Part shown: positions 1 through 64,000 of the stretch, one piece after another
Position numbering within the stretch: the first letter of the stretch is position 1
Layout: every line of letters starts with the position of its first letter
Assembly (NCBI GenBank): GCA_029781795.1
Contig: JAKOWB010000447.1
Coordinates: forward strand, 1 to 64,000
Reading direction: 5' to 3'
DNA: 64,000 nt
From: Pseudomonadota bacterium
Lineage (GTDB): Bacteria; Pseudomonadota; Alphaproteobacteria; Kiloniellales; JACOMY01
Notes under the pieces: generated by a model
Databases searched by the model: none
Told to the model about the DNA's origin: nothing
What the model saw: the letters and a program-made list of their open reading frames with translations, nothing else
Translations under genes and position numbers: made by a program

Positions 1-1079
1 TGCGGGACCAGACCTACTGGCCCATCCTCTGCCTGCTGCAGATCGCCGGGCCCGAGGAAGCCGCCGTGGTCGACACCCTGTCCGTCGACCTCTCGGCCCT
101 GGCGCCGCTGCTGCAGGCGCCGGAGACCGTGAAGGTCTTCCACGCCGGACGACAGGACCTGGAGATCTTCCTGAAGCGCTTCGGCGCACTGCCGCACCCG
201 ATCTTCGACACCCAGGTCGCCGCCATGGTCTGCGGCTTCGGCGAGCAGGTGGCCTATGACACGCTGGCGCGCAAGCTGGCCGGGGCGAACCTGGACAAGT
301 CCTCGCGCTTCACCGACTGGTCGCGCCGGCCGCTGACCGAGCGGCAGCTCACCTACGCGCTCGGCGACGTCACGCACCTGCGCCCCATCTACCTGCACCT
401 CAAGGATCAGCTCGCCCGCAACGGCCGCGCCGGCTGGATCGCCGAGGAGATGGCGATCCTGGAGAGCCCGGAGACCTATGACCTCTCGCCGGGTCGCGCC
501 TGGGAGCGCCTCAAGACCCGCTCGGGCGACCGCAAGCTGCTGGGCAACCTGCGCGCCCTGGCCGAGTGGCGCGAGACCGAGGCGCAGCGCCGCGACGTGC
601 CGCGCGGCCGCATCCTGAAGGACGAGCAGCTCTTCGAGATCGCCGCCCACGCGCCGAAGACGCCGGAGGAGCTGGGCCGCAGCCGCGGGCTCAGCGGCGA
701 CTACGCGCGCGGCCGCATGGGCCAGGGCATCCTGGCGGCCCTGCAGGCCGCCAGGCCCATGACGCACGCCGAGATGCCCGAGCGCGCCGAGCGGCCGGAG
801 CCGCAGCCCGGGCTGCAGCCGCTGATCGACCTGTTGAAGGTGCTGCTGAAGCTGCGCGCCGAGGAGCATGGCGTGGCGCAGAAGCTGGTGGCCAATGCCG
901 CCGACCTGGAGTTCATCGCCGCGCAGGATTCCGCCCCCGTCGCCGCCCTCGCCGGCTGGCGGCGCGAACTCTTCGGCGCCGACGCCCTGGCGCTGAAGCA
1001 CGGCCGCCTCGCCCTCACCGCCGAGGGCTTCACGGTCAAGGTGCTGCGCCTGGACGAGGTGGCGGAGCCGCCAGCGTAG
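1..1079 (+). CDS. rnd: Ribonuclease D, 5'-truncated by window edge
   Basis: 3'-to-5' exoribonuclease of the DEDDy family that trims tRNA and other structured RNA ends. The open frame runs in from base 3 without a start codon, so the N-terminus carrying the first acidic motif (DTEF type) lies outside the window; 358 residues are visible. Seen here: the Exo II region (HAGRQDLEIF), the Exo III motif with Tyr and Asp (YALGDVTHL), and a C-terminal HRDC region (around LRALAEWRETEAQRRDVPRG). A GTG at 66 falls inside the exonuclease domain and is not the real start. It converges on ppx, with stops 12 bases apart. Family assignment is secure. Confidence 0.95.
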   Translation, partial: RDQTYWPILCLLQIAGPEEAAVVDTLSVDLSALAPLLQAPETVKVFHAGRQDLEIFLKRFGALPHPIFDTQVAAMVCGFGEQVAYDTLARKLAGANLDKSSRFTDWSRRPLTERQLTYALGDVTHLRPIYLHLKDQLARNGRAGWIAEEMAILESPETYDLSPGRAWERLKTRSGDRKLLGNLRALAEWRETEAQRRDVPRGRILKDEQLFEIAAHAPKTPEELGRSRGLSGDYARGRMGQGILAALQAARPMTHAEMPERAERPEPQPGLQPLIDLLKVLLKLRAEEHGVAQKLVANAADLEFIAAQDSAPVAALAGWRRELFGADALALKHGRLALTAEGFTVKVLRLDEVAEPPA

Positions 1080-1091
1080 AGGCCAAGCGCC

Positions 1092-2621
1092 CTACAGCTT
1101 CTTCGTCGCCGCGATGCCGCTGTCCTTGGCGCCCAGGGCCTCGGCCAGGGCCTTGAGGCGGCGCTCGATGGCCTCGCCGGGCGGCAGGCTGCCGTCGGCC
1201 GGCACCTGCAGGGTCAGCCGGCTGCCGCTCCACTCCAGCCGGGCGCGGGCCAGCATGGCGCCGGTGCCGCCCGACAGCGAGAAGGCGAGGCGCAGGGCGA
1301 GTCCCAGCACGCGGGCGCGGCCCTGGTTCTTCTCCGTCACCAGGGCGCGGGCCAGGTCGGCTGCCTTGTCCTCCGCCCCGCCGCCGTAGCGCACGAAGAC
1401 GGTGTAGGCGAGGAAGCCGCGCTCGGCATGCCCCAGGCCGACGAAGGGGTGATAGAGCAGGCGCGTCAGCGCCTGCTGCGCGCGGTAGTCCGGATGCTCG
1501 CGCCAGGCGACGTCGGCCAGGTGGCAGGCGATCTCCACCAGGCGCGCCAGGCCCGGCTTCTCCTCGGCGAAGAGCGGCGCCACCCAGCGCACCAGGTCGT
1601 CGCCCAGGTCGGGGAAGCGGCCGTCGCGCTGGGCGAAGTCCACCGCCGCCAGCAGCAGCGGGTCCTTGGAGCGCTCGATCGCCGGCAGGCGGTCGTAGAG
1701 GAAGCCCTCGCGCAGGCCGAAGGAGGAGAAGACCACCTCCTTGGGCTGACCGGCCTCGACCAGACCGCCGAGCAGCAGCGCGGCATAGGGCAGCGCCTCG
1801 GCCCGGCGGCGCGAGACGCCGCCCATGCGGGCCACGGCGCGCCGGCCCTGCTGGCCGATCAGCGCCGCCAGGCTTTCCACGTCGCCGCGCGCCAGGGTGT
1901 AGCCGTGGATCACGTGCAGCGGGTAGCCGACGTGCTCCATATGCACCCGCGCCAGGGCGCGCCAGGCGCCGCCCACGGCATAGAAGGCCTTGCCCTTCAT
2001 CTCGCGCACCCAGCCGACCTGGGCGAGGTGGCGCGCCACCTCGGTCCGCGCCTTGCCGCGGTCGTCGCCGGTGGCGTCGATCAGGCGCAACGGCCCCAGC
2101 GGCAGGGTGACCGAGCGGCCGAGACCAGCCTCCTTCACCTCGACCAGTTCCAGGCTGCCGCCGCCCAGGTCGCCCATGATGCCCTCGGCCTCGGGCATGC
2201 CGGCGATGACGCCGAGGGCGGAGAGCCGCGCCTCCTGGTCGCCGCCCAGCACCTGCACGGGATAGCCGCAGCGCTGCTCGACCGCGGCGACGAACTCGCG
2301 CCCGTTGTCGGCATCGCGCACCGCCGCGGTGGCCAGCAGGTCCAGTGTCGCCACCCCCATGGCCTCGGCGAGGCGCGTGAAGCGGTAGAGGTTCACCAGC
2401 GCCATCTCGACGCCGTCGGGATTGAGATGCCCGGTCTGGCCGAGCCCCTTGCCCAGGGCGCAGATGACCCGCTCGTTGAACAGCGGCACGGGCACGCGCG
2501 ACAGGCGGTCGAACACCACCAGGCGGATGGAGTTGGAACCGATGTCGATCACGCCGACGCGCCCGGCGTAGCGGGCCGCGGGGATGGCACTGCGGCGGAG
2601 AGCCCGGTCAGACGACGCCAT
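1092..2621 (-). CDS. ppx: Exopolyphosphatase (Ppx/GppA family)
   Basis: Ppx/GppA phosphatase that removes terminal phosphate from polyphosphate, or from pppGpp in GppA members. The 509-residue protein opens with the ASKHA phosphate-binding motif IDIGSNSIRLVVFD near residue 25 and has a second glycine-rich loop (MGDLGGGSLELVEV). The C-terminal half is an HD-like helical domain, as in long family members. The ATG at 2621 has a purine-rich site (AAGGGGCGG) just upstream. It lies 29 bases after ppk on the same strand, so synthesis and breakdown of polyphosphate are probably co-transcribed. Whether it prefers polyP or pppGpp cannot be decided from sequence. Confidence 0.92.
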   Translation of the reverse strand: MASSDRALRRSAIPAARYAGRVGVIDIGSNSIRLVVFDRLSRVPVPLFNERVICALGKGLGQTGHLNPDGVEMALVNLYRFTRLAEAMGVATLDLLATAAVRDADNGREFVAAVEQRCGYPVQVLGGDQEARLSALGVIAGMPEAEGIMGDLGGGSLELVEVKEAGLGRSVTLPLGPLRLIDATGDDRGKARTEVARHLAQVGWVREMKGKAFYAVGGAWRALARVHMEHVGYPLHVIHGYTLARGDVESLAALIGQQGRRAVARMGGVSRRRAEALPYAALLLGGLVEAGQPKEVVFSSFGLREGFLYDRLPAIERSKDPLLLAAVDFAQRDGRFPDLGDDLVRWVAPLFAEEKPGLARLVEIACHLADVAWREHPDYRAQQALTRLLYHPFVGLGHAERGFLAYTVFVRYGGGAEDKAADLARALVTEKNQGRARVLGLALRLAFSLSGGTGAMLARARLEWSGSRLTLQVPADGSLPPGEAIERRLKALAEALGAKDSGIAATKKL

Positions 2622-2650
2622 GCCGCCCCTTGCTGCTGCGGGAAGGACCT

Positions 2651-4861
2651 TCAGTCGTCATAGTCGAGCACCAGCTTCGGAGTCTTGGCCTTGGTCTTCT
2701 TCAGCGCCGAGCCGCGGCCCGAGAGGCTGGGGTTGGTCATGAAGAAGGTGTGGGCCGAGAAGGCGTTCTTGCCGGCCTTCACGCGGTTGTAGAAGCCATC
2801 GCCGTCGAGCAGCCAGCTCTGCGCCTCGTCCTTCAGGTTGGCGATCATCACCTGGTCCAGCACCTGCTGGTGCACCGTGGCGTTCTCCACCGGGATCAGC
2901 GTCTCGACTCGGCGGTCGAGGTTGCGCGGCATCCAGTCGGCGGAGGAGATGAAGACCTTGGCCTTGGCCGAGGGCAGGCCGTTGCCGGCGCCGAAGCAGA
3001 CGATGCGCGCATGCTCCAGGAAGCGGCCGACGATCGACTTGACCTTGATGTTGTCCGACAGGCCCGGCACGCCGGGGCGCAGGCAGCAGATGCCGCGCAC
3101 GATCAGGTCGATGTGCACGCCGGCCTGGCTGGCCTTGTAGAGCTCGTCGATGATGCCGGGGTCGACGACCGAGTTCATCTTGGCCCAGATCGCCGCCGGC
3201 CGGCCGGCCCTGGCATGCTCGATCTCGGCATGGATGTTCTCCACCAGCGTCTGGCGCAGGTTCACCGGCGCCGCCGCGATCTTCTCCAGCTTCTCCGGCC
3301 GGGCGTAGCCGGTCATGTAGTTGAAGAGGCGCGCCGCGTCGCGGCAGAGCTGCGGATCGCAGGTGAAGTAGGAGAGGTCGGTATAGATCTTCGCCGTCAC
3401 CGGATGGTAGTTGCCGGTGCCGAAGTGCACGTAGCTGCGCAGCTTGCGGCCCTCGCGCCGCACCACCAGCGAGACCTTGGCGTGGGTCTTCAGGCGGATG
3501 AAGCCATAGACCACCTGCACGCCCGCGCGCTCCAGGTTGCGCGCCCAGCGGATGTTGCGCTCCTCGTCGAAGCGGGCCTTCAGCTCGACCAGCGCGGTGA
3601 CCGACTTGCCGGCCTCGGCCGCCTCGGCCAGGGCCTGCACCACCGGCGAGTTCTCGCTGGTGCGATAGAGCGTCTGCTTGATCGCCACCACGGCGGGGTC
3701 CTGCGCCGCCTGGCGGATGAACTGCACCACCACGTCGAAGGACTCATAGGGGTGGTGCACCACGATGTCCTTGGCGCGGATCGCCTCGAAGCAGTTGCCG
3801 CCGTAGTCGCGGATGCGCTCCGGGAAGCGCGCGTTGAAGGGCGGGAAGAGCAGGTCCGGCCGGTCGTCGACGATGAGCTGCTTGACGTCGACCAGGCCCA
3901 GCAGGCCCTCCAGCGCGAAGATGTCCTGCGGCCCGACCTCCAGCTCCTTGACCGTGAAGTCGACCAGGTCCGGCGCCATGTCGCTGGGGAAGGAGAGGCG
4001 GATCACCTGGCCGTGGCGGCGGCGCTTCAGCGCCGTCTCGAACACGCGCACCAGGTCCTCGGCCTCCTCCTCGATCTCCACCTCGCTGTCGCGGATGACG
4101 CGGAAGAAGCCGACGTGCTGCACCTGCATGCCGGGGAAGAGGCGGTCGAGGTTCAGGCGGATCACCTGCTCCATGCGGATGAAGCGGTGCTCCTTGCCGG
4201 GCAGGCGGATGAAGCGCTCGATCTGCACCGGCAGCGGCAGCAGGCCATTCAGCACCCCGCCCTCGGTCTCCGGCCGCATCAGGCGCAGCACCATGTTGAA
4301 GCCGAGGTTGGGGATGAAGGGGAAGGGATGCGCCGGGTCGATGGCGATCGGCGTCAGGACCGGGAAGATCTCCTCGAGGAAATAGCGCGAGAGGTACTCG
4401 CGCTCCTCCGCCGTCAGCTCGTCGGAGGAGAGCACGGCGATGTCGGCCTCGCGCAGGTCGTGGCGGAGCTGGCGCCAGGCATCCTGCTGGCGCTGCATCA
4501 GCACCGCGACGCGGGCGTTGATGGCGGCAAGCTGCTGCGCCGGGGTCATGCCCTCCTGCGAAGGCGTGGTGACGCCGGCCCGCACCATGCCCTTCAGGCC
4601 GGCGACGCGCACCATGTAGAACTCGTCCAGGTTGGAGGCCGAGATCGACAGGAAGCGCACGCGCTCCAGCAGCGGGTGGTTCTCGTTGAAGGCCTCGTCC
4701 AGCACCCGCTCGTTGAAGGCCAGCCACGAAAGCTCGCGGTTGATGAAGCGGTCGGGCGCCTGCATGGCGGCGTTGACCGGCGCCGGCACCTCGGCCGGCG
4801 ACGAGGCGGCGCCTGCCGGCTGGTCCGGCTTCTCGCGCTTCATGGTCTGCGCTTCGCTCAC
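2651..4861 (-). CDS. ppk: Polyphosphate kinase 1
   Basis: Makes long-chain polyphosphate from ATP reversibly. The 736-residue product matches the PPK1 length and begins with the family signature [17 protein letters not shown]. The phosphorylated-histidine region is visible as [11 protein letters not shown], followed by the C-terminal PLD-like half ([10 protein letters not shown]). I chose the GTG at 4861 because GGAGGA stands 9 bases upstream; an internal ATG at 4843 would remove six residues, and the frame stays open further 5' to 4933 without support. It is the first gene of a ppk-ppx pair and is divergent from the SixA-type phosphatase gene. Confidence 0.95.
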
Positions 4862-4870
4862 GGGCACGAC

Positions 4871-4876
4871 TCCTCC
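4871..4876 (-). promoter_or_regulatory. Ribosome binding site deciding the ppk GTG start
   Basis: Reading the minus strand, GGAGGA ends 9 bases before the GTG at 4861. This is the best Shine-Dalgarno match near the 5' end of ppk and supports GTG over the upstream in-frame ATG at 4933 and the downstream ATG at 4843. Confidence 0.6.
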
Positions 4877-5032
4877 ACGGCCGCCCCCGTCGGCGGGGGC
4901 CCTAGCGGGCAACCTAACGCGCTGCGGGCGCAAGATTTATGACAGGCGCGCGCCGGCTTGCCGCGACCGCTAGTCTAGGGAGGCCGGCCCCCCGGCAAAA
5001 GCGCGCGTTTTCCTCCCGGAGCCCCCTGCCCC

Positions 5033-5563
5033 ATGCTCGACCTGCTGCTGCTGCGTCACGCCAAGTCGGCCTGGGACGACCCCACGCTGGACGACCACGC
5101 GCGCCCCCTGACCAAGCGCGGCCGCCGCGCCGCCGACCTGATGGGCGACTATCTGCGGCAGGAGGGGCTGCTGCCCGACCTGGCGCTGGTGTCGGGCGCC
5201 GCGCGCACGCGCGAGACCTGGAAGCGCCTGGCGCGGCGCTGGAACGGCCAGCCGGCCGTCGAGGTCCTGGAGTCGCTCTACCTGGCCGAGCCGGCGCGCC
5301 TGCTGGCGGCGATCCGCCAGGCGCCGGCCGGGGCGACGCGCTTGCTGCTGCTGGGTCACAACCCCGGGCTGGAGCGCCTGGCCCGGCGCCTCGCCGGGTC
5401 GGGCTCGGAGGCACCGGCGCTGGCCGCCCTCAAGGCCAAGTTTCCCACCGCCGCGCTGGCCTGGCTGCAGTTCGACGCCCCGGACTGGCAGGCCATCGGC
5501 GAGGGCCGCCTGCTTCGCTTCGTGACGCCCCGCGACCTCGCGGCCGACGCCGGGGACGATTGA
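5033..5563 (+). CDS. SixA-type histidine phosphatase
   Basis: Small histidine phosphatase of the phosphoglycerate-mutase superfamily, SixA branch, whose members dephosphorylate phosphohistidine or small phosphate esters. The 176-residue protein has the catalytic RHAKS motif at residues 8-12, an acidic/arginine region TKRGRRAADLMG, and the second conserved histidine in LLLGHNPGLERL. No signal peptide, so cytoplasmic. It is transcribed away from ppk and converges on the CYTH-CHAD gene with 4 bases between stops. Sitting among polyphosphate genes hints at phosphate or phosphohistidine metabolism, but the substrate is unknown. Confidence 0.85.
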   Translation: MLDLLLLRHAKSAWDDPTLDDHARPLTKRGRRAADLMGDYLRQEGLLPDLALVSGAARTRETWKRLARRWNGQPAVEVLESLYLAEPARLLAAIRQAPAGATRLLLLGHNPGLERLARRLAGSGSEAPALAALKAKFPTAALAWLQFDAPDWQAIGEGRLLRFVTPRDLAADAGDD

Positions 5564-5567
5564 GCCC

Positions 5568-7127
5568 CTAGCCTTCCGCCAGCGGCGTCAGGGCGCGCTT
5601 GGCTTGTTTCCAGGCGCGGCGCAGGTGGCCGAGGTCGCTGTCGATGCGGCCGGTCTGCCAGCCGACGATGATGCCGAGGGCGCGGGCCTCGGCCGGCTTG
5701 CGCCCGCCGGGGCCGAGGTCGCCCAGCAGCTTCTTGCCGACCGCGGCGTCGTTCAGCGTGCCGAGGCAGTCCTGCAGCGCGCGCAGGCTCTCCATCGCCG
5801 CCCTGGCCTGGCCCTTGGGCAGCAGGTCGCGGAAGAACTCGACGGCGTAGCGCAGCTTCTTGCCGGCGATGCGCAGGGCGTGCAGCGACTCCTCGTCGGC
5901 CTCGTCGCGCCTGCGGCCGCGCTTCAGGAGCTGCCGCGCGCGGCGGGCCAGCGCCTGGCGGGCGAAGACCTCGGCCGGCTCCTCGGCCGCCGCGACCAGC
6001 GCGCCGGGCTCCAGCGGGCGGCGCCAGCTCCCCTCCTCCAGCCAGAGCTCGAGCTGCAGCAGCAGGCGCGTGGTGCGGCGCTGGCGCAGCACGGCCTCGG
6101 CGTCGGCGCGGCTGGCGCGACGCTGCGCCTCGGCCCGCGCCTCCAGCGCGGCGAGGCCGGTCTCGCCCGGCAGGCGGCGGTGCAGCGGCTCCAGCGTGTC
6201 GAGCAGGAAGACGTCCCAGTCGCGCGCCGGGCCCAGGCCGGCCTGCAGCCAGTCGAACTCGCCGGCCAGCCAGTCGGCCACGCCCTCGGCCAGGATCGGC
6301 CGGAACAGCGACAGCGCCGCGCGCAGGCGGCGCACCGCGACACGGAGCTGGTGGATCGCCTCGGGGTCGCGCGCGCCGGCCAGCACCGCGCGGGCGTTGG
6401 CGTGAAGCTGCGCCAGCGCGTTGCGCAGCACGGCGACGCAGGCCTGGCCGGCGGTGCAGTCGGCCGGCAGCGCCAGGCGCTCGGCCAGCACCGGGGCCGG
6501 CGGCTGGTTGGCCGCCAGGGCATGGCCGCGCGCCGCCTTGCTGCGCGTCTCCAGGCGGAACTCGACGCTGTCGAGCAGGGCGAGGGCAAGCTGCCAGAGG
6601 CGCTCGGGCTTGCCGGCCTTCAGCTCGAACTCGGCCTCCGAGATCGCCTCGCTCACCGCGCCGGCCGCGACCTCGCCCTCGTCGAAAGCAACCTCGATGT
6701 CGCTGTCGATCAGGCGCACCGGCAGGAGGTGGCGCGTGAAGCGGGTGGCGAAGACCGGCGCCAGCGCGTCGCCGACGCCGGGCTCGGCCAAGAACTGCGA
6801 CAACTCGGGATCGGCGACAAGGCCGAGGTCCGGCGTCTCGCCGGCGACCGGCGCCTCGAACTCCGCCAGGCGCTGCAGGCCGCCCTCGGCGCCGCCGTCG
6901 CGCGGCGGTGCCTTCAGCGTCTGCACGAAGGTGCGGCCGTCGCCGCGCACGCGCAGCGCGATGCCCTGCTGCGCCAGGCGGCGGTCGGGCGTGTCGTAGT
7001 AGAGCGAGACGAGCGTGCGCCGGCGCAGCCGCCGGCCGCCCGCCAGCGAGCGCAGCAGGGGATGCCGGCGCAGGCGCCCGAGGGTCTCGGGCGTCATCGC
7101 CAGCTTGAGCTCGATTTCCGGGCTCAT
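5568..7127 (-). CDS. CYTH and CHAD domain protein (inorganic triphosphatase-like)
   Basis: Two-domain protein of 519 residues. The N-terminal CYTH domain begins with the diagnostic ExExK motif (PEIELKL, residues 3-9) and has the tunnel-fold features of triphosphate hydrolases such as YgiF. The C-terminal half is a CHAD domain with its paired helical repeats (IHQLRVAVRRLRA; LHALRIAGKKLRYAVEF); CHAD domains bind polyphosphate. The ATG at 7127 starts directly on the CYTH motif; an open extension to 7244 runs through a hairpin and is unlikely to be coding. With ppk, ppx and the SixA-type gene it completes a polyphosphate-related neighbourhood. Confidence 0.9.
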   Translation of the reverse strand: MSPEIELKLAMTPETLGRLRRHPLLRSLAGGRRLRRRTLVSLYYDTPDRRLAQQGIALRVRGDGRTFVQTLKAPPRDGGAEGGLQRLAEFEAPVAGETPDLGLVADPELSQFLAEPGVGDALAPVFATRFTRHLLPVRLIDSDIEVAFDEGEVAAGAVSEAISEAEFELKAGKPERLWQLALALLDSVEFRLETRSKAARGHALAANQPPAPVLAERLALPADCTAGQACVAVLRNALAQLHANARAVLAGARDPEAIHQLRVAVRRLRAALSLFRPILAEGVADWLAGEFDWLQAGLGPARDWDVFLLDTLEPLHRRLPGETGLAALEARAEAQRRASRADAEAVLRQRRTTRLLLQLELWLEEGSWRRPLEPGALVAAAEEPAEVFARQALARRARQLLKRGRRRDEADEESLHALRIAGKKLRYAVEFFRDLLPKGQARAAMESLRALQDCLGTLNDAAVGKKLLGDLGPGGRKPAEARALGIIVGWQTGRIDSDLGHLRRAWKQAKRALTPLAEG

Positions 7128-7197
7128 GCCTCTCCCGCAGCCTTCCCGCGCCACCCGATCAAGGGCGGCATGTCTCGCCTGCGGACCGGCGCCGGTC

Positions 7198-7236
7198 AAG
7201 TCATTGCGAGGGATTATTCCTCTCTCGCAATGACTT
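7198..7236. repeat. REP-like inverted repeat or hairpin
   Basis: Two perfect 13-base arms (AAGTCATTGCGAG at 7198-7210 and its complement at 7224-7236) enclose a 13-base loop. It lies between the SDR stop at 7260 and the CYTH-CHAD start, reading minus strand. The GTCATTGCGAG core is a type seen in dispersed intergenic palindromes of proteobacteria. It could act as a terminator or attenuator, but there is no U-tract. No second copy was noticed in this window. Confidence 0.6.
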
Positions 7237-7259
7237 AGCGGCAAGATCGGGTGGGCGGA

Positions 7260-8039
7260 TCAGTAGGTCCCCGGGTAGGCGCCGCCGTCCAGCAGGAGGT
7301 TCTGGCCGGTAATGTAGCCCGCCTGCGCGCCGCACAGGAAGGCGCAGGCGACGCCGAACTCCTCGATAGTGCCGAAGCGGCCGGCCGGGATGTCGTTCGC
7401 CCGCTTGGCGCGGATCTCCTCGATCGAGAGGCCCTGCGCCTTGGCCGCGGAGAAGGAGGTCGCGGCCAGGCGGTCGGTGTCGAAGGAGCCGGGCAGCAGG
7501 CCGTTGATGGTGACGTTGTGCCGCACGGTCTTGCGCGCCACGCCGGCGACGAAGCCGGTGAGGCCCGAGCGCGCGCCGTTGGAGAGGCCCAGGATGTCGA
7601 TGGGCGCCTTCACCGAGGAGGAGGTGATGTTGACGATGCGGCCGAACCTGCGCTCGATCATGCCGTCGACCGTCGCCTTGATGAACTCGATCGGCGTCAG
7701 CATGTTGGCGTCAAGCGCCTTGATCCAGTCGTCGCGCGTCCAGGTGCGGAAGTCGCCGGGCGGCGGGCCGCCGGCATTGTTCACCAGGATGTCGGGCTGC
7801 GGACAGGCGGCCAGCACGGCGGCGCGGCCCTCGGGCGTGGTGACGTCGGCGGCGACGGCGGTGACCTTGGCGCCATAGCGGTCGCGCAGCTCCTGCGCCG
7901 TGGCCTCCAGCGGGCCGGCGGTGCGGGCGGCGATCACCAGCTCCACGCCCTCCCCCGCCAGCGCCATGGCGCAGCCCTTGCCCAGGCCCTTGCTGGCCGC
8001 GCAGACGATGGCCTTGCGGCCGCGGATGCCGAGATCCAT
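7260..8039 (-). CDS. Short-chain dehydrogenase/reductase with atypical active site
   Basis: Rossmann-fold SDR of 259 residues resembling 3-oxoacyl-ACP reductases. The cofactor loop AASKGLGKG sits at residues 14-22 and NNAG at 87-90, and the C-terminus has the usual ITGQNLLLDGGAYPG end. The active site is unusual: the catalytic Ser region is present (ITSSS, about 138-142), but the expected YxxxK reads S153-N-G-A-R157, so both Tyr and Lys are replaced. A known BKR-like SDR subgroup also departs from the catalytic tetrad, so this is probably a family trait rather than decay. Substrate unknown. Single gene in front of CYTH-CHAD. Confidence 0.85.
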   Translation of the reverse strand: MDLGIRGRKAIVCAASKGLGKGCAMALAGEGVELVIAARTAGPLEATAQELRDRYGAKVTAVAADVTTPEGRAAVLAACPQPDILVNNAGGPPPGDFRTWTRDDWIKALDANMLTPIEFIKATVDGMIERRFGRIVNITSSSVKAPIDILGLSNGARSGLTGFVAGVARKTVRHNVTINGLLPGSFDTDRLAATSFSAAKAQGLSIEEIRAKRANDIPAGRFGTIEEFGVACAFLCGAQAGYITGQNLLLDGGAYPGTY

Positions 8040-8137
8040 GGGGTCCTCCCTGGTTGTCCTTCAGGCGGCAGAGGTAGCGCAGGCCGGGCCGCGGCGGAAG
8101 GGTCCCGCCGGAACAGCACCTCGACTGCCAGCCGCTG

Positions 8138-8626
8138 CTAGGGGGTGAAGAAGCGGTTGCCGGCGACGGCGGCAGCCACCGTCGCGGCGCTGGGCTCGTG
8201 CCTCAAGGCCCGCTCGACGCATTCGCGCGCGGCGCGGCGCTGGTTGTCGAAGACCAGGCGCTCGTCGCGCGCGCCGCCGTTCACCAGCACGGCGGCGATC
8301 ACCACCCAGCCGTCGGCGGCCTCGGCCGGCAGCAGGCCGGCGGCGTCGCGGATGCCCTCGGCCAGGCCGAGCTGCGCGGCGCCCCAGGTCAGCTTGCCGT
8401 GCAGCTCGCCCTCCACCGCCACCTTGTTGACGAAGAGCGTGACCGGCTTCACCAGCACGTTGGGCGTCAGCACGGTGAGGAACGGCAGGTGGCCGGGGCG
8501 CGGCGTCGCCAGCGCGGTGGCGAAGGCGATGCCGGCCGGGCCCTCGCGCGGCCCCAGCACCAGGTTGCTGTGCGCCGCCTCGGGGCTGCCGGCACCGACC
8601 AGGGACTCGCCGATGAAGAGCGTCAT
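8138..8626 (-). CDS. fae: Formaldehyde-activating enzyme (Fae) family protein
   Basis: Homologue of Fae, which condenses formaldehyde with tetrahydromethanopterin in methylotrophs. The 162-residue protein is close to the usual size of about 170 and shows the family pattern: GESLVGAG, a conserved His at residue 19 (EAAHSNLVLGP), PNVLVKPVTLFVNKV, and a QLGLAEGIRDA helix. Its ATG overlaps the hda stop (ATGA), suggesting co-translation with the permease-hda pair. No tetrahydromethanopterin genes occur in the window, so it could be a true Fae for formaldehyde detoxification or a Fae-like protein with another small-molecule role. Confidence 0.82.
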   Translation of the reverse strand: MTLFIGESLVGAGSPEAAHSNLVLGPREGPAGIAFATALATPRPGHLPFLTVLTPNVLVKPVTLFVNKVAVEGELHGKLTWGAAQLGLAEGIRDAAGLLPAEAADGWVVIAAVLVNGGARDERLVFDNQRRAARECVERALRHEPSAATVAAAVAGNRFFTP

Positions 8627-9306
8627 GGCTCCAGCTCCTTGAGGGCGCGGCGCGCCAGGGGAATGGTGATCTCGCGCTGCTCGCTGAGCGCCAGGCGGTC
8701 GAGGTGCGCCACCGCCTGCTCGACGGCGGCGAAGGAGCGCTCGAGGCGCGGCAGCAGGAAAGCGGCGACGCCGGGCTGCACGCGCAGCTGCCGGTCGCTC
8801 AGCAGCTTGACCAGCAGGGCGGCCAGCAGCGCCTCGTCCGGCGCCTCCAGCGCGACGGCGGCGGCGCCCTTGAGGCGCGAGGCGAGGTCCGGCAGGCGGA
8901 CGCTCCAGCGCGCCGCCGGCGCCCGCGCCGTCATCAGCAGGTGGCCGCGCCGCTCGACCAGCGCGGTCCAGAGCGCGAAGAGCGGCCGCTCGATCGCCGG
9001 GGCCTCGGCCAGCGCGGCGTCCAGGTCCTCGAGCAGCAGGGCCCTCGCCTCGCCCAGCAGGCCGCGCGCCTCGCCCTCGGCCAGGGCGCGCGGATCGAGC
9101 GCCAGGGCGTCGCTCGCGCTCCGCCAGATGGCCGCCAGGTGGCTCTTGCCGCTGCCGGCGGGGCCATGGATCAGCAGCGCCGGTCCCGGCCAGTCGGGCC
9201 AGGCCTCGACGAAGGCCAGCGCCGCCTGGTTCGCCGGCGCCGGCAGGAAGTCGTCGCGCGTGCGGCGCTCCAGCGGCGGCAGGCCGAGCGGGTACTGCCG
9301 CGCCAT
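8623..9306 (-). CDS. hda: DnaA regulatory inactivator Hda family protein
   Basis: AAA+ protein related to the DnaA ATPase core. With the sliding clamp it stimulates hydrolysis of DnaA-bound ATP to prevent re-initiation of replication. The 227-residue protein begins with a short clamp-binding-like segment (QYPLGLP) and has Walker A (GPAGSGKSHL), Walker B (LLLEDLDAAL) and an RLPDLASRLKG segment that fits box VII with its Arg. It lacks the DNA-binding domain of DnaA, as expected. Its start overlaps the permease stop and its end overlaps fae, so the three genes look like one transcription unit. Confidence 0.9.
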   Translation of the reverse strand: MARQYPLGLPPLERRTRDDFLPAPANQAALAFVEAWPDWPGPALLIHGPAGSGKSHLAAIWRSASDALALDPRALAEGEARGLLGEARALLLEDLDAALAEAPAIERPLFALWTALVERRGHLLMTARAPAARWSVRLPDLASRLKGAAAVALEAPDEALLAALLVKLLSDRQLRVQPGVAAFLLPRLERSFAAVEQAVAHLDRLALSEQREITIPLARRALKELEP

Positions 9307-10391
9307 CAGGGTGCGGGATCGGCCGGCGGTGCGCCGCGGTAATAGGGGCTGGCCTGGTAGCGCTGAACGGCGAAGCGCACCAGCACGCCGAGGCAGCCGG
9401 CCACCGGCACCGCCAGCAGCACGCCCCAGGCGCCGAGCAGCGCGCCGCCCGCCAGCACGGCGAAGATCAGCCAGAGGTCGTGCAGCCCGATGGCGCGGCC
9501 GACCACGCGCGGGGTGATGACGTTGCCCTCGATCATCTGGCCGATGAAATAGAGCCCGAGCAGCACGGCGATGGGGCCGGGGCTGTCGAACTGGATCATC
9601 GCCAGCACGAGGGTCAGTACCAGGCCGGTCAGCGCGCCGACGAAGGGTACGAAGGTCAGGATGCCGGCCAGCAGCCCGACCAGCAGGCCATAGCGCAGCC
9701 CGCCGATCGACAGCGCGCTGGCGTAGTAGGCCGCCATGATGCCGCAGACCGCCGCCTGACCGCGCAGGAAGCCGGCCAGTACGCGGTCCATCTGGTGGAA
9801 GAGGTCGCGCAGCGTCGCCAGGTGCCGGCGCGGCAGCAGCGAATCGATGCGCTCGACGATGCGGTTCCAGTTCAGCAGCAGGTAGAAGGCGACCAGCGGC
9901 GTGATCAGCAGGAGCGACAGGACGTTGGCCAGCGCCAGGCCGCTCGCCACCAGGCCGGTCAGCAGGTCGGTGATGGTGCCGACCGTGTCGGGCGCGCCCT
10001 GGCCGCCCGCGCTGTCCACCAGATGGCTCTTCAGGTCGATGCCGGTGGAGGCCGAGACCCAGTCCATCAGCTCCTTCAGCTTCTGCTTCACCGTCGCGGC
10101 ATAGGTCGGCAGGTCGCCGATGAGCTGCGTCACCTGCTCGACCAGCAGCGGCACGAGCAGCAGCAGCAGCAGCACCGCCAGCAGCAGGAAGCCGAGCGAG
10201 ACCAGCAGCGTGCCGCCGAGGCGGCTCAGACCCTTGCGCTCCAGCCAGTTCACCACGGGGTCGAAGAAGTAGGCGACGGCGAAACCGGCGGCGAAGGGCA
10301 GCAGGATCTCGCGGATGAGATAGAGGAAGAGCAGCGCCGCCAGCGTGGCCAGCAGCCAGAAGAGCCAGTGTCGGCGGTGCTGATCGGTCAT
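9306..10391 (-). CDS. AI-2E family (PerM/TqsA-type) membrane permease
   Basis: Integral inner-membrane protein of the AI-2E transporter family. The 361 residues contain about eight hydrophobic segments: a pair at the N-terminus (WLFWLLATLAALLFLYLI), one after a soluble region (LLLITPLVAFYLLL), and a C-terminal cluster with conserved GxxxFVPFVGAL and the GxxxGNVITPRVVG-like loop (MIEGNVITPRVVGRAIGL). Family members export autoinducer-2 or act as ion antiporters; sequence alone does not tell which. It lies immediately upstream of hda with an overlapping junction, an arrangement common in alphaproteobacteria. Starts at ATG 10391, 13 bases after the DUF2066 gene. Confidence 0.88.
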   Translation of the reverse strand: MTDQHRRHWLFWLLATLAALLFLYLIREILLPFAAGFAVAYFFDPVVNWLERKGLSRLGGTLLVSLGFLLLAVLLLLLLVPLLVEQVTQLIGDLPTYAATVKQKLKELMDWVSASTGIDLKSHLVDSAGGQGAPDTVGTITDLLTGLVASGLALANVLSLLLITPLVAFYLLLNWNRIVERIDSLLPRRHLATLRDLFHQMDRVLAGFLRGQAAVCGIMAAYYASALSIGGLRYGLLVGLLAGILTFVPFVGALTGLVLTLVLAMIQFDSPGPIAVLLGLYFIGQMIEGNVITPRVVGRAIGLHDLWLIFAVLAGGALLGAWGVLLAVPVAGCLGVLVRFAVQRYQASPYYRGAPPADPAP

Positions 10392-10404
10392 GTCCCCTGC
10401 CCGC

Positions 10405-11568
10405 TCAATTGGTGCCCAGCGGCTTCTGGTCGACCGCGCCGGCGGTGGCGCCCACCCGCAGCTCCCAGCCGCCCACGCCCTGCTGCAGCACCAGGTCCTG
10501 CTGCGCCAGCCAGAGCGCGAGCTGCTCGACCGTGCCGCGGTGGCTGACGACGATGGAGGCGGCGGAGCGGCTGAGGCTCAGCACCTGCACCTTCACCACC
10601 AGCGGCGAGCTTTCCAGCACCTGGCGGGCCAGCAGCCAGTCCTGCAGCGCGCCGATCACCACGGTGACCGGCAGGCTGGACTGCGTGCCGTAGTAGAAGG
10701 CGTTGGCGCGCTTCCAGTCGCTTTCCAGGCGCGCCGCCACGGCCTCGACCGCGCGGGCATAGAAGGCGGCCTCCGTCTCCTTCGGCGCCTGCTGGAAGGT
10801 CAGGGAAAAGGACTGGCTCGCCACCGCGCCGTAGCCGGTCGCCTTCACCGTCAGCGCCGCGCCGCCCTTGGCCGGGTCCCCCGTCACCAGGGCCTGCGCC
10901 ACCAGGCTGTCGCCGGTGCCGTAGCGCCCGGCGAGGCTCGCCAGGGCCTTGGCGTCGCCGGCCAGCGCCTCGGGCGCGTCGGCGGCGGCGACGTCCTCCA
11001 GCTCGCCCAGCGGCACCACCAGCGGCACCAGGCCGTCGCTGCCCCAGTGGTTGGCCCAGGCCAGGCGCCAGGGATTGGGGTCCTGCCACAGCACGGCTGC
11101 CTCGCCCTCGCCCAGCACCGGCAGCACCACGACCGGCCGGGCCGGAGTCTCGGTGAAGCGCAGGCCGCGACCGGAGAGGTAGCTGCGCACCGTGTCGGGG
11201 TTGAACTTGAAGGCCAGTTCGCCGCTGTACTTCTTTTTCTTCAGCGTCTCGTTCACCACCTCCATGGAAGCCAGCAGCGGCTGGATCTCGGCGACGGTCA
11301 TGGGCGGCGCGCCGGCCAGGTCCTCGTCCACCACGATGCGGCGCAGCAGGCGCTGCCAGGCCTCGACCTGGGCGGCCTGCACGGCCTTGGCCTTGGCCTC
11401 GTCGGCGTTGGCGCCCTCGGCCTCGGCCTGCACCCGGACGGTGAAGACGTCGGCCAGCGCCGGCTGGGCGCCCAGCAGGGCCAGGAGCAGCAGAAGGAAG
11501 GCCGGCCAGACGCGGCCAGACCGCAGGTTCACGGGCACCCGGGAATCCCCTATACGTGTCGCCATCAT
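10405..11568 (-). CDS. DUF2066 domain secreted protein
   Basis: Exported protein of unknown function with a DUF2066 domain. A clear signal peptide ends at QPALADV (h-region PAFLLLLLALLGA), followed by the domain in which VRVQAEAEGANADEAKAKAV and EAWQRLLRRIV are typical. The start is uncertain: tandem ATG codons at 11568/11565 give 387 residues, while in-frame GTG codons at 11538 and 11532 start closer to the signal peptide and leave more room for the divergent purM promoter. The open frame continues upstream through purM, but that part is antisense shadow. Operon head for permease-hda-fae. Confidence 0.8.
   Translation of the reverse strand: MMATRIGDSRVPVNLRSGRVWPAFLLLLLALLGAQPALADVFTVRVQAEAEGANADEAKAKAVQAAQVEAWQRLLRRIVVDEDLAGAPPMTVAEIQPLLASMEVVNETLKKKKYSGELAFKFNPDTVRSYLSGRGLRFTETPARPVVVLPVLGEGEAAVLWQDPNPWRLAWANHWGSDGLVPLVVPLGELEDVAAADAPEALAGDAKALASLAGRYGTGDSLVAQALVTGDPAKGGAALTVKATGYGAVASQSFSLTFQQAPKETEAAFYARAVEAVAARLESDWKRANAFYYGTQSSLPVTVVIGALQDWLLARQVLESSPLVVKVQVLSLSRSAASIVVSHRGTVEQLALWLAQQDLVLQQGVGGWELRVGATAGAVDQKPLGTN
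11528..11556 (+). promoter_or_regulatory. Putative sigma-70 promoter for purMN
   Basis: TTCACG at 11528-11533 and TATACG at 11551-11556 are separated by 17 bases, giving 4/6 matches to each consensus box, with transcription expected to begin near 11563 and purM starting at 11587. It overlaps the 5' end of the divergent DUF2066 gene if that starts at 11568, which favours one of the later GTG starts for that gene. Confidence 0.4.
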
Positions 11569-11586
11569 TCCCTGCCTGGATAGCCC

Positions 11587-12689
<1,103 letters not shown>

Positions 12690-12693
<4 letters not shown>

Positions 12694-13343
12694 CGACCGA
12701 CGCCCCGATGCGAACCGCTGTCCTGATCTCGGGGCGCGGCAGCAACCTCGCGGCGCTGATCGAGGCCGCGCGCGCTCCGGGTTATCCCGCCCGCCTGGCG
12801 CTGGTGGTGTCGAACGAGCCCGGAGCCGGCGGCCTCGCCCATGCCGCCGCCGCCGGCATCCCGACCGCCGTGGTGCCGCACCGGGGCCGGACCAAGGCTG
12901 ACTTCGAGGCGGCGCTGCAGGCCGCGCTGGAGGCCGCGGGGATCGAGTTGATCGCCCTCGCCGGCTTCATGCGCGTCCTCTCGCCGGGCTTCGCGCAGCG
13001 CTGGGCCGGCCGGATGATCAACATCCACCCCTCGCTGCTGCCGGCTTTCCCCGGCCTCGACACGCATGCCCGCGCGCTGGCCGCCGGCGTGCGCCTGGCC
13101 GGCTGCACGGTGCACTTCGTCTCGGCCGAAGTCGACGGCGGCGCCATCATCGGCCAGGCCGCCGTGCCGGTGCGACCGGACGACACGCCGGATAGCCTGG
13201 CCGCCCGCGTCCTGTCGGCCGAACACCGGCTCTACCCCGCCTGCCTGGCGCTGGTCGCCAGCCGCCAGGTGCGGCTGGAGGGCGGCCGGCTGGACTGGTC
13301 CGCGACCCCGGCCGAGGGCCTGCTGGCCAACCCCCCGGCCTGA
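12690..13343 (+). CDS. purN: Phosphoribosylglycinamide formyltransferase
   Basis: GAR transformylase using 10-formyl-THF. The core is complete: [16 protein letters not shown] near the N-terminus, [14 protein letters not shown] with catalytic Asn and His, and [19 protein letters not shown] with the catalytic Asp. I chose the GTG at 12690, whose GTGA overlaps the purM stop; the ATG at 12708 is the alternative and loses six residues. Length 217 residues, typical. Conserved purM-purN pair. Confidence 0.95.
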
Positions 13344-13416
13344 GCCTCGCTCTTGTCCGCCAGGCGGCTTTTCCCGTAAACAGGGTCCGCCATTCGATTC
13401 CGGGGAAGACCAGAGC

Positions 13417-13542
13417 ATGACCACCGAAGCCCAGTTCCTGCGCCAGCACCAGCAGACCTACCGCGCCTTCCTGAAGGGCGGCCTCTATCTCGGCATCGCC
13501 TGCATCCTCGTCCTGGCGTTCCTCGCCATCTTCCGTACCTGA
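13417..13542 (+). CDS. aa3-type cytochrome c oxidase subunit IV peptide
   Basis: A 41-residue peptide with one transmembrane helix (GGLYLGIACILVLAFLAIF) preceded by the motif HQQTYRAFLKG. This is the pattern of the small bacterial subunit IV (Cox4_pro family) of aa3-type cytochrome oxidases in alphaproteobacteria, which sits beside the main subunits in the inner membrane. A GGGGAAG site lies upstream of the ATG. It stands alone between purN and lemA, away from oxidase structural genes, as is common for this peptide. Confidence 0.85.
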   Translation: MTTEAQFLRQHQQTYRAFLKGGLYLGIACILVLAFLAIFRT

Positions 13543-13547
13543 TCCGC

Positions 13548-14189
13548 ATGAGCGTCGTGGCGCCCCGGTCTGGCGACGGCTCGGGCGCGCGCGGCCCCCG
13601 GCGCTGGTTCGGCTGGGGGCTGCTGGCGCTGATCGCCGCCCTCGCTGTCTGGGTGCTGACCCAGGTCAACGCCGTACCGCGCCTGCAGGAGGCCGTGAAG
13701 GCCGCCTGGGCGCAGGTGGAGAACACCTACCAGCGGCGCGCCGACCTGATCCCCAACCTGGTGGAGACGGTGAAGGGCTATGCCCAGCAGGAGAAGGAGG
13801 TCCTGACCGCCGTGGTCGAGGCGCGCGCCAAGGCGACGCAGACCACGGTCGTCCTCGACCCCACCGCCGACCCGGCCCAGGTCGAGGCCTTCGAGCAGAG
13901 CCAGCAGGCGCTGACCGAGGCGCTGTCCCGCCTGCTCGTCGTGGTCGAGGCCTATCCCGACCTGAAGTCGAGCGAGAACTTCCTGGCGCTCCAGGCACAG
14001 CTCGAGGGGACCGAGAACCGCATCGCCGTCGCGCGCCGCGACTTCATCGCCGCCGTGCAGGACTACAACACCACGATCCGCAGCTTCCCGGGCCTGGTCT
14101 GGGCCTGGATCTACGGCGCCGAGCCGCTGCCCAGCTTCGCCGCCCAGCCGGGCGCGGCCGAGGCACCGAAGGTCAACTTCACGCAATAG
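13548..14189 (+). CDS. lemA: LemA family protein
   Basis: Membrane-anchored LemA protein of 213 residues. One transmembrane helix (GWGLLALIAALAVWVLTQ, about 22-40) is followed by the conserved helical body: VKAAWAQVENTYQRRADLIP, LVETVKGYAQQEKEVL and ENRIAVARRDFIAAVQDYN. Function is unclear across the family; it usually precedes TPM-domain genes, as here. Starts 5 bases after the COX IV peptide stop and is followed by two TPM genes in a compact operon. Confidence 0.92.
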   Translation: MSVVAPRSGDGSGARGPRRWFGWGLLALIAALAVWVLTQVNAVPRLQEAVKAAWAQVENTYQRRADLIPNLVETVKGYAQQEKEVLTAVVEARAKATQTTVVLDPTADPAQVEAFEQSQQALTEALSRLLVVVEAYPDLKSSENFLALQAQLEGTENRIAVARRDFIAAVQDYNTTIRSFPGLVWAWIYGAEPLPSFAAQPGAAEAPKVNFTQ

Positions 14190-14200
14190 GGGCCAGGGGG

Positions 14201-14998
14201 ATGCAGCGCCGGGCCACCCACCTCCTGCTGGCGTTGCTGCTGTTCCTGGCCCTGCCCGCCGCGGCGCAGGACGAGGTCTTCCCGCAACTCTCCGGGCGCG
14301 TGGTCGACGAGGCGGAGATCCTCTCCCCGTCAACCGAGCAGGAACTCATCGACCTGCTGGCCGGGCACGAGGCGGCGACCGGCAACCAGCTGGTCGTGGT
14401 CACGCTCTCCTCGCTGCGTGGCTACGACATCGCCGACTACGGCGTGCGCCTCGGCCGCGCCTGGGGCATCGGCCAGGAGGGCAGGGACAACGGCGTGATC
14501 CTGATCGTCGCGCCGAACGAGCGCGCGGTCCGCATCGAGGTCGGCTATGGGCTGGAGGCGACGCTGACCGACGCCACGACCAGACTGATCATCGAGCGCG
14601 AGATCATTCCCTCGTTCCGCGCCGGCGACATGGAAGGCGGCGTGGTGCTGGGCACCCGCGCGATCCTGAACGCGCTGGGAGGCGGCTACATCCCGCCGCC
14701 CGATCCCGCCGACGAGGCGGCGCGCAACGAGCTGATCGGCCAGATCGTCGTCGGCGTCATGGCCTCGGGCTTCATGGCCATGATCGTCTATGGCTTCATC
14801 ACCAGCCGCCGGCAGAGGCTGCAGAGCGGCGGCCGCGCGACGCGCGGCAGCCGGAGTTCCAGCAGCCGAGCCCGCGGCTTCACCTCGCGCGGTTCCTCCG
14901 GCGGCAGCTTCCGCGGCGGCGGCGGTGGGTTCAGCGGCGGCGGCTTCAGCGGCGGCGGCGGCTCCTTCGGCGGCGGCGGGGCGTCCGGTCGATGGTAG
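14201..14998 (+). CDS. TPM domain protein (YgcG family) with Gly/Ser-rich tail
   Basis: Exported and membrane-anchored TPM domain protein, 265 residues. Signal peptide 1-22 (LLLALLLFLALPAAAQ), then the TPM domain starting VVDEAEILSPSTEQEL with TGNQLVVVTLSSLRG, GQEGRDNGVILIVAPNERAVRIEVG and GLEATLTDA. A transmembrane helix follows near 185-203 (VGVMASGFMAMIVYGFIT). The C-terminus is a low-complexity Arg/Ser/Gly tail with SGGGFSGGGGSFGGGGASG, typical of YgcG-like proteins. TPM domains have been linked to phosphatase activity and to membrane-protein quality control. An AGGGGG site precedes the ATG. Confidence 0.9.
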   Translation: MQRRATHLLLALLLFLALPAAAQDEVFPQLSGRVVDEAEILSPSTEQELIDLLAGHEAATGNQLVVVTLSSLRGYDIADYGVRLGRAWGIGQEGRDNGVILIVAPNERAVRIEVGYGLEATLTDATTRLIIEREIIPSFRAGDMEGGVVLGTRAILNALGGGYIPPPDPADEAARNELIGQIVVGVMASGFMAMIVYGFITSRRQRLQSGGRATRGSRSSSSRARGFTSRGSSGGSFRGGGGGFSGGGFSGGGGSFGGGGASGRW

Positions 14999-15612
14999 CG
15001 CCGCGCCTGGACGAGACGCTGCAGGAGCGCCTGGCGCGCCGCGTCGCCGAGGCCGAGAGCCGCACCCGCGCCGAGTTCGTGACCGTGATCGCCCGCCGCG
15101 CCAGCCGCGCCGGACCGGAACTGGCCCTTGCGGCCGCGCTGCTGGCGCTGGCGCTGGCCGGCGCCCTCTGGGCCACGGGGCTGGTGCGCGACTTCCCGCG
15201 CCTTTACCTGATCCAGTTCGCCGTGATGCTGCTGGCCGCGCTGGCCTATCTGACCCCGCTGGCAGCGCGCCTGCAGTCGCCGGGCCGGCGCGAGGCCGCC
15301 GCCGCCGACCTGGCGCAGGCGACCTTCGCGCGGCTCGGCCTGCATCGCACCGGCACGCGCGGCGGCGTGCTGCTGTTCGTCGCCCTGGCCGAGCGCCATG
15401 TCGAGATCCTGGCCGACGAGGCCGCGAGCCTCGCCCTGCCGGAGGATACCTGGAGCCGCGCCGTCGAGCTCTTCACCGAACAGGTGCGGCAGGACGATCT
15501 GGACGGCGGTTTCGCGGTGACGCTGAACTTCCTGGCGGACCGTCTGGCGCAGGCCCTGCCCCGCCTGCCGAACGACCGCAACGAGCTGCCCGACCGCCTG
15601 CTGGTGATCTAG
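14992..15612 (+). CDS. Second TPM domain membrane protein
   Basis: A shorter TPM relative of 206 residues without a signal peptide. Two hydrophobic helices lie at about 42-65 and 73-90 (ALAAALLALALAGALWATGL; LIQFAVMLLAALAYLTPL), and the TPM-like soluble part follows (TGTRGGVLLFVALAERHVEILADE). Its ATG overlaps the stop of the preceding TPM gene (ATGGTAG), so the pair is probably made together and may form a complex with LemA. Function otherwise unknown. Confidence 0.8.
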   Translation: MVAPRLDETLQERLARRVAEAESRTRAEFVTVIARRASRAGPELALAAALLALALAGALWATGLVRDFPRLYLIQFAVMLLAALAYLTPLAARLQSPGRREAAAADLAQATFARLGLHRTGTRGGVLLFVALAERHVEILADEAASLALPEDTWSRAVELFTEQVRQDDLDGGFAVTLNFLADRLAQALPRLPNDRNELPDRLLVI

Positions 15613-15645
15613 GCGTCACCGGCAGTCAGTCAGGCTGCCGCAGGA

Positions 15646-16068
15646 TCAGCCGACGATCTCGGTCTGCGCGAAGAAATAGGCGATCTCGTTCGCCGCGGTC
15701 TCCGGCGCGTCCGAGCCGTGCACCGTGTTCTCGCCGATGGAGAGCGCGAAGTCGGCGCGGATCGTGCCGGGCGCCGCCTTCTTCGGATCGGTCGCGCCCA
15801 TCACCTCGCGGTTCTTGGCGATGGCGCCCTCGCCCTCCAGCACCTGCACCACGACCGGACCGGAGCACATGAAGTCGCAGAGCTCGCCGAAGAAGGGGCG
15901 CGCGGCATGCACCGCATAGAAGCCCTCGGCCTGCTTGCGGCTCATCCAGATGCGCTTCTGCGCGACGATGCGCAGGCCGGCGTCCTCGAAGCGGGCATTG
16001 ATCTTGCCCGTCAGGTTCCGCTGGGTGCCGTCGGGCTTGATGATGGAGAGGGTACGCTCGGTCGCCAT
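15646..16068 (-). CDS. ndk: Nucleoside diphosphate kinase
   Basis: Transfers the gamma-phosphate from ATP to nucleoside diphosphates via a phosphohistidine. The 140-residue sequence is complete: [16 protein letters not shown] at the N-terminus, and [12 protein letters not shown] with the catalytic His117. The ATG at 16068 is preceded by CAGGAGAC. It converges on the second TPM gene. An open extension upstream of the start is not supported. Confidence 0.97.
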
Positions 16069-16237
16069 GCTGGTCTCCTGCTGGGCGCCCGCCGAAGGGG
16101 CGCGTCCGGTTTCGAAAGGCGCGCGGGTGCTTACACCAGCGGCCCCGGCGCGGGCAACCCCCCGGCAAACAGCATGGTATGGCCGCGTCAGCCTGCGGCA
16201 TGACAGGCGCGCGCGCCCTGTGTTATGCCCCGCCGCC

Positions 16238-18109
16238 ATGCTTCAGATCGCCGACCTCACCCTCAGGATCGCCGGCCGCCCCCTGCTGGAGGGCGCCTCG
16301 GCCACGGTCTCGCGTGGCGAGCGCGTCGGCCTGATCGGTCCGAACGGCGCCGGCAAGACCACGCTCTTCCGCCTGATCGGCGGCGAGATCCAGCCCGACC
16401 AGGGCAGCCTTGCCATCACCGGCGGCTGGCGCGTCGGCCGCGTGCGGCAGGACGCCCCCTCCGGCCCCGAGCCGCTGGTCGAGGTGGTGCTGGCGGCCGA
16501 CGAGGAGCGCAGCCGCCTGCTGCGGGAACTGGAGCACACCAAGGACGGCTACCGCCTGGCCGAGATCCACGAGCGGCTGCTCGCCATCGGCTCGGACGCC
16601 GCGCCGGCGCGCGCCGCCCGCATCCTCGCCGGCCTCGGCTTCTCCACCGAGCAGCAGGGCCGCCCGGCCAGCGAGCTGTCGGGCGGCTGGCGCATGCGCG
16701 TGGCCCTCGCCGGCCTGCTCTTCGCCATGCCCGACCTGCTGTTGCTGGACGAGCCGACCAACCACCTGGACCTGGAGGCGACGCTCTGGCTGGAGGGCTT
16801 CCTCAAGTCCTATCCCGGCACGATCCTGCTGATCAGCCACGACCGCACGCTGCTGAACAACGTCTGCCAGAAGATCGTCCATCTGGAGGAGCGCAAGCTC
16901 GTCGCCTACAACGGCAACTACGACACCTTCGAGCGGACGCGGCGCGAGCGGCTGGAGCGCCAGGCGGCGATGGCCGAGCGCCAGGCCGCGCAGCGCCGCC
17001 ACATCCAGTCCTTCATCGACCGCTTCCGCTACAAGGCCTCGAAGGCGCGGCAGGCGCAGTCACGCATCAAGGCACTGGCGCGCATGGAGCCCATCGCCTC
17101 GGTCGTCGAGCAGCGCACCACGGCCTTCACCTTCCCCAGCCCCGAGGAGCTCTCGCCACCGCTGCTGGCGCTCGACCGGGTCGAGGCCGGCTACGAGCCG
17201 GGCAAGCCGGTGCTCCGGAAGCTGACCCTGCGCCTCGATCCCGACGACCGCATCGGCCTCCTGGGCGCCAACGGCAACGGCAAGTCCACCTTCATGAAGC
17301 TGATCGCCGGGCGGCTTGCGCCGCTCGGCGGGCAGATCGTCAAGCCGGGCCGCATGAAGGTCGGCTACTTCGCGCAGGACCAGACCGAGGAACTCGACCT
17401 GGAGGCGACGCCGCTGATCCTGATGGAGCGTGCCGACCCCAAGGGCCAGCAGGGCAAGCACCGTTCGCACCTGGCGCGGTTCGGCTTCGACGTGATCAAG
17501 GCCGACACCAAGGTCGGCCGCCTGTCGGGGGGCGAGAAGGCACGCCTGCTCTTCGCGCTCTGCACGCGCGAGGCGCCGCACATCCTGCTGCTGGACGAGC
17601 CGACCAACCACCTGGACATCGACGCGCGCGAGGCGCTGATCCACGCGCTCAACGAGTACCAGGGCGCGGTGCTGCTGGTGAGCCACGATCCGCACCTGCT
17701 GGAACTGGTTTCCGAGCGCCTCTGGCTGGTGGCCGACGGCACGGTGCAGCCCTTCGACGGCGACCTCGACGACTATCGCAAGCGGGTCATGGAGGAGCGG
17801 CGCGAGGAGAAGCAGGCCCGGCGCGAGCGCAACGCCAACCCGGCCGCGCAGCGCGAGCCGAAGCGCCCCGCCCCGCCCCGGCAGCCGGGCAACGAGCTGC
17901 GCCGCCAGGTCGCTGCCGCCGAGGAGCGCCTGGCCAAGCTGAACGCGGCCAAGGAGATCCTGGAGCGCCGCCTCGCCGACCCGCAGGTCTACAAGGGGCC
18001 CAAGCTGGCACTGGCCGAGCTGCAGGTGAAGCTGGCCGACATCGCCAGTGCCATCGCCGCGACCGAGGAACAGTGGCTCACGGCGCAAAGCGCGCTGGAG
18101 GGCGCCTAG
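16238..18109 (+). CDS. ABC-F family ATPase
   Basis: Cytoplasmic ABC-F protein of 623 residues with two nucleotide-binding domains and no membrane domain. Domain 1 has Walker [10 protein letters not shown], signature [12 protein letters not shown] and Walker [16 protein letters not shown]. The linker helical region runs [20 protein letters not shown]. Domain 2 has [21 protein letters not shown] and a second [11 protein letters not shown]. The C-terminus carries a charged coiled coil ([20 protein letters not shown]), as in Uup/YheS-like members that act on the ribosome or on branched DNA. Starts at ATG 16238; the next gene begins 4 bases after its stop. Confidence 0.93.
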
Positions 18110-18113
18110 CCCC

Positions 18114-19124
18114 ATGCGCCGCGCCGCCGCCCTGCTGACGCTGCTGGCCGCCCTGACCGGGGCGGCGCGGGGCGCGGCGGGGGCAGAGCCGCGCGAATGG
18201 CTGGGCATCCCCTCGGGCGCGCTCGACGTGCCGGAGGCACCGGCCCTCGGCATCGACCGGCTGGTGCTGACGCTCTCCCCCGGCCAGGTCAAGGCGACCT
18301 ATCTGCTGTTCAACGGAGCCGAGGTACGGCGCAAGCTCGCCATCGGCTTTCCCATCCCGGCCGAGCCACGGCAGCTCGGCGACGGGCCGCCGCTGTCCGA
18401 GGCTTTCTCCGACGCACAGGTGACGCAGGACGGCAAGACGCTGGAGCTGGCCGACGTCCGCATCCGCGTCTACATGCAGGGCCGCGACGTCACCGAGATC
18501 CTGCGCGCCGCCGGCATCGACCTCAGGGCGCTGGCCAACGGCGGCCTCAACAGCCAGCCGCGCGAGCGCGCCCGCGCCATGCAGAAGGCCCTGATCGACG
18601 CCGGCATCGTCATCGACCCGGCCGGCTGGGATCTGCAGGTCGCGCCGACCTGGGCCGTGGAGATCGCGCCGCGCAGCATCGCCACGGTGACCCTGACCTA
18701 TCACCCCTATCCCGGGCATGCGGTCGATCGCCTGCCGGGCGACGAGCTGCTGGAGGACCTGGCGCACCTGACCGCCTATTGCGCCGACGACCAGGACGGC
18801 CTGCTGGCCTGGGTCCGGCAGCAGATCAAGCGCCGCTCGGAGGCCAAGATGGCCGAGCTGGAGGCCAACGGGCAGACGGCCGAGCAGGCGGCCTCGAACG
18901 CCTATGCCGACATCGACATGATCGACCTGTCCTTCCTGTGGGGCAGCGGTCCCTGGCCGCGCCACTTCGCCAAGGTCTCGCTGATCGTCGATCCGGGCGA
19001 CGGGCGCGCGGCCTTCTGCCTGCCGCCCAAGGTCAAGTTGAAGCGCGGCGACGACGGGCGCTACCGGGCCGATCTGGTCGACCTGCCGGCCGAAGGCAGC
19101 CTCGACATCATGTTCCTGCAGTAG
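18114..19124 (+). CDS. DUF4424-type secreted protein
   Basis: Exported protein of 336 residues, signal peptide about 1-24 (LLTLLAALTGAARGAAGAEP). The body matches the DUF4424 pattern: a beta-rich opening (RLVLTLSPGQVKATYLLFNG), KLAIGFPIPAEP, and late SLIVDPGD..FCLPP. No catalytic motif is recognised. It begins 4 bases after the ABC-F stop, probably in one transcript. Function unknown; family members are periplasmic. Confidence 0.7.
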   Translation: MRRAAALLTLLAALTGAARGAAGAEPREWLGIPSGALDVPEAPALGIDRLVLTLSPGQVKATYLLFNGAEVRRKLAIGFPIPAEPRQLGDGPPLSEAFSDAQVTQDGKTLELADVRIRVYMQGRDVTEILRAAGIDLRALANGGLNSQPRERARAMQKALIDAGIVIDPAGWDLQVAPTWAVEIAPRSIATVTLTYHPYPGHAVDRLPGDELLEDLAHLTAYCADDQDGLLAWVRQQIKRRSEAKMAELEANGQTAEQAASNAYADIDMIDLSFLWGSGPWPRHFAKVSLIVDPGDGRAAFCLPPKVKLKRGDDGRYRADLVDLPAEGSLDIMFLQ

Positions 19125-19224
19125 GTCGTCCAGCCTGCGGAGGCCGCGCGGGAGGCCTGCAAGCGCGGCACTGCTGACCCTGGCTGGACGGCATTAGATT
19201 GCCTCGGGTCAACAGCAGGGTCCC

Positions 19225-20127
19225 ATGGCCGTAACCGCCCTCGCCGCTCCCCGCGTCGCCTCGCCGGGCCGTGCCATCGCCTGCATGGCGACCGCCGTGG
19301 CGCTCTTCACCATCATGGACGGCTTCATCAAGTGGCTGGGCGGCGCCGGCTACCCGACCATGCAACTGGTCTTCTTTCGCTCGCTCTTCGCCTTCGTGCC
19401 GCTGTCGATCGTGCTGTTCCGCAATGGCGCTTGGCGCTCCGCCGTGGTCACGCGGCGGCCCTGGTCGCACCTGCTGCGCTGCCTTGCCGGCTGCAGCGCC
19501 ATGGCGGGTTTCTTCTACTCCTACGCGGTCATGCCGCTGGCCGACGCCGTCGCCATCGGCTTCGCCGCCCCGATCTTCGTCACCGCCCTCTCGGTGCCGC
19601 TGCTGGGCGAGAAGGTCGGCATCCGCCGCTGGTCGGCCTGCCTGGTCGGCTTCGCCGGCGTGCTGATCATCGTGCAGCCCGGGCCCGGCCTGCTGCAGAG
19701 CGGCGCGCTCTTCGCCCTGGGCGCCACGGTGGCCTATGCGGTCGCCGCGATCTGGGTGCGCCGCCTGGCGCGGACCGAGGCCAATGTCGCCATCGTCTTC
19801 TACTTCACGCTCTGCACCACCATCGTCTCGGCCTGCTTCCTGCCCTGGCAATGGGTGACTCCCGACCTCACCGACCTCGGCCTGCTGATCTTCATCGGCC
19901 TGCTGGGCGGTACGGCGCAGCTCTTCATGACCGAGGCCTTCCGGCACGGCGAGGTCGGGCTGATCATGCCCTTCGAGTACACCGCCATGATCTGGAGCGT
20001 CGGCATCGGCTACTTCGTCTGGCAGGACATCCCGGGCGTATCGGTCTGGCTCGGCTCGGTCCTGGTCATCGCCGCCGGGCTCTACATCGTCTACCGCGAG
20101 ACTGCCCTGCGGAACCGTGCCCGCTGA
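19225..20127 (+). CDS. DMT family (EamA) transporter
   Basis: Ten-helix inner-membrane transporter of the drug/metabolite superfamily with two EamA repeats in 300 residues. Typical elements: MDGFIKWLGGAGYPTMQLVFFRS near helix 2, MPLADAVAIGFAAPIFVTAL at the end of repeat 1, and FMTEAFRHGEVGLIMPFEY in repeat 2. Related proteins export amino acids, nucleobases or riboflavin; substrate not assignable. About 100 bases separate it from the DUF4424 gene, so it may have its own promoter. Converges on the DUF2000 gene, 4 bases apart. Confidence 0.9.
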   Translation: MAVTALAAPRVASPGRAIACMATAVALFTIMDGFIKWLGGAGYPTMQLVFFRSLFAFVPLSIVLFRNGAWRSAVVTRRPWSHLLRCLAGCSAMAGFFYSYAVMPLADAVAIGFAAPIFVTALSVPLLGEKVGIRRWSACLVGFAGVLIIVQPGPGLLQSGALFALGATVAYAVAAIWVRRLARTEANVAIVFYFTLCTTIVSACFLPWQWVTPDLTDLGLLIFIGLLGGTAQLFMTEAFRHGEVGLIMPFEYTAMIWSVGIGYFVWQDIPGVSVWLGSVLVIAAGLYIVYRETALRNRAR

Positions 20128-20131
20128 CCGC

Positions 20132-20542
20132 TCAAGGGTGCAGCGCCAAGCCCTTCATCACCTTGTCGACCTCCTTGCGGTCGGCATGCAACGCGACCCC
20201 CACCAGGTCGAGCTCGGCGGTGGCGACCGCCGCCACGGCGGCGCGGTTGTCCCGGTCGTTGCCGGTGGCGAAGAGTTCGCGGGTATAGATCGCCGGCCTG
20301 AGGTTGCGCGACCGGGCGCGGCCCAGCACCTGGCCGAGCTGCTCGCCCGTGGCCGCGAAGATCAGCATGGGCTGGCGCACCAGGCAGCCGTAGAGCTGCC
20401 CCGAGGCGTCGGCATAGCCCTCGCCCGCCAGCTCCGGATAGGATCCGACCAGGCCGCCGGCCAGGAAGCAGGCGACGTTCAGCTTCTGCCAGGTGGCGAG
20501 GTCCTCGCGCACCGCGATGGCGATCTTGGTGTCGAATTTCAT
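20132..20542 (-). CDS. DUF2000 family protein
   Basis: Cytoplasmic protein of 136 residues matching DUF2000 throughout: KIAIAVREDLATWQKLNVACF, YADASGQLYGCLVRQPMLIF, IYTRELFATGNDRDN and the terminal VDKVMKGLALHP. Biochemical role unknown. It is divergent from the AraC-type gene, and the two annotated ATGs overlap in a CATG; DUF2000 genes often neighbour an AraC regulator, so the pair is probably a regulator and its target. Confidence 0.88.
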   Translation of the reverse strand: MKFDTKIAIAVREDLATWQKLNVACFLAGGLVGSYPELAGEGYADASGQLYGCLVRQPMLIFAATGEQLGQVLGRARSRNLRPAIYTRELFATGNDRDNRAAVAAVATAELDLVGVALHADRKEVDKVMKGLALHP

Positions 20543-21398
20543 GCCCCACAGCCTGCCGCCCGCGCCCGCCCCCGGTCTTGAACGTTCCTGCGGTCCCAGG
20601 CCGGGCGACTGGGTGCGCCTGGCCCCGCCGCAGTCCGGGCTGGAGCGTCTGGAGGCCTTCTTCACCGGCCATGCCTACGATCCGCACCGCCACGACACCT
20701 ATGCCGTCGGCTTCACCGTCACCGGGGCGCAGGCCTTCGCCTATCGCGGCGCCGACCGGGTCTCCACCGCCGGCAAGCTGATCGTGCTGCACCCGGACGA
20801 GCGGCACGACGGGCGTTCCAGCGTCGAGACCGGATTCGCCTACCGCATGCTCTACCTGGAGCCGCGCCTGGTGCGCGACGCGCTGGGCGGCCGCGCGCCC
20901 CTGCCCTTCGTCGACCGCGCCGTGGTGGAGGACGCGCGCCTCAGCGCCGGCCTGCTGCAGGCACTGGGCGACCTCGACCGCCCGTTGGAGCCACTGGAGG
21001 CCGACGCCGCCGTGCTGGCCATCGCCGAGGCGCTGCAGGCCCTCAGTCGCGTGCCGGCGCGCCCGGCCAGCGGCCGGGCCGGCAAGGCGGTCGAGCAGGC
21101 GCGCGCCTACCTCGCCGCCGAGGCAGACCGCAGCGTGGAGTCCGGGGAGCTGGAGCAGGTCAGCGGCCTCGACCGCTACGAGCTGACGCGGCAGTTCCGC
21201 CGCCTGCTGGGCACCAGCCCCTACCGCTACCAGACGCAGCGGCGGCTGGAGCGGGCGCGCCGCGCCATCGGCAGCGGCTGCGCCCTGGCCGAGGCGGCGG
21301 CCACGGCCGGGTTCGCCGACCAGAGCCACATGACCCGGCAGTTCCGCGCCACCTATGGCCTGCCACCCGGTCGATGGCAGCGGATGCTGCGGGGGTAA
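20541..21398 (+). CDS. AraC family transcriptional regulator
   Basis: N-terminal cupin sensor (FFTGHAYDPHRHDTYAVGFT) and C-terminal double helix-turn-helix (ELEQVSGLDRYELTRQFRR; LAEAAATAGFADQSHMTRQF; final ATYGLPPGRWQRM). 285 residues from the ATG at 20541. That start overlaps the divergent DUF2000 start, leaving no promoter, so a GTG near 20611 (VRLAPPQSG) is a reasonable alternative that frees about 70 bases. Likely regulates itself and DUF2000. Effector unknown. Confidence 0.9.
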   Translation: MPHSLPPAPAPGLERSCGPRPGDWVRLAPPQSGLERLEAFFTGHAYDPHRHDTYAVGFTVTGAQAFAYRGADRVSTAGKLIVLHPDERHDGRSSVETGFAYRMLYLEPRLVRDALGGRAPLPFVDRAVVEDARLSAGLLQALGDLDRPLEPLEADAAVLAIAEALQALSRVPARPASGRAGKAVEQARAYLAAEADRSVESGELEQVSGLDRYELTRQFRRLLGTSPYRYQTQRRLERARRAIGSGCALAEAAATAGFADQSHMTRQFRATYGLPPGRWQRMLRG

Positions 21399-21404
21399 GG
21401 GGCT

Positions 21405-21854
21405 TCAGGCCCGCTTCTGCCAGCGGCCCTCGGCGTCTTCTTCCCAATAGGTGAGCTGGTGGCCGGCGCCCTTCAGCGCCTGCCAATGGCCGCGCGCGGC
21501 CGTCAGGCGCTCCCCATCGCCACCATCGAAGATCACCGCCACCAGGGCAAAGGAGTCCAGCCGGTCGCTCTGCTGTCCGTCGAGCAGGAACAGCACCTCG
21601 GCGCCGTTGGGGTTGCCCTCCTCGGCGGCGATCCAGACCGGCTGGCGCTCGGCCAGGCCGTCGCGCGCCGTGCCGTGCGGCAGGAAGGAACGCTCGGCAT
21701 AGGTCCAGAGCTGCTGCGCCAGGGCCTCGACCCGCTCCTCGCCGCCGGCCAGCACCACGGCGCGCTGGCCACGCTCCAGCGTGCGCTCCAGCATGGTCGC
21801 CAGCACCTGCTCCAGCGGCCGGCGCCCGAGCTGGTAGAAGCGGACCTCCGCCAT
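21405..21854 (-). CDS. holC: DNA polymerase III subunit chi
   Basis: Clamp-loader accessory subunit that links psi and single-strand binding protein. The 149-residue sequence begins EVRFYQLGRRPLEQVLATML and contains RAVVLAGGEERVEALAQQLW and PHGTARDGLAERQPVWIA, the usual chi pattern. It starts 20 bases after pepA on the same strand, the conserved pepA-holC pair. The open frame extends upstream into pepA, but only from 21854 is it coding. Confidence 0.92.
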   Translation of the reverse strand: MAEVRFYQLGRRPLEQVLATMLERTLERGQRAVVLAGGEERVEALAQQLWTYAERSFLPHGTARDGLAERQPVWIAAEEGNPNGAEVLFLLDGQQSDRLDSFALVAVIFDGGDGERLTAARGHWQALKGAGHQLTYWEEDAEGRWQKRA

Positions 21855-21874
21855 CGGCGCCCGCTCCCCCTTCG

Positions 21875-23368
21875 TCAGCCCTCGTAGTGCTCGGCGACCA
21901 GGCGCTCGAGCAGGCGCACACCAAAGGCGGTGGCGCCCTTCGGCACGGTCGGCCGCGCCTTGTCGGACCAGGTGACGCCGGCAATGTCCAGGTGCGCCCA
22001 GGGCGTGCCCTTGTGCACGAAGCGCTGCAGGAACTGCGCCGCGGTGATGGAGCCGCCGTAGCGGCCGCCGATGTTCTTCATGTCGGCGGCGTCGCTGTCG
22101 ATCTGGCGGTCGTACTCCTCGCCCAGCGGCATGCGCCACAGCGGCTCGCCGACCGCCTTGCCGGCCGCGGTCAGGCGGTTGGAGAGCTCGTCGTCGTTGC
22201 TGAAGAGGCCGGCATGCACCGTGCCCAGGGCCACCATGATGGCGCCGGTCAGGGTGGCGAGGTCGATCACCGCCTTGGGCTTATAGGTCTCCTGCGCGTA
22301 CCAGAGCACGTCGGCCAGGACCAGGCGGCCCTCCGCGTCGGTGTTCAGTACCTCGATGGTCTGGCCCGACATGGACTTGACGATGTCGCCCGGCCGCTGG
22401 GCATTGCCGTCCGGCATGTTCTCGACCAGGCCGCAGAAGCCGACGACGTTGGCCTTGGCCTTGCGGCGGGCCAGGCCCTCGAGCAGGCCCAGCACGACGC
22501 CGGCGCCGCCCATGTCCCACTTCATGTCCTCCATGCCGGCGGCCGGCTTGATCGAGATGCCGCCGGTATCGAAGGTCACGCCCTTGCCGCAGATCGCCAG
22601 CGGCGCATCCTTCTGCTTGCCGCCCAGCCATTCCAGCACGACCAGCTGGGACTCCCTGGCGGAGCCCTGACCGACGCCCAGCAGCGAGCCCATGCCGAGC
22701 TTCGTCATCTCCTTGACGCCCAGCACCGTGACCTTGACGCCGAGCTTTTCCAGCTTGCGAGCCTCGGCCGCGAAACTCTTGGGAAATATGACGTTTGCCG
22801 GCTCCGACACCACGTCGCGGGTATGGAAGATTCCCTCGGCCACGGCCTCCAGCGGGGCGAAGGCCTTCTTCGCCGCGGCGTGCTCCTTGCAGTGGATCGT
22901 GACTTTCTTGAGCGAGGGTTTCTTGTCCGCCGGCTCGGTCGTCTTGTACTTGTCGAAGCGGTAGCCGCGCAGCAGCGCGCCGAAGGCGTACTGCGCGCCG
23001 CGCGCGCCGGCATCGGGGGCGCCCTTGATCTCGCCGATCACGAAGGCGGCCTCGCTCTCGCCGCTGTGCAACAGCTGGCCGGTGACGGCGCCGCCCAGGT
23101 CGGCAAGGTCCCTGGCCTCCAGCTTGGCGGGGTCGCCGACGCCGACCAGCACCACGCGCGGGTTGGGCAGGCCGGCCGGGGCCAGGATGTCGAGCAACTG
23201 CCCCTTCTTGCCGGTGAAGCGCGCCGCCTTGATCGCCCGCGTCAAAGCGCCGCCAGCCAGCTTGTCGAGTTCGGCCGCGGTCGCGGTGAGCTTGCCATCG
23301 GCCAGCACGCCGACGGCGATCGCGCCCGTCTTGGGAAAGGCGGGGGCGGCAAAGGCAATCTTGAGCAT
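21875..23368 (-). CDS. pepA: Leucyl aminopeptidase (M17)
   Basis: Cytosolic aminopeptidase A with a two-metal site; also known as a DNA-binding accessory factor in enterics. 497 residues, with the family signature NTDAEGRLVLADVL, KGVTFDTGGISIKPA and MKWDMGGAG contributing metal and catalytic residues. The N-terminal macro-like domain spans roughly 1-170. ATG at 23368, with its promoter shared in the gap with the divergent lptF. holC follows. Confidence 0.96.
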   Translation of the reverse strand: MLKIAFAAPAFPKTGAIAVGVLADGKLTATAAELDKLAGGALTRAIKAARFTGKKGQLLDILAPAGLPNPRVVLVGVGDPAKLEARDLADLGGAVTGQLLHSGESEAAFVIGEIKGAPDAGARGAQYAFGALLRGYRFDKYKTTEPADKKPSLKKVTIHCKEHAAAKKAFAPLEAVAEGIFHTRDVVSEPANVIFPKSFAAEARKLEKLGVKVTVLGVKEMTKLGMGSLLGVGQGSARESQLVVLEWLGGKQKDAPLAICGKGVTFDTGGISIKPAAGMEDMKWDMGGAGVVLGLLEGLARRKAKANVVGFCGLVENMPDGNAQRPGDIVKSMSGQTIEVLNTDAEGRLVLADVLWYAQETYKPKAVIDLATLTGAIMVALGTVHAGLFSNDDELSNRLTAAGKAVGEPLWRMPLGEEYDRQIDSDAADMKNIGGRYGGSITAAQFLQRFVHKGTPWAHLDIAGVTWSDKARPTVPKGATAFGVRLLERLVAEHYEG

Positions 23369-23452
23369 GGAAGTCCTCGTCTGGAGTAAAGGCGCCGGCG
23401 GAGGGCGGACCCCGGGATAGAAAGGTGGCGGGGCGCGTAAGTCAATCGAAGC

Positions 23453-23482
23453 TGGACGCGCATCAGGCCCATCACCTATAGC
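23453..23482 (+). promoter_or_regulatory. Possible promoter upstream of lptF
   Basis: TGGACG at 23453-23458 and TATAGC at 23477-23482 are 18 bases apart, each 4/6 to the sigma-70 boxes, in the divergent gap between pepA and lptF. It is a weak match and the only one I see there in the plus direction. Confidence 0.3.
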
Positions 23483-23556
23483 GATGCGGCCGTCCGGCCA
23501 CCCCGGGCCGGCGGGCGATGGCGGCGCGCCCGACTGCCGACTACACTCAGGAGCCC

Positions 23557-24708
23557 ATGCGCGCGGTCAACCGCTACATGCTACGCCAGCTGCTGCTCGC
23601 CACCGCCTTCGTCGCGCTGGCGCTGAGCTTCGCCATGTGGCTGGCGCAGTCGCTGAAGATGATCGACTACATGGTGAATCGCGGGCTGCCGGCCTCGCGT
23701 TTCATGGAACTCGTGCTGCTGCTGCTGCCGGGCTTCCTCGGCGTGGTGCTGCCGATCTCGACGGCGGTCGGCGTGATCTTCGTGTACAACAAGCTCATAC
23801 AGGACAGCGAGCTGGTGGTGATGCGGGCGGCCGGCATGTCGCCGTTGCAGCTCGCCCGGCCGGCCATCGTCCTCGGCCTCATCTCGACCGCCGCCGTCTA
23901 TGCGATCGCGCTCTACTTCCTGCCGCTCTCGTTCCGCAACTTCAAGGACCTGCAGAACGACGTGCGACAGAGCTATGCCAGCGTCCTGATCCAGGAGGGT
24001 GTCTTCAACACGGTGGGCAACGACGTCACCGTCTATGTGCGCGAGCGCGACGAGGAAGGCGCGCTCGTCGGCATCATCGTCCACGACCTGCGCCAGCGCG
24101 AGAAGCCGGTCACGCTGATCGCCGAAAAGGGCGCCATCGTGCGCACGCCCGAGGGCCCGCGCGTGCTGCTGGTCAACGGCAACCGGCAGGAGGTCGACCA
24201 CAAGACCGGCCAGCTCTCGATGCTCTATTTCCAGCAGTACACCGTCGATCTGGCCGACCTGGACAAGAACCAGCCCTATCGCTACCGCGAGCCGGAGGAG
24301 CGTTTCCTCGACGAACTGATCCACCCGAGCGAGCGGGAGTTGAAGAATGAGCGCTTCATGCGGGAACTGAAAGCCGAGCTTCATCAGAGGCTTGCGGGGC
24401 CTCTTTATCCTCTTGCCTTCACCATGATCGGCCTGGTCGCCCTGCTGTCGGGCGAGTTCAACCGCCGCGGCCGGCCGCGGCGGCTGGTCGGCGCCGGCGT
24501 GGCGGTGCTGCTGTTGCAGGGCTATGCCCTGGCGGCGCAGGACATCACCAACCGCATCACCGAGCTGGCGCCGCTGATCTACCTCGGCCCCACCCTGCCG
24601 ATCCTCGGCTGCTACCTCTGGCTACGGCGCAGCGGCGGCCGCGGCAGCCGCAAGGCCCGCCCGCCCGGCGGCCTGCCGGGCACCGTCGCCGCGGGGGCCA
24701 AGGCATGA
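23557..24708 (+). CDS. lptF: LPS export permease LptF
   Basis: Inner-membrane half of the LptB2FG transporter that extracts lipopolysaccharide and hands it to LptC. 383 residues: an N-terminal transmembrane part (YMLRQLLLATAFVALAL, ELVVMRAAGMSPLQLARPA coupling helix), a periplasmic beta-jellyroll (about 130-270) and three C-terminal helices (LAGPLYPLAFTMIGLVALLS). I chose the ATG at 23557 with CAGGAG just upstream; ATG 23518 would add 13 residues without a good ribosome site. Overlaps lptG (ATGA). Confidence 0.93.
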   Translation: MRAVNRYMLRQLLLATAFVALALSFAMWLAQSLKMIDYMVNRGLPASRFMELVLLLLPGFLGVVLPISTAVGVIFVYNKLIQDSELVVMRAAGMSPLQLARPAIVLGLISTAAVYAIALYFLPLSFRNFKDLQNDVRQSYASVLIQEGVFNTVGNDVTVYVRERDEEGALVGIIVHDLRQREKPVTLIAEKGAIVRTPEGPRVLLVNGNRQEVDHKTGQLSMLYFQQYTVDLADLDKNQPYRYREPEERFLDELIHPSERELKNERFMRELKAELHQRLAGPLYPLAFTMIGLVALLSGEFNRRGRPRRLVGAGVAVLLLQGYALAAQDITNRITELAPLIYLGPTLPILGCYLWLRRSGGRGSRKARPPGGLPGTVAAGAKA

Positions 24709-25832
24709 CCGCGGTCGTCCTGCCCCGCGCCCGCCGACGGCGCATCTCCGGCACGCTGACGGGCTACCTGGCCCGCCAGTTCCTGCTCTGGTTCCTGGCG
24801 CTGTTTGGCCTGCTCCTGGCGGTCATCACGCTGGCCACCATCGTCGACATGCTGGACCGCCTGGCGAACAAGCAGCAGTCCACCCTGGGTCTGGTGATCG
24901 AGCTGGCCCTGCTGCGCGTGCCGCAGATCTCGCAGGACGTGCTGCCCTTCGCCGTGCTGGGCGCCGGCATGGGCCTCTTCTGGCGGCTCACCCGGACCCA
25001 CGAGCTGGTGGTAACCCGCGCCGCCGGCGTGTCGATCTGGCAGTTCCTGCTGCCGCCGCTCGGCGTCGCCGTCATCGTCGGCGTCATCGCCTTCAGCGTG
25101 CTCAACCCGCTGGCCGCCGTGCTGATGAAGCGCTTCGTGCAGATGGAAGCCCTGGTGCTGAAGCAGCAGACCTCGATCATCACGGTCTCCAAGACCGGGC
25201 TATGGCTGCGCCAGGTGGAAGGCGACCAGGTCTACGTCATCCAGGCCGAGAAGGTCGGCGGCGACGGCGATCAGCTCGAGCGCGTGATGGTCCTGCGATT
25301 CGACCAGAAGGACCACTTCCTCGGCCGCTGGGATGCCGACCGCGCGGTGCTGGAGCCCGGCGCCTGGCGCCTGGACGGCGTTTGGGAGTCCGTGCCAGGA
25401 GAGTCTCCTAAACGATTGGAATCAGTGAAAATTGCTACCGAGATGACGCGCGACCGGCTGAACGACAACTTCGCCCCGCCGGAGACCATCTCGTTCTGGC
25501 AGATCCCCTCCTATGCCGAGGTGCTGGAATCCGCCGGCTTCTCCTCCGAGCGGCTGAAGCTGCAGTTCCACCGCCTGTTGGCCCAGCCGCTGCTCTTTGC
25601 CGCGATGGTGGTGATCGCCGCGACCTTCGCCATGCGACCGCCGCGACGGGGCGGCGTGACGGTCATCATCGGGCTTGGCGTCGTCGTCGGCTTCATATTG
25701 TATTTCTTGTCGAATTTCGTATTTGCCTTGGGGCTTTCTGGTAAGCTGCCGCTGGTTTTGGCGGCGTGGACGCCGACCAGCATCTCGCTGATGCTGGGGA
25801 TCGCCATGCTGCTGCATCTGGAAGACGGCTGA
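24705..25832 (+). CDS. lptG: LPS export permease LptG
   Basis: Partner of LptF. 375 residues with the same layout: helices 1-3 (YLARQFLLWFLALFGLLLAV), coupling motif LTRTHELVVTRAAGVSIWQF, a jellyroll in the middle (ITVSKTGLWLRQVEGDQ), and C-terminal helices (LLAQPLLFAAMVVIAATFAM; VVGFILYFLSNFVFALG). Its ATG lies in the ATGA overlap with the lptF stop. lptD follows 33 bases later, so inner- and outer-membrane LPS transport genes are together. Confidence 0.94.
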   Translation: MTAVVLPRARRRRISGTLTGYLARQFLLWFLALFGLLLAVITLATIVDMLDRLANKQQSTLGLVIELALLRVPQISQDVLPFAVLGAGMGLFWRLTRTHELVVTRAAGVSIWQFLLPPLGVAVIVGVIAFSVLNPLAAVLMKRFVQMEALVLKQQTSIITVSKTGLWLRQVEGDQVYVIQAEKVGGDGDQLERVMVLRFDQKDHFLGRWDADRAVLEPGAWRLDGVWESVPGESPKRLESVKIATEMTRDRLNDNFAPPETISFWQIPSYAEVLESAGFSSERLKLQFHRLLAQPLLFAAMVVIAATFAMRPPRRGGVTVIIGLGVVVGFILYFLSNFVFALGLSGKLPLVLAAWTPTSISLMLGIAMLLHLEDG

Positions 25833-25849
25833 TCCGGGGGCGGATCGCC

Positions 25850-25863
25850 AGGGGGGAGTAGGG
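25850..25863 (+). promoter_or_regulatory. Ribosome binding site for the lptD TTG start
   Basis: A purine run AGGGGGGAG at 25850-25858 followed by AGGG at 25860-25863 precedes the TTG at 25866. No ATG or GTG in frame gives an intact signal peptide with such a site, so this decides the TTG start. Confidence 0.55.
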
Positions 25864-25865
25864 TC

Positions 25866-28082
25866 TTGCGGTTGTCGGGAGCGTGGCTCGGCCGGAGGGC
25901 CGGTCTCTGGCTCGTTTCGCTGCTGGCCTTGATCGCGCCGCCAGCGGACAGGCCGGCCGTTGCGCAGACGGCGACGCCAGAGGTCGCCGGCGACCAGCCG
26001 TCCCTCATCACGGCCGACTCGATCACCTACGACGAGACCATCGGGATCGTCACTGCGCGCGGGCACGTCGAGATCTCGCAGCAGGACCGGGTGCTGGTCG
26101 CCGACACGGTCAGCTACAACCGCAACACCGACGTCGTGATCGCCACCGGCAACGTCGCCCTGCTCGAGCCCTCGGGGGACGTGGTCTTCGCCGACTACAT
26201 GGAGGTCACCGGCGACCTGCGCGAAGGCTTCGTGCGCGACATCCGCGTGCTGCTGTCCGACCGCAGCCGCATGGCGGCGGTCAGCGGCGTGCGCACCGGC
26301 GGCGACCGCACCGAGCTTTCCAAGACGGTCTACAGCCCCTGCGAACTCTGCCAGAAGGACCCGACCCGCGCGCCGCTCTGGCAGCTCAAGGCGGACAAGG
26401 TGGTCTGGGACCAGACCAAGAAGACGGTCACCTACCGCGATGCCTGGCTGGAGTTCTTCGGCGTTCCGGTCTTCTACACGCCCTACTTCTCGCATCCCGA
26501 CCCGACGGTGAAGCGGCAAACCGGTTTCCTGGCTCCCGGATTTGGCAGCAGCGAGCAGTTGGGCTACCAGTTCGAGATTCCCTATTTCATAGTGTTATCA
26601 GATACTTCTGATGTGACCCTGACACCGATCATCACCACCAAGCAGGGCGTGGTCGGGCAGGTCGAGTACCGCCAGCTCTTCGAGAACGGCTATGTGGACG
26701 TGCTGGGCAGCGCGACCGTCGCCGACATCGAGAGCAACAACAACCTGGTGAAGGAGGACCGCTTCCGCGGCCATATCCGCGGCACCGGCGAGTTCGACAT
26801 CAACGAGACCTATCGCTGGGGCTTCCGCATCGATCGCACGACCGACGACACCTATCTGCGCGTCTACAACTTCGGCAGTCCCTCGAAGCTGACCTCACGC
26901 CTCTATGCCGAGGGTTTCGACGGCCGCGACTACGGGTCGGTCCAGGCCATCACCTGGCAGGGCCTCAGGGCGCAGGACGACAACGAGCAGGAGCCGATCA
27001 TCGTCCCGCTGGCCGACTACAACTTCGTCAGCGAGCCCGGCCAGTGGGGCGGCGTCTATCGCTTCGACGCCAACCTGCTCGACCTCTTCCGCGTCGAGGG
27101 GCGCGACGTGCGCCGCATCTCGCTCGCCGGCTCCTGGTCACTGCCCTACACCTCGCGCCGCGGCGAGATCTACACCCTCACGGCGCGCCTGCAGGCCGAC
27201 GGCTACTGGTCCAACGATTACGACCCCAGCAACCCGGACGAGATCGACCCGGCCAACGGCGGCGAGCACTTCGCCGGCCGCATCTTCCCCGAACTGGCCC
27301 TGCAGTGGCGCTATCCCTTGGTGCGCCAGACCGGGTCCATGCGCCAGGTGATCGAGCCGATCGTGCAGCTCCGCCTCGCTCCCCCCGACGAGAACCCGGA
27401 GGAGATCCCGAACGAAGACTCGCAGGACCTGGAGTTCGACGACACCAATCTCTTCGCGCTCAACCGCTTCAGCGGCGTCGACCGCGTCGACCCCGGCCCG
27501 CGCATCGACTACGGCCTGAAGTGGACGGCGCTCAGCGATCTGGGCGGCTATACCTCGGTCTTCATCGGGCAGAGCTGGCGGCCGATCAAGGATGACGTCT
27601 TCGGCCCCGGTACCGGCCTGCAGGACCACTTCTCCGACATCGTCGGGCACCTGCAGATCAGCCCGGCCTCGTGGCTCGACGCCTCCTACCGCTTCCGCAT
27701 CAGCGAGGAGGACCTGAACTTCACTCGCCACGAGGTCAGCCTCTATGCCGGGGTGCCGGAGCTGAACCTTCAGCTCAACTACCTCTTCTCGGACAAGGTG
27801 CTGTCCTCGGACGACTCCTCCGTCGTGACCGACCGCGAGGAGATCTATGCGCGGCTCAGCAGCCAGTTCACCGACCACTGGTCGGTCTTCGTGTCGCACC
27901 GGCACGACCTGGAGGAGAACCTGTCCCTGACCACCCGCGCGGGCATCCAGTACAAGGACGAGTGCTTCACCTTCGAGGGCGTCTACGAGCGCACCAACTT
28001 CCGCGACCGCGAGATCGAGCCCGACAACGCCTTTTTCGTCCGCATCGTGCTGCGGAACCTGGGCGAGATCAGCCTGGACTAG
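25866..28082 (+). CDS. lptD: LPS assembly outer-membrane protein LptD
   Basis: Outer-membrane barrel that inserts LPS into the outer leaflet with LptE. 738 residues from a TTG start; signal peptide about 1-34 (LWLVSLLALIAPPADRPAVA). The N-terminal OstA/LptA-like beta-jellyroll begins ITADSITYDETIGIVTARG; the LptD C-domain with many beta-strands follows from about residue 200. Only three cysteines are present (SPCELC near 160 and DECF near the C-terminus), fewer than the four in E. coli. Lies between lptG and surA. Confidence 0.94.
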   Translation: MRLSGAWLGRRAGLWLVSLLALIAPPADRPAVAQTATPEVAGDQPSLITADSITYDETIGIVTARGHVEISQQDRVLVADTVSYNRNTDVVIATGNVALLEPSGDVVFADYMEVTGDLREGFVRDIRVLLSDRSRMAAVSGVRTGGDRTELSKTVYSPCELCQKDPTRAPLWQLKADKVVWDQTKKTVTYRDAWLEFFGVPVFYTPYFSHPDPTVKRQTGFLAPGFGSSEQLGYQFEIPYFIVLSDTSDVTLTPIITTKQGVVGQVEYRQLFENGYVDVLGSATVADIESNNNLVKEDRFRGHIRGTGEFDINETYRWGFRIDRTTDDTYLRVYNFGSPSKLTSRLYAEGFDGRDYGSVQAITWQGLRAQDDNEQEPIIVPLADYNFVSEPGQWGGVYRFDANLLDLFRVEGRDVRRISLAGSWSLPYTSRRGEIYTLTARLQADGYWSNDYDPSNPDEIDPANGGEHFAGRIFPELALQWRYPLVRQTGSMRQVIEPIVQLRLAPPDENPEEIPNEDSQDLEFDDTNLFALNRFSGVDRVDPGPRIDYGLKWTALSDLGGYTSVFIGQSWRPIKDDVFGPGTGLQDHFSDIVGHLQISPASWLDASYRFRISEEDLNFTRHEVSLYAGVPELNLQLNYLFSDKVLSSDDSSVVTDREEIYARLSSQFTDHWSVFVSHRHDLEENLSLTTRAGIQYKDECFTFEGVYERTNFRDREIEPDNAFFVRIVLRNLGEISLD

Positions 28083-28192
28083 GGCGCGGGCAGGCTGGCG
28101 CCCTTGAGCCGCCGCGTCGAAGCGCCGCCATACTTTTGCCTTGCCAGGATGGTGGGGAAGGTAAGAACAAGAACGCCTAGGGAGGTGCCACC

Positions 28193-29476
28193 ATGCTGCG
28201 TGCCGTGATGTCGAAGGTCGGGAGGCTCAGGGCCGTCGGCCCCGCCCTCGCCCTGCTGACGCTGGCCGCGGGCCTGTCCCTGTCGCCGCCCCCCGCCCGC
28301 GCGCAGGACACGCTGCGGGCCGCCATCGTCGTCAACGACGAGGTGGTGAGCGAGCTCGAACTGGTCATGCGCATGCGCCTTGCCATGGTCTCGGCCGGCC
28401 TGCGCGAGACCGACGAGACCCGAGCCCGCATACAGCCGCAGGTCATTCGCGCCCTCGTCGACGAGATGATCCAGGCCCAGGAGGCCCGGCGTCTCAATAT
28501 CTCCATCGACGAGGACCAGGTCGAGCAGACCTTCGCCAAGATCGCCGGCAACAACAACCTGAAGCCGGAGCAGTTGGAGCAGGCCCTGCTGCAGTCCGGC
28601 ATCCTGCCCGACTACCTGAAGGACCAGATCCGCGCCCAGCTCACCTGGCAGCAGGTGGTGCTGAAGCGTCTGCGCCCACAGGTGCAGATCTCGCAGGAGG
28701 AGATCGACGAGGCCGTCGCCCGCATCGAGGCCACCAAGGATCAGCCGCAGCGCCTGCTGGCCGAGATCTTCCTTGGCATCGACAACGTGACCGAGGAGGG
28801 CCCGGTCCGCGAGCAGGCGCAGCAGATCTACAACGACCTGCAGAAGGGGGCGAACTTCCCGGCCCTGGCGCGGCAGTTCTCGCAGTCGGCCAGCGCCGCC
28901 ACCGGCGGCGACCTGGGCTGGGTCGAGGCCGGCCAGCTGCCGGCCGAGTTGGAAGACGGAATCCGCAACCTGCGGCCCGGCCAGCTTTCGCAGCCGATCG
29001 AAACTGTGAACGGTATCTATCTGATCCTAGTGAGAGATCAGCGGACGGCGCCGGAGAGCGACGTGACCGTGACGCTGAAGCAGGTCTTCTTCCCGATCCG
29101 CGAGCGCACGCGCGAACAGCTGGAGCGCGCGGCCGGCCGGGCGCTGGAGGCGGCGGCGGGCATCAAGTCCTGCGACGACGTTGCCGGGGTTGCCGAGAAG
29201 ATGCACTCGCCGGGCACGGTCGACCTCGGTACCGTCAGTGTCGGCGACCTGCCTGCCAACGTGCGCCAGCTGGTCACCACCTTGCCGCTGAACCAGGCCA
29301 GCCCGCCGGTCGAGGTGCCAGGCGGCGTCGCCACGATGGTGGTCTGCGACCGCCAGAGCGGCGGCGTCAACCGCGCCAAGGTGGAGGAGCGGCTGATCCG
29401 CGAGAAGCTGGAGGTGCTGGCGCGGCGCCTCATGCGCGACCTGCGCCGCGCGGCCAACGTCGAGATCCGCATCTGA
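28193..29476 (+). CDS. surA: Periplasmic chaperone/peptidyl-prolyl isomerase SurA
   Basis: Folds outer-membrane proteins such as LptD in the periplasm. 427 residues: signal peptide about 1-38 (ending PPPARAQD), a SurA N-terminal domain ([15 protein letters not shown]), and a parvulin domain ([48 protein letters not shown]). A second, degenerate PPIase-like stretch begins [23 protein letters not shown] precedes the ATG. Cooperates with lptD in its genomic block. Confidence 0.93.
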
Positions 29477-29541
29477 CCGACGCCCCGCCGCCGGCGGAGC
29501 CGCCCGCCCGCCCGCCGCCCGCCCTGCCGCCGCTGGGCGAG

Positions 29542-30351
29542 GTGATCCGGCGCCACGGCCTGATGGCGGCCAAGGGGCTGGGACAGCACTTCCTGCTCGA
29601 CCTCAACCTGACGCGTCGCGTCGCCCGCCAGGCCGGCGCGCTCGCCGGACAGGACGTCATCGAGATCGGCCCCGGTCCCGGCGGCCTGACCCGGGCCCTG
29701 CTGGAGGGGCCCTGCCGGCGGGTCATCGCCGTGGAGAAGGACCCACGCTGCCTGCCCGCCCTGGCCGAACTGGCGGCGGCCTATCCCGGCCGCCTGGAGG
29801 TGGTGGAGGGCGATGCCCTGGCGCTGCCGACCTGGACGCTGGGCAGCGCGCCGCGCCAGGTGGTGGCGAACCTGCCCTACAATGTCGGCACGCCGCTGCT
29901 GGTCGGCTGGCTCGAAGCGCTGGCCGCCGATCCCGGCTGCCTTGCCGGCCTGACGCTGATGTTCCAGAAGGAGGTCGCCCTGCGCGTGGTCGCCGCGCCG
30001 GGCAGCGAGCACTACGGCCGCCTGGCCGTGCTGGCACAGTGGCTGACGCTGCCCCGGCTCTGCTTCGACATCGCGCCTAGCGCCTTCGTGCCGCCGCCGA
30101 AGGTGGTTTCCAGCGTCGTCCACCTGGTGCCGCGCGCCGCCCCGCTGGCGCCGGCGCGCCTGGCGCTGCTGGAGCGCGTGACCGCCGCCGCCTTCGGCCA
30201 GCGGCGCAAGATGCTGCGGCAGAGCCTGAAGGGCCTGGGCCGCGACCCGGCCATTCTGCTGGCCGCCGCCGGCATCGACGGCACACGCCGGGCCGAGACC
30301 CTGTCGATCGAGGAGTTCTGCGCGCTCGCCCGCGGCCTCGAAGCCGCCTGA
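29542..30351 (+). CDS. rsmA: 16S rRNA dimethyladenosine transferase
   Basis: KsgA/RsmA, dimethylates two adenines near the 3' end of 16S rRNA. Core motifs: [12 protein letters not shown] at the start, SAM-binding [14 protein letters not shown], catalytic [11 protein letters not shown], and [14 protein letters not shown] late in the fold. 269 residues from the GTG at 29542. The frame stays open upstream to a CTG at 29473 that overlaps the surA stop (CTGA) and would give a Pro-rich leader starting L-T-D-A-P; related proteins often start M-T-D, so a rare CTG start is possible. Confidence 0.93.
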
Positions 30352-30422
30352 GGTCGCGTCTCGACGCCAGCCCTGCCTGCACTCACAATCGAGCAGCCTC
30401 GCAGACCGAGTCCCCCACCACC

Positions 30423-31742
30423 GTGCTCGCCATCCTGGCCGACCGGACCTACCGGCACCTCTTCCTGGCCCAGATCATCGCCCTGGTCGGCACCGGGCTG
30501 GCGACGGTCGCGCTCGGCCTGCTGGCCTTCGACCTCGCCGGCGCGGACGCCGGGCAGGTCCTTGGCACGGCCCTGGCCATCAAGATGGTCGCCTATGTCG
30601 GCGTCGCACCGGTCGCCGCCGCGGTCGCCGAGCGCCTGCCCCGGCGCGCCCTGCTGGTCTCGCTGGACCTCGTGCGCGCCGCCATCGCGCTGCTGCTGCC
30701 CTTCGTCACCGAGGTCTGGCAGGTCTATCTGCTGATCTTCCTGCTGCAGTCGGCGTCGGCCGCCTTCACACCGACCTTCCAGGCCACCATCCCCGAGGTG
30801 CTGACCGACGAGGCCGCCTACACCCGCGCCCTGTCGCTGTCGCGCCTGGCCTATGACCTGGAGAGCCTGGTCAGCCCGCTGCTGGCGGCGCTGCTGCTCA
30901 CCTGGATCGGCTTCCACGATCTCTTCGCCGGCACCGTCGTGGGCTTCCTGGCGTCGGCCGCCCTGGTGGTTTCGGTCCGCCTGCCGACACCGCGGCCGGC
31001 AGTGCCCCGCAGCATCTATGACCGCACGACGCGCGGCCTCAGGATCTATCTCGCCACCCCGCGCCTGCGCGGCCTGCTGGCGGTCAGCCTCGGGGCGGCG
31101 GCGGGCGGTGCCATGGTGCTGGTCAACACCATCGTCATCGTCCAGGGCAGCCTCGGCCTGCCACAGACGGCGACGGCGCTGGCACTCGCGGCCTACGGCG
31201 GCGGCTCGATGCTGGCGGCGCTGGCTCTGCCGCGTCTGCTGGAGAGGCGCGCCGACCGCGAGATCATGCTGGTCGCCGTGCTGCTGTCCGTCCTCTGCCT
31301 GCTCACCGGCATGCTGGTTCGGGACTATGCCCTGCTGCTGCCCCTGTGGTTCCTGCTCGGGGTGTCCTACTCGGCGGCGCAGACACCCTCCGGCCGCCTG
31401 CTGCGCCGCTCCGCCCGGCCCGAGGACCGACCGGCCGTCTTCGCCGCGCAGTTCGCCTTGTCGCACGCCTGCTGGCTGCTGACCTATCCGCTGGCCGGCT
31501 GGCTCGGCAGCGTGGCCGGCCTGCCGGCAACCTTCGGCCTGCTGGCCCTGCTCGCGCTGGCGGCCACCCTGGCCGCCCGGCGGGTCTGGCCGCGCCAGGA
31601 CCCGGCGATGCTGGCGCATGACCATCCGGACCTGCCCGACGCCGACCCGCACTGGCACGAGGGCACGGACCGCCAGGGCCGGCAGCACAGCCATGCCTAT
31701 GTCATCGACGGCCTGCACCCGGCCTGGCCGCGCCGCGGCTAG
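30423..31742 (+). CDS. MFS transporter with His-rich C-terminal tail
   Basis: Major facilitator of the EntS-like type (MFS_3), 439 residues from GTG 30423, with about 12 hydrophobic segments. The cytoplasmic loop between helices 2 and 3 holds AAAVAERLPRRALLVSLDLV, a form of the MFS motif A. The C-terminal 45 residues are hydrophilic and His-rich (AHDHPDLPDADPHWHEG; GRQHSHAY), suggesting metal contact, though that is inference. Family members export siderophores, drugs or metals. Converges on the histone H1-like gene. Confidence 0.85.
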   Translation: MLAILADRTYRHLFLAQIIALVGTGLATVALGLLAFDLAGADAGQVLGTALAIKMVAYVGVAPVAAAVAERLPRRALLVSLDLVRAAIALLLPFVTEVWQVYLLIFLLQSASAAFTPTFQATIPEVLTDEAAYTRALSLSRLAYDLESLVSPLLAALLLTWIGFHDLFAGTVVGFLASAALVVSVRLPTPRPAVPRSIYDRTTRGLRIYLATPRLRGLLAVSLGAAAGGAMVLVNTIVIVQGSLGLPQTATALALAAYGGGSMLAALALPRLLERRADREIMLVAVLLSVLCLLTGMLVRDYALLLPLWFLLGVSYSAAQTPSGRLLRRSARPEDRPAVFAAQFALSHACWLLTYPLAGWLGSVAGLPATFGLLALLALAATLAARRVWPRQDPAMLAHDHPDLPDADPHWHEGTDRQGRQHSHAYVIDGLHPAWPRRG

Positions 31743-31756
31743 GCTCGGCCGGCGGA

Positions 31757-32107
31757 CTACATGCGCCTGATGGCGCGGCCGACCTTGGCCGCGCTCTCGC
31801 CAGCGACAGCTTCGATGACGCGAACCTGCTTTCCGACGCGCGCTGCCTTCTTCTTCAGCGTGCGGCCGGCCTTGGCGACCTTGCGCTTGGCGGCGGCGAC
31901 CTTCTTGCGCGCCGTCTTCTTCACCGCAGTGGCCTCCCGGCGGGCCGTCCTGCGCACCGCCTTGGCCTTGCGGACCGCCTTCTTCTTCAACCGGGTGCCG
32001 CGCTTGCCGACTTCGTCGGCGAGATCGTCCACCGCCGCCGTGGCCTTGCGGGCGATGCGCCTGACGGCCGCGCGACCGCGGGACAGGGGTTTCGAGCTAG
32101 CGGACAT
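31757..32107 (-). CDS. Histone H1-like Lys/Arg/Ala-rich protein
   Basis: Highly basic 116-residue protein, alanine-, lysine- and arginine-rich, with repeats of the type KKAVRKAKAVRRTARR and KKTARKKVAAAKRKVAKAG. This composition is that of bacterial H1-like or AlgP-like proteins that bind DNA or RNA and help nucleoid packing. A strong GGAGGAGGG site lies before the ATG. No folded domain is recognisable. Single gene between MFS and gmk. Confidence 0.75.
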   Translation of the reverse strand: MSASSKPLSRGRAAVRRIARKATAAVDDLADEVGKRGTRLKKKAVRKAKAVRRTARREATAVKKTARKKVAAAKRKVAKAGRTLKKKAARVGKQVRVIEAVAGESAAKVGRAIRRM

Positions 32108-32170
32108 GGCATCCCTCCTCCGCTCCTGTGCCGAACGAGGAAAGGCGCCGGCGGTCCCGCCGGTTCCCCG

Positions 32171-32824
32171 TCAGCGGCCTTCGCGCAGCCAGCGTACAAA
32201 GGCCCCCAGGCCGACCTGACGCTCGCGGCGCAGTCGCTCGGCCTGAACGATGGCCTCCACCTGGCGCACCGACTCGTCGAAGTCCCGGTTGACGATGACA
32301 TAGTCGTATTCCGGCCAGTGACTCATTTCATCGCTGGCGCGGGCCATGCGGGTGCGCACCACCTCTTCGGGATCGCGCGCGCGGGCATAGAGCCGGCGCT
32401 CCAGCTCGCTGGTCGAGGGCGGCAGGATGAAGACGCTGACCAGGTCGTCGCGCGCCTTCTCCTTCACCTGCTGTGTGCCCTGCCAGTCGATGTCGAACAG
32501 CACGTCCTGCCCGCCGGCGAGCGCGGCATCGACTGGCGCATGCGGCGTGCCGTAGCGCTGGCCGAAGACGTTGGCATGCTCGAGGAACTGGCCCTCGCGC
32601 ACCATGGCCTCGAACTCGCCCGGCGTGACGAAGAGGTAGTCACGGCCTTGCACCTCGCCCGGCCGGCGCGGCCGGGTGGTGGCCGAGACCGAGAGCGTCA
32701 GGTTGGGGTCGCGCTCCAGCAGGCGGCGCGAAATCGTGGTCTTGCCCGCGCCCGAAGGCGAGGAGAGCACCAGCATGAAGCCGCGGCGCTGGATCGGCTG
32801 GCCGTTCGCGATAGGCGTTTTCAT
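32171..32824 (-). CDS. gmk: Guanylate kinase
   Basis: Phosphorylates GMP to GDP. 217 residues with P-loop SSPSGAGKTTISRRLL, GMP-binding SVSATTRPRRPGEVQGRDY, and FDIDWQGTQQVKEKA. ATG at 32824 lies in an ATGA overlap with the yicC stop, the conserved yicC-gmk pair. The frame continues upstream inside yicC, but that is shadow. Confidence 0.96.
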   Translation of the reverse strand: MKTPIANGQPIQRRGFMLVLSSPSGAGKTTISRRLLERDPNLTLSVSATTRPRRPGEVQGRDYLFVTPGEFEAMVREGQFLEHANVFGQRYGTPHAPVDAALAGGQDVLFDIDWQGTQQVKEKARDDLVSVFILPPSTSELERRLYARARDPEEVVRTRMARASDEMSHWPEYDYVIVNRDFDESVRQVEAIVQAERLRRERQVGLGAFVRWLREGR

Positions 32825-33762
32825 TCGACGTTCTGCACCTGCTCGCGGATCTGATCGACAGCACCTTTCATCTCCAGGCCAATGCGCGTCAGCTCCAGAT
32901 CCGGCGACTTGGAGCAGAGGGTGTTGGCCTCGCGGTTCAGCTCCTGGCAGAGGAAGTCCAGCTTGCGGCCGACCGCGCCGCCGCCCTCGATCAGGCGGCG
33001 CGCCTCGGCCACGTGCGCGGTCAGGCGATCCAGTTCCTCGCGCACGTCGCCCTTCAGCACGAGCAGCGCCACCTCCTGGGCCAGGCGCTCCTCGGACAAG
33101 GCCGGACTGGCGCCCAGCAGCTCGTCCATCGCCGTCGCCAGCCGCTGGCGCAGGGCCGCCGGCTGCGCCGCGCCAGCCGCGGCCGCGGCGGTCACCAGCC
33201 CTGACAGCGTATCGAGATGACCCATCAAGGTTGCCTGCAGCGCCGCCCCTTCGCGCTGGCGCACCTCGGCCAGGGCGGCGAAGAGGCGCTCCGCGTCGGC
33301 CGCCAGCGCCCGCTCGCGTGCCTGCAAGGCTTCCTCGCCCTCGGCCTCCTCCTGCGTCTCCAGCACGCCCTTCAGCGCCAGCAGGCCATCGGCGCTGGGA
33401 GGAGCGGCACCTTCGCTCTGCAGCCGGCGGGCCAGGGACAGGAGTTCGTCGAGTACCGCCTGGTTGACCGCCAGTCGCGCCCGCGTCTCGCCGCGATCGA
33501 TTTGCAGGTTCACCTGTACGTTGCCACGTGCGAGGGCTTTCTGCGCCGCCTGGCGCAACTGGCCTTCCAGCCACTCGAAGCCGGGCGGCAGTCGGACGCG
33601 CAGCTCCAGCGACTTGCCATTGACGCTCTTCGCCTCCAGCGCCCAGTGGATCGCCCCTCCTCCGCCCTCGACGCGGGCGAAGCCCGTCATCGAGGCAAGC
33701 GGACGCGGCGCGGGCTGTCGTGACGCTGGCTCTCGTGACGCTGGCTCTCGTGACGCTGGCAT
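32821..33762 (-). CDS. YicC/YloC family endoribonuclease
   Basis: RNase of the YicC family implicated in small-RNA and mRNA decay. The family N-terminus normally begins close to MTGFAR; here that ATG is at 33690 and an upstream ATG at 33762 adds 24 residues made of SREPA-type repeats encoded by a 15-base tandem repeat. Conserved C-terminal block: GRKLDFLCQELNREANTLCSKS. 313 residues with the extension, 289 without. The ATG at 33690 may be the true start; I list the longer form to keep the repeat visible. Coupled to gmk. Confidence 0.85.
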   Translation of the reverse strand: MPASREPASREPASRQPAPRPLASMTGFARVEGGGGAIHWALEAKSVNGKSLELRVRLPPGFEWLEGQLRQAAQKALARGNVQVNLQIDRGETRARLAVNQAVLDELLSLARRLQSEGAAPPSADGLLALKGVLETQEEAEGEEALQARERALAADAERLFAALAEVRQREGAALQATLMGHLDTLSGLVTAAAAAGAAQPAALRQRLATAMDELLGASPALSEERLAQEVALLVLKGDVREELDRLTAHVAEARRLIEGGGAVGRKLDFLCQELNREANTLCSKSPDLELTRIGLEMKGAVDQIREQVQNVE

Positions 33763-33764
33763 GC
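33720..33764. repeat. 15-base tandem repeat, nearly three copies
   Basis: GTGACGCTGGCTCTC occurs at 33720-33734 and 33735-33749, and a third copy at 33750-33764 matches its first 11 bases. If yicC starts at 33762 these encode PASRE repeats; if it starts at 33690 they lie in the leader. Replication slippage is the likely origin. Confidence 0.85.
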
Positions 33765-33828
33765 TGTCGCTTTATCGTTGCCGAAACCCGGCGCCCTTAT
33801 AGCAGAGCGAGGCGCAAGCGAAAGACGT

Positions 33829-34602
33829 ATGACGGCGAAGCAGGCTCCCGACGGCACCATCCTCATCACCGGCGCCTCGAGCGGCATCGGCGAGGCGCTG
33901 GCCCGCCACTATGCCGCGCCGGGCATCAGCCTGGCACTGACCGGGCGTGATGCGAGCCGCCTCGCCGCCGTCGCCGCCGCCTGTCGCGGCGCCGGCGCGA
34001 GGGTCCTGGCCGAGGTGCTGGAGGTCACCGACCGTCCCGGCATGGCGGGGTTCGTCGAACGCGCGGCGGCGCAACAGCCGATCGGCCTGGTCATCGCCAA
34101 TGCCGGCATTTCCGCCGGCACCGGCAGCGGCAGCGAGACGCCAGAGCAGACGCGCCGCATCCTGGCGGTCAACGTCGAGGGCGTGCTGAACACGGTGGAG
34201 CCGGCGCTGGCACTGATGCGAGAGCGCGGACAGGGGCAGATCGCGCTCATGGCCTCGCTCGCTGCCTTCCGCGGCTTTCCCGGTGCGCCGGCCTATTCCG
34301 CCGCCAAGGCCTTCGTGAAGGTCTGGGGCGAAGGCCTGCGCGGGCACCTGGCGGGACAGGGCATCAAGGTCAACGTAGTCTGCGCTGGCTTCGTCAGGAG
34401 CCGGATGACCGCGGTGAACAGGTTCAAGATGCCGCTGCTGTGGGACGCGGAGCGCGCGGCAGGCCACATCGCGCGTGGGCTGGCGCGGAACAGGGCGCGC
34501 ATTGCCTTCCCCTTCCGGCTCTACTGGCTGGTCTGGCTGATCGGCGCGCTGCCGCCCTGGAGCACCGACTGGCTGCTGCGCCGCCTGCCGGAAAAGGGAT
34601 GA
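33829..34602 (+). CDS. Short-chain dehydrogenase with hydrophobic C-terminus
   Basis: Classical SDR, 257 residues: cofactor motif TGASSGIG at 14-21, NAG at 91-93, catalytic Ser143 and Y156-S-A-A-K160. After the Rossmann fold the last 30 residues are hydrophobic (FRLYWLVWLIGALPPW), a possible membrane anchor. ATG 33829; the upstream extension is not supported. It is divergent from yicC and is the last gene before the ATP-grasp locus, 74 bases from it. Whether it belongs to that locus is unknown. Confidence 0.87.
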   Translation: MTAKQAPDGTILITGASSGIGEALARHYAAPGISLALTGRDASRLAAVAAACRGAGARVLAEVLEVTDRPGMAGFVERAAAQQPIGLVIANAGISAGTGSGSETPEQTRRILAVNVEGVLNTVEPALALMRERGQGQIALMASLAAFRGFPGAPAYSAAKAFVKVWGEGLRGHLAGQGIKVNVVCAGFVRSRMTAVNRFKMPLLWDAERAAGHIARGLARNRARIAFPFRLYWLVWLIGALPPWSTDWLLRRLPEKG

Positions 34603-34676
34603 TCTCATAACGGTGAAAGCATTAGCCGCTGGCCCTGATCGCCAACCTGGGGTAAAGCGCGGACAGGTAAGCGCCG

Positions 34677-35531
34677 ATGTCGATCCAGTCACCAACACCC
34701 ATCGACCGCAGCGCCGCTGTCAGCATCGTCACTGCATATCCAGGTCCTCTGCAGGAGCACTTCCTCCTGGCCCGCCTGTCAAAGGTCTGGGGCGAGCAGG
34801 GCCTGCGCTGCGCAGTCGGGCCGGCGCAGAGGCTGGCCGGCGGACTGGGGCTTCTGCACATCGACCAGACGGTCGTGAACCCGGACCTGGTGCCACGGGT
34901 CGAGGGCGGGGCACGGCTGCTGAATGCCTCGGTGCTGGACATCTCGAAGCGGCATTTTTCCGCGCTGCTCCTGGGACCGGGCAGCGACTGGGACGGCCCG
35001 GTGATCTTGAAGACCAATGCCAACTACCATGGACTTCCCGAGGCGAGCGCGCACCGGCCCGGCCCAATCGGCCGGCTGCGGTCACGGCTTCCCTGGCGCC
35101 TGGCGCGGCAGCTGCCCGCGGCGGACTACCCGGTCCTGGATCGCAGGTCGCAGGTGCCCGCCTGGGTCTGGCGGCGCCAGGACATCGTGGTCGAACGCTT
35201 CCTGCCCGAGCGTGACGGCGCCGACTACGTCCTGCGCATGTGGCTGTTCTTCGGCGATCGCGGCATCGTCTATCGCATGGTCGCCGACCGGCCGGTGGTG
35301 AAGGCGGAGGGCATCCGCAGCTTCGAGGCGCACTATGGCGAGCCGCCGCCGGAGATCGCCGAGGCACGGCTGCGCCTGGGCTTCGACTTCGGCAAGTTCG
35401 ACTATGTGCTGCACGAGGGGCGGGCCGTGTTGCTCGACGTCAACAAGACGCCGGCCATCAGCGGCAAGTCGTGGGAGCGCACGCGCCACCTGGCCGAAGG
35501 ACTGCACCACTTCCTGAGGCCGGCAACGTGA
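34677..35531 (+). CDS. ATP-grasp-like protein, short paralogue (1)
   Basis: 284 residues; first of seven related proteins in this window. Visible blocks: DISKR 88-92, the nucleotide-lysine segment DGPVILKT 106-113, hinge VVERF 161-165, RLGFDFGKFDYV 233-244 and the metal-binding-type LLDVNKTP 252-259 (Asp and Asn two apart, as in ATP-grasp enzymes). Unlike its paralogues it lacks the N-terminal LTHxxQG motif (here VTAYPGPL). ATP-grasp enzymes join a carboxylate to an amine or thiol using ATP; amino-acid or peptide ligase is the working guess. Coupled to the next gene by GTGA. Confidence 0.72.
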   Translation: MSIQSPTPIDRSAAVSIVTAYPGPLQEHFLLARLSKVWGEQGLRCAVGPAQRLAGGLGLLHIDQTVVNPDLVPRVEGGARLLNASVLDISKRHFSALLLGPGSDWDGPVILKTNANYHGLPEASAHRPGPIGRLRSRLPWRLARQLPAADYPVLDRRSQVPAWVWRRQDIVVERFLPERDGADYVLRMWLFFGDRGIVYRMVADRPVVKAEGIRSFEAHYGEPPPEIAEARLRLGFDFGKFDYVLHEGRAVLLDVNKTPAISGKSWERTRHLAEGLHHFLRPAT

Positions 35532-36727
35532 CGGCACCGCTGCGTCCGCTGGCAACCTTCGACGAGCTCCACCCGCCGGGGACGGCGCTGGCGGCACGCA
35601 CCGGCCATGGCTGCTTTGACTGGGTCACGCAGAGGGCAGACGCGCTGGACAGCGTCGTCGGCCAGCCCCTGGCTGTCGCCGGCGAGATGCCGCTGCTGTG
35701 CCACGCCTCGGCCAACGGTCCGGCGGCCCGGGCCCTGCTGGGCGCCGCCGGCCTGGCCGTAGCGCCCGGGGCCGCGATCTATGGCGACGAGGCCGCGGCA
35801 CGCGCGATCATGCGCCGCTGGCTGGACCAGGGGCTGAAGCTGGCCGTGATCTATCCGCTTCCAGACCATTGGTTCCCGCCCGATGCGCAGCTCGTGCATC
35901 CCGGTCTGCTGGCGCGGCTGAACAGCAAGGCTCACCTCGGCGAGCTGGTGCCGCCAGAGCACTGCCCCGAGCGGGTCTCGCTGGACCGCGCCGGAATGGA
36001 GCAGGCCATGACCCTGTTCCCCGGCGAGGCGGTGGTGCTCAAGGTCTCGACCGCCATCGGCAACGGTGCCGGCAATGATGTCTTCATCTGCCCGGATACC
36101 ACCGCCCGCGCCGCCGCCCTGGCAGCGCTGGCGCAGGAGCGGCGCCCCTTCGAGGGGCTGGTGGTCGAGCGCCGGGAAAGCTTTGCCGAGATCTGGTGCG
36201 CCGGCTTCGCCGTCCTCGACGACAGTGTCCGCTGGCTCGGCGCCAGCCGACACCGCCTGAGCGAGAGCGGCCTGCAGGCCGGCAACATCATGGGGGGTAG
36301 CCCGGCGCTGCCCGAGGCCGGCCGCGAGGCCGTCCTGACCCTCGCCGCGCGTGCCGGCACGCTCGGCTACCGCGGCCTGGCCGGCTGCGACATCGGACTG
36401 ACCGTGGAGGGCCGGCTGCTGATCTTCGATCTGAACTTCCGCCTGAACGCCAGCACGGTCATGCTGCTGTTGCAGCCGGCCGCGGCCAAGCGCAGCGGCC
36501 TGCCCCTGGCGATCAACGCCTACCTCAGCAGCCCCCTGCCCGAAGCGGAGCTGGTCCGCCGCCTGCTGCCCGCCGTCGAAAGCGGGCACCTGGTCCCGAC
36601 ACGCGTGCTCGACCACCGCCTGCTGGCAAGCGGCAGCGACCAGCGCTCGGTGACCGGTTTCGTGTCAGGCCGTGACGCGCGCGACTGCCAGGATGTCGCC
36701 GCGTCGCTTCAGGCTGCCATCGCCTGA
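35528..36727 (+). CDS. ATP-grasp-like protein, long type (2)
   Basis: 399 residues from a GTG overlapping the previous stop. Not of the short family: a pre-ATP-grasp-like N-terminal part (about 1-150) is followed by LKVSTAIGNGAGNDV at 171-185, LVVERR at 211-216, GYRGLAGCDIG at 280-290 and FDLNFRLNAST at 300-310, where D-x-N fits a magnesium-binding pair. The arrangement recalls amino-acid or peptide ligases of the ATP-grasp superfamily, but I cannot name the subfamily. The frame is open upstream inside gene 1, which is shadow. Ends 1 base before the convergent cfa stop. Confidence 0.65.
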   Translation: MTAPLRPLATFDELHPPGTALAARTGHGCFDWVTQRADALDSVVGQPLAVAGEMPLLCHASANGPAARALLGAAGLAVAPGAAIYGDEAAARAIMRRWLDQGLKLAVIYPLPDHWFPPDAQLVHPGLLARLNSKAHLGELVPPEHCPERVSLDRAGMEQAMTLFPGEAVVLKVSTAIGNGAGNDVFICPDTTARAAALAALAQERRPFEGLVVERRESFAEIWCAGFAVLDDSVRWLGASRHRLSESGLQAGNIMGGSPALPEAGREAVLTLAARAGTLGYRGLAGCDIGLTVEGRLLIFDLNFRLNASTVMLLLQPAAAKRSGLPLAINAYLSSPLPEAELVRRLLPAVESGHLVPTRVLDHRLLASGSDQRSVTGFVSGRDARDCQDVAASLQAAIA

Positions 36728-36728
36728 G

Positions 36729-37997
36729 CTACTCCGCCGCCTGCTGCGAGCGGCGCTGCGACGCGGCTGCCGCGCCCTCCGCCGTCTCCTTGGCGGCCTG
36801 GGCGCGCTCCCAGTCCAGCATGTGGTCGCGGGTCAGCGGCAGGGCCTCCTGCCGGCGCACCATCTGCACCTGGACGTTCATCAGGCCCTGGTGGCGGAAA
36901 CCCATCTCGCAGCCGACCAGGTAGACCTCCCACATGCGGCAGAAGCGCTCGTCATAGAGCTTGGCGATCTCCGCCCGGTTCTCGGTGAAACGCTGGCGCC
37001 AGAGGCGAAGCGTCTCGGCGTAGTGCAGGCGCAGCACCTCGACGTCGGTGATCAGCAGGCCTGCTTCCTCGATGACCGGCGTCATCTCGGACAGGGTCGG
37101 CACGTCGGCGCCGGGAAAGATGTACTTGCGGATGAAGGGATTGATCGGCCCCGGCTCGTTGAAGCGGGCGATGGTGTGCACCATCGCCACGCCGTCGTCC
37201 TTCAGCAGGTCGCGCAGCTTGCCGAAGAACTCGGCATAGTTCTTCTTGCCGACGTGCTCGAACATGCCGATCGAGATCACGCGGTCGAACCGCTCGGTCA
37301 CGTGGCGATAGTCCTGCAGGCGGAAGTCCACCCGGCCATCGAGGCCGGCCGCCGTCACCCGCTCGCGCGACAGCTTGTGCTGCTCCTCGGACAGGGTGAC
37401 GCCGGTGACCCTGGCGTCGGCGACCTTGGCGATGTAGAGGCCGAGGCCGCCCCAGCCGGAACCGATGTCCAGCACCGAGAGGCCGGGCCGGTCCAGGTTG
37501 ATCTTGCTGGCGGCGTGGCGCTTCTTGTCGTGCTGCGCGCGCTCCAGGTCGTCGTGCGCCTCGGTGAAGTAGGCGCAGGAGTACTGGCGGTCGTTGTCGA
37601 GGAAGAGGTCGTAGAGCCGGCGCGAGAGGTCGTAGTGATGGGCGACGTTGCGCTGCGCCTTGCCGACCGGATTGTGCTGCTTCAACCAGCGCGCCTGGCG
37701 CGCCATGACGAATCCCAGCCGCACCAGCCAGTGCCGCTCGAGGTTACCGTAGTTCCTGGCAATCAGCTCGATGAAGGCGGCAAGGTCGCCCTCCTCGAGG
37801 GTCAGCGTGCCGTCCATGAAGGCCTCGCCCATGCGCAGGGGCGGGTTCAGCAGCAGGGTCCACTCCAGCGAGCGCCTGTGCAGCTTGACACGCACGGACG
37901 GCGGCGAACCGTCGCCATAGGTGAAGCGGCGACCGCGGGCGTCCTCGAAGACGAGCGCGCCCTCACGGATCATGTACTTGAACAGGCTGCGCAGCAT
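36729..37997 (-). CDS. cfa: Cyclopropane-fatty-acyl-phospholipid synthase
   Basis: SAM-dependent enzyme that adds a methylene bridge across unsaturated acyl chains in membrane phospholipids. 422 residues: SAM motif LDIGSGWGGLG, then GVTLSEEQ, MFEHVGKKNY with the catalytic Glu region and KYIFPGADVPTLSEM. The N-terminal region (SLEWTLLLNPPLRMGEAFMDG) is also typical. The C-terminus is Ala/Gln-rich. Single gene inside the ATP-grasp region; probably a housekeeping neighbour rather than part of it. Confidence 0.95.
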   Translation of the reverse strand: MLRSLFKYMIREGALVFEDARGRRFTYGDGSPPSVRVKLHRRSLEWTLLLNPPLRMGEAFMDGTLTLEEGDLAAFIELIARNYGNLERHWLVRLGFVMARQARWLKQHNPVGKAQRNVAHHYDLSRRLYDLFLDNDRQYSCAYFTEAHDDLERAQHDKKRHAASKINLDRPGLSVLDIGSGWGGLGLYIAKVADARVTGVTLSEEQHKLSRERVTAAGLDGRVDFRLQDYRHVTERFDRVISIGMFEHVGKKNYAEFFGKLRDLLKDDGVAMVHTIARFNEPGPINPFIRKYIFPGADVPTLSEMTPVIEEAGLLITDVEVLRLHYAETLRLWRQRFTENRAEIAKLYDERFCRMWEVYLVGCEMGFRHQGLMNVQVQMVRRQEALPLTRDHMLDWERAQAAKETAEGAAAASQRRSQQAAE

Positions 37998-38198
37998 TGG
38001 CGACCTCCCGGACGAAAGGGCGGTAGCTGTGCGGAACCCCTCAGTCCCGACGCAGTACTCTCTTTGAAAGGAAGTCTAATAAGGCGCGCGGCGACTTGCC
38101 AACCCGGGGTCGCTGGCAGAACAGCCTTGCCGCCGCTGCAAGGAAAGGGGAGCGCGGCGATTAACTGGGCAGCGCCGCGCCCCTCTGTCGCGTTCCGG

Positions 38199-39563
<1,365 letters not shown>

Positions 39564-39693
39564 GGATCAGGTCCTGGCAAGGGAGCGCGCGCCCGCGGGC
39601 GCCGCGCGGAAGGGCGACGTCAGTGCAGGGCCGGGATACATCGCGTCGTGAACCAGGACATGGGGCCTTTGTAGTGGCTGCCCTGGCGGGGGG

Positions 39694-41022
39694 TCAACTG
39701 CTTCCGCCCAGCCGCGCCAAGGCCCTTCCCCGCCCGATCAGCGGCAGCAGGGCCGCCATCTCCGGCCCCTGCTCGCGCCCGGTGAGCGCCAGGCGCAGCG
39801 GATGGAACAGCGCGCGGCCCTTGTGGCCGGTCACCTGCTTCACCGCCTCGGTCCAGGCCTTCCAGGTCGTGCCGTCCCAGGGCTCGGGCGGCAGCAGGGC
39901 GGCCGCGGCGGCTAGGAAGGCCGCGTCCTCGACGACCGGCGTGGTCTCGCCACGGCAGATCGCGAGCCAGTCCGTGGCCTCCGACAGCCGGGTGAGGTTG
40001 CCGCGGATCGCCAGCCACAGCGCCTCGTCGAGGCCGTCGACGCGGCCGGCGACGGCGGCGAAGGGCAGCTGGTGCAGCAGCCTGGCATTGAGCGGCCAGA
40101 GCTCCTGGGGGTCGAAGCGCGGCGCGGCGCGGCCGAGGTGCGCGAGGTCGAACTCCCGCGCCAGCTGGTCGAGGCTGGTGCGCACCTCGATGGCATCCGA
40201 GCTGCCGAGCTTGGCGAGATAGCTGGCGAGGGTCAGGGCCTCGACGCCCTCTGCGCGCAGGCTTTCCAGGGACAGCGAGCCCAGGCGCTTCGACAGGCCG
40301 GCGCCGGCGGCGTCCACCAGCAGCGGCAGGTGGGCGAAGGCCGGGACGGGACCGCCCAGCGCCTCGAAGAGCTCCACCTGCACCGCGGTGTTGGCGACAT
40401 GGTCCTCGCCGCGGATCACATGGGTGATGCCGAGCTCGATGTCGTCGACGGTGGAGGAGAGCGTGTAGAGCGGGCGCCCGTCCTCGCGCAGCAGCACGGG
40501 GTCGGAGAGGTGGGTGGCGGCGAAGTGCTGCTCACCGCGCACCAGATCCGCCCAGACGACGTCGCGGTCCTCCAGGCGGAAGCGCCAGTGCGGCCGGCGG
40601 CCGGCAGCCTCCAGCGCGCGGCGCTCGTCCGCCGTCAGCCACAGCGCGGCGCGGTCGTAGCGCGGCGGCCGCCCGGCGGCGCGCTGCGCCTTGCGCTTCA
40701 GGCTGAGTTCCTCCGGCGTCTCGTAGCAGGGATAGAGGCGGCCGCCGGCCCTCAGCTTCTCGGCGGCGGCGGTGTAACGGTCCATGCGGTCGCTCTGGCG
40801 CGCGAAGCCGTCCCAGGCGAGGCCAAGCCAGGCGAGGTCGGCTTCGATACCCTCGGCGAAGGCGGTGGTTGAGCGCTCCAGGTCGGTGTCGTCCAGGCGC
40901 AGCAGGAAGCGCCCGCCCAGGTGCTTTGCGAAGAGCCAGTTGACCACGGCGATTCGCCCGTTGCCGACATGCAGCCGGCCGGTCGGGGACGGGGCGAAGC
41001 GGACGTGGGGGGCGGCGCTCAT
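39694..41022 (-). CDS. gltX: Glutamyl-tRNA synthetase
   Basis: Class I synthetase of 442 residues. HIGH-type motif HVGN in [19 protein letters not shown] and KMSKS-type motif LSKRLGS, plus [20 protein letters not shown]. The length is on the short side for GluRS, and alphaproteobacteria often carry two copies; I cannot tell which copy this is. It begins 12 bases after the last of six ATP-grasp genes on the same strand, so it may share their transcript. cysS follows. Confidence 0.94.
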
Positions 41023-41034
41023 GCGGCCGCTGGC

Positions 41035-41904
41035 TTAGGCGCTCCGGGCGTAGAAGTCGAGGCCCTCGGCCAGGTAGCGGCAGAGTCTGGCGCAGCGCTC
41101 GCTGCCGATGTGGTCGCCGTGGTTGGGGGTGCGGTTGGCATCGAACAGCACGGCCTCGCCCTCCTCGACCACGTAGTCGAACTTGCCGAAGTCGATGCCC
41201 AGGCGCTCGCGCTCCGCTGCCACGCTGGCCGGCACCGAGGCGCTCAGCGGCAGGCGGCCGACGATGTTGCGCTGCTTCACGATGGGCTCGCTGGCGAGAT
41301 AGCTCGAGACCAGCCCGCGGTCACCGAAGCAGTACCACTGGTGCAGCACGAAATGCTCGCCCCGACGCTCGACCCGCAGGCGCTCGACGACCAGCCGCGG
41401 CGTGCGCCAGACCCAGCGCGGCACCAGTGCCTTGCTGGGCAGTGCCAGATAGCTGTCGCCCGGCAGGCGGCCGCTCCAGGCCGGCGGCAGGAAGCGGGCC
41501 ACTGCCTCGCGCAGGCGCCACAGCAGGCCGCCCTGGCTCCGCGCCAGCAGCATCTCGGGTCGTCCCGCGTGATTGCGGTCGGTCTTCACCACCACCGGCC
41601 CGTCGTAGTCGTCCTCGGCTGACACCAGGTTCCGCGAGACCTGGCGCTTGGCGATGCTGCGCGGCCGCGTGTTGAGGTGGATCGGGTAGCGCCTCGCCAA
41701 CGCGACGTAGTCGGCCGGCAGTTCCGTCAGGTCGAGATGCAGCACCGCGGCGTCGGCCGGTGGCGGCGACGCCAATCCCTGGTGCAGCGTCACGCCGATG
41801 CCGCGCCGCACCCAGCCCTCCTCGGCGATCAGGCGCAGGTTGGAGTCGCGCGACAGTCCCTGATGACTGTGCGTCAGGATGACCACGGACCCGATACGCG
41901 CCAT
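41035..41904 (-). CDS. ATP-grasp-like protein, short paralogue (3)
   Basis: 289 residues from ATG 41904 (further ATGs at 41928 and 42003 lack support). Family blocks: VVILTHSHQGL at the N-terminus, LHLDLT 55-60, SIAKR 93-97, YDGPVVVKTDR 100-110, VWR, LVVER 161-165, LGIDFGKFDYV 235-245 and LFDANRTP 253-260. No signal peptide or membrane segment, so cytoplasmic. It is the last gene of the six-gene ATP-grasp run and 12 bases before gltX. Ligase role inferred; substrate unknown. Confidence 0.72.
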   Translation of the reverse strand: MARIGSVVILTHSHQGLSRDSNLRLIAEEGWVRRGIGVTLHQGLASPPPADAAVLHLDLTELPADYVALARRYPIHLNTRPRSIAKRQVSRNLVSAEDDYDGPVVVKTDRNHAGRPEMLLARSQGGLLWRLREAVARFLPPAWSGRLPGDSYLALPSKALVPRWVWRTPRLVVERLRVERRGEHFVLHQWYCFGDRGLVSSYLASEPIVKQRNIVGRLPLSASVPASVAAERERLGIDFGKFDYVVEEGEAVLFDANRTPNHGDHIGSERCARLCRYLAEGLDFYARSA

Positions 41905-41980
41905 GCCCGCCCCAATCCCGCGCCGCATCACAAGTCTGAGCAACCTTATATTCAGAGGCGCAGAGGCCGCCAGCCTTCGT

Positions 41981-42847
41981 TCAGTCGGACAGGAATGCCT
42001 CAAGGCCCTGGGACAGCCGGTTGTGGACCGCCATCATGCGTTCCGAGGTCGGCGGATCGCCGGCCAGGTGCGGCGTCCTGTTGGCATCGAGCAGCCAGGC
42101 GCGGCCGCCTTCCACCACATAGTCGAACTTGCCGTAGTCGAAGCCCAGCGCGCGGCGGCGCTCGCGCAGCTCGTCCGGCACCTCGCCGTGCAGGGGGATC
42201 CGGCGGGTGACGCTTGCCATGTTCACGAAGGGCACCGGCGCCAGCATGGTGGAGACCACCTCGGCCGTGCCGAGGAAATACCACTGGTTCAGCGCGAAGA
42301 GGCCTTCGCGCCGCTCCTCGTAGAGCCGCTGCACCACCAGCCCCGGCTGGTGCCAGACCCAGCGCGGTACTGCGCGGGCGTGGCGGAAGACCTGGTAGTT
42401 CCCGCCCGGCAGGCCGCCGGTCCAGCGGCCAGGCAAGCGCTCGGCAGCGGCCGCGAGTACCCGCCAGAGCCGGCCTCGTTCTGCGCGCCGCAGCGCCCGT
42501 TCTGCCTTGCCGCCGTGGTTCCGGTCGGTCTTCACCACCACCGGCCCATCGTAGCCATCGCCCGGGCGCAGCAGCCCATCGGCTACCCGTCGTTTGGAGA
42601 TGTCGGCGACGCGGCCGTTGAGGGTCCGCGGATACCGTTGCCCGAGATCGAGATAAGCCGCCGGCACGACCGTGAGGTCGACATGCAGAATGCCGGCGCG
42701 GGCCGGCGGTGCCGTGGCCGTGCCCTGGTGGACCAGCACCTTCAGGCCAGCCGGCCGCCAGCAGTAGTCGGCCATCGCAGCCAGTGAATAGCCCGGATCG
42801 AGCCCTTGTCGCTGGTGCGTCAGGATGACGAGATCGGCGTCGGCCAT
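41981..42847 (-). CDS. ATP-grasp-like protein, short paralogue (4)
   Basis: 288 residues. Motifs: ILTHQRQGL 8-16, LHVDLT 54-59, DISKRRV 82-88, YDGPVVVKTDRN 99-110, VPRWVW 150-155, VVQRL 161-165 (Gln in place of the usual Glu of the hinge), WYFLG 179-183, LGFDYGKFDYVV 234-245 and LLDANRTP 252-259. Starts 9 bases after the stop of paralogue 5 and is followed by paralogue 3 after 76 bases. Best block-by-block model of the family. Confidence 0.73.
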   Translation of the reverse strand: MADADLVILTHQRQGLDPGYSLAAMADYCWRPAGLKVLVHQGTATAPPARAGILHVDLTVVPAAYLDLGQRYPRTLNGRVADISKRRVADGLLRPGDGYDGPVVVKTDRNHGGKAERALRRAERGRLWRVLAAAAERLPGRWTGGLPGGNYQVFRHARAVPRWVWHQPGLVVQRLYEERREGLFALNQWYFLGTAEVVSTMLAPVPFVNMASVTRRIPLHGEVPDELRERRRALGFDYGKFDYVVEGGRAWLLDANRTPHLAGDPPTSERMMAVHNRLSQGLEAFLSD

Positions 42848-42856
42848 GACCTCGAC

Positions 42857-43690
42857 CTAGAGACCGGCCGACAGGCAGCGAAAGACCTGGGTCTGCCGTT
42901 CGGTCAGCGGTCCCGTCGTGCCCCGGTGCGGCGTCGTGTTGGCATCGAGCAGCCAGCCCCGTCCATCCTGCACGACGAAGTCGAACTTGCCGAAATCGAA
43001 TCCCAGCTCGGCGCGCTTGCGCCGGATTTCGTCCGGCACCTCGTTGTGCAGCGGCAGCAGTCCGGTGCGGTTCGACCACTTCAGCAGCGGTTCGCTGCCA
43101 CGTAGCGACGAGACGATGCTGGCCGAGCCGAGGAACATCCACTGGTGGACCACATACTCGCCGCCGCGCCGCTCGGTGAAAAGTCGCTGCACGACCAAGT
43201 GGGGCGAGCGCCAGACCCAGGGCGGCACCAATGCCGGCCGATCATAGATGCAATAGTTGCCGCCCGGCGGATCGCCCCGCCAGCGCGGCGGCAGGCGGTC
43301 GAGGAGAGCCGGCCACCAGCGCCCCTCGGCCCGGTGCAGCGCACGCTCGCGCATGCCGCTGTGATTCAGATCGGTCTTCACCACCACCGGGCCGTCGTAG
43401 CCATCGCCGGGGCGCACCAGGCCGTCGGCGATGCGCCGCTTGCTGATGTCGAAGACGCCGCCGTTCATGGTGCGCGGATAGCTGGCCGGCAGGCCGCGAT
43501 AGTCGTCGGGCACGCGCGTCAGGTCGACGTGCAGGAAGGCGATATCGGCCGGCGGCGGCCTCTTCGGGCCGGCATGAACCAGAATGCTGTGCCCAGCCGG
43601 CTGCCAGAAGGCGCTGGCGATTCCGGCCAGGAAGTAGTCCTCGTTAAGGCCCTGCCGGGCGTGCGTGAGGATGGCGATACGCTTGGCCAA
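42857..43690 (-). CDS. ATP-grasp-like protein, short paralogue (5)
   Basis: 277 residues from a TTG at 43690, 8 bases after the stop of paralogue 6, preceded by a weak GAGG. An ATG at 43786 would overlap that gene by 88 bases and is unlikely. Motifs: IAILTHARQGL 5-15, LHVDLTRVPDDY, DISKRRI 81-87, YDGPVVVKTD 98-107, LVVQRL, FDFGKFDFV 231-239. The metal motif reads LLDANTTP 247-254, with Thr where most paralogues have Arg. The C-terminus is shorter by about 10 residues. Confidence 0.7.
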   Translation of the reverse strand: MAKRIAILTHARQGLNEDYFLAGIASAFWQPAGHSILVHAGPKRPPPADIAFLHVDLTRVPDDYRGLPASYPRTMNGGVFDISKRRIADGLVRPGDGYDGPVVVKTDLNHSGMRERALHRAEGRWWPALLDRLPPRWRGDPPGGNYCIYDRPALVPPWVWRSPHLVVQRLFTERRGGEYVVHQWMFLGSASIVSSLRGSEPLLKWSNRTGLLPLHNEVPDEIRRKRAELGFDFGKFDFVVQDGRGWLLDANTTPHRGTTGPLTERQTQVFRCLSAGL

Positions 43691-43698
43691 GGGCTGCC

Positions 43699-44562
43699 TC
43701 AGCCGCTGACGAGGAGGCCGTCCAGACCGGCGGCCAGGCGGCGGCAGATCTCGCGCCCGCGATCGCTGAATCCGGAGGGGCCGCAATGCGGCGTGCGGTT
43801 GGCGTCGAGCAGATGGGGTTCACCGCCGACCATGACATAGTCGAACTTGCCGAAATCGAATCCCAGTTCCTGGCGTCGGCGACGCAGCGGCTCGGGCACG
43901 CGGTCGTGGAGCGGCAGGCGCTGGACCGTGGTTGCCGCCTTGACCTGCGGGGTGGTGGCCAGCGAGGTCGCAACGCAATCGACTTCGCCGAGGAAGAACC
44001 ACATGTTGATCGCAAAGTGTGGACCCTGGCGCTCGACCAGGAAGCGCTCCACCACCAGTTCGCGGCGGCGCCATACCCAGCCGGGCACCGCCCGCGGTGA
44101 CGGCAACACGAAGTAGCGCCCGCTGCGCAGGCGACCCGTCCAGGCTGCCGGCAGGCACTCGGCGAGGCGGTCCCAGAGGCGCTTCAGCCGACCGGCCTGC
44201 GAGAGGCCGACGAGGCGCTCGGGCATGCCGCCGAAATTGCGGTCGCTCTTCACGATCACCGGACCCTCATAGGCGTCGCCCGGCACCACGAGCTGGCGAC
44301 TGACCGTTCGCTTGGCGATGTCCACGGCACCGGAATTGATGCAGCGTGCGTAGCGCCGGGCCAGCGTCAGATAGGATTCAGGCACCCGCGTCAGGTCGAC
44401 GTGCAGCACCCCAAGGTCGGCCGGCGGTGGCGCCGCCAGGCCGCGATGCACCAGCAGCCGGCCGCCGCCGGCAACCCAGTGCCGCGCCGCCTCGGCGAAG
44501 AAATGCCCGCTCGAGAGTCCCTGTGCCGCGTGTGCCAGCACGGTGATCGTCGTGCCGGTCAT
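43699..44562 (-). CDS. ATP-grasp-like protein, short paralogue (6)
   Basis: 287 residues. Motifs: ITVLAHAAQGL 6-16, LHVDLTRVPESY, DIAKRTV 81-87, YEGPVIVKSDRN 98-109, VWRRRELVVERF, WFFLG 188-192, GFDFGKFDYV 234-243, LLDANRTP 251-258. Its ATG overlaps the stop of paralogue 7 (ATGA), indicating translational coupling within the minus-strand run. Same inferred role. Confidence 0.72.
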   Translation of the reverse strand: MTGTTITVLAHAAQGLSSGHFFAEAARHWVAGGGRLLVHRGLAAPPPADLGVLHVDLTRVPESYLTLARRYARCINSGAVDIAKRTVSRQLVVPGDAYEGPVIVKSDRNFGGMPERLVGLSQAGRLKRLWDRLAECLPAAWTGRLRSGRYFVLPSPRAVPGWVWRRRELVVERFLVERQGPHFAINMWFFLGEVDCVATSLATTPQVKAATTVQRLPLHDRVPEPLRRRRQELGFDFGKFDYVMVGGEPHLLDANRTPHCGPSGFSDRGREICRRLAAGLDGLLVSG

Positions 44563-45452
44563 GCGTAGCTGTCCAGACCGGCCGCCAGCACCCGGCCGAT
44601 CCGGTCGGTGGTCTCGCTCCAGGGCGGCGGGCCCAGGTAGGGTGTGCGATTGACGTCCAGCAGATGCGCCTCGCCATCGGCCATGACGAAATCCATCTTG
44701 CCATAGTCGATACCCAGTTCCATGCGTCGGCGGCGAATGCCATCCGGTACCTGATCCTCGCCCAGCGTCATGTGGGTCGTGTTGTCGTAGCGGATGCAGG
44801 GCGATGGCCCGCGATAGGTCAGCACCACGCCCTGCCGGCCCAGGCAGAACCACTGCCGGACGCCGTTCAGCATGCGGCCGCCGACCCGAGTCCGGTCCAG
44901 CAGCAGGCGCTCCACGACCAACGCCGGATTGCGCCAGACACTGGCCGGCACATGGCTGCGCCTTGCATAGACTCGATAGCGCGGCCCGGTGCCGGTCAGC
45001 AGGCGCCGGCGCCAAGCACACCAGGTGCGCGCAATCGCCCCGCGCCCGCTCTGGGCGATGCGGAACTCCGGCAGCCCCCCGGCATTGCGATCCGTCTTGA
45101 CGATGACGGGACCGTCATAGCTGTCGTCGCGGCCCACCAGATTGCGGCTGACCTGGCGCTTGCCGAGGTCGGCAGGCGCTGCGTTCAGCGCGCGCGGATA
45201 GCGTTGTGCCAAGGCCCGGTACTCGTCCGGATAGTGCGTCAGGTCCAAGTGCAGCAGGGCTGCCTCGGCCGGCGGAGGTTCGCCCAGTCCCTGATGCAGC
45301 AGGACGCGCCGGCCCTGGCTGCGCAGCACATCGATGACGTAGTGGATGTAGTAATAGGTAGGCGGCCCCTGCAGCCGATGGGTCAGCACAACGAGGCTGC
45401 CGATCGGCAGTCTCGCCGCGCGCGTGGTCGGCAGGTCGGCCAGCTGCTCCAT
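44559..45452 (-). CDS. ATP-grasp-like protein, short paralogue (7)
   Basis: 297 residues, the longest of the short family. Motifs: LVVLTHRLQGP 20-30, LHLDLT 67-72, LGKRQVSRNLV 96-106 (Leu-Gly-Lys where others have Ile-Ser-Lys), YDGPVIVKTDRN 112-123, LVVERL 168-173, GIDYGKMDFV 247-256, LLDVNRTP 264-271. An unusually strong ribosome site AAGGAGG lies 5 bases before its ATG. Followed by overlapping paralogue 6; gene 8 lies 26 bases upstream. Confidence 0.72.
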   Translation of the reverse strand: MEQLADLPTTRAARLPIGSLVVLTHRLQGPPTYYYIHYVIDVLRSQGRRVLLHQGLGEPPPAEAALLHLDLTHYPDEYRALAQRYPRALNAAPADLGKRQVSRNLVGRDDSYDGPVIVKTDRNAGGLPEFRIAQSGRGAIARTWCAWRRRLLTGTGPRYRVYARRSHVPASVWRNPALVVERLLLDRTRVGGRMLNGVRQWFCLGRQGVVLTYRGPSPCIRYDNTTHMTLGEDQVPDGIRRRRMELGIDYGKMDFVMADGEAHLLDVNRTPYLGPPPWSETTDRIGRVLAAGLDSYA

Positions 45453-45457
45453 CCGCC

Positions 45458-45464
45458 CCTCCTT
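45458..45464 (-). promoter_or_regulatory. Strong ribosome binding site of ATP-grasp paralogue 7
   Basis: AAGGAGG on the minus strand, 5 bases from the ATG at 45452. It is the clearest site in the six-gene run and suggests translation restarts here after gene 8. Confidence 0.55.
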
Positions 45465-45478
45465 GCCTATAGGATTAG

Positions 45479-46504
45479 TCAGAGTGCGACGGCGGGTCCA
45501 GCAATCCCGACCGCCTGTCGCAGGCGCCGCCAGGCGCCACGCAGAACGAGGCCGCGGTAGAGGCGCGCATAGTGCCGTCGCAGGGGTCGCAGCAGCCGCT
45601 CGTGCCGGGCGTCGATGTCCTTCTGGACGGCCGCGACATCGGCCCCCGGCAGGGCCAGCAGGGCCTCGATCCAGGGCCGCCCGTACCTGCCCTGGTCATA
45701 GCTGTCGAAGCGGGTCGGCGGATTGCTGAGAACGGCCGGGTTGGTGTTGATCTCGAAGACCTGGATACGGCCATCGACCAGCGTGTAGTCGATGCGGCCA
45801 TAGCCGATGCCTGCGTCCTCGAAATGCCGCATCAGTTCCGCCGCGTGCGGATTGCCGGTGACGTAGTCGAAGAACTCCTGCCGGTGTTGCGTCAGCAGGG
45901 TCGAGCCGTGCTTGATGAACCACTGCCTCTCCAGATAGAGGTGCTGCGGAAAGATGCGCGGGCCGATGCGATAGGCGCCGTACTTGCGATAGAAGCCGTC
46001 GGCGCCGGGCTTCACGCCGAATTCCACGATCATCGGCCGCCCAAGCCTGCGTATCTCCGGCGCGGCCAGCGCCGCCTCGAGCGCGGCGCGATCCGGCAGC
46101 AGGCTCGGGGCCGTGTAGGACGCCCCCACCTCGTCACGTACGAAGACCGGGTAGCGCAGCCCATCCAGAGGCTCGTCAGGTCGGCGCACGTCGAAGCCGT
46201 TGCGTCCTTCGGCGTGAAGCCGTCGCAGCAGGCCGAAGCGCTGCTCACTGCGCCGCGGGTCGTTCAACTGGAGCAGGTCGTCGCGCAGCGCCAGCCTGGA
46301 GCGCAGTTCGCCGGCGGCGGCCCGTTCCTGATCGCTCAAGCGGTCGAAGTCGGTCCAGATCACCACCCCGGGCGCGGCGTCACGGAGCGTCGTTTCCTTT
46401 CCATAAGGCACCAGCCGAAAGCGCCGCCGCAGCGCCTCGCCGTAGTAGAGCAGCATTACGGCCACGGTGTAGGCGTGGCCGGGGTGACAGACGTAGTAGA
46501 TCAT
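45479..46504 (-). CDS. ATP-grasp-like protein, distinct type (8)
   Basis: 341 residues and not of the short family. N-terminal Rossmann-like start MIYYVCHPGHAYTVAVML, NDPRRS 81-86, an RYPVFVRDEVG segment near 117-127, FYRKYGAYRIGPRIFPQHLY 171-190, then YGRIDYTLVDG 235-245 and VFEINTNP 249-256; E-x-N-x-N-P is a classic ATP-grasp metal site. First gene of the six-gene minus-strand run and divergent from GNAT 1 across 76 bases. Subfamily unknown; carboxylate-amine ligase chemistry inferred. Confidence 0.65.
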   Translation of the reverse strand: MIYYVCHPGHAYTVAVMLLYYGEALRRRFRLVPYGKETTLRDAAPGVVIWTDFDRLSDQERAAAGELRSRLALRDDLLQLNDPRRSEQRFGLLRRLHAEGRNGFDVRRPDEPLDGLRYPVFVRDEVGASYTAPSLLPDRAALEAALAAPEIRRLGRPMIVEFGVKPGADGFYRKYGAYRIGPRIFPQHLYLERQWFIKHGSTLLTQHRQEFFDYVTGNPHAAELMRHFEDAGIGYGRIDYTLVDGRIQVFEINTNPAVLSNPPTRFDSYDQGRYGRPWIEALLALPGADVAAVQKDIDARHERLLRPLRRHYARLYRGLVLRGAWRRLRQAVGIAGPAVAL

Positions 46505-46580
46505 TGTGGGCGCAGCAAAATCCCCGGGACCGCATTGGGCAGTAGACAACCTGCCGTGCCTTGCGGCAACACAGAGCAAT

Positions 46581-47294
46581 ATGCAGGCAACGAAACCAAC
46601 AAGAGTCGCGGCGGTACCAGACAGCGAAGCCGTGGCGGTGCGCCTCCTGCGGCCCGGCGAGGTGTCCGCGCTGGCAGCGCTGGAACGGGCTGCCTGGCCG
46701 GGTCCCTTGCAGGCTTCGGAAGAGCGTATCGCGATGCGCCTGGCGCTTGGCCATTGCATCTTCGTGGCCGCCGGGCCGGACTGTCTCGTCGCCTCCCTCT
46801 GTTTCGTGCCGACCCACGCGGAACCCTTCGACCGGGATCGCTTCCCGCGCGACTTCGAGGCCTTCTCGACACTGCCGCGCAGCGCGCCCGTGCGTTCCTG
46901 CTATGTCTACAACCTCTGCGTCCATCCGGCCTGGCGCGGCGCGCCGGTCGTGCGGCCCTTGATGCGGGCCGGGGTCGAGCACGGCCGCGGACTGGGGGCG
47001 CGCTGGCTGGTGGCCGACGGCCGCTGCCCCTCCTATGCCGGCGCCGTAGACGAGGGGCCAGACAAGGTGCGCGCGGATCCGGCTTTCCGCGCCGCGATCG
47101 ATGCCTGGGCGGCGACCGGGCAGCAGCCACCGGACGAGGAACTGCTGCGCGATCCGCTCTTGCGCTTCTATCGCCGCATGGTCGAATGCCAGTTCCTGCA
47201 TCTGATGCCTGACTTCCTGCCGGAAGACCGCGGCTCCGGCGGCTATCGGGTCATCTTTGCCAGCGACCTGGATTCGCCGACCCTGCTGGCATGA
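46581..47294 (+). CDS. GNAT-like acyltransferase (1)
   Basis: 237 residues resembling GNAT N-acyltransferases: VRLLRPGEVSALAALERAAW at the N-terminus, a central strand CYVYNLCVHPAWRGAPVVRPLM in the place of the acyl-CoA pyrophosphate loop, and RWLVADGRCPSYAG. The usual QxxGxG/A is reduced to R-G-A-P. Clearly homologous to the second GNAT 1.9 kb away (shared APVRS, YNL, RWLV, SYAG, RDPLLRFY). Its stop overlaps the P450 ATG. Likely acylates an amine in the product of the ATP-grasp locus, but this is inference. Confidence 0.7.
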   Translation: MQATKPTRVAAVPDSEAVAVRLLRPGEVSALAALERAAWPGPLQASEERIAMRLALGHCIFVAAGPDCLVASLCFVPTHAEPFDRDRFPRDFEAFSTLPRSAPVRSCYVYNLCVHPAWRGAPVVRPLMRAGVEHGRGLGARWLVADGRCPSYAGAVDEGPDKVRADPAFRAAIDAWAATGQQPPDEELLRDPLLRFYRRMVECQFLHLMPDFLPEDRGSGGYRVIFASDLDSPTLLA

Positions 47295-48493
47295 CGCCCT
47301 TCGACCCCTTCGCCATCGTCGAGGACCCCTTCCCCGCCTTCGCCGCGGCGCGCGCGGCTGGCGGCGTGCTGCAGGGTCTGCCCAGCTATCCCGACATTCC
47401 CTCGGCGCTCTATCTCTTCCGCCACAGCACGGTGGTCGCCGCGCTGCGCCACCCGCAGCTGATGCAGGCGCCGCCCGGCGCCTATCAGGCGGTGCGCCAG
47501 TCGATGGTGACGCAGCGCGTGCTGGCGCTGCTGACGCAGTCGCTGTTGCTGGCCGATCCGCCGCGCCACGCGCCGATCCGACGCCTGCTGGCGCCGCCGG
47601 TCTCGCCCGGCCGTGCGCGGACCCTGCTTGCCGGGCAGCGCGAGGAGGCCTTGGCGCTGGCGAAACGCCTGGCCGCGCAGAGGCGCTTCGATGCCGTCAC
47701 CGATCTTGCGGCCCCGCTGGCCGTCGACCTGCTGGGCCGCCTGCTCGGCCTGGAACTGCCGCCAACGCGCGAGCTGAAGGCGCTGACCGCCGCCATGGTC
47801 GGCGCCATCGACATCCGCAGGGGCGCCATCCCGGAGAGCATGAACGAGGCCTGCCGCACGCTGGAGGCGCACTACGAGCGCGCGCTGGCGAAGGGCGCGG
47901 AGCCCGGCGGCATGGCCGCGCTGATGCTGGCCGAGGTCGAGGCCGGGCGCTGGCCGCGCGAAGAGCTGATGGCCAATCTCGTGCTCATGTCGCTGGCCGG
48001 CCAGGAAACCGTGGTCGACGCTTTCGGCAACGTGCTGCGCCTGCTCGACGCGGCGCCCGGGCAGCGGGCGCTGCTGGAGCGGGACGGAGTCGACTGGGCG
48101 GCGGCGGCGGACGAGCTGCTGCGCCTCGGCACCTCCGTGCTCTACGCCGGGACACGCATCGCCGCCGCCGACCTGGAGATCGAGGGCATCGCCATACCGG
48201 CCGGCAGTGCGGTCGCCTCGGTGATCTCCAGCGCCGTCCGCGACTCCGCGGCTTGCCCCTGGGGTGACGCCCTGCGCCTGGACCAGCCGGCCGTGGCCGT
48301 CCCTACCTTCGGCAGCGGACCGCACGTCTGCCTGGGCCAGCACCTGGCGCGGGTCGAGATGGCGACGCTGCTGGAAGCGCTGTTCACCGCCGCGCCCGGC
48401 TGGCGCCTCGACCGCGCCGCGCTGCGGCCGCGCCCGGCCGTCGCCTTTCGCGGCCTGCTGTCGGCGCCGGTGGACCTGCCGCGCGCGGCGTAG
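47291..48493 (+). CDS. Cytochrome P450
   Basis: Bacterial soluble P450, 400 residues. I-helix AGQET 236-240, K-helix ExxR at 275-278 (ELLR), and heme loop FGSGPHVCLG 340-349 with the thiolate C347. The stretch between them (RDSAACPWGDALRLDQP) is a reduced form of the usual RDPxxFPDPxxF. No membrane anchor. Electrons would come from a ferredoxin not coded here. Translationally coupled to GNAT 1 (ATGA). A tailoring oxygenase for a small molecule is the natural reading. Confidence 0.93.
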   Translation: MTPFDPFAIVEDPFPAFAAARAAGGVLQGLPSYPDIPSALYLFRHSTVVAALRHPQLMQAPPGAYQAVRQSMVTQRVLALLTQSLLLADPPRHAPIRRLLAPPVSPGRARTLLAGQREEALALAKRLAAQRRFDAVTDLAAPLAVDLLGRLLGLELPPTRELKALTAAMVGAIDIRRGAIPESMNEACRTLEAHYERALAKGAEPGGMAALMLAEVEAGRWPREELMANLVLMSLAGQETVVDAFGNVLRLLDAAPGQRALLERDGVDWAAAADELLRLGTSVLYAGTRIAAADLEIEGIAIPAGSAVASVISSAVRDSAACPWGDALRLDQPAVAVPTFGSGPHVCLGQHLARVEMATLLEALFTAAPGWRLDRAALRPRPAVAFRGLLSAPVDLPRAA

Positions 48494-48530
48494 CTGTCCC
48501 TCGCCTGTCATTCCAGAGTATGCTGCGACC

Positions 48531-49229
48531 ATGCTGGGCCTGACCATGGCGGCAGCGCCAGGCGCAGTGCCAACGCTGCTGACGGGCGGTGACTCGGAGG
48601 CCATGGCCTGCCTCGAGCGCGTGGTCTGGCCGGCGAGAATGCAGGCCAGCGAGGAAACGATCCGCGAGCGCCTGGCCCGTGGGCACGAGATGCTCGCCCT
48701 GCCCTCGCCCGATGGCCTGGCCGGCGCGGTCTGCTATGTGCCGACGGCGCAGACACCACGCAACCGCGGCCACCTGCCCGCCAACTATGGCGAACTCGTC
48801 GGCCTGTCGTCCAGCGCGCCGGTGCGGTCGCTCTTCATCTACAATCTGGCGGTTCGCCCCGACCAGCGCGGCAGCCAGGTGGTCTGGACCCTGCTGGTCG
48901 CCCTGCTGGCGCGGTGCCGCGCCCTCGGCGGACGCTGGCTCGTCGGCAACAGCCGCTGCACGTCCTATGCCGGCGGGACGATGCCCGGCGGGCAGCCGGT
49001 CCCGCCGGACCCGGTCTTCCGCGCCGCCATCGATCGCTGGGCGGCGAGCGGGCAACGGCCGGCCGAGCACCTGCTGCTGCGGGATCCGCTGCTGCGGTTC
49101 TACGGCAAGATTCTGGGGTGCAGCTTCCAGCGGCTGGTGCCGGGATTCGCCCCGGGCGACGCGCCCTCGGGCGGGTTCCACGTCATCTGCGTCAAGGACC
49201 TGAGCGAGCTGCGCGGCCTGCTGACCTAA
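48531..49229 (+). CDS. GNAT-like acyltransferase (2)
   Basis: 232 residues from ATG 48531, 37 bases after the P450. Homologous to GNAT 1 along most of its length: ACLERVVWPARMQASEETI, SAPVRSLFIYNLAVRPDQRG, RWLVGNSRCTSYAGG, RDPLLRFYGK. Probably arose by duplication around the P450. Its stop overlaps the convergent nadE stop by 2 bases. Substrate unknown. Confidence 0.7.
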   Translation: MLGLTMAAAPGAVPTLLTGGDSEAMACLERVVWPARMQASEETIRERLARGHEMLALPSPDGLAGAVCYVPTAQTPRNRGHLPANYGELVGLSSSAPVRSLFIYNLAVRPDQRGSQVVWTLLVALLARCRALGGRWLVGNSRCTSYAGGTMPGGQPVPPDPVFRAAIDRWAASGQRPAEHLLLRDPLLRFYGKILGCSFQRLVPGFAPGDAPSGGFHVICVKDLSELRGLLT

Positions 49230-50920
49230 CTGCGCGGCGCGCGGAAGCCGTTGGTGATGGGATAGCGCCGCTCGCGCGACAGGTTGCGCCGGGTGATCTT
49301 GACGCCCGGCGCCGCCTGGCGGCGCTTGTACTCGGCGCCGTCCAGCATCTTCCAGACCCGCAGCACCGTGGCGCGCGGGTGTCCCTCGTCGACCAGGGTC
49401 TCGACCGTCGCCTCCCGCTCGATCAGTCCCGCGAGAATGGCATCGAGCTGGTCATAGGGCGGCAGCGTGTCCTGGTCGGTCTGGTTCGGCTTCAACTCGG
49501 CCGTCGGCGCCTTGGTGATGATGCGCTCGGGAATGACCCGGCCGGCTGGCCCCAGCGCACCCCGCGGGTGATGCTGGTTGCGCCAGTTGCTGAGGGCATA
49601 GACCTCGGTCTTGTAGACGTCCTTCAGTACGTTGAAGCCGCCGCACATGTCGCCATAGAGCGTGGCGTAGCCGACGCTCATCTCGGACTTGTTGCCGGTG
49701 GAGAGCACCATGGGTCCCAGCTTGTTGCTGAGCGCCATGAGTGTCAGCCCGCGGGCGCGCGCCTGGATGTTCTCCTCGGCGATGTTGGGCGCGAGGCCGT
49801 CGAACAGCGGCTTCAGCATGCTGCCGAACGCCTGCATCGCCGGCTCGATCGACACGCTGTCGAGACGGATGCCCAGCAACGAGGCGCATTCGGCGGCATC
49901 GTCCAGGCTGTCCTGGCTGGTATAGGGCGAGGGCAGCATCACGCAGCGCACACGATCGGGGCCCAGCGCGTCGGCAGCGACGGCGGCGGAAATGGCGGAG
50001 TCGATGCCGCCGGAGAGGCCAAGGATGATGCCGGGAAAGCCGTTCTTGTTCACATAGTCGCCGAGACCCAGCATCAGCGCGCGGTAGATCTGCTCCATCC
50101 CCTCGGCCGGCTTCACCAGCGGCGCCTCGCGGCAGCGCCAGCCCGACCCCTGACGCTCCCAGCGGGTGATGGCGAGGCTGACCTCGAAAGCCGGCATCTG
50201 CCCGGCGAGCGCGCAGTCGGCCTGCAGCACGAAGGAGGCACCGTCGAACACCAGCTCGTCCTGGCCGCCGACCTGGTTCAGATAGACCAGCGGCAGGCCG
50301 GACTCGGTGACCCGCGCCACGGCGAGCTGCAGGCGCTCGTCCAGCTTGTCGTGCTCGAAGGGCGAGCCGTTGGGCACCAGCAGGATCTCGGCGCCGGTCT
50401 CGGCCAGCGCCTCGGCGCTGTCCGGCGTCCACATGTCCTCGCAGATCATCACGCCCAGGCGCACGCCGCGTACATTGATCGGGCCCGGCAGGGGACCGGC
50501 GACGAAGACCCGCTTCTCGTCGAACACGCCATAGTTCGGCAGGTCGTGCTTGTCCCGCCGCGTGGCAATGCGGCCCTGGTCCAGGTAGAGCACGGAGTTG
50601 GTGACCCTTGGCCGGGGACGCCCCTCGGCCGGGATCGCCTCGCACCAGGGCGTGGCGAGCAGCACGGCGGGGCCGCCGTCGGCGGTTTCCACCGCCAGGC
50701 TTTCGGCGGCGTGCTTCAGAGCGGTCAGGAAAGCCGGCTTGCAGACCAGGTCCTCCGGCGGATAGCCCGAAAGCGCCAGCTCGGTCGTCATCAGAACATC
50801 GGCACCAGCGGCCGCCGCGGCTGCCCTTGCCTGGCGGATCAGGGCGAGGTTGCCGGCGACGTCGCCGACGGTCGGGTTCAGCTGTGCCAGGGCGATGACA
50901 AGGCGGTCGGGTGCGGTCAT
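49226..50920 (-). CDS. nadE: Glutamine-dependent NAD+ synthetase
   Basis: Last step of NAD synthesis, 564 residues with two domains. The N-terminal nitrilase-type glutaminase has Glu in ELALSGYPPEDL and catalytic Cys in VMICEDMWTP. The C-terminal synthetase has the PP-loop GLSGGIDSAISAAVA and STGNKSEMSVGYATLYGD. Housekeeping gene placed between the GNAT-P450 cassette and ATP-grasp 9. Confidence 0.96.
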   Translation of the reverse strand: MTAPDRLVIALAQLNPTVGDVAGNLALIRQARAAAAAAGADVLMTTELALSGYPPEDLVCKPAFLTALKHAAESLAVETADGGPAVLLATPWCEAIPAEGRPRPRVTNSVLYLDQGRIATRRDKHDLPNYGVFDEKRVFVAGPLPGPINVRGVRLGVMICEDMWTPDSAEALAETGAEILLVPNGSPFEHDKLDERLQLAVARVTESGLPLVYLNQVGGQDELVFDGASFVLQADCALAGQMPAFEVSLAITRWERQGSGWRCREAPLVKPAEGMEQIYRALMLGLGDYVNKNGFPGIILGLSGGIDSAISAAVAADALGPDRVRCVMLPSPYTSQDSLDDAAECASLLGIRLDSVSIEPAMQAFGSMLKPLFDGLAPNIAEENIQARARGLTLMALSNKLGPMVLSTGNKSEMSVGYATLYGDMCGGFNVLKDVYKTEVYALSNWRNQHHPRGALGPAGRVIPERIITKAPTAELKPNQTDQDTLPPYDQLDAILAGLIEREATVETLVDEGHPRATVLRVWKMLDGAEYKRRQAAPGVKITRRNLSRERRYPITNGFRAPRS

Positions 50921-50976
50921 GTGGCTAGATAAGCCCTCCGGCCACGACGCGGCAAGGCGGCGCGGACTTGGCTTGG

Positions 50977-51819
50977 CTACTCTGCGAAATCGTCGAGGCC
51001 CGGCGCCAGACGCCGGCAGATCTCGTAGTCGTCGGGAAACATGACATCCTCGCCGTAGGGCGTGCGGTTGGCGTCGATCACATGGGCGCCATCACTGGCC
51101 TCGATGACATCGAACTTGCCATAGTCGAAACCCAGCGCCGCGCGCCGGGCATGGGCCGCCTCGGTGACGGTCTCTTCGAGCGGCAAGTCCTCAGCATTAT
51201 GGCCACTCCGCAGCACCTCGCTGTTGCCGGCTATGGGGCTGACGACGCCGCGCTTGCCGAGAAAGTACCAGAGCTCCACCCGGTTCCGGACCCCGCCCCG
51301 TGCGCCGAAGAAGCGCTCGACCACCAGCCCCGGTGCACGCCATATCCAAGGCGGCACAGCAGCCTTGTCAGGCAGGACGAAGTACTGGCCGCCAGGCAGG
51401 CGCCGGGTCCAACGTGCCGGCAGTCGCTCAGCGAGCCACGCTGCCGCGACTTCGGTGCGCGAGCGAAGATATGCTTCCGGCCGCCCGTAGTAGTTCAGGT
51501 TCGTCTTCACGATGACCGGGCCATCATAGGCGTCGTCGCGCGCCACCAGATTGCCACTGACCCGCCGGCGGGAGATGTCGGCCGTCCGCTCATTGAGCCG
51601 GATCGGGAAGTCTTCCATCAGGGCCAGATAGTCGTCGGGCACCCTGGTCAAGTCGACGTGCAGCAGGCAGGCGTCCGCCCGCGGTGGAGGGCGGAGGCCC
51701 TGATGCACCGTGATGGTCCGCCCCTCCGCCCGCCAGTACGGCAGGATATGGCTCAACAGGCTGCCCGGGGGCAAACCCTGCCGGGCATGTGTCAGAACGA
51801 CAAGGGAGCGAATCCGCAT
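50977..51819 (-). CDS. ATP-grasp-like protein, short paralogue (9)
   Basis: 280 residues from ATG 51819 (ATG 51867 would add 16). Motifs: LVVLTHARQGL 6-16, LHVDLTRVPDDY, DISRRRV 81-87, YDGPVIVKTNLN 98-109, LVVERF, WYFLGKRG, GFDYGKFDV 230-238, VIDANRTP 247-254. The residue after FD is Val, not Tyr/Phe. It stands alone on the far side of nadE, 56 bases upstream of it on the same strand, showing that the family is spread over 17 kb. Confidence 0.71.
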   Translation of the reverse strand: MRIRSLVVLTHARQGLPPGSLLSHILPYWRAEGRTITVHQGLRPPPRADACLLHVDLTRVPDDYLALMEDFPIRLNERTADISRRRVSGNLVARDDAYDGPVIVKTNLNYYGRPEAYLRSRTEVAAAWLAERLPARWTRRLPGGQYFVLPDKAAVPPWIWRAPGLVVERFFGARGGVRNRVELWYFLGKRGVVSPIAGNSEVLRSGHNAEDLPLEETVTEAAHARRAALGFDYGKFDVIEASDGAHVIDANRTPYGEDVMFPDDYEICRRLAPGLDDFAE

Positions 51820-51958
51820 ATCTGCCGCAGCTTGAGCCCTTGTTCCGGGACTCCGCGCGCGAGCCATGCCGATGCTGCCGGAAGCCCCTGACCCTGGTGA
51901 GGTGGTATTGTAGCAGCCGCCGGCCCATATCTGCGCCGCCCTAAGGAGCCCTGCTGCA

Positions 51959-53164
51959 ATGGATGCCGCCAGTCTTGCCGCCGATCCGCGTTTCCTGCCG
52001 CTTGCCCAATGGCTGACCGAGGCGGGCGAGCGCGCGCGCGGCGCCGGCGAGGTACTGGAAGGCTATGCCGAGCGGTTGATGGCCGCCGGCCTGCCGCTGG
52101 TGCGGGCCTCGACCCACATCCAGACGCTGCACAGCGAGCGGACGGGAATCGGCCGGGTCTGGCGGCAGGGCCAGAGCACAGTGGAGCAGCACTACGACTA
52201 CTCCGCCGACGTCGATCACGCCTACGACAGCAGTCCGATCAAGACGGTGCACGACACCCGCAAGTGGCTGTCGCTCTGGCCGCAGAAAGAGGATACGGCC
52301 TATTCGATCCTGCCGGATCTCAGGGCGCAGGGCATCACGCACTACCTCGTGGCACCGCTGTTCTACTCCGATGGCGAGGTACATGCCGTCACCTTCGCGA
52401 CCGACCGGCCCGAGGGTTTCGGCGACGACGACCTGTTGCTGCTGAAAAGGCTGCAGCCGCTCTACAGCCGCATCCTGGAGCTGAAGACCCTGCACCGCAT
52501 GCTGACCGAGGTGCTGAGCATCTATGTCGGGCGCGAGCCGGGCGGCCGCATCCTGGCCGGCCAGGTGCGGCGCGGCGACGTCACGCAGCTCGCCGCCGCC
52601 ATGCTCTACGTCGATCTGCGCGGCTTCACCCAGCTCTCCAACGAGATGGACGATACCAGCCTGGTGGCGTTGCTGAACCGTTACTTCGACTGCTTCGTGC
52701 CGCCGGTCGTCGCGCAGGGCGGCGAGGTGCTGAAGTTCATCGGCGATGCCGTGCTGGCGATCTTCCCGCAGCCCGAGGGCGAAGCGCCGGTGAAGGAGCC
52801 ACGCCTGCGCGCGCTGGCCGCCGCCGAGGAGGGCCTCGCCAACCTGGCCCGCATGAACCTTGAGACGCGGCCAGCCGAGCGGCCGCTGAAGGCCGGCGTG
52901 GCCCTGCACCTGGGGCGCGTCGCCTATGGCAACGTCGGCTCGGTGGAGCGGCAGGATTTCACTGTCATCGGGCGCGACGTGAATCTGGTCAGTCGCCTCG
53001 CCGCGCTCTGCGCCCGCACCGAGCAGGCGCTGCTGATGTCGGCGCGCTTCGCGCAGGGACTCAAGCGTCCGCTGCAGGCCATGGGGCCCTTCCGCCTTAA
53101 GGGCTTCACGGAACGCCAGCGCGTCTACACGCTGCTCGAGGCGTTCGCCGCCGACGCCGCCTAG
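51959..53164 (+). CDS. Class III adenylate cyclase
   Basis: 401 residues. N-terminal region (about 30-185) looks like a GAF-type sensor but is not firmly assigned. The cyclase domain from about 212 has metal Asp219 (YVDLRGFTQLS) and Asp263 (FIGDAVLAIF), adenine-selecting Lys259 and Asp333 (RQDFTVIG), and transition-state Asn342 and Arg346 (RDVNLVSRL), so it should be active on ATP. No membrane segment. Stop overlaps the convergent glycosyltransferase stop in CTAG. Confidence 0.92.
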   Translation: MDAASLAADPRFLPLAQWLTEAGERARGAGEVLEGYAERLMAAGLPLVRASTHIQTLHSERTGIGRVWRQGQSTVEQHYDYSADVDHAYDSSPIKTVHDTRKWLSLWPQKEDTAYSILPDLRAQGITHYLVAPLFYSDGEVHAVTFATDRPEGFGDDDLLLLKRLQPLYSRILELKTLHRMLTEVLSIYVGREPGGRILAGQVRRGDVTQLAAAMLYVDLRGFTQLSNEMDDTSLVALLNRYFDCFVPPVVAQGGEVLKFIGDAVLAIFPQPEGEAPVKEPRLRALAAAEEGLANLARMNLETRPAERPLKAGVALHLGRVAYGNVGSVERQDFTVIGRDVNLVSRLAALCARTEQALLMSARFAQGLKRPLQAMGPFRLKGFTERQRVYTLLEAFAADAA

Positions 53165-54111
53165 ACCCGGCCGAGCAGGCGGACGAGGCGCTGCCGCAGC
53201 CGCCAGATGCGCGAGCGCTCCATGAAGGCGGCACGCGCTTCGGCCCGGCGCGTACGCGCCTGCTCCTGCGCCAGCGTGCGCCGCATGGCATCGAGCGTCG
53301 TCGCCTCGGCCTTGTCGCGCGCCGCACGCTCCACTGCGGCCAGACGCAGCAGTCCCTCGCCGGCCATCGCCAGGCTCCGCGCGGCGAAATCGGCCCGCCA
53401 CAGCGGATCACGCGCGCGATCGGCATAGCGGCGCGTCTCCTCCAGCCGGCGCTCGATCGTCATGTCACGGCGCAGGGAGTTGGGCAGGCAGACGGCGGTC
53501 ACCGCGAAACGCGATGCCACGGTCAGGCCAGGGTGGCGCAGGAACTTGCACCACATGTGAAGGTCGCTCCACTCGCCCGGGGGTGGGCTCGTCCAGCCCT
53601 CCGGCAGGGCCCTGTAGGCCGCGAGCCGATAGCCGACCGTGGTCGGGCTGGCGAGGTTGCCGCGCCCGGCGAGCAGCGTCGCGCGGACCTGTGGATCGGC
53701 CAGGCTGCCGGGCATCGGCGCGATCCTGCCGTCAGGCGCGATGACGACGTGCAGCACATTGCCAAAGTCCGCGTGGCGCAGCAGCGCATCCATCTCTTCG
53801 AGGTGATTCTCGAGCCAGAGGTCGTCATCGCCGATCTGGCAGACGTAGGTTCCGCGCGCCTCCTGCAGTGCCTGGTGCCGCCACTTCTCGCCACGAAGAC
53901 CGCTTTTGGGATGGGCCAGCACGCGCAGGCGCGTATCCTCGGCCGCCAGGCGCTCGGCATAGGCGACGGTCGCCGGCGGCGCCCCGTCGCAGATGATGAA
54001 GAGCTCGAAGTCGCTGCGGGTCTGTTCCAGAACCGAGGCAACCGCGAAGGGCAGCAGTTCCGGGCCGCGGTGAACCGGAACCATGACCGTGAAGGTCGGG
54101 TCGCGTTCCAT
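53161..54111 (-). CDS. Family 2 glycosyltransferase A
   Basis: GT-A glycosyltransferase, 316 residues: VMVPVHRGPELLPFAVASVL at the N-terminus, CDGAPP, and the nucleotide-sugar/metal motif GDDD 94-97. The C-terminal third is a basic helical tail (ARAAFMERSRIWRLRQRLVR) that may bind membrane. Begins 2 bases after the Gfo/Idh stop. Closely related to glycosyltransferase B at 56674-57639 (shared LPNSLRR, LRGE-WRH, GDDD). Acceptor unknown. Confidence 0.86.
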   Translation of the reverse strand: MERDPTFTVMVPVHRGPELLPFAVASVLEQTRSDFELFIICDGAPPATVAYAERLAAEDTRLRVLAHPKSGLRGEKWRHQALQEARGTYVCQIGDDDLWLENHLEEMDALLRHADFGNVLHVVIAPDGRIAPMPGSLADPQVRATLLAGRGNLASPTTVGYRLAAYRALPEGWTSPPPGEWSDLHMWCKFLRHPGLTVASRFAVTAVCLPNSLRRDMTIERRLEETRRYADRARDPLWRADFAARSLAMAGEGLLRLAAVERAARDKAEATTLDAMRRTLAQEQARTRRAEARAAFMERSRIWRLRQRLVRLLGRV

Positions 54112-54113
54112 CC

Positions 54114-55040
54114 TCAGCCTCCCGCCAGGCCCGCGGCCACGCGGATCTCCTCCAGGCGCTCGGCGACCAGCAGCTCGTCCGCCAGGGAGCTGAGCGGCGG
54201 CGGCCCGCCGGCCAGGTAGTCGAGGAAGGCCACCACCTCGGCCCGCAGCGGCATGTCCTGCGACAGCGGAAGGTGCTCCTCGCGCGCCGCCGCGCCCGGC
54301 CCGCCCTGGCGGAGCGTCAAGGCCTCGTCATGGGAACCGCCGAGTTCGGCCGTCGCCGTACTGCCGACCAGCACCACGGACCGCCGCTGGACCGGTTGCA
54401 GGATGGAGTACTCCAACAGTACCTGGGGCGAGGCCACGTCGTTCGCGCACAGGCGGGCGAAGACCGCGCCGTCGCGCCGCGCGGGCAGCAGAGCCGCCGC
54501 CTCGCGCAGCGGCGGAATCCCGCCCAGCAGGTGCAGTGTCATGGAAAGGGCGTGCGGCAGCAGGATGGTCGCGGCATCCACATCCTGATGCGGATTCCCC
54601 CAGCCGAGCTGCCGTATCTGCAGCGCCAGGGGCCGGCCCAGGCGGCCCCGTTCCAGCAGCGAGCGCAGTGCCATCACGCCGGGATGGTAGCGCCATTTGT
54701 GCATGACGAAGAGGCGCTCGGGCTTCGAGGCGGCGATTCGCCTGGCCGCGGCCAGGTCATGGCCCAGCGGCTTCTCGCAGAAGATCGGCCGGTCGCGGCG
54801 CAGCAGCGCAGTCACCACCGCCTCGTGGGTGACGGTGGGCGTCGCGACCAGATAGCCGTCCTGTGGCGGCAAGACTGCCAGCGACGGATGCCAGCTCGCC
54901 GCGCCCAGCGCCAGGGCGTCCGCGCGGGTGGCGTCGTCCAGCGTGACCACGGCGACACGCGCGCCCAGCGCCACCAGGTCGCGCAGGATGTTGCGGCCCC
55001 AGCGGCCGCAGCCAACCAGGCCAATCCTGGCAGCGCTCAC
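54114..55040 (-). CDS. Gfo/Idh/MocA family oxidoreductase
   Basis: NAD(P)-dependent sugar dehydrogenase type, 308 residues. Rossmann motif GLVGCGRWGRNILRD, ATPTVTHEAVVTALL, the family EKP motif (FCEKPLGHDL) with catalytic Lys, and a C-terminal beta-sheet domain. The GTG at 55040 lies in a GTGA overlap with the RmlC-like stop, so I prefer it to the GTG at 55046. Oxidises or reduces a sugar in the same pathway as its neighbours. Confidence 0.88.
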   Translation of the reverse strand: MSAARIGLVGCGRWGRNILRDLVALGARVAVVTLDDATRADALALGAASWHPSLAVLPPQDGYLVATPTVTHEAVVTALLRRDRPIFCEKPLGHDLAAARRIAASKPERLFVMHKWRYHPGVMALRSLLERGRLGRPLALQIRQLGWGNPHQDVDAATILLPHALSMTLHLLGGIPPLREAAALLPARRDGAVFARLCANDVASPQVLLEYSILQPVQRRSVVLVGSTATAELGGSHDEALTLRQGGPGAAAREEHLPLSQDMPLRAEVVAFLDYLAGGPPPLSSLADELLVAERLEEIRVAAGLAGG

Positions 55041-55600
55041 GCGCACCGCGCCAGGGCGCCCGCGTAGTCGCGCAACAGCGCATCCAGATCGCCGGCTTCC
55101 CGGTCGCGCGCCGACAGGATCGGGTCACGGCACGGCCAGCTGAGACCAAGGCCGGGATCGTCGAAGCGACAGCCCAGGTCGTCCACCGGGTCCCAGCCAC
55201 GGTCGACGGCCAGGAGCATGGTTGCCGCGACCGGCGCCAGCAGGCCGTGCGCCACGCCAGGCGGTATCCGCAATCCCGTTGGCATCTCGGCATCCAGCGT
55301 CAGCATGGCCGACTTGCCCTGCTTCCACGGCCGCCCGCCGGGGCCTCGCAGATCCTTGAGGCCGATCTGCATCCTGCCGGCGACCACGCAGAGGAAGTCG
55401 GCGTGACGATGGTGCACGTGGACCCCGCGCAGGCTGTTGGGCGCGCAGTGCAGCAGGGTGACCTGTTGCGCGGCCACCCCTTCCGGCCAGGCCGCGCGCC
55501 ATACCTCCATGAGGCTGCCACGCGCGTCGCGATGCTGCTCGAGCCGGCGCAAGGCAACGCCGGGGATCTCCGTCAACGACGGCGGGAGAGGCTCATTCAT
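55037..55600 (-). CDS. RmlC-like sugar epimerase/isomerase A
   Basis: Cupin of the dTDP-4-dehydrorhamnose 3,5-epimerase family, 187 residues from ATG 55600. The RGxH motif with the likely catalytic His is present (RGVHVHH, His61), and IPPGVAHG and the C-terminal CRFDDPGLGLSWP fit the fold. Related to B (57636-58223), which has Arg at this site. Co-transcribed with Gfo/Idh and glycosyltransferase A. Substrate sugar unknown. Confidence 0.82.
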   Translation of the reverse strand: MNEPLPPSLTEIPGVALRRLEQHRDARGSLMEVWRAAWPEGVAAQQVTLLHCAPNSLRGVHVHHRHADFLCVVAGRMQIGLKDLRGPGGRPWKQGKSAMLTLDAEMPTGLRIPPGVAHGLLAPVAATMLLAVDRGWDPVDDLGCRFDDPGLGLSWPCRDPILSARDREAGDLDALLRDYAGALARCA

Positions 55601-55749
55601 GGAGGCAGGGTGCCATCGCTCCGCCCGGCCTGCCAATCGCTGCGACGGACGACGCCGCCGGCGACCGGCCCGGCGGCGGGCCGGCCGCTCGCCGCCGGGC
55701 AGTGGCCATGCTAGCGTTGCGCGGCGGGTCGGTCGGGAGGGGGTGAGTC

Positions 55750-56538
55750 ATGCGGATCACGGTTCGCGTCGTCTCAGCGCTGGCACTGGCACTGCTGCTA
55801 TCCATCGCGCCCCGGGCGCCAAAGGCGGACGTCGCCTCGGACAAGGCCGCGGCCCGCCAGGCCCTGGCGGAACAGGCCGTTGCGACCTTCGAGCACCTGC
55901 AGGAGGTGGCTCGCATGCTCGAGGACGCCACGGCCTATGCCTTCATCTGGGAGACCGGCTTCGGCCCGGTGGTGACGACGCTGCCACGGCAGAAGGTCGA
56001 CGCTTTCGTCAACTATCTGCAGGTCGAGATGCTGCTGAACGGCCGTGCGCCGGACCAGGCCAAGATCGCCAGGGCCGCCGCGGTCCTCGGCATCGACGGC
56101 GTGCTGGTGGGGGCCATCCTGGGCGACCAGCAGGCCGTGCTGTCGGAGCAGGGTTCCGCCGGCGCGCACAAGCGGCTGGAGCGGATGGCGGCCCAGCACA
56201 GGCCAGCGCTGGAAGCCTTCGGCGCCGCGCTGGACGAGGAGCTGCAGTCCCTGCAGGCCGAGGCCGATCAGATCGCCGCCGCTACCACCTGGCCGCCGCC
56301 CAAGGCGGCGGGTAACGTCTTCTCGCCGGTACAGGTCGGCGGCATGACGATGGACTACTGCCTCAGCTTCGCTACCACCTGCGGCCAGCCGGCGGCCGAC
56401 GAGTTCTGCCGGCGCAACGGCTACACGCGGGCCGCCTCGTTCGACTGGAGCTATACCCGCCCGACCCGCACGCTGGTCAGCAACGAGACCTGCGACCAGG
56501 ACGGCTGCGGCGGCTACAACCGCATTACCTGCGAGTAG
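55750..56538 (+). CDS. Secreted protein with C-terminal Cys-rich domain
   Basis: 262 residues of unknown function. Signal peptide about 1-27 (VSALALALLLSIAPRAPKAD), an alpha-helical middle (30-180, with EQAVATFEHLQEVARMLED), and a compact C-terminal domain with six cysteines at 204, 211, 220, 248, 253 and 261, beginning MDYCLSFATTCGQPAADEFC. Similar Cys domains occur in other secreted alphaproteobacterial proteins; three disulfides are likely. The only plus-strand gene between two minus-strand sugar cassettes. GGGAGGGGG precedes the ATG. Confidence 0.75.
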   Translation: MRITVRVVSALALALLLSIAPRAPKADVASDKAAARQALAEQAVATFEHLQEVARMLEDATAYAFIWETGFGPVVTTLPRQKVDAFVNYLQVEMLLNGRAPDQAKIARAAAVLGIDGVLVGAILGDQQAVLSEQGSAGAHKRLERMAAQHRPALEAFGAALDEELQSLQAEADQIAAATTWPPPKAAGNVFSPVQVGGMTMDYCLSFATTCGQPAADEFCRRNGYTRAASFDWSYTRPTRTLVSNETCDQDGCGGYNRITCE

Positions 56539-56576
56539 CGGCCGCGCGCCAGCGGTCGCCTGCCTGCCCTGCTAGT

Positions 56577-56677
56577 GCATTTTCGAGCGAAGTGGACGCC
56601 GGTTCGCGTCAAGAAAATGCGTGAAATCAAGAGGTAGCTAGAGCGGCTCGATTCAATCAAAAGCGAAACCGCTCTAG
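56577..56677. repeat. Palindromic intergenic repeat element with two hairpins
   Basis: First hairpin: perfect arms GCATTTTC (56577-56584) and GAAAATGC (56613-56620). Second: CTAGAGCGG (56638-56646) and CCGCTCTAG (56669-56677). Between and around them the text matches a class of mosaic palindromes common between genes in alphaproteobacteria (RIME-like). The second arm overlaps the stop codon of glycosyltransferase B (56674-56676), so the element supplies that stop and may terminate both convergent genes. Confidence 0.7.
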
Positions 56678-57639
56678 GCGCGGCCCAGCAGGCGGGCCAG
56701 ACGCTGGCGCCAGCGCCAGAACCGAGAACGCTCGACGAAGGCGGCGCGGGCCTCGGCCCGGTTGGCGCGCCGCTGTGCCTGGCGCAGGGCCTTGCGCACA
56801 CTTTCCAGTTCCACGGCCAGCGCCGACGCCTGCCGCGCCGCGGCCTCGCGCCCGGCGGCCTGCAGGCGCAGCAGGCCCTGGCCGGCCTGCGCCAAGGCCG
56901 CGGCAGCATAGCTTGCCCGCCAGGCCGGGTCGGCGGCGTAGCCGGCGAAGCGGCGGCTCTCCTCGGCGCGCTGCTCGATACTGAACCCGCGCCTGAGCGA
57001 GTTGGGCAGGCAGATGGCGGTGACAGCGAAACGGGTGGCGAAGCGCAGCCCCGGCTGGCGCAGGAACTTGCGCCACATGAAGAGATCGCTCCAGAGGTCT
57101 GCCGGCGCCTGGCTCCAGCCTTCGGATAGCGCGCGATAGGCCTCCAGGCGGTAGCCGCTGCAGGTAGGCCCGGCGACGTTGTAGCGCTCTTCCAGCATGC
57201 GCCGGCGCACCGCCGGGTCGGCCAGATCGCCAACCACGGGCTCCGGGCGACCGTCGGGATGGGTGGTCACATGGATCGTGTTGCCGAAGTCCGCCTCGCG
57301 CAGCAGCTTGCCCATCTCCTCCAGGTGGTTAGGCAGCCAGATGTCGTCGTCGCCCAGCTGGCAGACGAAGCGGCCGCGCGCCTCCCGCAGCGCCGCGTGG
57401 CGCCAGATCTCGCCGCGCAGACCGGCCTTGGGATGGCTCCGGACCCGCAGGCGGGCATCGCCGGCCGCCGCCGCCTCGGCCAGGGCGATCGTGGCCGGCG
57501 GCGCGCCGTCGCCGATGACGAAGAGCTCGAAATCACCAAGGCGCTGCGCCTGGACGGAGGCAATGGCAAAGCGCAGCAGCTCGGGCCCGCGGTTCACCGG
57601 CAGGAGCACGGTGAAGAGCGGCACCGGAGCGCCGCTCAT
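56674..57639 (-). CDS. Family 2 glycosyltransferase B
   Basis: 321 residues, GT-A fold: VLLPVNRGPELLRFAIASV, GDGAPP, GDDDIW, LPNSLRR. The final EARAAFVERSRFWRWRQRL matches the tail of glycosyltransferase A, and the two align along their whole length, so they are paralogues from a local duplication. ATG 57639 overlaps the RmlC B stop (ATGA). Its last codons and stop lie inside a palindromic repeat. Confidence 0.86.
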   Translation of the reverse strand: MSGAPVPLFTVLLPVNRGPELLRFAIASVQAQRLGDFELFVIGDGAPPATIALAEAAAAGDARLRVRSHPKAGLRGEIWRHAALREARGRFVCQLGDDDIWLPNHLEEMGKLLREADFGNTIHVTTHPDGRPEPVVGDLADPAVRRRMLEERYNVAGPTCSGYRLEAYRALSEGWSQAPADLWSDLFMWRKFLRQPGLRFATRFAVTAICLPNSLRRGFSIEQRAEESRRFAGYAADPAWRASYAAAALAQAGQGLLRLQAAGREAAARQASALAVELESVRKALRQAQRRANRAEARAAFVERSRFWRWRQRLARLLGRA

Positions 57640-58223
57640 GGCGCGCCAGCCGGGCCGGCCCCCTGCGCCGTCTCGAGCGCGGCGGCATAGCCGGCGACCA
57701 GGCGGTCCAGGGTGCCGGCGGCGGCGTCTTGCGCGGACAGCAGGGGTGATGCGTCGGGCCAGGCCAGACCCAGCGCGGGATCGTCGAAACGGCAGCCGGG
57801 CGTCTCGTCCGTGGCCTCGACGGACTGGGTGGCCAGCAGCAGGGAGGCCGCGTCCGCCGCATAGAAACCGCGCGCGACGCCCGGCGGAATGGCAAGCACG
57901 CTCGGGACAGCGGCGTCGAGCGTAAGCAGCAGCGCTGGACCGGCGGCGCTGGGCTGCCGGCCAGGGCCGCGGCAATCCTTCAAGCCGACCAGCACGCGAC
58001 CGGCGACGACGGTGACGTTCTCCACATGGCACACCCGCAGCCGCAGGCCGCGCAAGCCGCGCGGGACCAGCTGCATGAGATCGATCCGCCGGGGCGTCCT
58101 GTCGGCGCCCCAGGAGGCACGCCACAGTTCAGTCAGGGTGCCGCGCCGATCGGGGTGCGGTCGCAACGCCCGCACGGCAAGGCCGGGGATGGCAGGGCCC
58201 GACGCGGCGAACGCGGCCCTCAT
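57636..58223 (-). CDS. RmlC-like protein B lacking the catalytic His
   Basis: 195 residues, homologous to RmlC A and C. The conserved RGxH is RGLR here, with Arg61 exactly where A has His61, and AHG is ARG (PPGVARG). Rest of the cupin is intact (LVGLKDCRGPGRQ; CRFDDPALGLAWP). It may be inactive, work with a partner, or bind a different sugar. Overlaps both neighbours by ATGA, so it is translated between RmlC C and glycosyltransferase B. Confidence 0.78.
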   Translation of the reverse strand: MRAAFAASGPAIPGLAVRALRPHPDRRGTLTELWRASWGADRTPRRIDLMQLVPRGLRGLRLRVCHVENVTVVAGRVLVGLKDCRGPGRQPSAAGPALLLTLDAAVPSVLAIPPGVARGFYAADAASLLLATQSVEATDETPGCRFDDPALGLAWPDASPLLSAQDAAAGTLDRLVAGYAAALETAQGAGPAGAP

Positions 58224-58768
58224 GCGCGATCCGCCAGCGCGGCGCAGGCCTGTCGCAGCGCCGCCAGGCTGCCGGCGGCGGCATCGCTGTCGGACAGCAC
58301 CGGCCGGTTGGCGAGCCAGGGCTCGCCCAGTTCCGGATCGTCCCAGCGGCAGGACAGCTCATGCAGCCCGTCGAACTCCCGCGAACGGCCGATCAACAGC
58401 AGCGACGGGAGACTGAAGTGGATGCCATGCAGCACCCCGGCCGGCAGGAGCAGTGCCTCCGGATGGCTCGTCTCGAATGCCAGCTGCGTGCGCCGCCCGT
58501 GGGTCGGCGACGCCGGCCTGAGGTCGAGCAGCAGGACGTCCGCGGCGCCGGACAGCAGGACATAGACCTCGTGATAGCCCGGGTGCAGATGCAGTCCGCG
58601 CAGCACGCCGGCCGCGGAGCGCGAGAGATTCCACTGCACAATGTCGAAGGTCACGGTCTCCTGGCGAAAGACCTCGACGCCGCAGCCGCTGGCATCGGCC
58701 CAGGGCTGCAAGTGCTGCAGCCTGGCGTCCGCTGGAAGATCTGCGCAGGTCACCGGAGCCGCGTGCAT
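58220..58768 (-). CDS. RmlC-like sugar epimerase/isomerase C
   Basis: 182 residues, dTDP-sugar epimerase-type cupin. Catalytic-type His60 in RGLHLHP, then DVLLLDLRPASPTHGRR, LLLPAGVLHGIHF and CRWDDPELGEPW. This is the most canonical of the three RmlC-like proteins. First gene of the C-B-glycosyltransferase B operon, 82 bases after the aroG-type stop. Confidence 0.82.
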   Translation of the reverse strand: MHAAPVTCADLPADARLQHLQPWADASGCGVEVFRQETVTFDIVQWNLSRSAAGVLRGLHLHPGYHEVYVLLSGAADVLLLDLRPASPTHGRRTQLAFETSHPEALLLPAGVLHGIHFSLPSLLLIGRSREFDGLHELSCRWDDPELGEPWLANRPVLSDSDAAAGSLAALRQACAALADRA

Positions 58769-58850
58769 AGTGCACGCAACGCTACAGCCGACGATCGCCG
58801 CTTGCCAGGGGGTCCTCCCGGCAGACGCGAGCCGGCCCCCCCGGCACCAG

Positions 58851-60254
58851 CTACTCGCCGGCGACCGCGGCCACCTTCTGCGGCACGCCGCGCGCCTCGC
58901 GCTCGGCCTTGAGCTGCTCGGCCACCAGGAAGGCGAGCTCGAGCGCCTGGGCGCCGTTGAGGCGCGGGTCGCAGTAGGTGTGGTAGCGGTCGGCCAGCGT
59001 GGCGTCGCTGATCGCCTGCGCGCCGCCGGTGCACTCGGTCACGTCCTTGCCGGTCATCTCGACATGCACGCCGCCGGCATAGGTGCCCTCGGCCGCGTGC
59101 GCGGCGAAGAAGCCGCGCACCTCCGACAGGATGCGCTCGAAGGGCCGCGTCTTGTAGCCGGAGGAGGACTTGACCGTGTTGCCGTGCATCGGATCGCAGG
59201 ACCAGACCACCGCCCGCCCCTCGCGCTTCACCGCGCGCAGCAGCGGCGGCAGGCCGCTCTCGACCTTCTCCGCGCCCATGCGGCTGATCAGGGTCAGGCG
59301 CCCCGGCTCGTTCTCCGGGTTCAGCGCGTCGATCAGGCGGATCAACTCGTCCGGCTTCAGCGAGGGGCCGACCTTCATGCCGATCGGGTTCTTCACGCCG
59401 CGCAGGAACTCGACATGCGCGCCGTCCGGCTGGCGGGTGCGGTCGCCGATCCACAGCATGTGGGCCGAGCAGTCGTACCACTGGCCGGTCAGGCTATCGA
59501 CGCGGGTCAGTGCCTCCTCGTAGGGCAGCAGCAGCGCCTCGTGGCTGGTGTAGAAGTCGGTTTCGCGCAGCTGCGCCACGGTTTCCGACGTCAGGCCGCA
59601 GGCCGCCATGAAGGCCAGCGTCTCGTCGATGCGGGTGGAGAGCTGCTCGTAGCGCGCGCCCTGCGGCGAGCCGGCGACGAACTGCAGGTTCCACTGGTGC
59701 ACCTTGTGCAAATCGGCGAAGCCGCCCTGGGCGAAGGCGCGCAGCAGGTTCAAGGTCGCGGCCGACTGGTTGTAGGCCCGCACCATGCGCTGCGGATCGG
59801 GCGCGCGGGCGCCGTCCTCGAACTCGATGGCGTTGATGATGTCGCCGCGGTAGCTCGGCAGTTCCTTGCCGCCGATCACCTCGGTCGGGGCCGAGCGCGG
59901 CTTGGCGAACTGCCCGGCCATGCGGCCGACCTTCACCACCGGGCAGGCGGCGCCGAAGGTCAGGACCACGGCCATCTGCAGCAGCACCTTGAAGGTGTCG
60001 CGGATGGTATTGGCGTGGAACTCGCCGAAGGCCTCGGCGCAGTCACCGCCCTGCAGCAGGAAGGCCTCGCCCTTGGCGACCCGGCCGAGCGACGCCTTCA
60101 GGCTGCGCGCCTCGCCGGCGAAGACCAGCGGCGGATACTGGCGCAGCGTGCCCTCGGCGCTCTCCAGCGCCTTGGCGTCGGGATAGACGGGAACCTGCTG
60201 GATCGGCTTGCCGCGCCAGGAGGTCGGGGTCCAGGACTGCACCATCTCAGGCAT
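58851..60254 (-). CDS. Class II 3-deoxy-7-phosphoheptulonate synthase
   Basis: DAHP synthase, first step of the shikimate pathway, class II. 467 residues: [15 protein letters not shown] at the start, [11 protein letters not shown] with the metal-binding Cys, [30 protein letters not shown], and [19 protein letters not shown] with metal Glu. ATG 60254. The 181 bases upstream also hold the leader of the AT-rich SIR2-herA insertion. Confidence 0.95.
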
Positions 60255-60368
60255 CCACTTCGGAAAGGTTCTAAGCCAGGAGGAAGGGTTTTAGACCCAT
60301 GGAACCACCAAAGCCAGTCAGAAGGTTGTTCAGAAGAAGCATCAAGCCAGACAGGCAGCGAACAACTA

Positions 60369-60391
60369 CTAGCAAACGCCACTCTTGCTAG
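60369..60391. repeat. Inverted repeat upstream of the SIR2-like gene
   Basis: Perfect 7-base arms CTAGCAA (60369-60375) and TTGCTAG (60385-60391) around a 9-base loop, 45 bases before the SIR2-like GTG. Could be an operator for the defence pair or a leader hairpin. No protein coding is seen in 60255-60435. Confidence 0.5.
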
Positions 60392-60435
60392 CATAGACTC
60401 TGCACTTGCGGAATGAGGTGAGGGCAAATTCGAAC

Positions 60436-61479
60436 GTGCCAACCACTGACCAAATGATGCGTCATCTGCAGAGTTTCATTTCCGACAAAACTGTCATCAT
60501 TGTTGGGTCTGGACTATCTGTAGCAGAGGGCATTCCGGGAATGCCCTCATTGGAAGCGGCAATCAACGATGCGGTATCGGCAATTTCCTTCGAACAAATA
60601 CGGTCCGAGTGGGAAAAGATTGCCTCAAAGATACCTTCCCTTTCATTGGAAGGGGCATTGTTCGATCACCCTCCATCAGATGAATTGGAAATATTAATAC
60701 AATCCACCGTGGGTTCTTTCATAAACAAGCACGAAAAGATAATCCTCAGAGATTTGTTATTTGGCAAGAAAGTACTTCGCTTTTCTCGTTTCCTAAAGCG
60801 ATTTTCTGCATCGACCAAACCTCTTCGCGTTATCACTACGAATTACGATAGATTGGTCGAAATTGGAGCAAACCTAGCGAACCTTTCTGTCGACAATGGT
60901 TTTTCTAGAGAAATAGTAGGGTCTATGAAATCCAGAAGCCAAAAATATGATCATATGAAAGGTGTCAAGCTAGAGGCGGGTAAAAGAATAACCTATCTTT
61001 TCGAGGACCGAATACTTGTTGCCAAGCCACACGGCAGCCTAGATTGGTATAGCGTAAATGGAAATCAATTTAGAACTACTATAGAAATCGATCAGACGCC
61101 ATTGATAATAACACCAGGAACAAAAAAATATCGCGCTGGTTATGATCAGCCGTTCGACCGGCAGCGTGAGCTTGCAAATCAATGGATAGATAGCGCTCAG
61201 AAGCTTATGTTCATAGGGTATGGATTCAATGACGACCACCTGGAGACTCATATTCGGCAACGGGCATCTGCCGGCGTTCCTATACTTTCACTAGCGCGTT
61301 CTATAACACCTAAAGCCGAAGACCTTGCAAACCAAACGGAAGCGATGACGGTGCTTTATCTTGCCGAAAAGGACGGTGGAGAGGGCACCCAATGGAAAAT
61401 GGGATCTGACCTAGTGTTCTTGCCTGGGAAATGCTGGTGGGACCTCGGGTCGTTCGTTACGGAGGTTTTGGAGCCATGA
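60436..61479 (+). CDS. SIR2-like defence NADase
   Basis: 347 residues from GTG 60436, which has AGGTGAGGG 11 bases upstream; TTG 60406 and ATG 60454 are alternatives. SIR2 fold: NAD loop GSGLS 24-28, TTNYD 124-128, KPHGSLDWY 187-195 and GYGFNDDHLE 251-260. These are features of SIR2-like NADases in phage defence, not of protein deacetylases with the zinc Cys tetrad. Coupled to a HerA-like ATPase by ATGA. Visibly AT-rich (25/60 G+C at 60841-60900), unlike its neighbours. Expected to cleave NAD when activated by infection. Confidence 0.88.
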   Translation: MPTTDQMMRHLQSFISDKTVIIVGSGLSVAEGIPGMPSLEAAINDAVSAISFEQIRSEWEKIASKIPSLSLEGALFDHPPSDELEILIQSTVGSFINKHEKIILRDLLFGKKVLRFSRFLKRFSASTKPLRVITTNYDRLVEIGANLANLSVDNGFSREIVGSMKSRSQKYDHMKGVKLEAGKRITYLFEDRILVAKPHGSLDWYSVNGNQFRTTIEIDQTPLIITPGTKKYRAGYDQPFDRQRELANQWIDSAQKLMFIGYGFNDDHLETHIRQRASAGVPILSLARSITPKAEDLANQTEAMTVLYLAEKDGGEGTQWKMGSDLVFLPGKCWWDLGSFVTEVLEP

Positions 61480-63230
61480 GCGGAGCACTTTCCTTCGAAA
61501 ATGTCGACGAGATTGGACATGTCGCTGGAGTAGACACAAGTAAAGTAGCGGTCGATATTGTTGATGAAGATATTCTTACAAGAATTACAATCGGCCAAAT
61601 GGTAGCAATTCAAGGGGTGACTGAATTGGAGCACCTCATTGGCATCGTAGATCGCGTTACGCGCGGAGTTAGGGATTCTTTACCTGACCCAAACGAGGGT
61701 GACGAGCTTTTTATTGGCACTGTTTTTAAAGACTCAATACGAGTTGTTCTTATCGGCACTTACAGATCAGTAGATGGTTCGAAGAAAAATACATTCAAAA
61801 GAGGTGCCGACAGTTTTCCGCAAATCAACAAGAGAGTCTATAATATTCAAGGAAAGAATCTGCAACGTTTTATGAGCTTACTATCGGCAGACATCCCCTC
61901 CGGTGAACAATTAAAACTTGGCGCATTTGTCTCTGACGCAAACGCTGATGCAATTGCGAGCGGCGACAAGTTTTTTCAACGCCATGCTGCAATCCTTGGA
62001 AGCACAGGATCTGGGAAGAGCTGGGCTGTCGCGCTGATCTTAGAACGTTCTGCTAAATTGAAATACCCAAACATTGTTGTATTCGATATGCATGGGGAAT
62101 ACTCACCACTCGCGGATGTTGAGAAAGGTGGATTTGCTCGCCGCTATCGAATCGCGGGACCAGCTGATCTGGAGAAAGACGACGATGATTTGATTTTTCT
62201 CCCCTATTGGCTATTGAACCGTGACGAAATGTTGTCAATGATACTTGATCGGAGCGACCAAAACGCACCCAACCAAGCGTCGCGCTTTACGTCTCACGTA
62301 AGGGAACTGAAGGATGCGTTTCTCGTCTCACAAGGGCGGGATGCTATCCGCAAGACATTTACTGTAGATTCTCCAATCCCATACGAGATTGACGATCTTG
62401 TTCGAAGGCTCGATGGTGATGACACCGCAAAGAAAACGGGCGCGCAGGGGCGCGAAATTAAAGGTGATTGGGAAGGAAAACTAACAAGATTTGTATCGCG
62501 TCTAAAAGCTAGACTCGAGGACAGGCGGTATGGGTTTATGTTTCAGCCAACGAAGTCTGCTCTCCATTACGACTGGCTATCGGAACAACTATTTAAGATC
62601 TTATGCTCCGATACAAAATCTGGTATCAAAATAGTTGATTTTTCCGAGGTGCCTTCGGATATACTACCTGTCGTCACTGGAACATTTGCTAGATTAATTT
62701 TTGACGTTCAGTTTTGGATGCAACCATCTTCTCGTACTCCCGTAGCAATTTTTTGCGATGAAGCTCACTTGTATTTGCCCGTAAAGGAAGATGCTGACAG
62801 TGTGGAAAAGCAGGCTTTACGGAATTTTGAAAGAATCGCGAAAGAAGGTCGAAAATACGGCCTTTCTCTGGTAGTCGTAAGCCAAAGGCCGGCTGATGTA
62901 AGTAAAACGATACTTAGTCAATGCAATAACTTTCTTGCTTTGCGCCTCACTAACGACACTGATCAGTCTGTGGTTAAGAGGTTGGTCCCCGATGCTATGG
63001 CCGCAATGACCGATCTCCTTCCATTGTTAGATGTAGGAGAGGCATTCTTACTCGGCGATGCAGTGCTTCTACCCACACGCATTCGACTTGATGCGCCTGC
63101 AATTCAGCCAAATAGTGCTACGCGTCCATTTTGGAAGGAGTGGTCAAGCACGGTATCGCAAGCCGACGCGATCCGACAAGGCATTGAAAACTTGCGCGGG
63201 CAAACGCGTTTGCCGGAGATTGCGAGATGA
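61476..63230 (+). CDS. HerA-like DNA translocase of a SIR2-HerA defence pair
   Basis: 584 residues. N-terminal HAS-type barrel region (1-150), Walker A GSTGSGKS 175-182, Walker B with D428-E429 (IFCDEAHLYL), and RRYGFMF and VVSQRPADVSK in the hexamer ATPase core. Partner of SIR2-like proteins in the Nezha-type system, where the two form a large complex. ATG 61476 overlaps the SIR2-like stop. AT-rich (21/60 G+C at 62041-62100). Stops 2 bases before the cupin stop on the other strand. Confidence 0.9.
   Translation: MSGALSFENVDEIGHVAGVDTSKVAVDIVDEDILTRITIGQMVAIQGVTELEHLIGIVDRVTRGVRDSLPDPNEGDELFIGTVFKDSIRVVLIGTYRSVDGSKKNTFKRGADSFPQINKRVYNIQGKNLQRFMSLLSADIPSGEQLKLGAFVSDANADAIASGDKFFQRHAAILGSTGSGKSWAVALILERSAKLKYPNIVVFDMHGEYSPLADVEKGGFARRYRIAGPADLEKDDDDLIFLPYWLLNRDEMLSMILDRSDQNAPNQASRFTSHVRELKDAFLVSQGRDAIRKTFTVDSPIPYEIDDLVRRLDGDDTAKKTGAQGREIKGDWEGKLTRFVSRLKARLEDRRYGFMFQPTKSALHYDWLSEQLFKILCSDTKSGIKIVDFSEVPSDILPVVTGTFARLIFDVQFWMQPSSRTPVAIFCDEAHLYLPVKEDADSVEKQALRNFERIAKEGRKYGLSLVVVSQRPADVSKTILSQCNNFLALRLTNDTDQSVVKRLVPDAMAAMTDLLPLLDVGEAFLLGDAVLLPTRIRLDAPAIQPNSATRPFWKEWSSTVSQADAIRQGIENLRGQTRLPEIAR
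63199..63214. repeat. 16-base perfect palindrome at the herA 3' end
   Basis: GGCAAACGCGTTTGCC within the last codons of the HerA-like gene. No loop and no U-run, so it is not an ordinary terminator; it could be a protein-binding site or chance. Confidence 0.55.
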
Positions 63231-63232
63231 TT

Positions 63233-63583
63233 TCACTGCGCGATGGCGTAGTACTTGCGGATCGGCTCCAGCGTCTCCCAGGTGCCGGTGAAGCCCTTGG
63301 GGATGACGAAGGCGTCGCCGGCCTTGTAGGTCTTGGCCTTGCCGCCATCGGGGGTGAGCTTCACCTTGCCGGCCAGCAGGACGATGAACTCGTCCTCGCC
63401 GTACTTCACCGTCCACTTGCCCTTGGACGAGGTCCAGACGCCGCAGTGGAACTTGCCCTTGGCGTTGGTGAAGTCGTTGCGCGTGCCGGTGACCGGCGCG
63501 CCGGCCAGCACCTTCCTGGCATCGATCGGTGCCTTCTCGGCCTTGCCGCCGCGCGGCCTCACGGCAATGGTCTGAACGGTCAT
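63233..63583 (-). CDS. Small cupin domain protein
   Basis: Cupin_3-type protein of 116 residues: GKFHCGVWTSSKGKWTVKYG, EDEFIVLLAGKVKLTPDGG, and YKAGDAFVIPKGFTGTWETL. Related single-domain cupins are ureidoglycine aminohydrolase-like or EutQ-like; a specific reaction cannot be given. ATG 63583 with GGGG upstream. Its stop is 2 bases from the herA stop, so the defence insertion ends exactly at its 3' side. Lies downstream of gor, probably co-transcribed. Confidence 0.85.
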   Translation of the reverse strand: MTVQTIAVRPRGGKAEKAPIDARKVLAGAPVTGTRNDFTNAKGKFHCGVWTSSKGKWTVKYGEDEFIVLLAGKVKLTPDGGKAKTYKAGDAFVIPKGFTGTWETLEPIRKYYAIAQ

Positions 63584-63611
63584 GGCTCGTCCCCCTTGTT
63601 GGAAAGCGGCG

Positions 63612-64000
63612 CTATTCAGCCGCCTTCGCCGCCGGTTCGGCAACCCTGTCGCGCATGGTGACGAACTCCTCCGCCGCGGTCGGGTGAATGCCGATGGTAG
63701 CGTCGAAGTCGGCCTTGGTGGCACCGGCCTTCAGGGCGATGCCGATGCCCTGCAGGATCTCCGGCGCGTCGAGGCCGACCATGTGGGCGCCGACCACGCG
63801 GTCGCTCTTCGGCTCCACGATCAGCTTCATCAGCGTGCGTTCGCCGGAGCCCGAGAGCGTGTGCTTCAGCGGCTTGAAGTCGCTGCGGTAGATGTCGACC
63901 GCGCCGTACTCCCTGCGCGCCTGGCCCTCGGTCAGGCCGACCGTGCCGATCGGCGGGTGGCTGAAGACGGCCGTCGGGATGTTGGCATGGTCCATCGCCG
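63612..64000 (-). CDS. gor: Glutathione reductase, C-terminal part (runs off window)
   Basis: Flavin disulfide reductase; only the C-terminal 129 or so codons are in the window. Visible: [19 protein letters not shown] and the dimerisation-domain catalytic IHPTAAEEF with His, plus [23 protein letters not shown]- and NADPH-binding domains and the redox Cys pair lie beyond base 64000. Preceded by nothing else visible; cupin follows 28 bases after its stop. Confidence 0.92.

What the first reader, a model, noticed from the sequence alone, without database searches (positions are those of the whole stretch)
60436..63230. SIR2-HerA anti-phage defence pair in an AT-rich insertion
SIR2 motifs (GSGLS, TTNYD, HGS, GYGFNDDH) and HerA motifs (GSTGSGKS, CDEAHLYL) with an ATGA overlap match the described SIR2-HerA (Nezha) class, where NAD loss stops phage. 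Base composition is far below the neighbourhood, so it was acquired recently.
Basis: partly seen in the sequence, partly recalled or inferred. Interest (0 to 1): 0.68.

Follow-up and report, generated by a model that had tools for sequence, protein, structure and literature searches.

The report
Stand-alone SIR2–HerA phage-defence gene pair
A GC-rich bacterium carries a compact, foreign-looking pair of genes, an NAD-destroying enzyme and its DNA-motor partner, that belongs to a known and widespread type of phage-defence system; it is a divergent but ordinary member.

Summary
An intact sir2 (GTG 60436–61479) overlaps herA (ATG 61476–63230) by ATGA, inside a ~3 kb, 46% GC stretch of a ~71% GC contig. 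PADLOC models named SIR2 (376 bits) and HerA (763 bits) match over full length. The two active-site residues shown to be essential in Vibrio cholerae Nezha (Asn, His) are present. The predicted SIR2 fold matches SIR2 subunits of solved SIR2–HerA complexes before any other sirtuin. In 93 of 93 relatives retrieved with SIR2 alone, herA follows directly. Relatives sit among R-M, CRISPR, Gabija, Qat and BREX genes; control regions do not. I read it as an NAD-depleting SIR2–HerA defence pair; no function was tested. Two corrections. First, it is not in the E. coli-type Nezha equivalog (28 and 171 bits; cut-offs 500 and 800). It belongs to a separate clade in at least 11 phyla whose HerA resembles DUF4297-type and Paenibacillus HerA more than E. 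coli Nezha HerA. Second, foreign origin is supported (GC3 0.42–0.44 versus 0.85–0.96; absent from 60 order relatives; gor–aroF adjacent without it in six), but "recent" is not shown and no donor was found. New member of a known kind; low interest.

The parts
60436..61479 (+). sir2: SIR2-type NADase-like protein, 347 aa (GTG start; alternatives GTG 60418, TTG 60406)
   Evidence: PADLOC SIR2 PDLC04082 376.6 bits, full length; Pfam SIR2_2 PF13289; AF2 pLDDT 93.9 and Foldseek to SIR2 of SIR2-HerA complexes
60841..60843 (+). codon of the catalytic Asn (N136 from GTG 60436; TTNYD)
   Evidence: aligned to the TTNYD of E. coli Nezha SIR2 in PDB 8j4u; invariant in 110 aligned SIR2s; equivalent N168A abolishes immunity in V. 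cholerae
61030..61032 (+). codon of the catalytic His (H199; KPHGS)
   Evidence: invariant in 110 aligned SIR2s; equivalent H227A abolishes immunity in V. cholerae
61476..61479 (+). ATGA overlap of sir2 stop and herA start
   Evidence: sequence; the 4-nt overlap is kept in 69 of 110 related pairs
61476..63230 (+). herA: HerA/FtsK-type ATPase, 584 aa (N-terminal beta-rich HAS-barrel-like region, RecA-like core, C-terminal helices)
   Evidence: PADLOC HerA PDLC04105 763 bits; Pfam DUF87 and HerA_C; AF2 pLDDT 86.3, Foldseek to HerA of anti-phage complexes
61998..62021 (+). Walker A GSTGSGKS of HerA (residues 175-182)
   Evidence: sequence; invariant or nearly so in 61 aligned HerAs
62754..62768 (+). 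Walker B CDEAH of HerA (residues 427-431)
   Evidence: sequence; invariant in 61 aligned HerAs
60255..60435 (.). AT-rich leader between divergent aroF and sir2, presumed promoter region; left edge of the foreign segment near 60260
   Evidence: composition; no promoter-like match reported in this interval
58851..60254 (-). left flank: class II DAHP synthase (aroF-like), host-like composition
   Evidence: DNA match in 36 of 38 genomes searched
63233..63583 (-). right flank: small cupin gene ending 2 bp from the herA stop, host-like composition; followed by a glutathione reductase-like gene (gor)
   Evidence: gor-aroF adjacency without the insert in six order relatives

Best explanation
It is a stand-alone two-gene SIR2-HerA defence operon gained horizontally between a cupin gene and aroF. 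[quoted passage not shown] HerA, an ATP-driven DNA translocase, licenses or senses. On phage infection the SIR2 active site (N136/H199) hydrolyses NAD+ and the infected cell stops supporting phage growth. Shown here: gene integrity, motifs, fold, obligate pairing, shared evolutionary history of the two genes, and the defence-island setting of relatives. Inferred from characterised homologues: complex formation, NAD+ hydrolysis, abortive outcome. Unknown: the trigger.
For: Full-length PADLOC matches. Catalytic Asn/His conserved, and they correspond to residues whose mutation abolishes Nezha immunity. The clade SIR2 profile hits the three solved SIR2-HerA SIR2s first in PDB (E 4e-25, 4e-19, 9e-14), well ahead of ThsA. 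The Foldseek top 38 are all SIR2s from SIR2-HerA entries. HerA Walker A/B invariant or nearly so. herA directly downstream in 93 of 93 SIR2-retrieved loci with DNA left, 4-nt overlap in 69 of 110 pairs, SIR2 and HerA distances correlate r=0.94 over 95 pairs. Flanking genes of relatives match 165 PADLOC families among 82 proteins (R-M, PglZ, Qat, Cas3c/Cas8c, GajB, LmuA) against 3 families from at most 3 of 78 control proteins. S. thermophilus Gao19 homologues sharing only 17.9% and 22% identity both protect against phage (PMC12322248).
Against: No function tested. The window's own neighbours include no defence gene. SIR2 is on a long branch, at most 40% identical to any relative found. Far below the NCBIfam Nezha equivalog cut-offs. 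The genome assembly is fragmented (454 contigs, 7.8% contamination), so a chimeric contig cannot be wholly excluded.
Confidence: 0.87

Rival explanations
1. The pair defends, but NAD+ depletion is secondary. HerA works in the manner of DUF4297-HerA, loading or translocating DNA, and the main output is DNA damage or ATP consumption.
For: HerA profile and structure are closest to DUF4297-associated HerAs (9c1m, 8ziq, 8xau), ahead of the E. coli Nezha HerA 8j4u. E. coli Nezha is reported to have several activities (PMC11559045).
Against: No nuclease domain in either protein. NADase active-site residues strictly kept. In V. cholerae Nezha point mutations in the SIR2 site abolish immunity. The Paenibacillus SIR2-HerA HerA is also among the nearer structures.
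Confidence: 0.12
2. A SIR2-HerA module detached from a larger methylase/helicase defence operon (as on Citrobacter and Klebsiella plasmids), here a non-functional remnant.
For: Some relatives lie inside operons such as HTH-DUF499-SIR2-HerA-DUF1156 MTase-SNF2 and DrmD/SNF2-SIR2-HerA-MTase III.
Against: Most loci of the clade show none of those partner genes at the threshold used. The window pair nests among stand-alone pairs in the HerA tree. Both frames are intact with all motifs.
Confidence: 0.06
3. A housekeeping NAD-dependent deacetylase/DNA-repair pair rather than defence.
For: SIR2 and HerA folds also occur in deacetylases and in HerA-NurA repair.
Against: No classic SIR2 family match (only SIR2_2). 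Absent from the other 60 genomes of the order. Foreign composition and sporadic distribution across at least 11 phyla. Defence-rich neighbourhoods of relatives.
Confidence: 0.03
4. Assembly artefact: a foreign 3 kb piece wrongly joined into this contig.
For: Fragmented assembly with 7.8% estimated contamination; sharp composition edges.
Against: The insert lies inside one 71 kb contig with host-like DNA on both sides. It ends precisely between gene ends, with no gene broken.
Confidence: 0.04

Closest known systems
E. coli Nezha / SIR2-HerA (PDB 8j4u, 8su9, 8sub, 8uaf) and V. cholerae Nezha
   Same: Adjacent SIR2 + HerA genes, catalytic Asn/His, SIR2 fold (Foldseek E ~1e-13 to 1e-11), Walker A/B HerA
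   Different: Only ~17% identity in the SIR2 structural alignment and ~18-20% in HerA. NCBIfam NF042942 28 bits against cut-off 500; NF042943 171 against 800. Separate clade. SIR2 is shorter (347 aa against 415).
Paenibacillus SIR2-HerA (PsSIR2; PDB 8w9l, 8wld, 8woc; the species is my own knowledge)
   Same: Best single Foldseek hit for SIR2 (8wld); HerA 26-29% identical in structural alignment
   Different: HerA is 696 aa against 584; sequences otherwise distant
HerA-DUF4297 (PDB 8xau/8xav, 9c1m, 8ziq)
   Same: Nearest solved relatives of this HerA by profile and structure
   Different: The partner here is a SIR2 protein, not a Cap4-like DUF4297 nuclease
PADLOC SIR2 PDLC04082 and HerA PDLC04105 families
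   Same: Full-length matches at 376 and 763 bits, so this sequence lineage was already in the 2023 model set
   Different: The models carry no description; whether any member has been tested was not found here
ThsA (Thoeris), DSR2, KomC
   Same: SIR2 NADase effectors; weaker fold matches
   Different: Different partners, extra domains and triggers; they rank below the SIR2-HerA entries

Membership tests
SIR2-HerA (Gao19/Nezha in the broad sense) | SIR2-like gene directly followed by herA on the same strand | tested here: met
   obligate in relatives
SIR2-HerA (Gao19/Nezha in the broad sense) | SIR2 NADase residues Asn and His | tested here: met
   N136 and H199. For loci fetched with the TTNYD/HGS patterns this conservation is partly by selection; loci fetched by HerA or by profile are not affected
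SIR2-HerA (Gao19/Nezha in the broad sense) | HerA with Walker A, Walker B and the HerA fold | tested here: met
SIR2-HerA (Gao19/Nezha in the broad sense) | SIR2 fold nearest to SIR2 subunits of SIR2-HerA complexes | tested here: met
SIR2-HerA (Gao19/Nezha in the broad sense) | Assembly into a SIR2 dodecamer-HerA hexamer complex | not testable with these tools
   no complex prediction offered
SIR2-HerA (Gao19/Nezha in the broad sense) | NAD+ depletion and phage resistance | not testable with these tools
   needs assays
E. coli-type Nezha equivalog (NCBIfam NF042942 + NF042943) | Score above the curated equivalog cut-offs | tested here: not met
   28 bits (cut-off 500) and 171 bits (cut-off 800)
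E. coli-type Nezha equivalog (NCBIfam NF042942 + NF042943) | Groups with Nezha-type pairs in trees | tested here: not met
   clade separate from ten Nezha-type HerAs; core branch support 100; SIR2 tree agrees
HerA-DUF4297 | DUF4297/Cap4-like nuclease partner | tested here: not met
   partner is SIR2
Multi-gene methylase/helicase systems that contain SIR2-HerA (Citrobacter/Klebsiella plasmid type) | Methyltransferase, SNF2 or DUF499 ATPase genes in the same operon | tested here: not met
   only two genes in the foreign segment; flanks are host genes

The most novel reading that the evidence does not exclude
This pair represents a third, deep SIR2-HerA lineage, joining a SIR2 NADase to a HerA of the DUF4297/Paenibacillus kind, with a trigger or assembly unlike E. 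coli Nezha. It is used both alone and as an exchangeable effector module inside methylase/helicase defence operons.
Probability: 0.25. Interest if true: 0.45.

Novelty: new member of a known kind. Interest (0 to 1): 0.2.

Why it matters
It adds a divergent member to a defence type that so far has solved structures from only three sequences found here, all far from this clade. The clade spans at least 11 bacterial phyla and also occurs on conjugative plasmids. A tested member would show whether NAD+ depletion and the SIR2–HerA assembly are general, or special to the E. coli and Paenibacillus lineages.

Tried and rejected
Insertion sequence or integrative element: no integrase, transposase, tRNA or bounding repeats. 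Larger operon in the window: host genes on both sides, no PADLOC hit among nine neighbours. Phage-borne copy: no tblastn match in 50,697 phage records, though 16 uncultivated viral contigs hold relatives, some of them probably prophage or host DNA. Partner swap of the SIR2 gene: the window SIR2 is diverged, but its residual from the SIR2/HerA regression is only about 1.2 SD and largely the same loci are nearest by both genes, so no swap is indicated. A family search by NCBIfam accession failed, so the PADLOC model was used instead. Promoter scan: no match in the leader upstream of sir2, and counts within the insert near the shuffled mean.

Full report
What is in the sequence. The window carries two overlapping genes on the + strand. 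sir2 most likely starts at GTG 60436 and ends at 61479; herA runs from ATG 61476 to 63230; the junction is ATGA. They fill a segment of about 3 kb with 46% GC in a contig of about 71% GC. Third-position GC is 0.44 and 0.42, against 0.85–0.96 in the neighbours. The left neighbour is a divergent class II DAHP synthase gene. The right neighbour is a convergent small cupin gene that ends 2 bp from the herA stop, followed by a glutathione reductase-like gene. These flanking names are my reading of the translations. Apart from a ~180 bp leader there is nothing else in the foreign segment: no integrase, transposase, tRNA or bounding repeat.

What the proteins are. PADLOC models named SIR2 and HerA match over the full lengths (PDLC04082, 376.6 bits; PDLC04105, 763.4 bits). 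Pfam gives SIR2_2 for the first, and DUF87 and HerA_C for the second. An AlphaFold2 model of SIR2 built on 69 window and locus sequences has mean pLDDT 93.9. In the PDB the first 38 Foldseek matches are all SIR2 chains of SIR2–HerA entries, and only then ThsA, DSR2 and KomC. A profile of the clade finds the three solved SIR2–HerA SIR2 sequences first. The HerA model (pLDDT 86.3) is nearest to HerA of DUF4297–HerA and of the 8wld/8wiv (Paenibacillus) SIR2–HerA, and further from E. coli Nezha HerA.

Active site. The Asn of TTNYD (N136 counted from GTG 60436) and the His of KPHGS (H199) align with the same motifs in E. coli Nezha SIR2. In V. cholerae the equivalent N168A and H227A mutations abolish immunity to ICP1, ICP2 and ICP3, and deleting herA raises plaquing (PMC11559045). 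Both residues are invariant in 110 aligned SIR2s. Part of this conservation is by selection, because the genome and viral loci were fetched with patterns around these motifs; loci fetched by HerA or by the PADLOC profile carry them too.

Pairing. All 93 loci retrieved with SIR2 alone whose DNA continues past the gene have herA next. Over all sets the two genes are adjacent on one strand in 110 pairs, 69 of them with the exact 4-nt overlap. Pairwise SIR2 and HerA distances correlate at r=0.94 over 95 pairs. Among HerA relatives in the class, those scoring above 430 bits all have the SIR2 partner, and one more at 270 bits has a distant SIR2 partner. The others that were examined, near 230 bits and below, have none.

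Membership and novelty. In the broad usage of the literature (Gao19, also known as SIR2–HerA or Nezha; PMC12322248) this is a member: every testable defining feature is met. It is not a member of the curated E. coli-type equivalogs (28 bits against a cut-off of 500, and 171 against 800). In trees it falls in a separate, well-supported clade found in at least 11 phyla. The trees are quick searches with long branches, so deep order is uncertain, but the separation from ten Nezha-type HerAs is clear. The existence of well-fitting PADLOC models shows that the lineage was already catalogued in 2023. Hence 'new member of a known kind'. Divergence alone is not evidence of a new mechanism: two S. thermophilus homologues sharing 17.9% and 22% identity both protect.

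Defence context. The window's own neighbours include no defence gene. Relatives do have such neighbours. In 82 flanking proteins from about two dozen related loci, 165 PADLOC families match at E≤1e-15, including type I, IIG and III R-M, PglZ, QatA/QatC, Cas3c/Cas8c, GajB and LmuA. In 78 proteins from 20 arbitrary regions of class genomes only 3 families match, all RtcR-like. The comparison counts families, not proteins, and the control comes from one class while the relatives span many phyla, but the contrast is large.

Acquisition. No relative of this SIR2 was found in 60 other genomes of the order, and four of 384 other class genomes carry the pair type. In six order relatives gor and aroF lie together with no SIR2–HerA between them. 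That makes a gain in this lineage likely. It does not date the event: the closest HerA found is 67% and the closest SIR2 about 40% identical, no donor is visible, and only one other genome of the family is held. The cupin gene is host-like in composition and may be a separate, older difference.

Mechanism. Most likely the two proteins are translated together, assemble, and deplete NAD+ in infected cells; HerA acts as the ATP-driven platform. The steps shown are sequence, fold, pairing and context. Assembly, NADase activity, abortive outcome and trigger are inferred or unknown. The main rival is a DUF4297–HerA-like mode with DNA processing as the main output, which I rate at about 0.12, because there is no nuclease domain and the NADase site is strictly kept.

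Noticed in passing
L032 / L161 (NZ_CP056638.1, Citrobacter IncN plasmid; SIR2 and HerA matches on many Klebsiella, Citrobacter and Enterobacter plasmids): A SIR2-HerA pair sits inside a longer operon HTH - DUF499 - unknown - SIR2 - HerA - DUF1156 methyltransferase - unknown - SNF2, beside Tn7-like TnsD/TnsE genes; the HTH weakly matches mad1. It looks like a multi-gene defence system with SIR2-HerA as its effector module.
   Followed up: partly
L034 (Planctomycete plasmid), L124, L126, L127: SIR2-HerA next to type III-like methyltransferase genes, in L034 and L124 also a DrmD/SNF2-like helicase: another operon type with this module.
   Followed up: partly
window 53161-58768, - strand: Repeated modules of glycosyltransferase, Gfo/Idh-like oxidoreductase and small cupin-type sugar-modifying genes, probably a surface-polysaccharide cluster (my reading of the translations; only PADLOC was run).
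   Followed up: no
window 60255-60435: The foreign segment begins a few bases upstream of the aroF start codon, so aroF has probably lost its native upstream region and may be read from inserted DNA.
   Followed up: no
L145-L160 (IMG/VR contigs): Sixteen uncultivated viral contigs carry relatives of this SIR2, nearly all with HerA next to it, although no cultured phage record matches; possibly prophages or host DNA.
   Followed up: no
L040 (G412:C37): A SIR2-HerA pair whose HerA scores between the clade and the rest and whose SIR2 is nearer to the Nezha kind; on a long branch in both trees.
   Followed up: no
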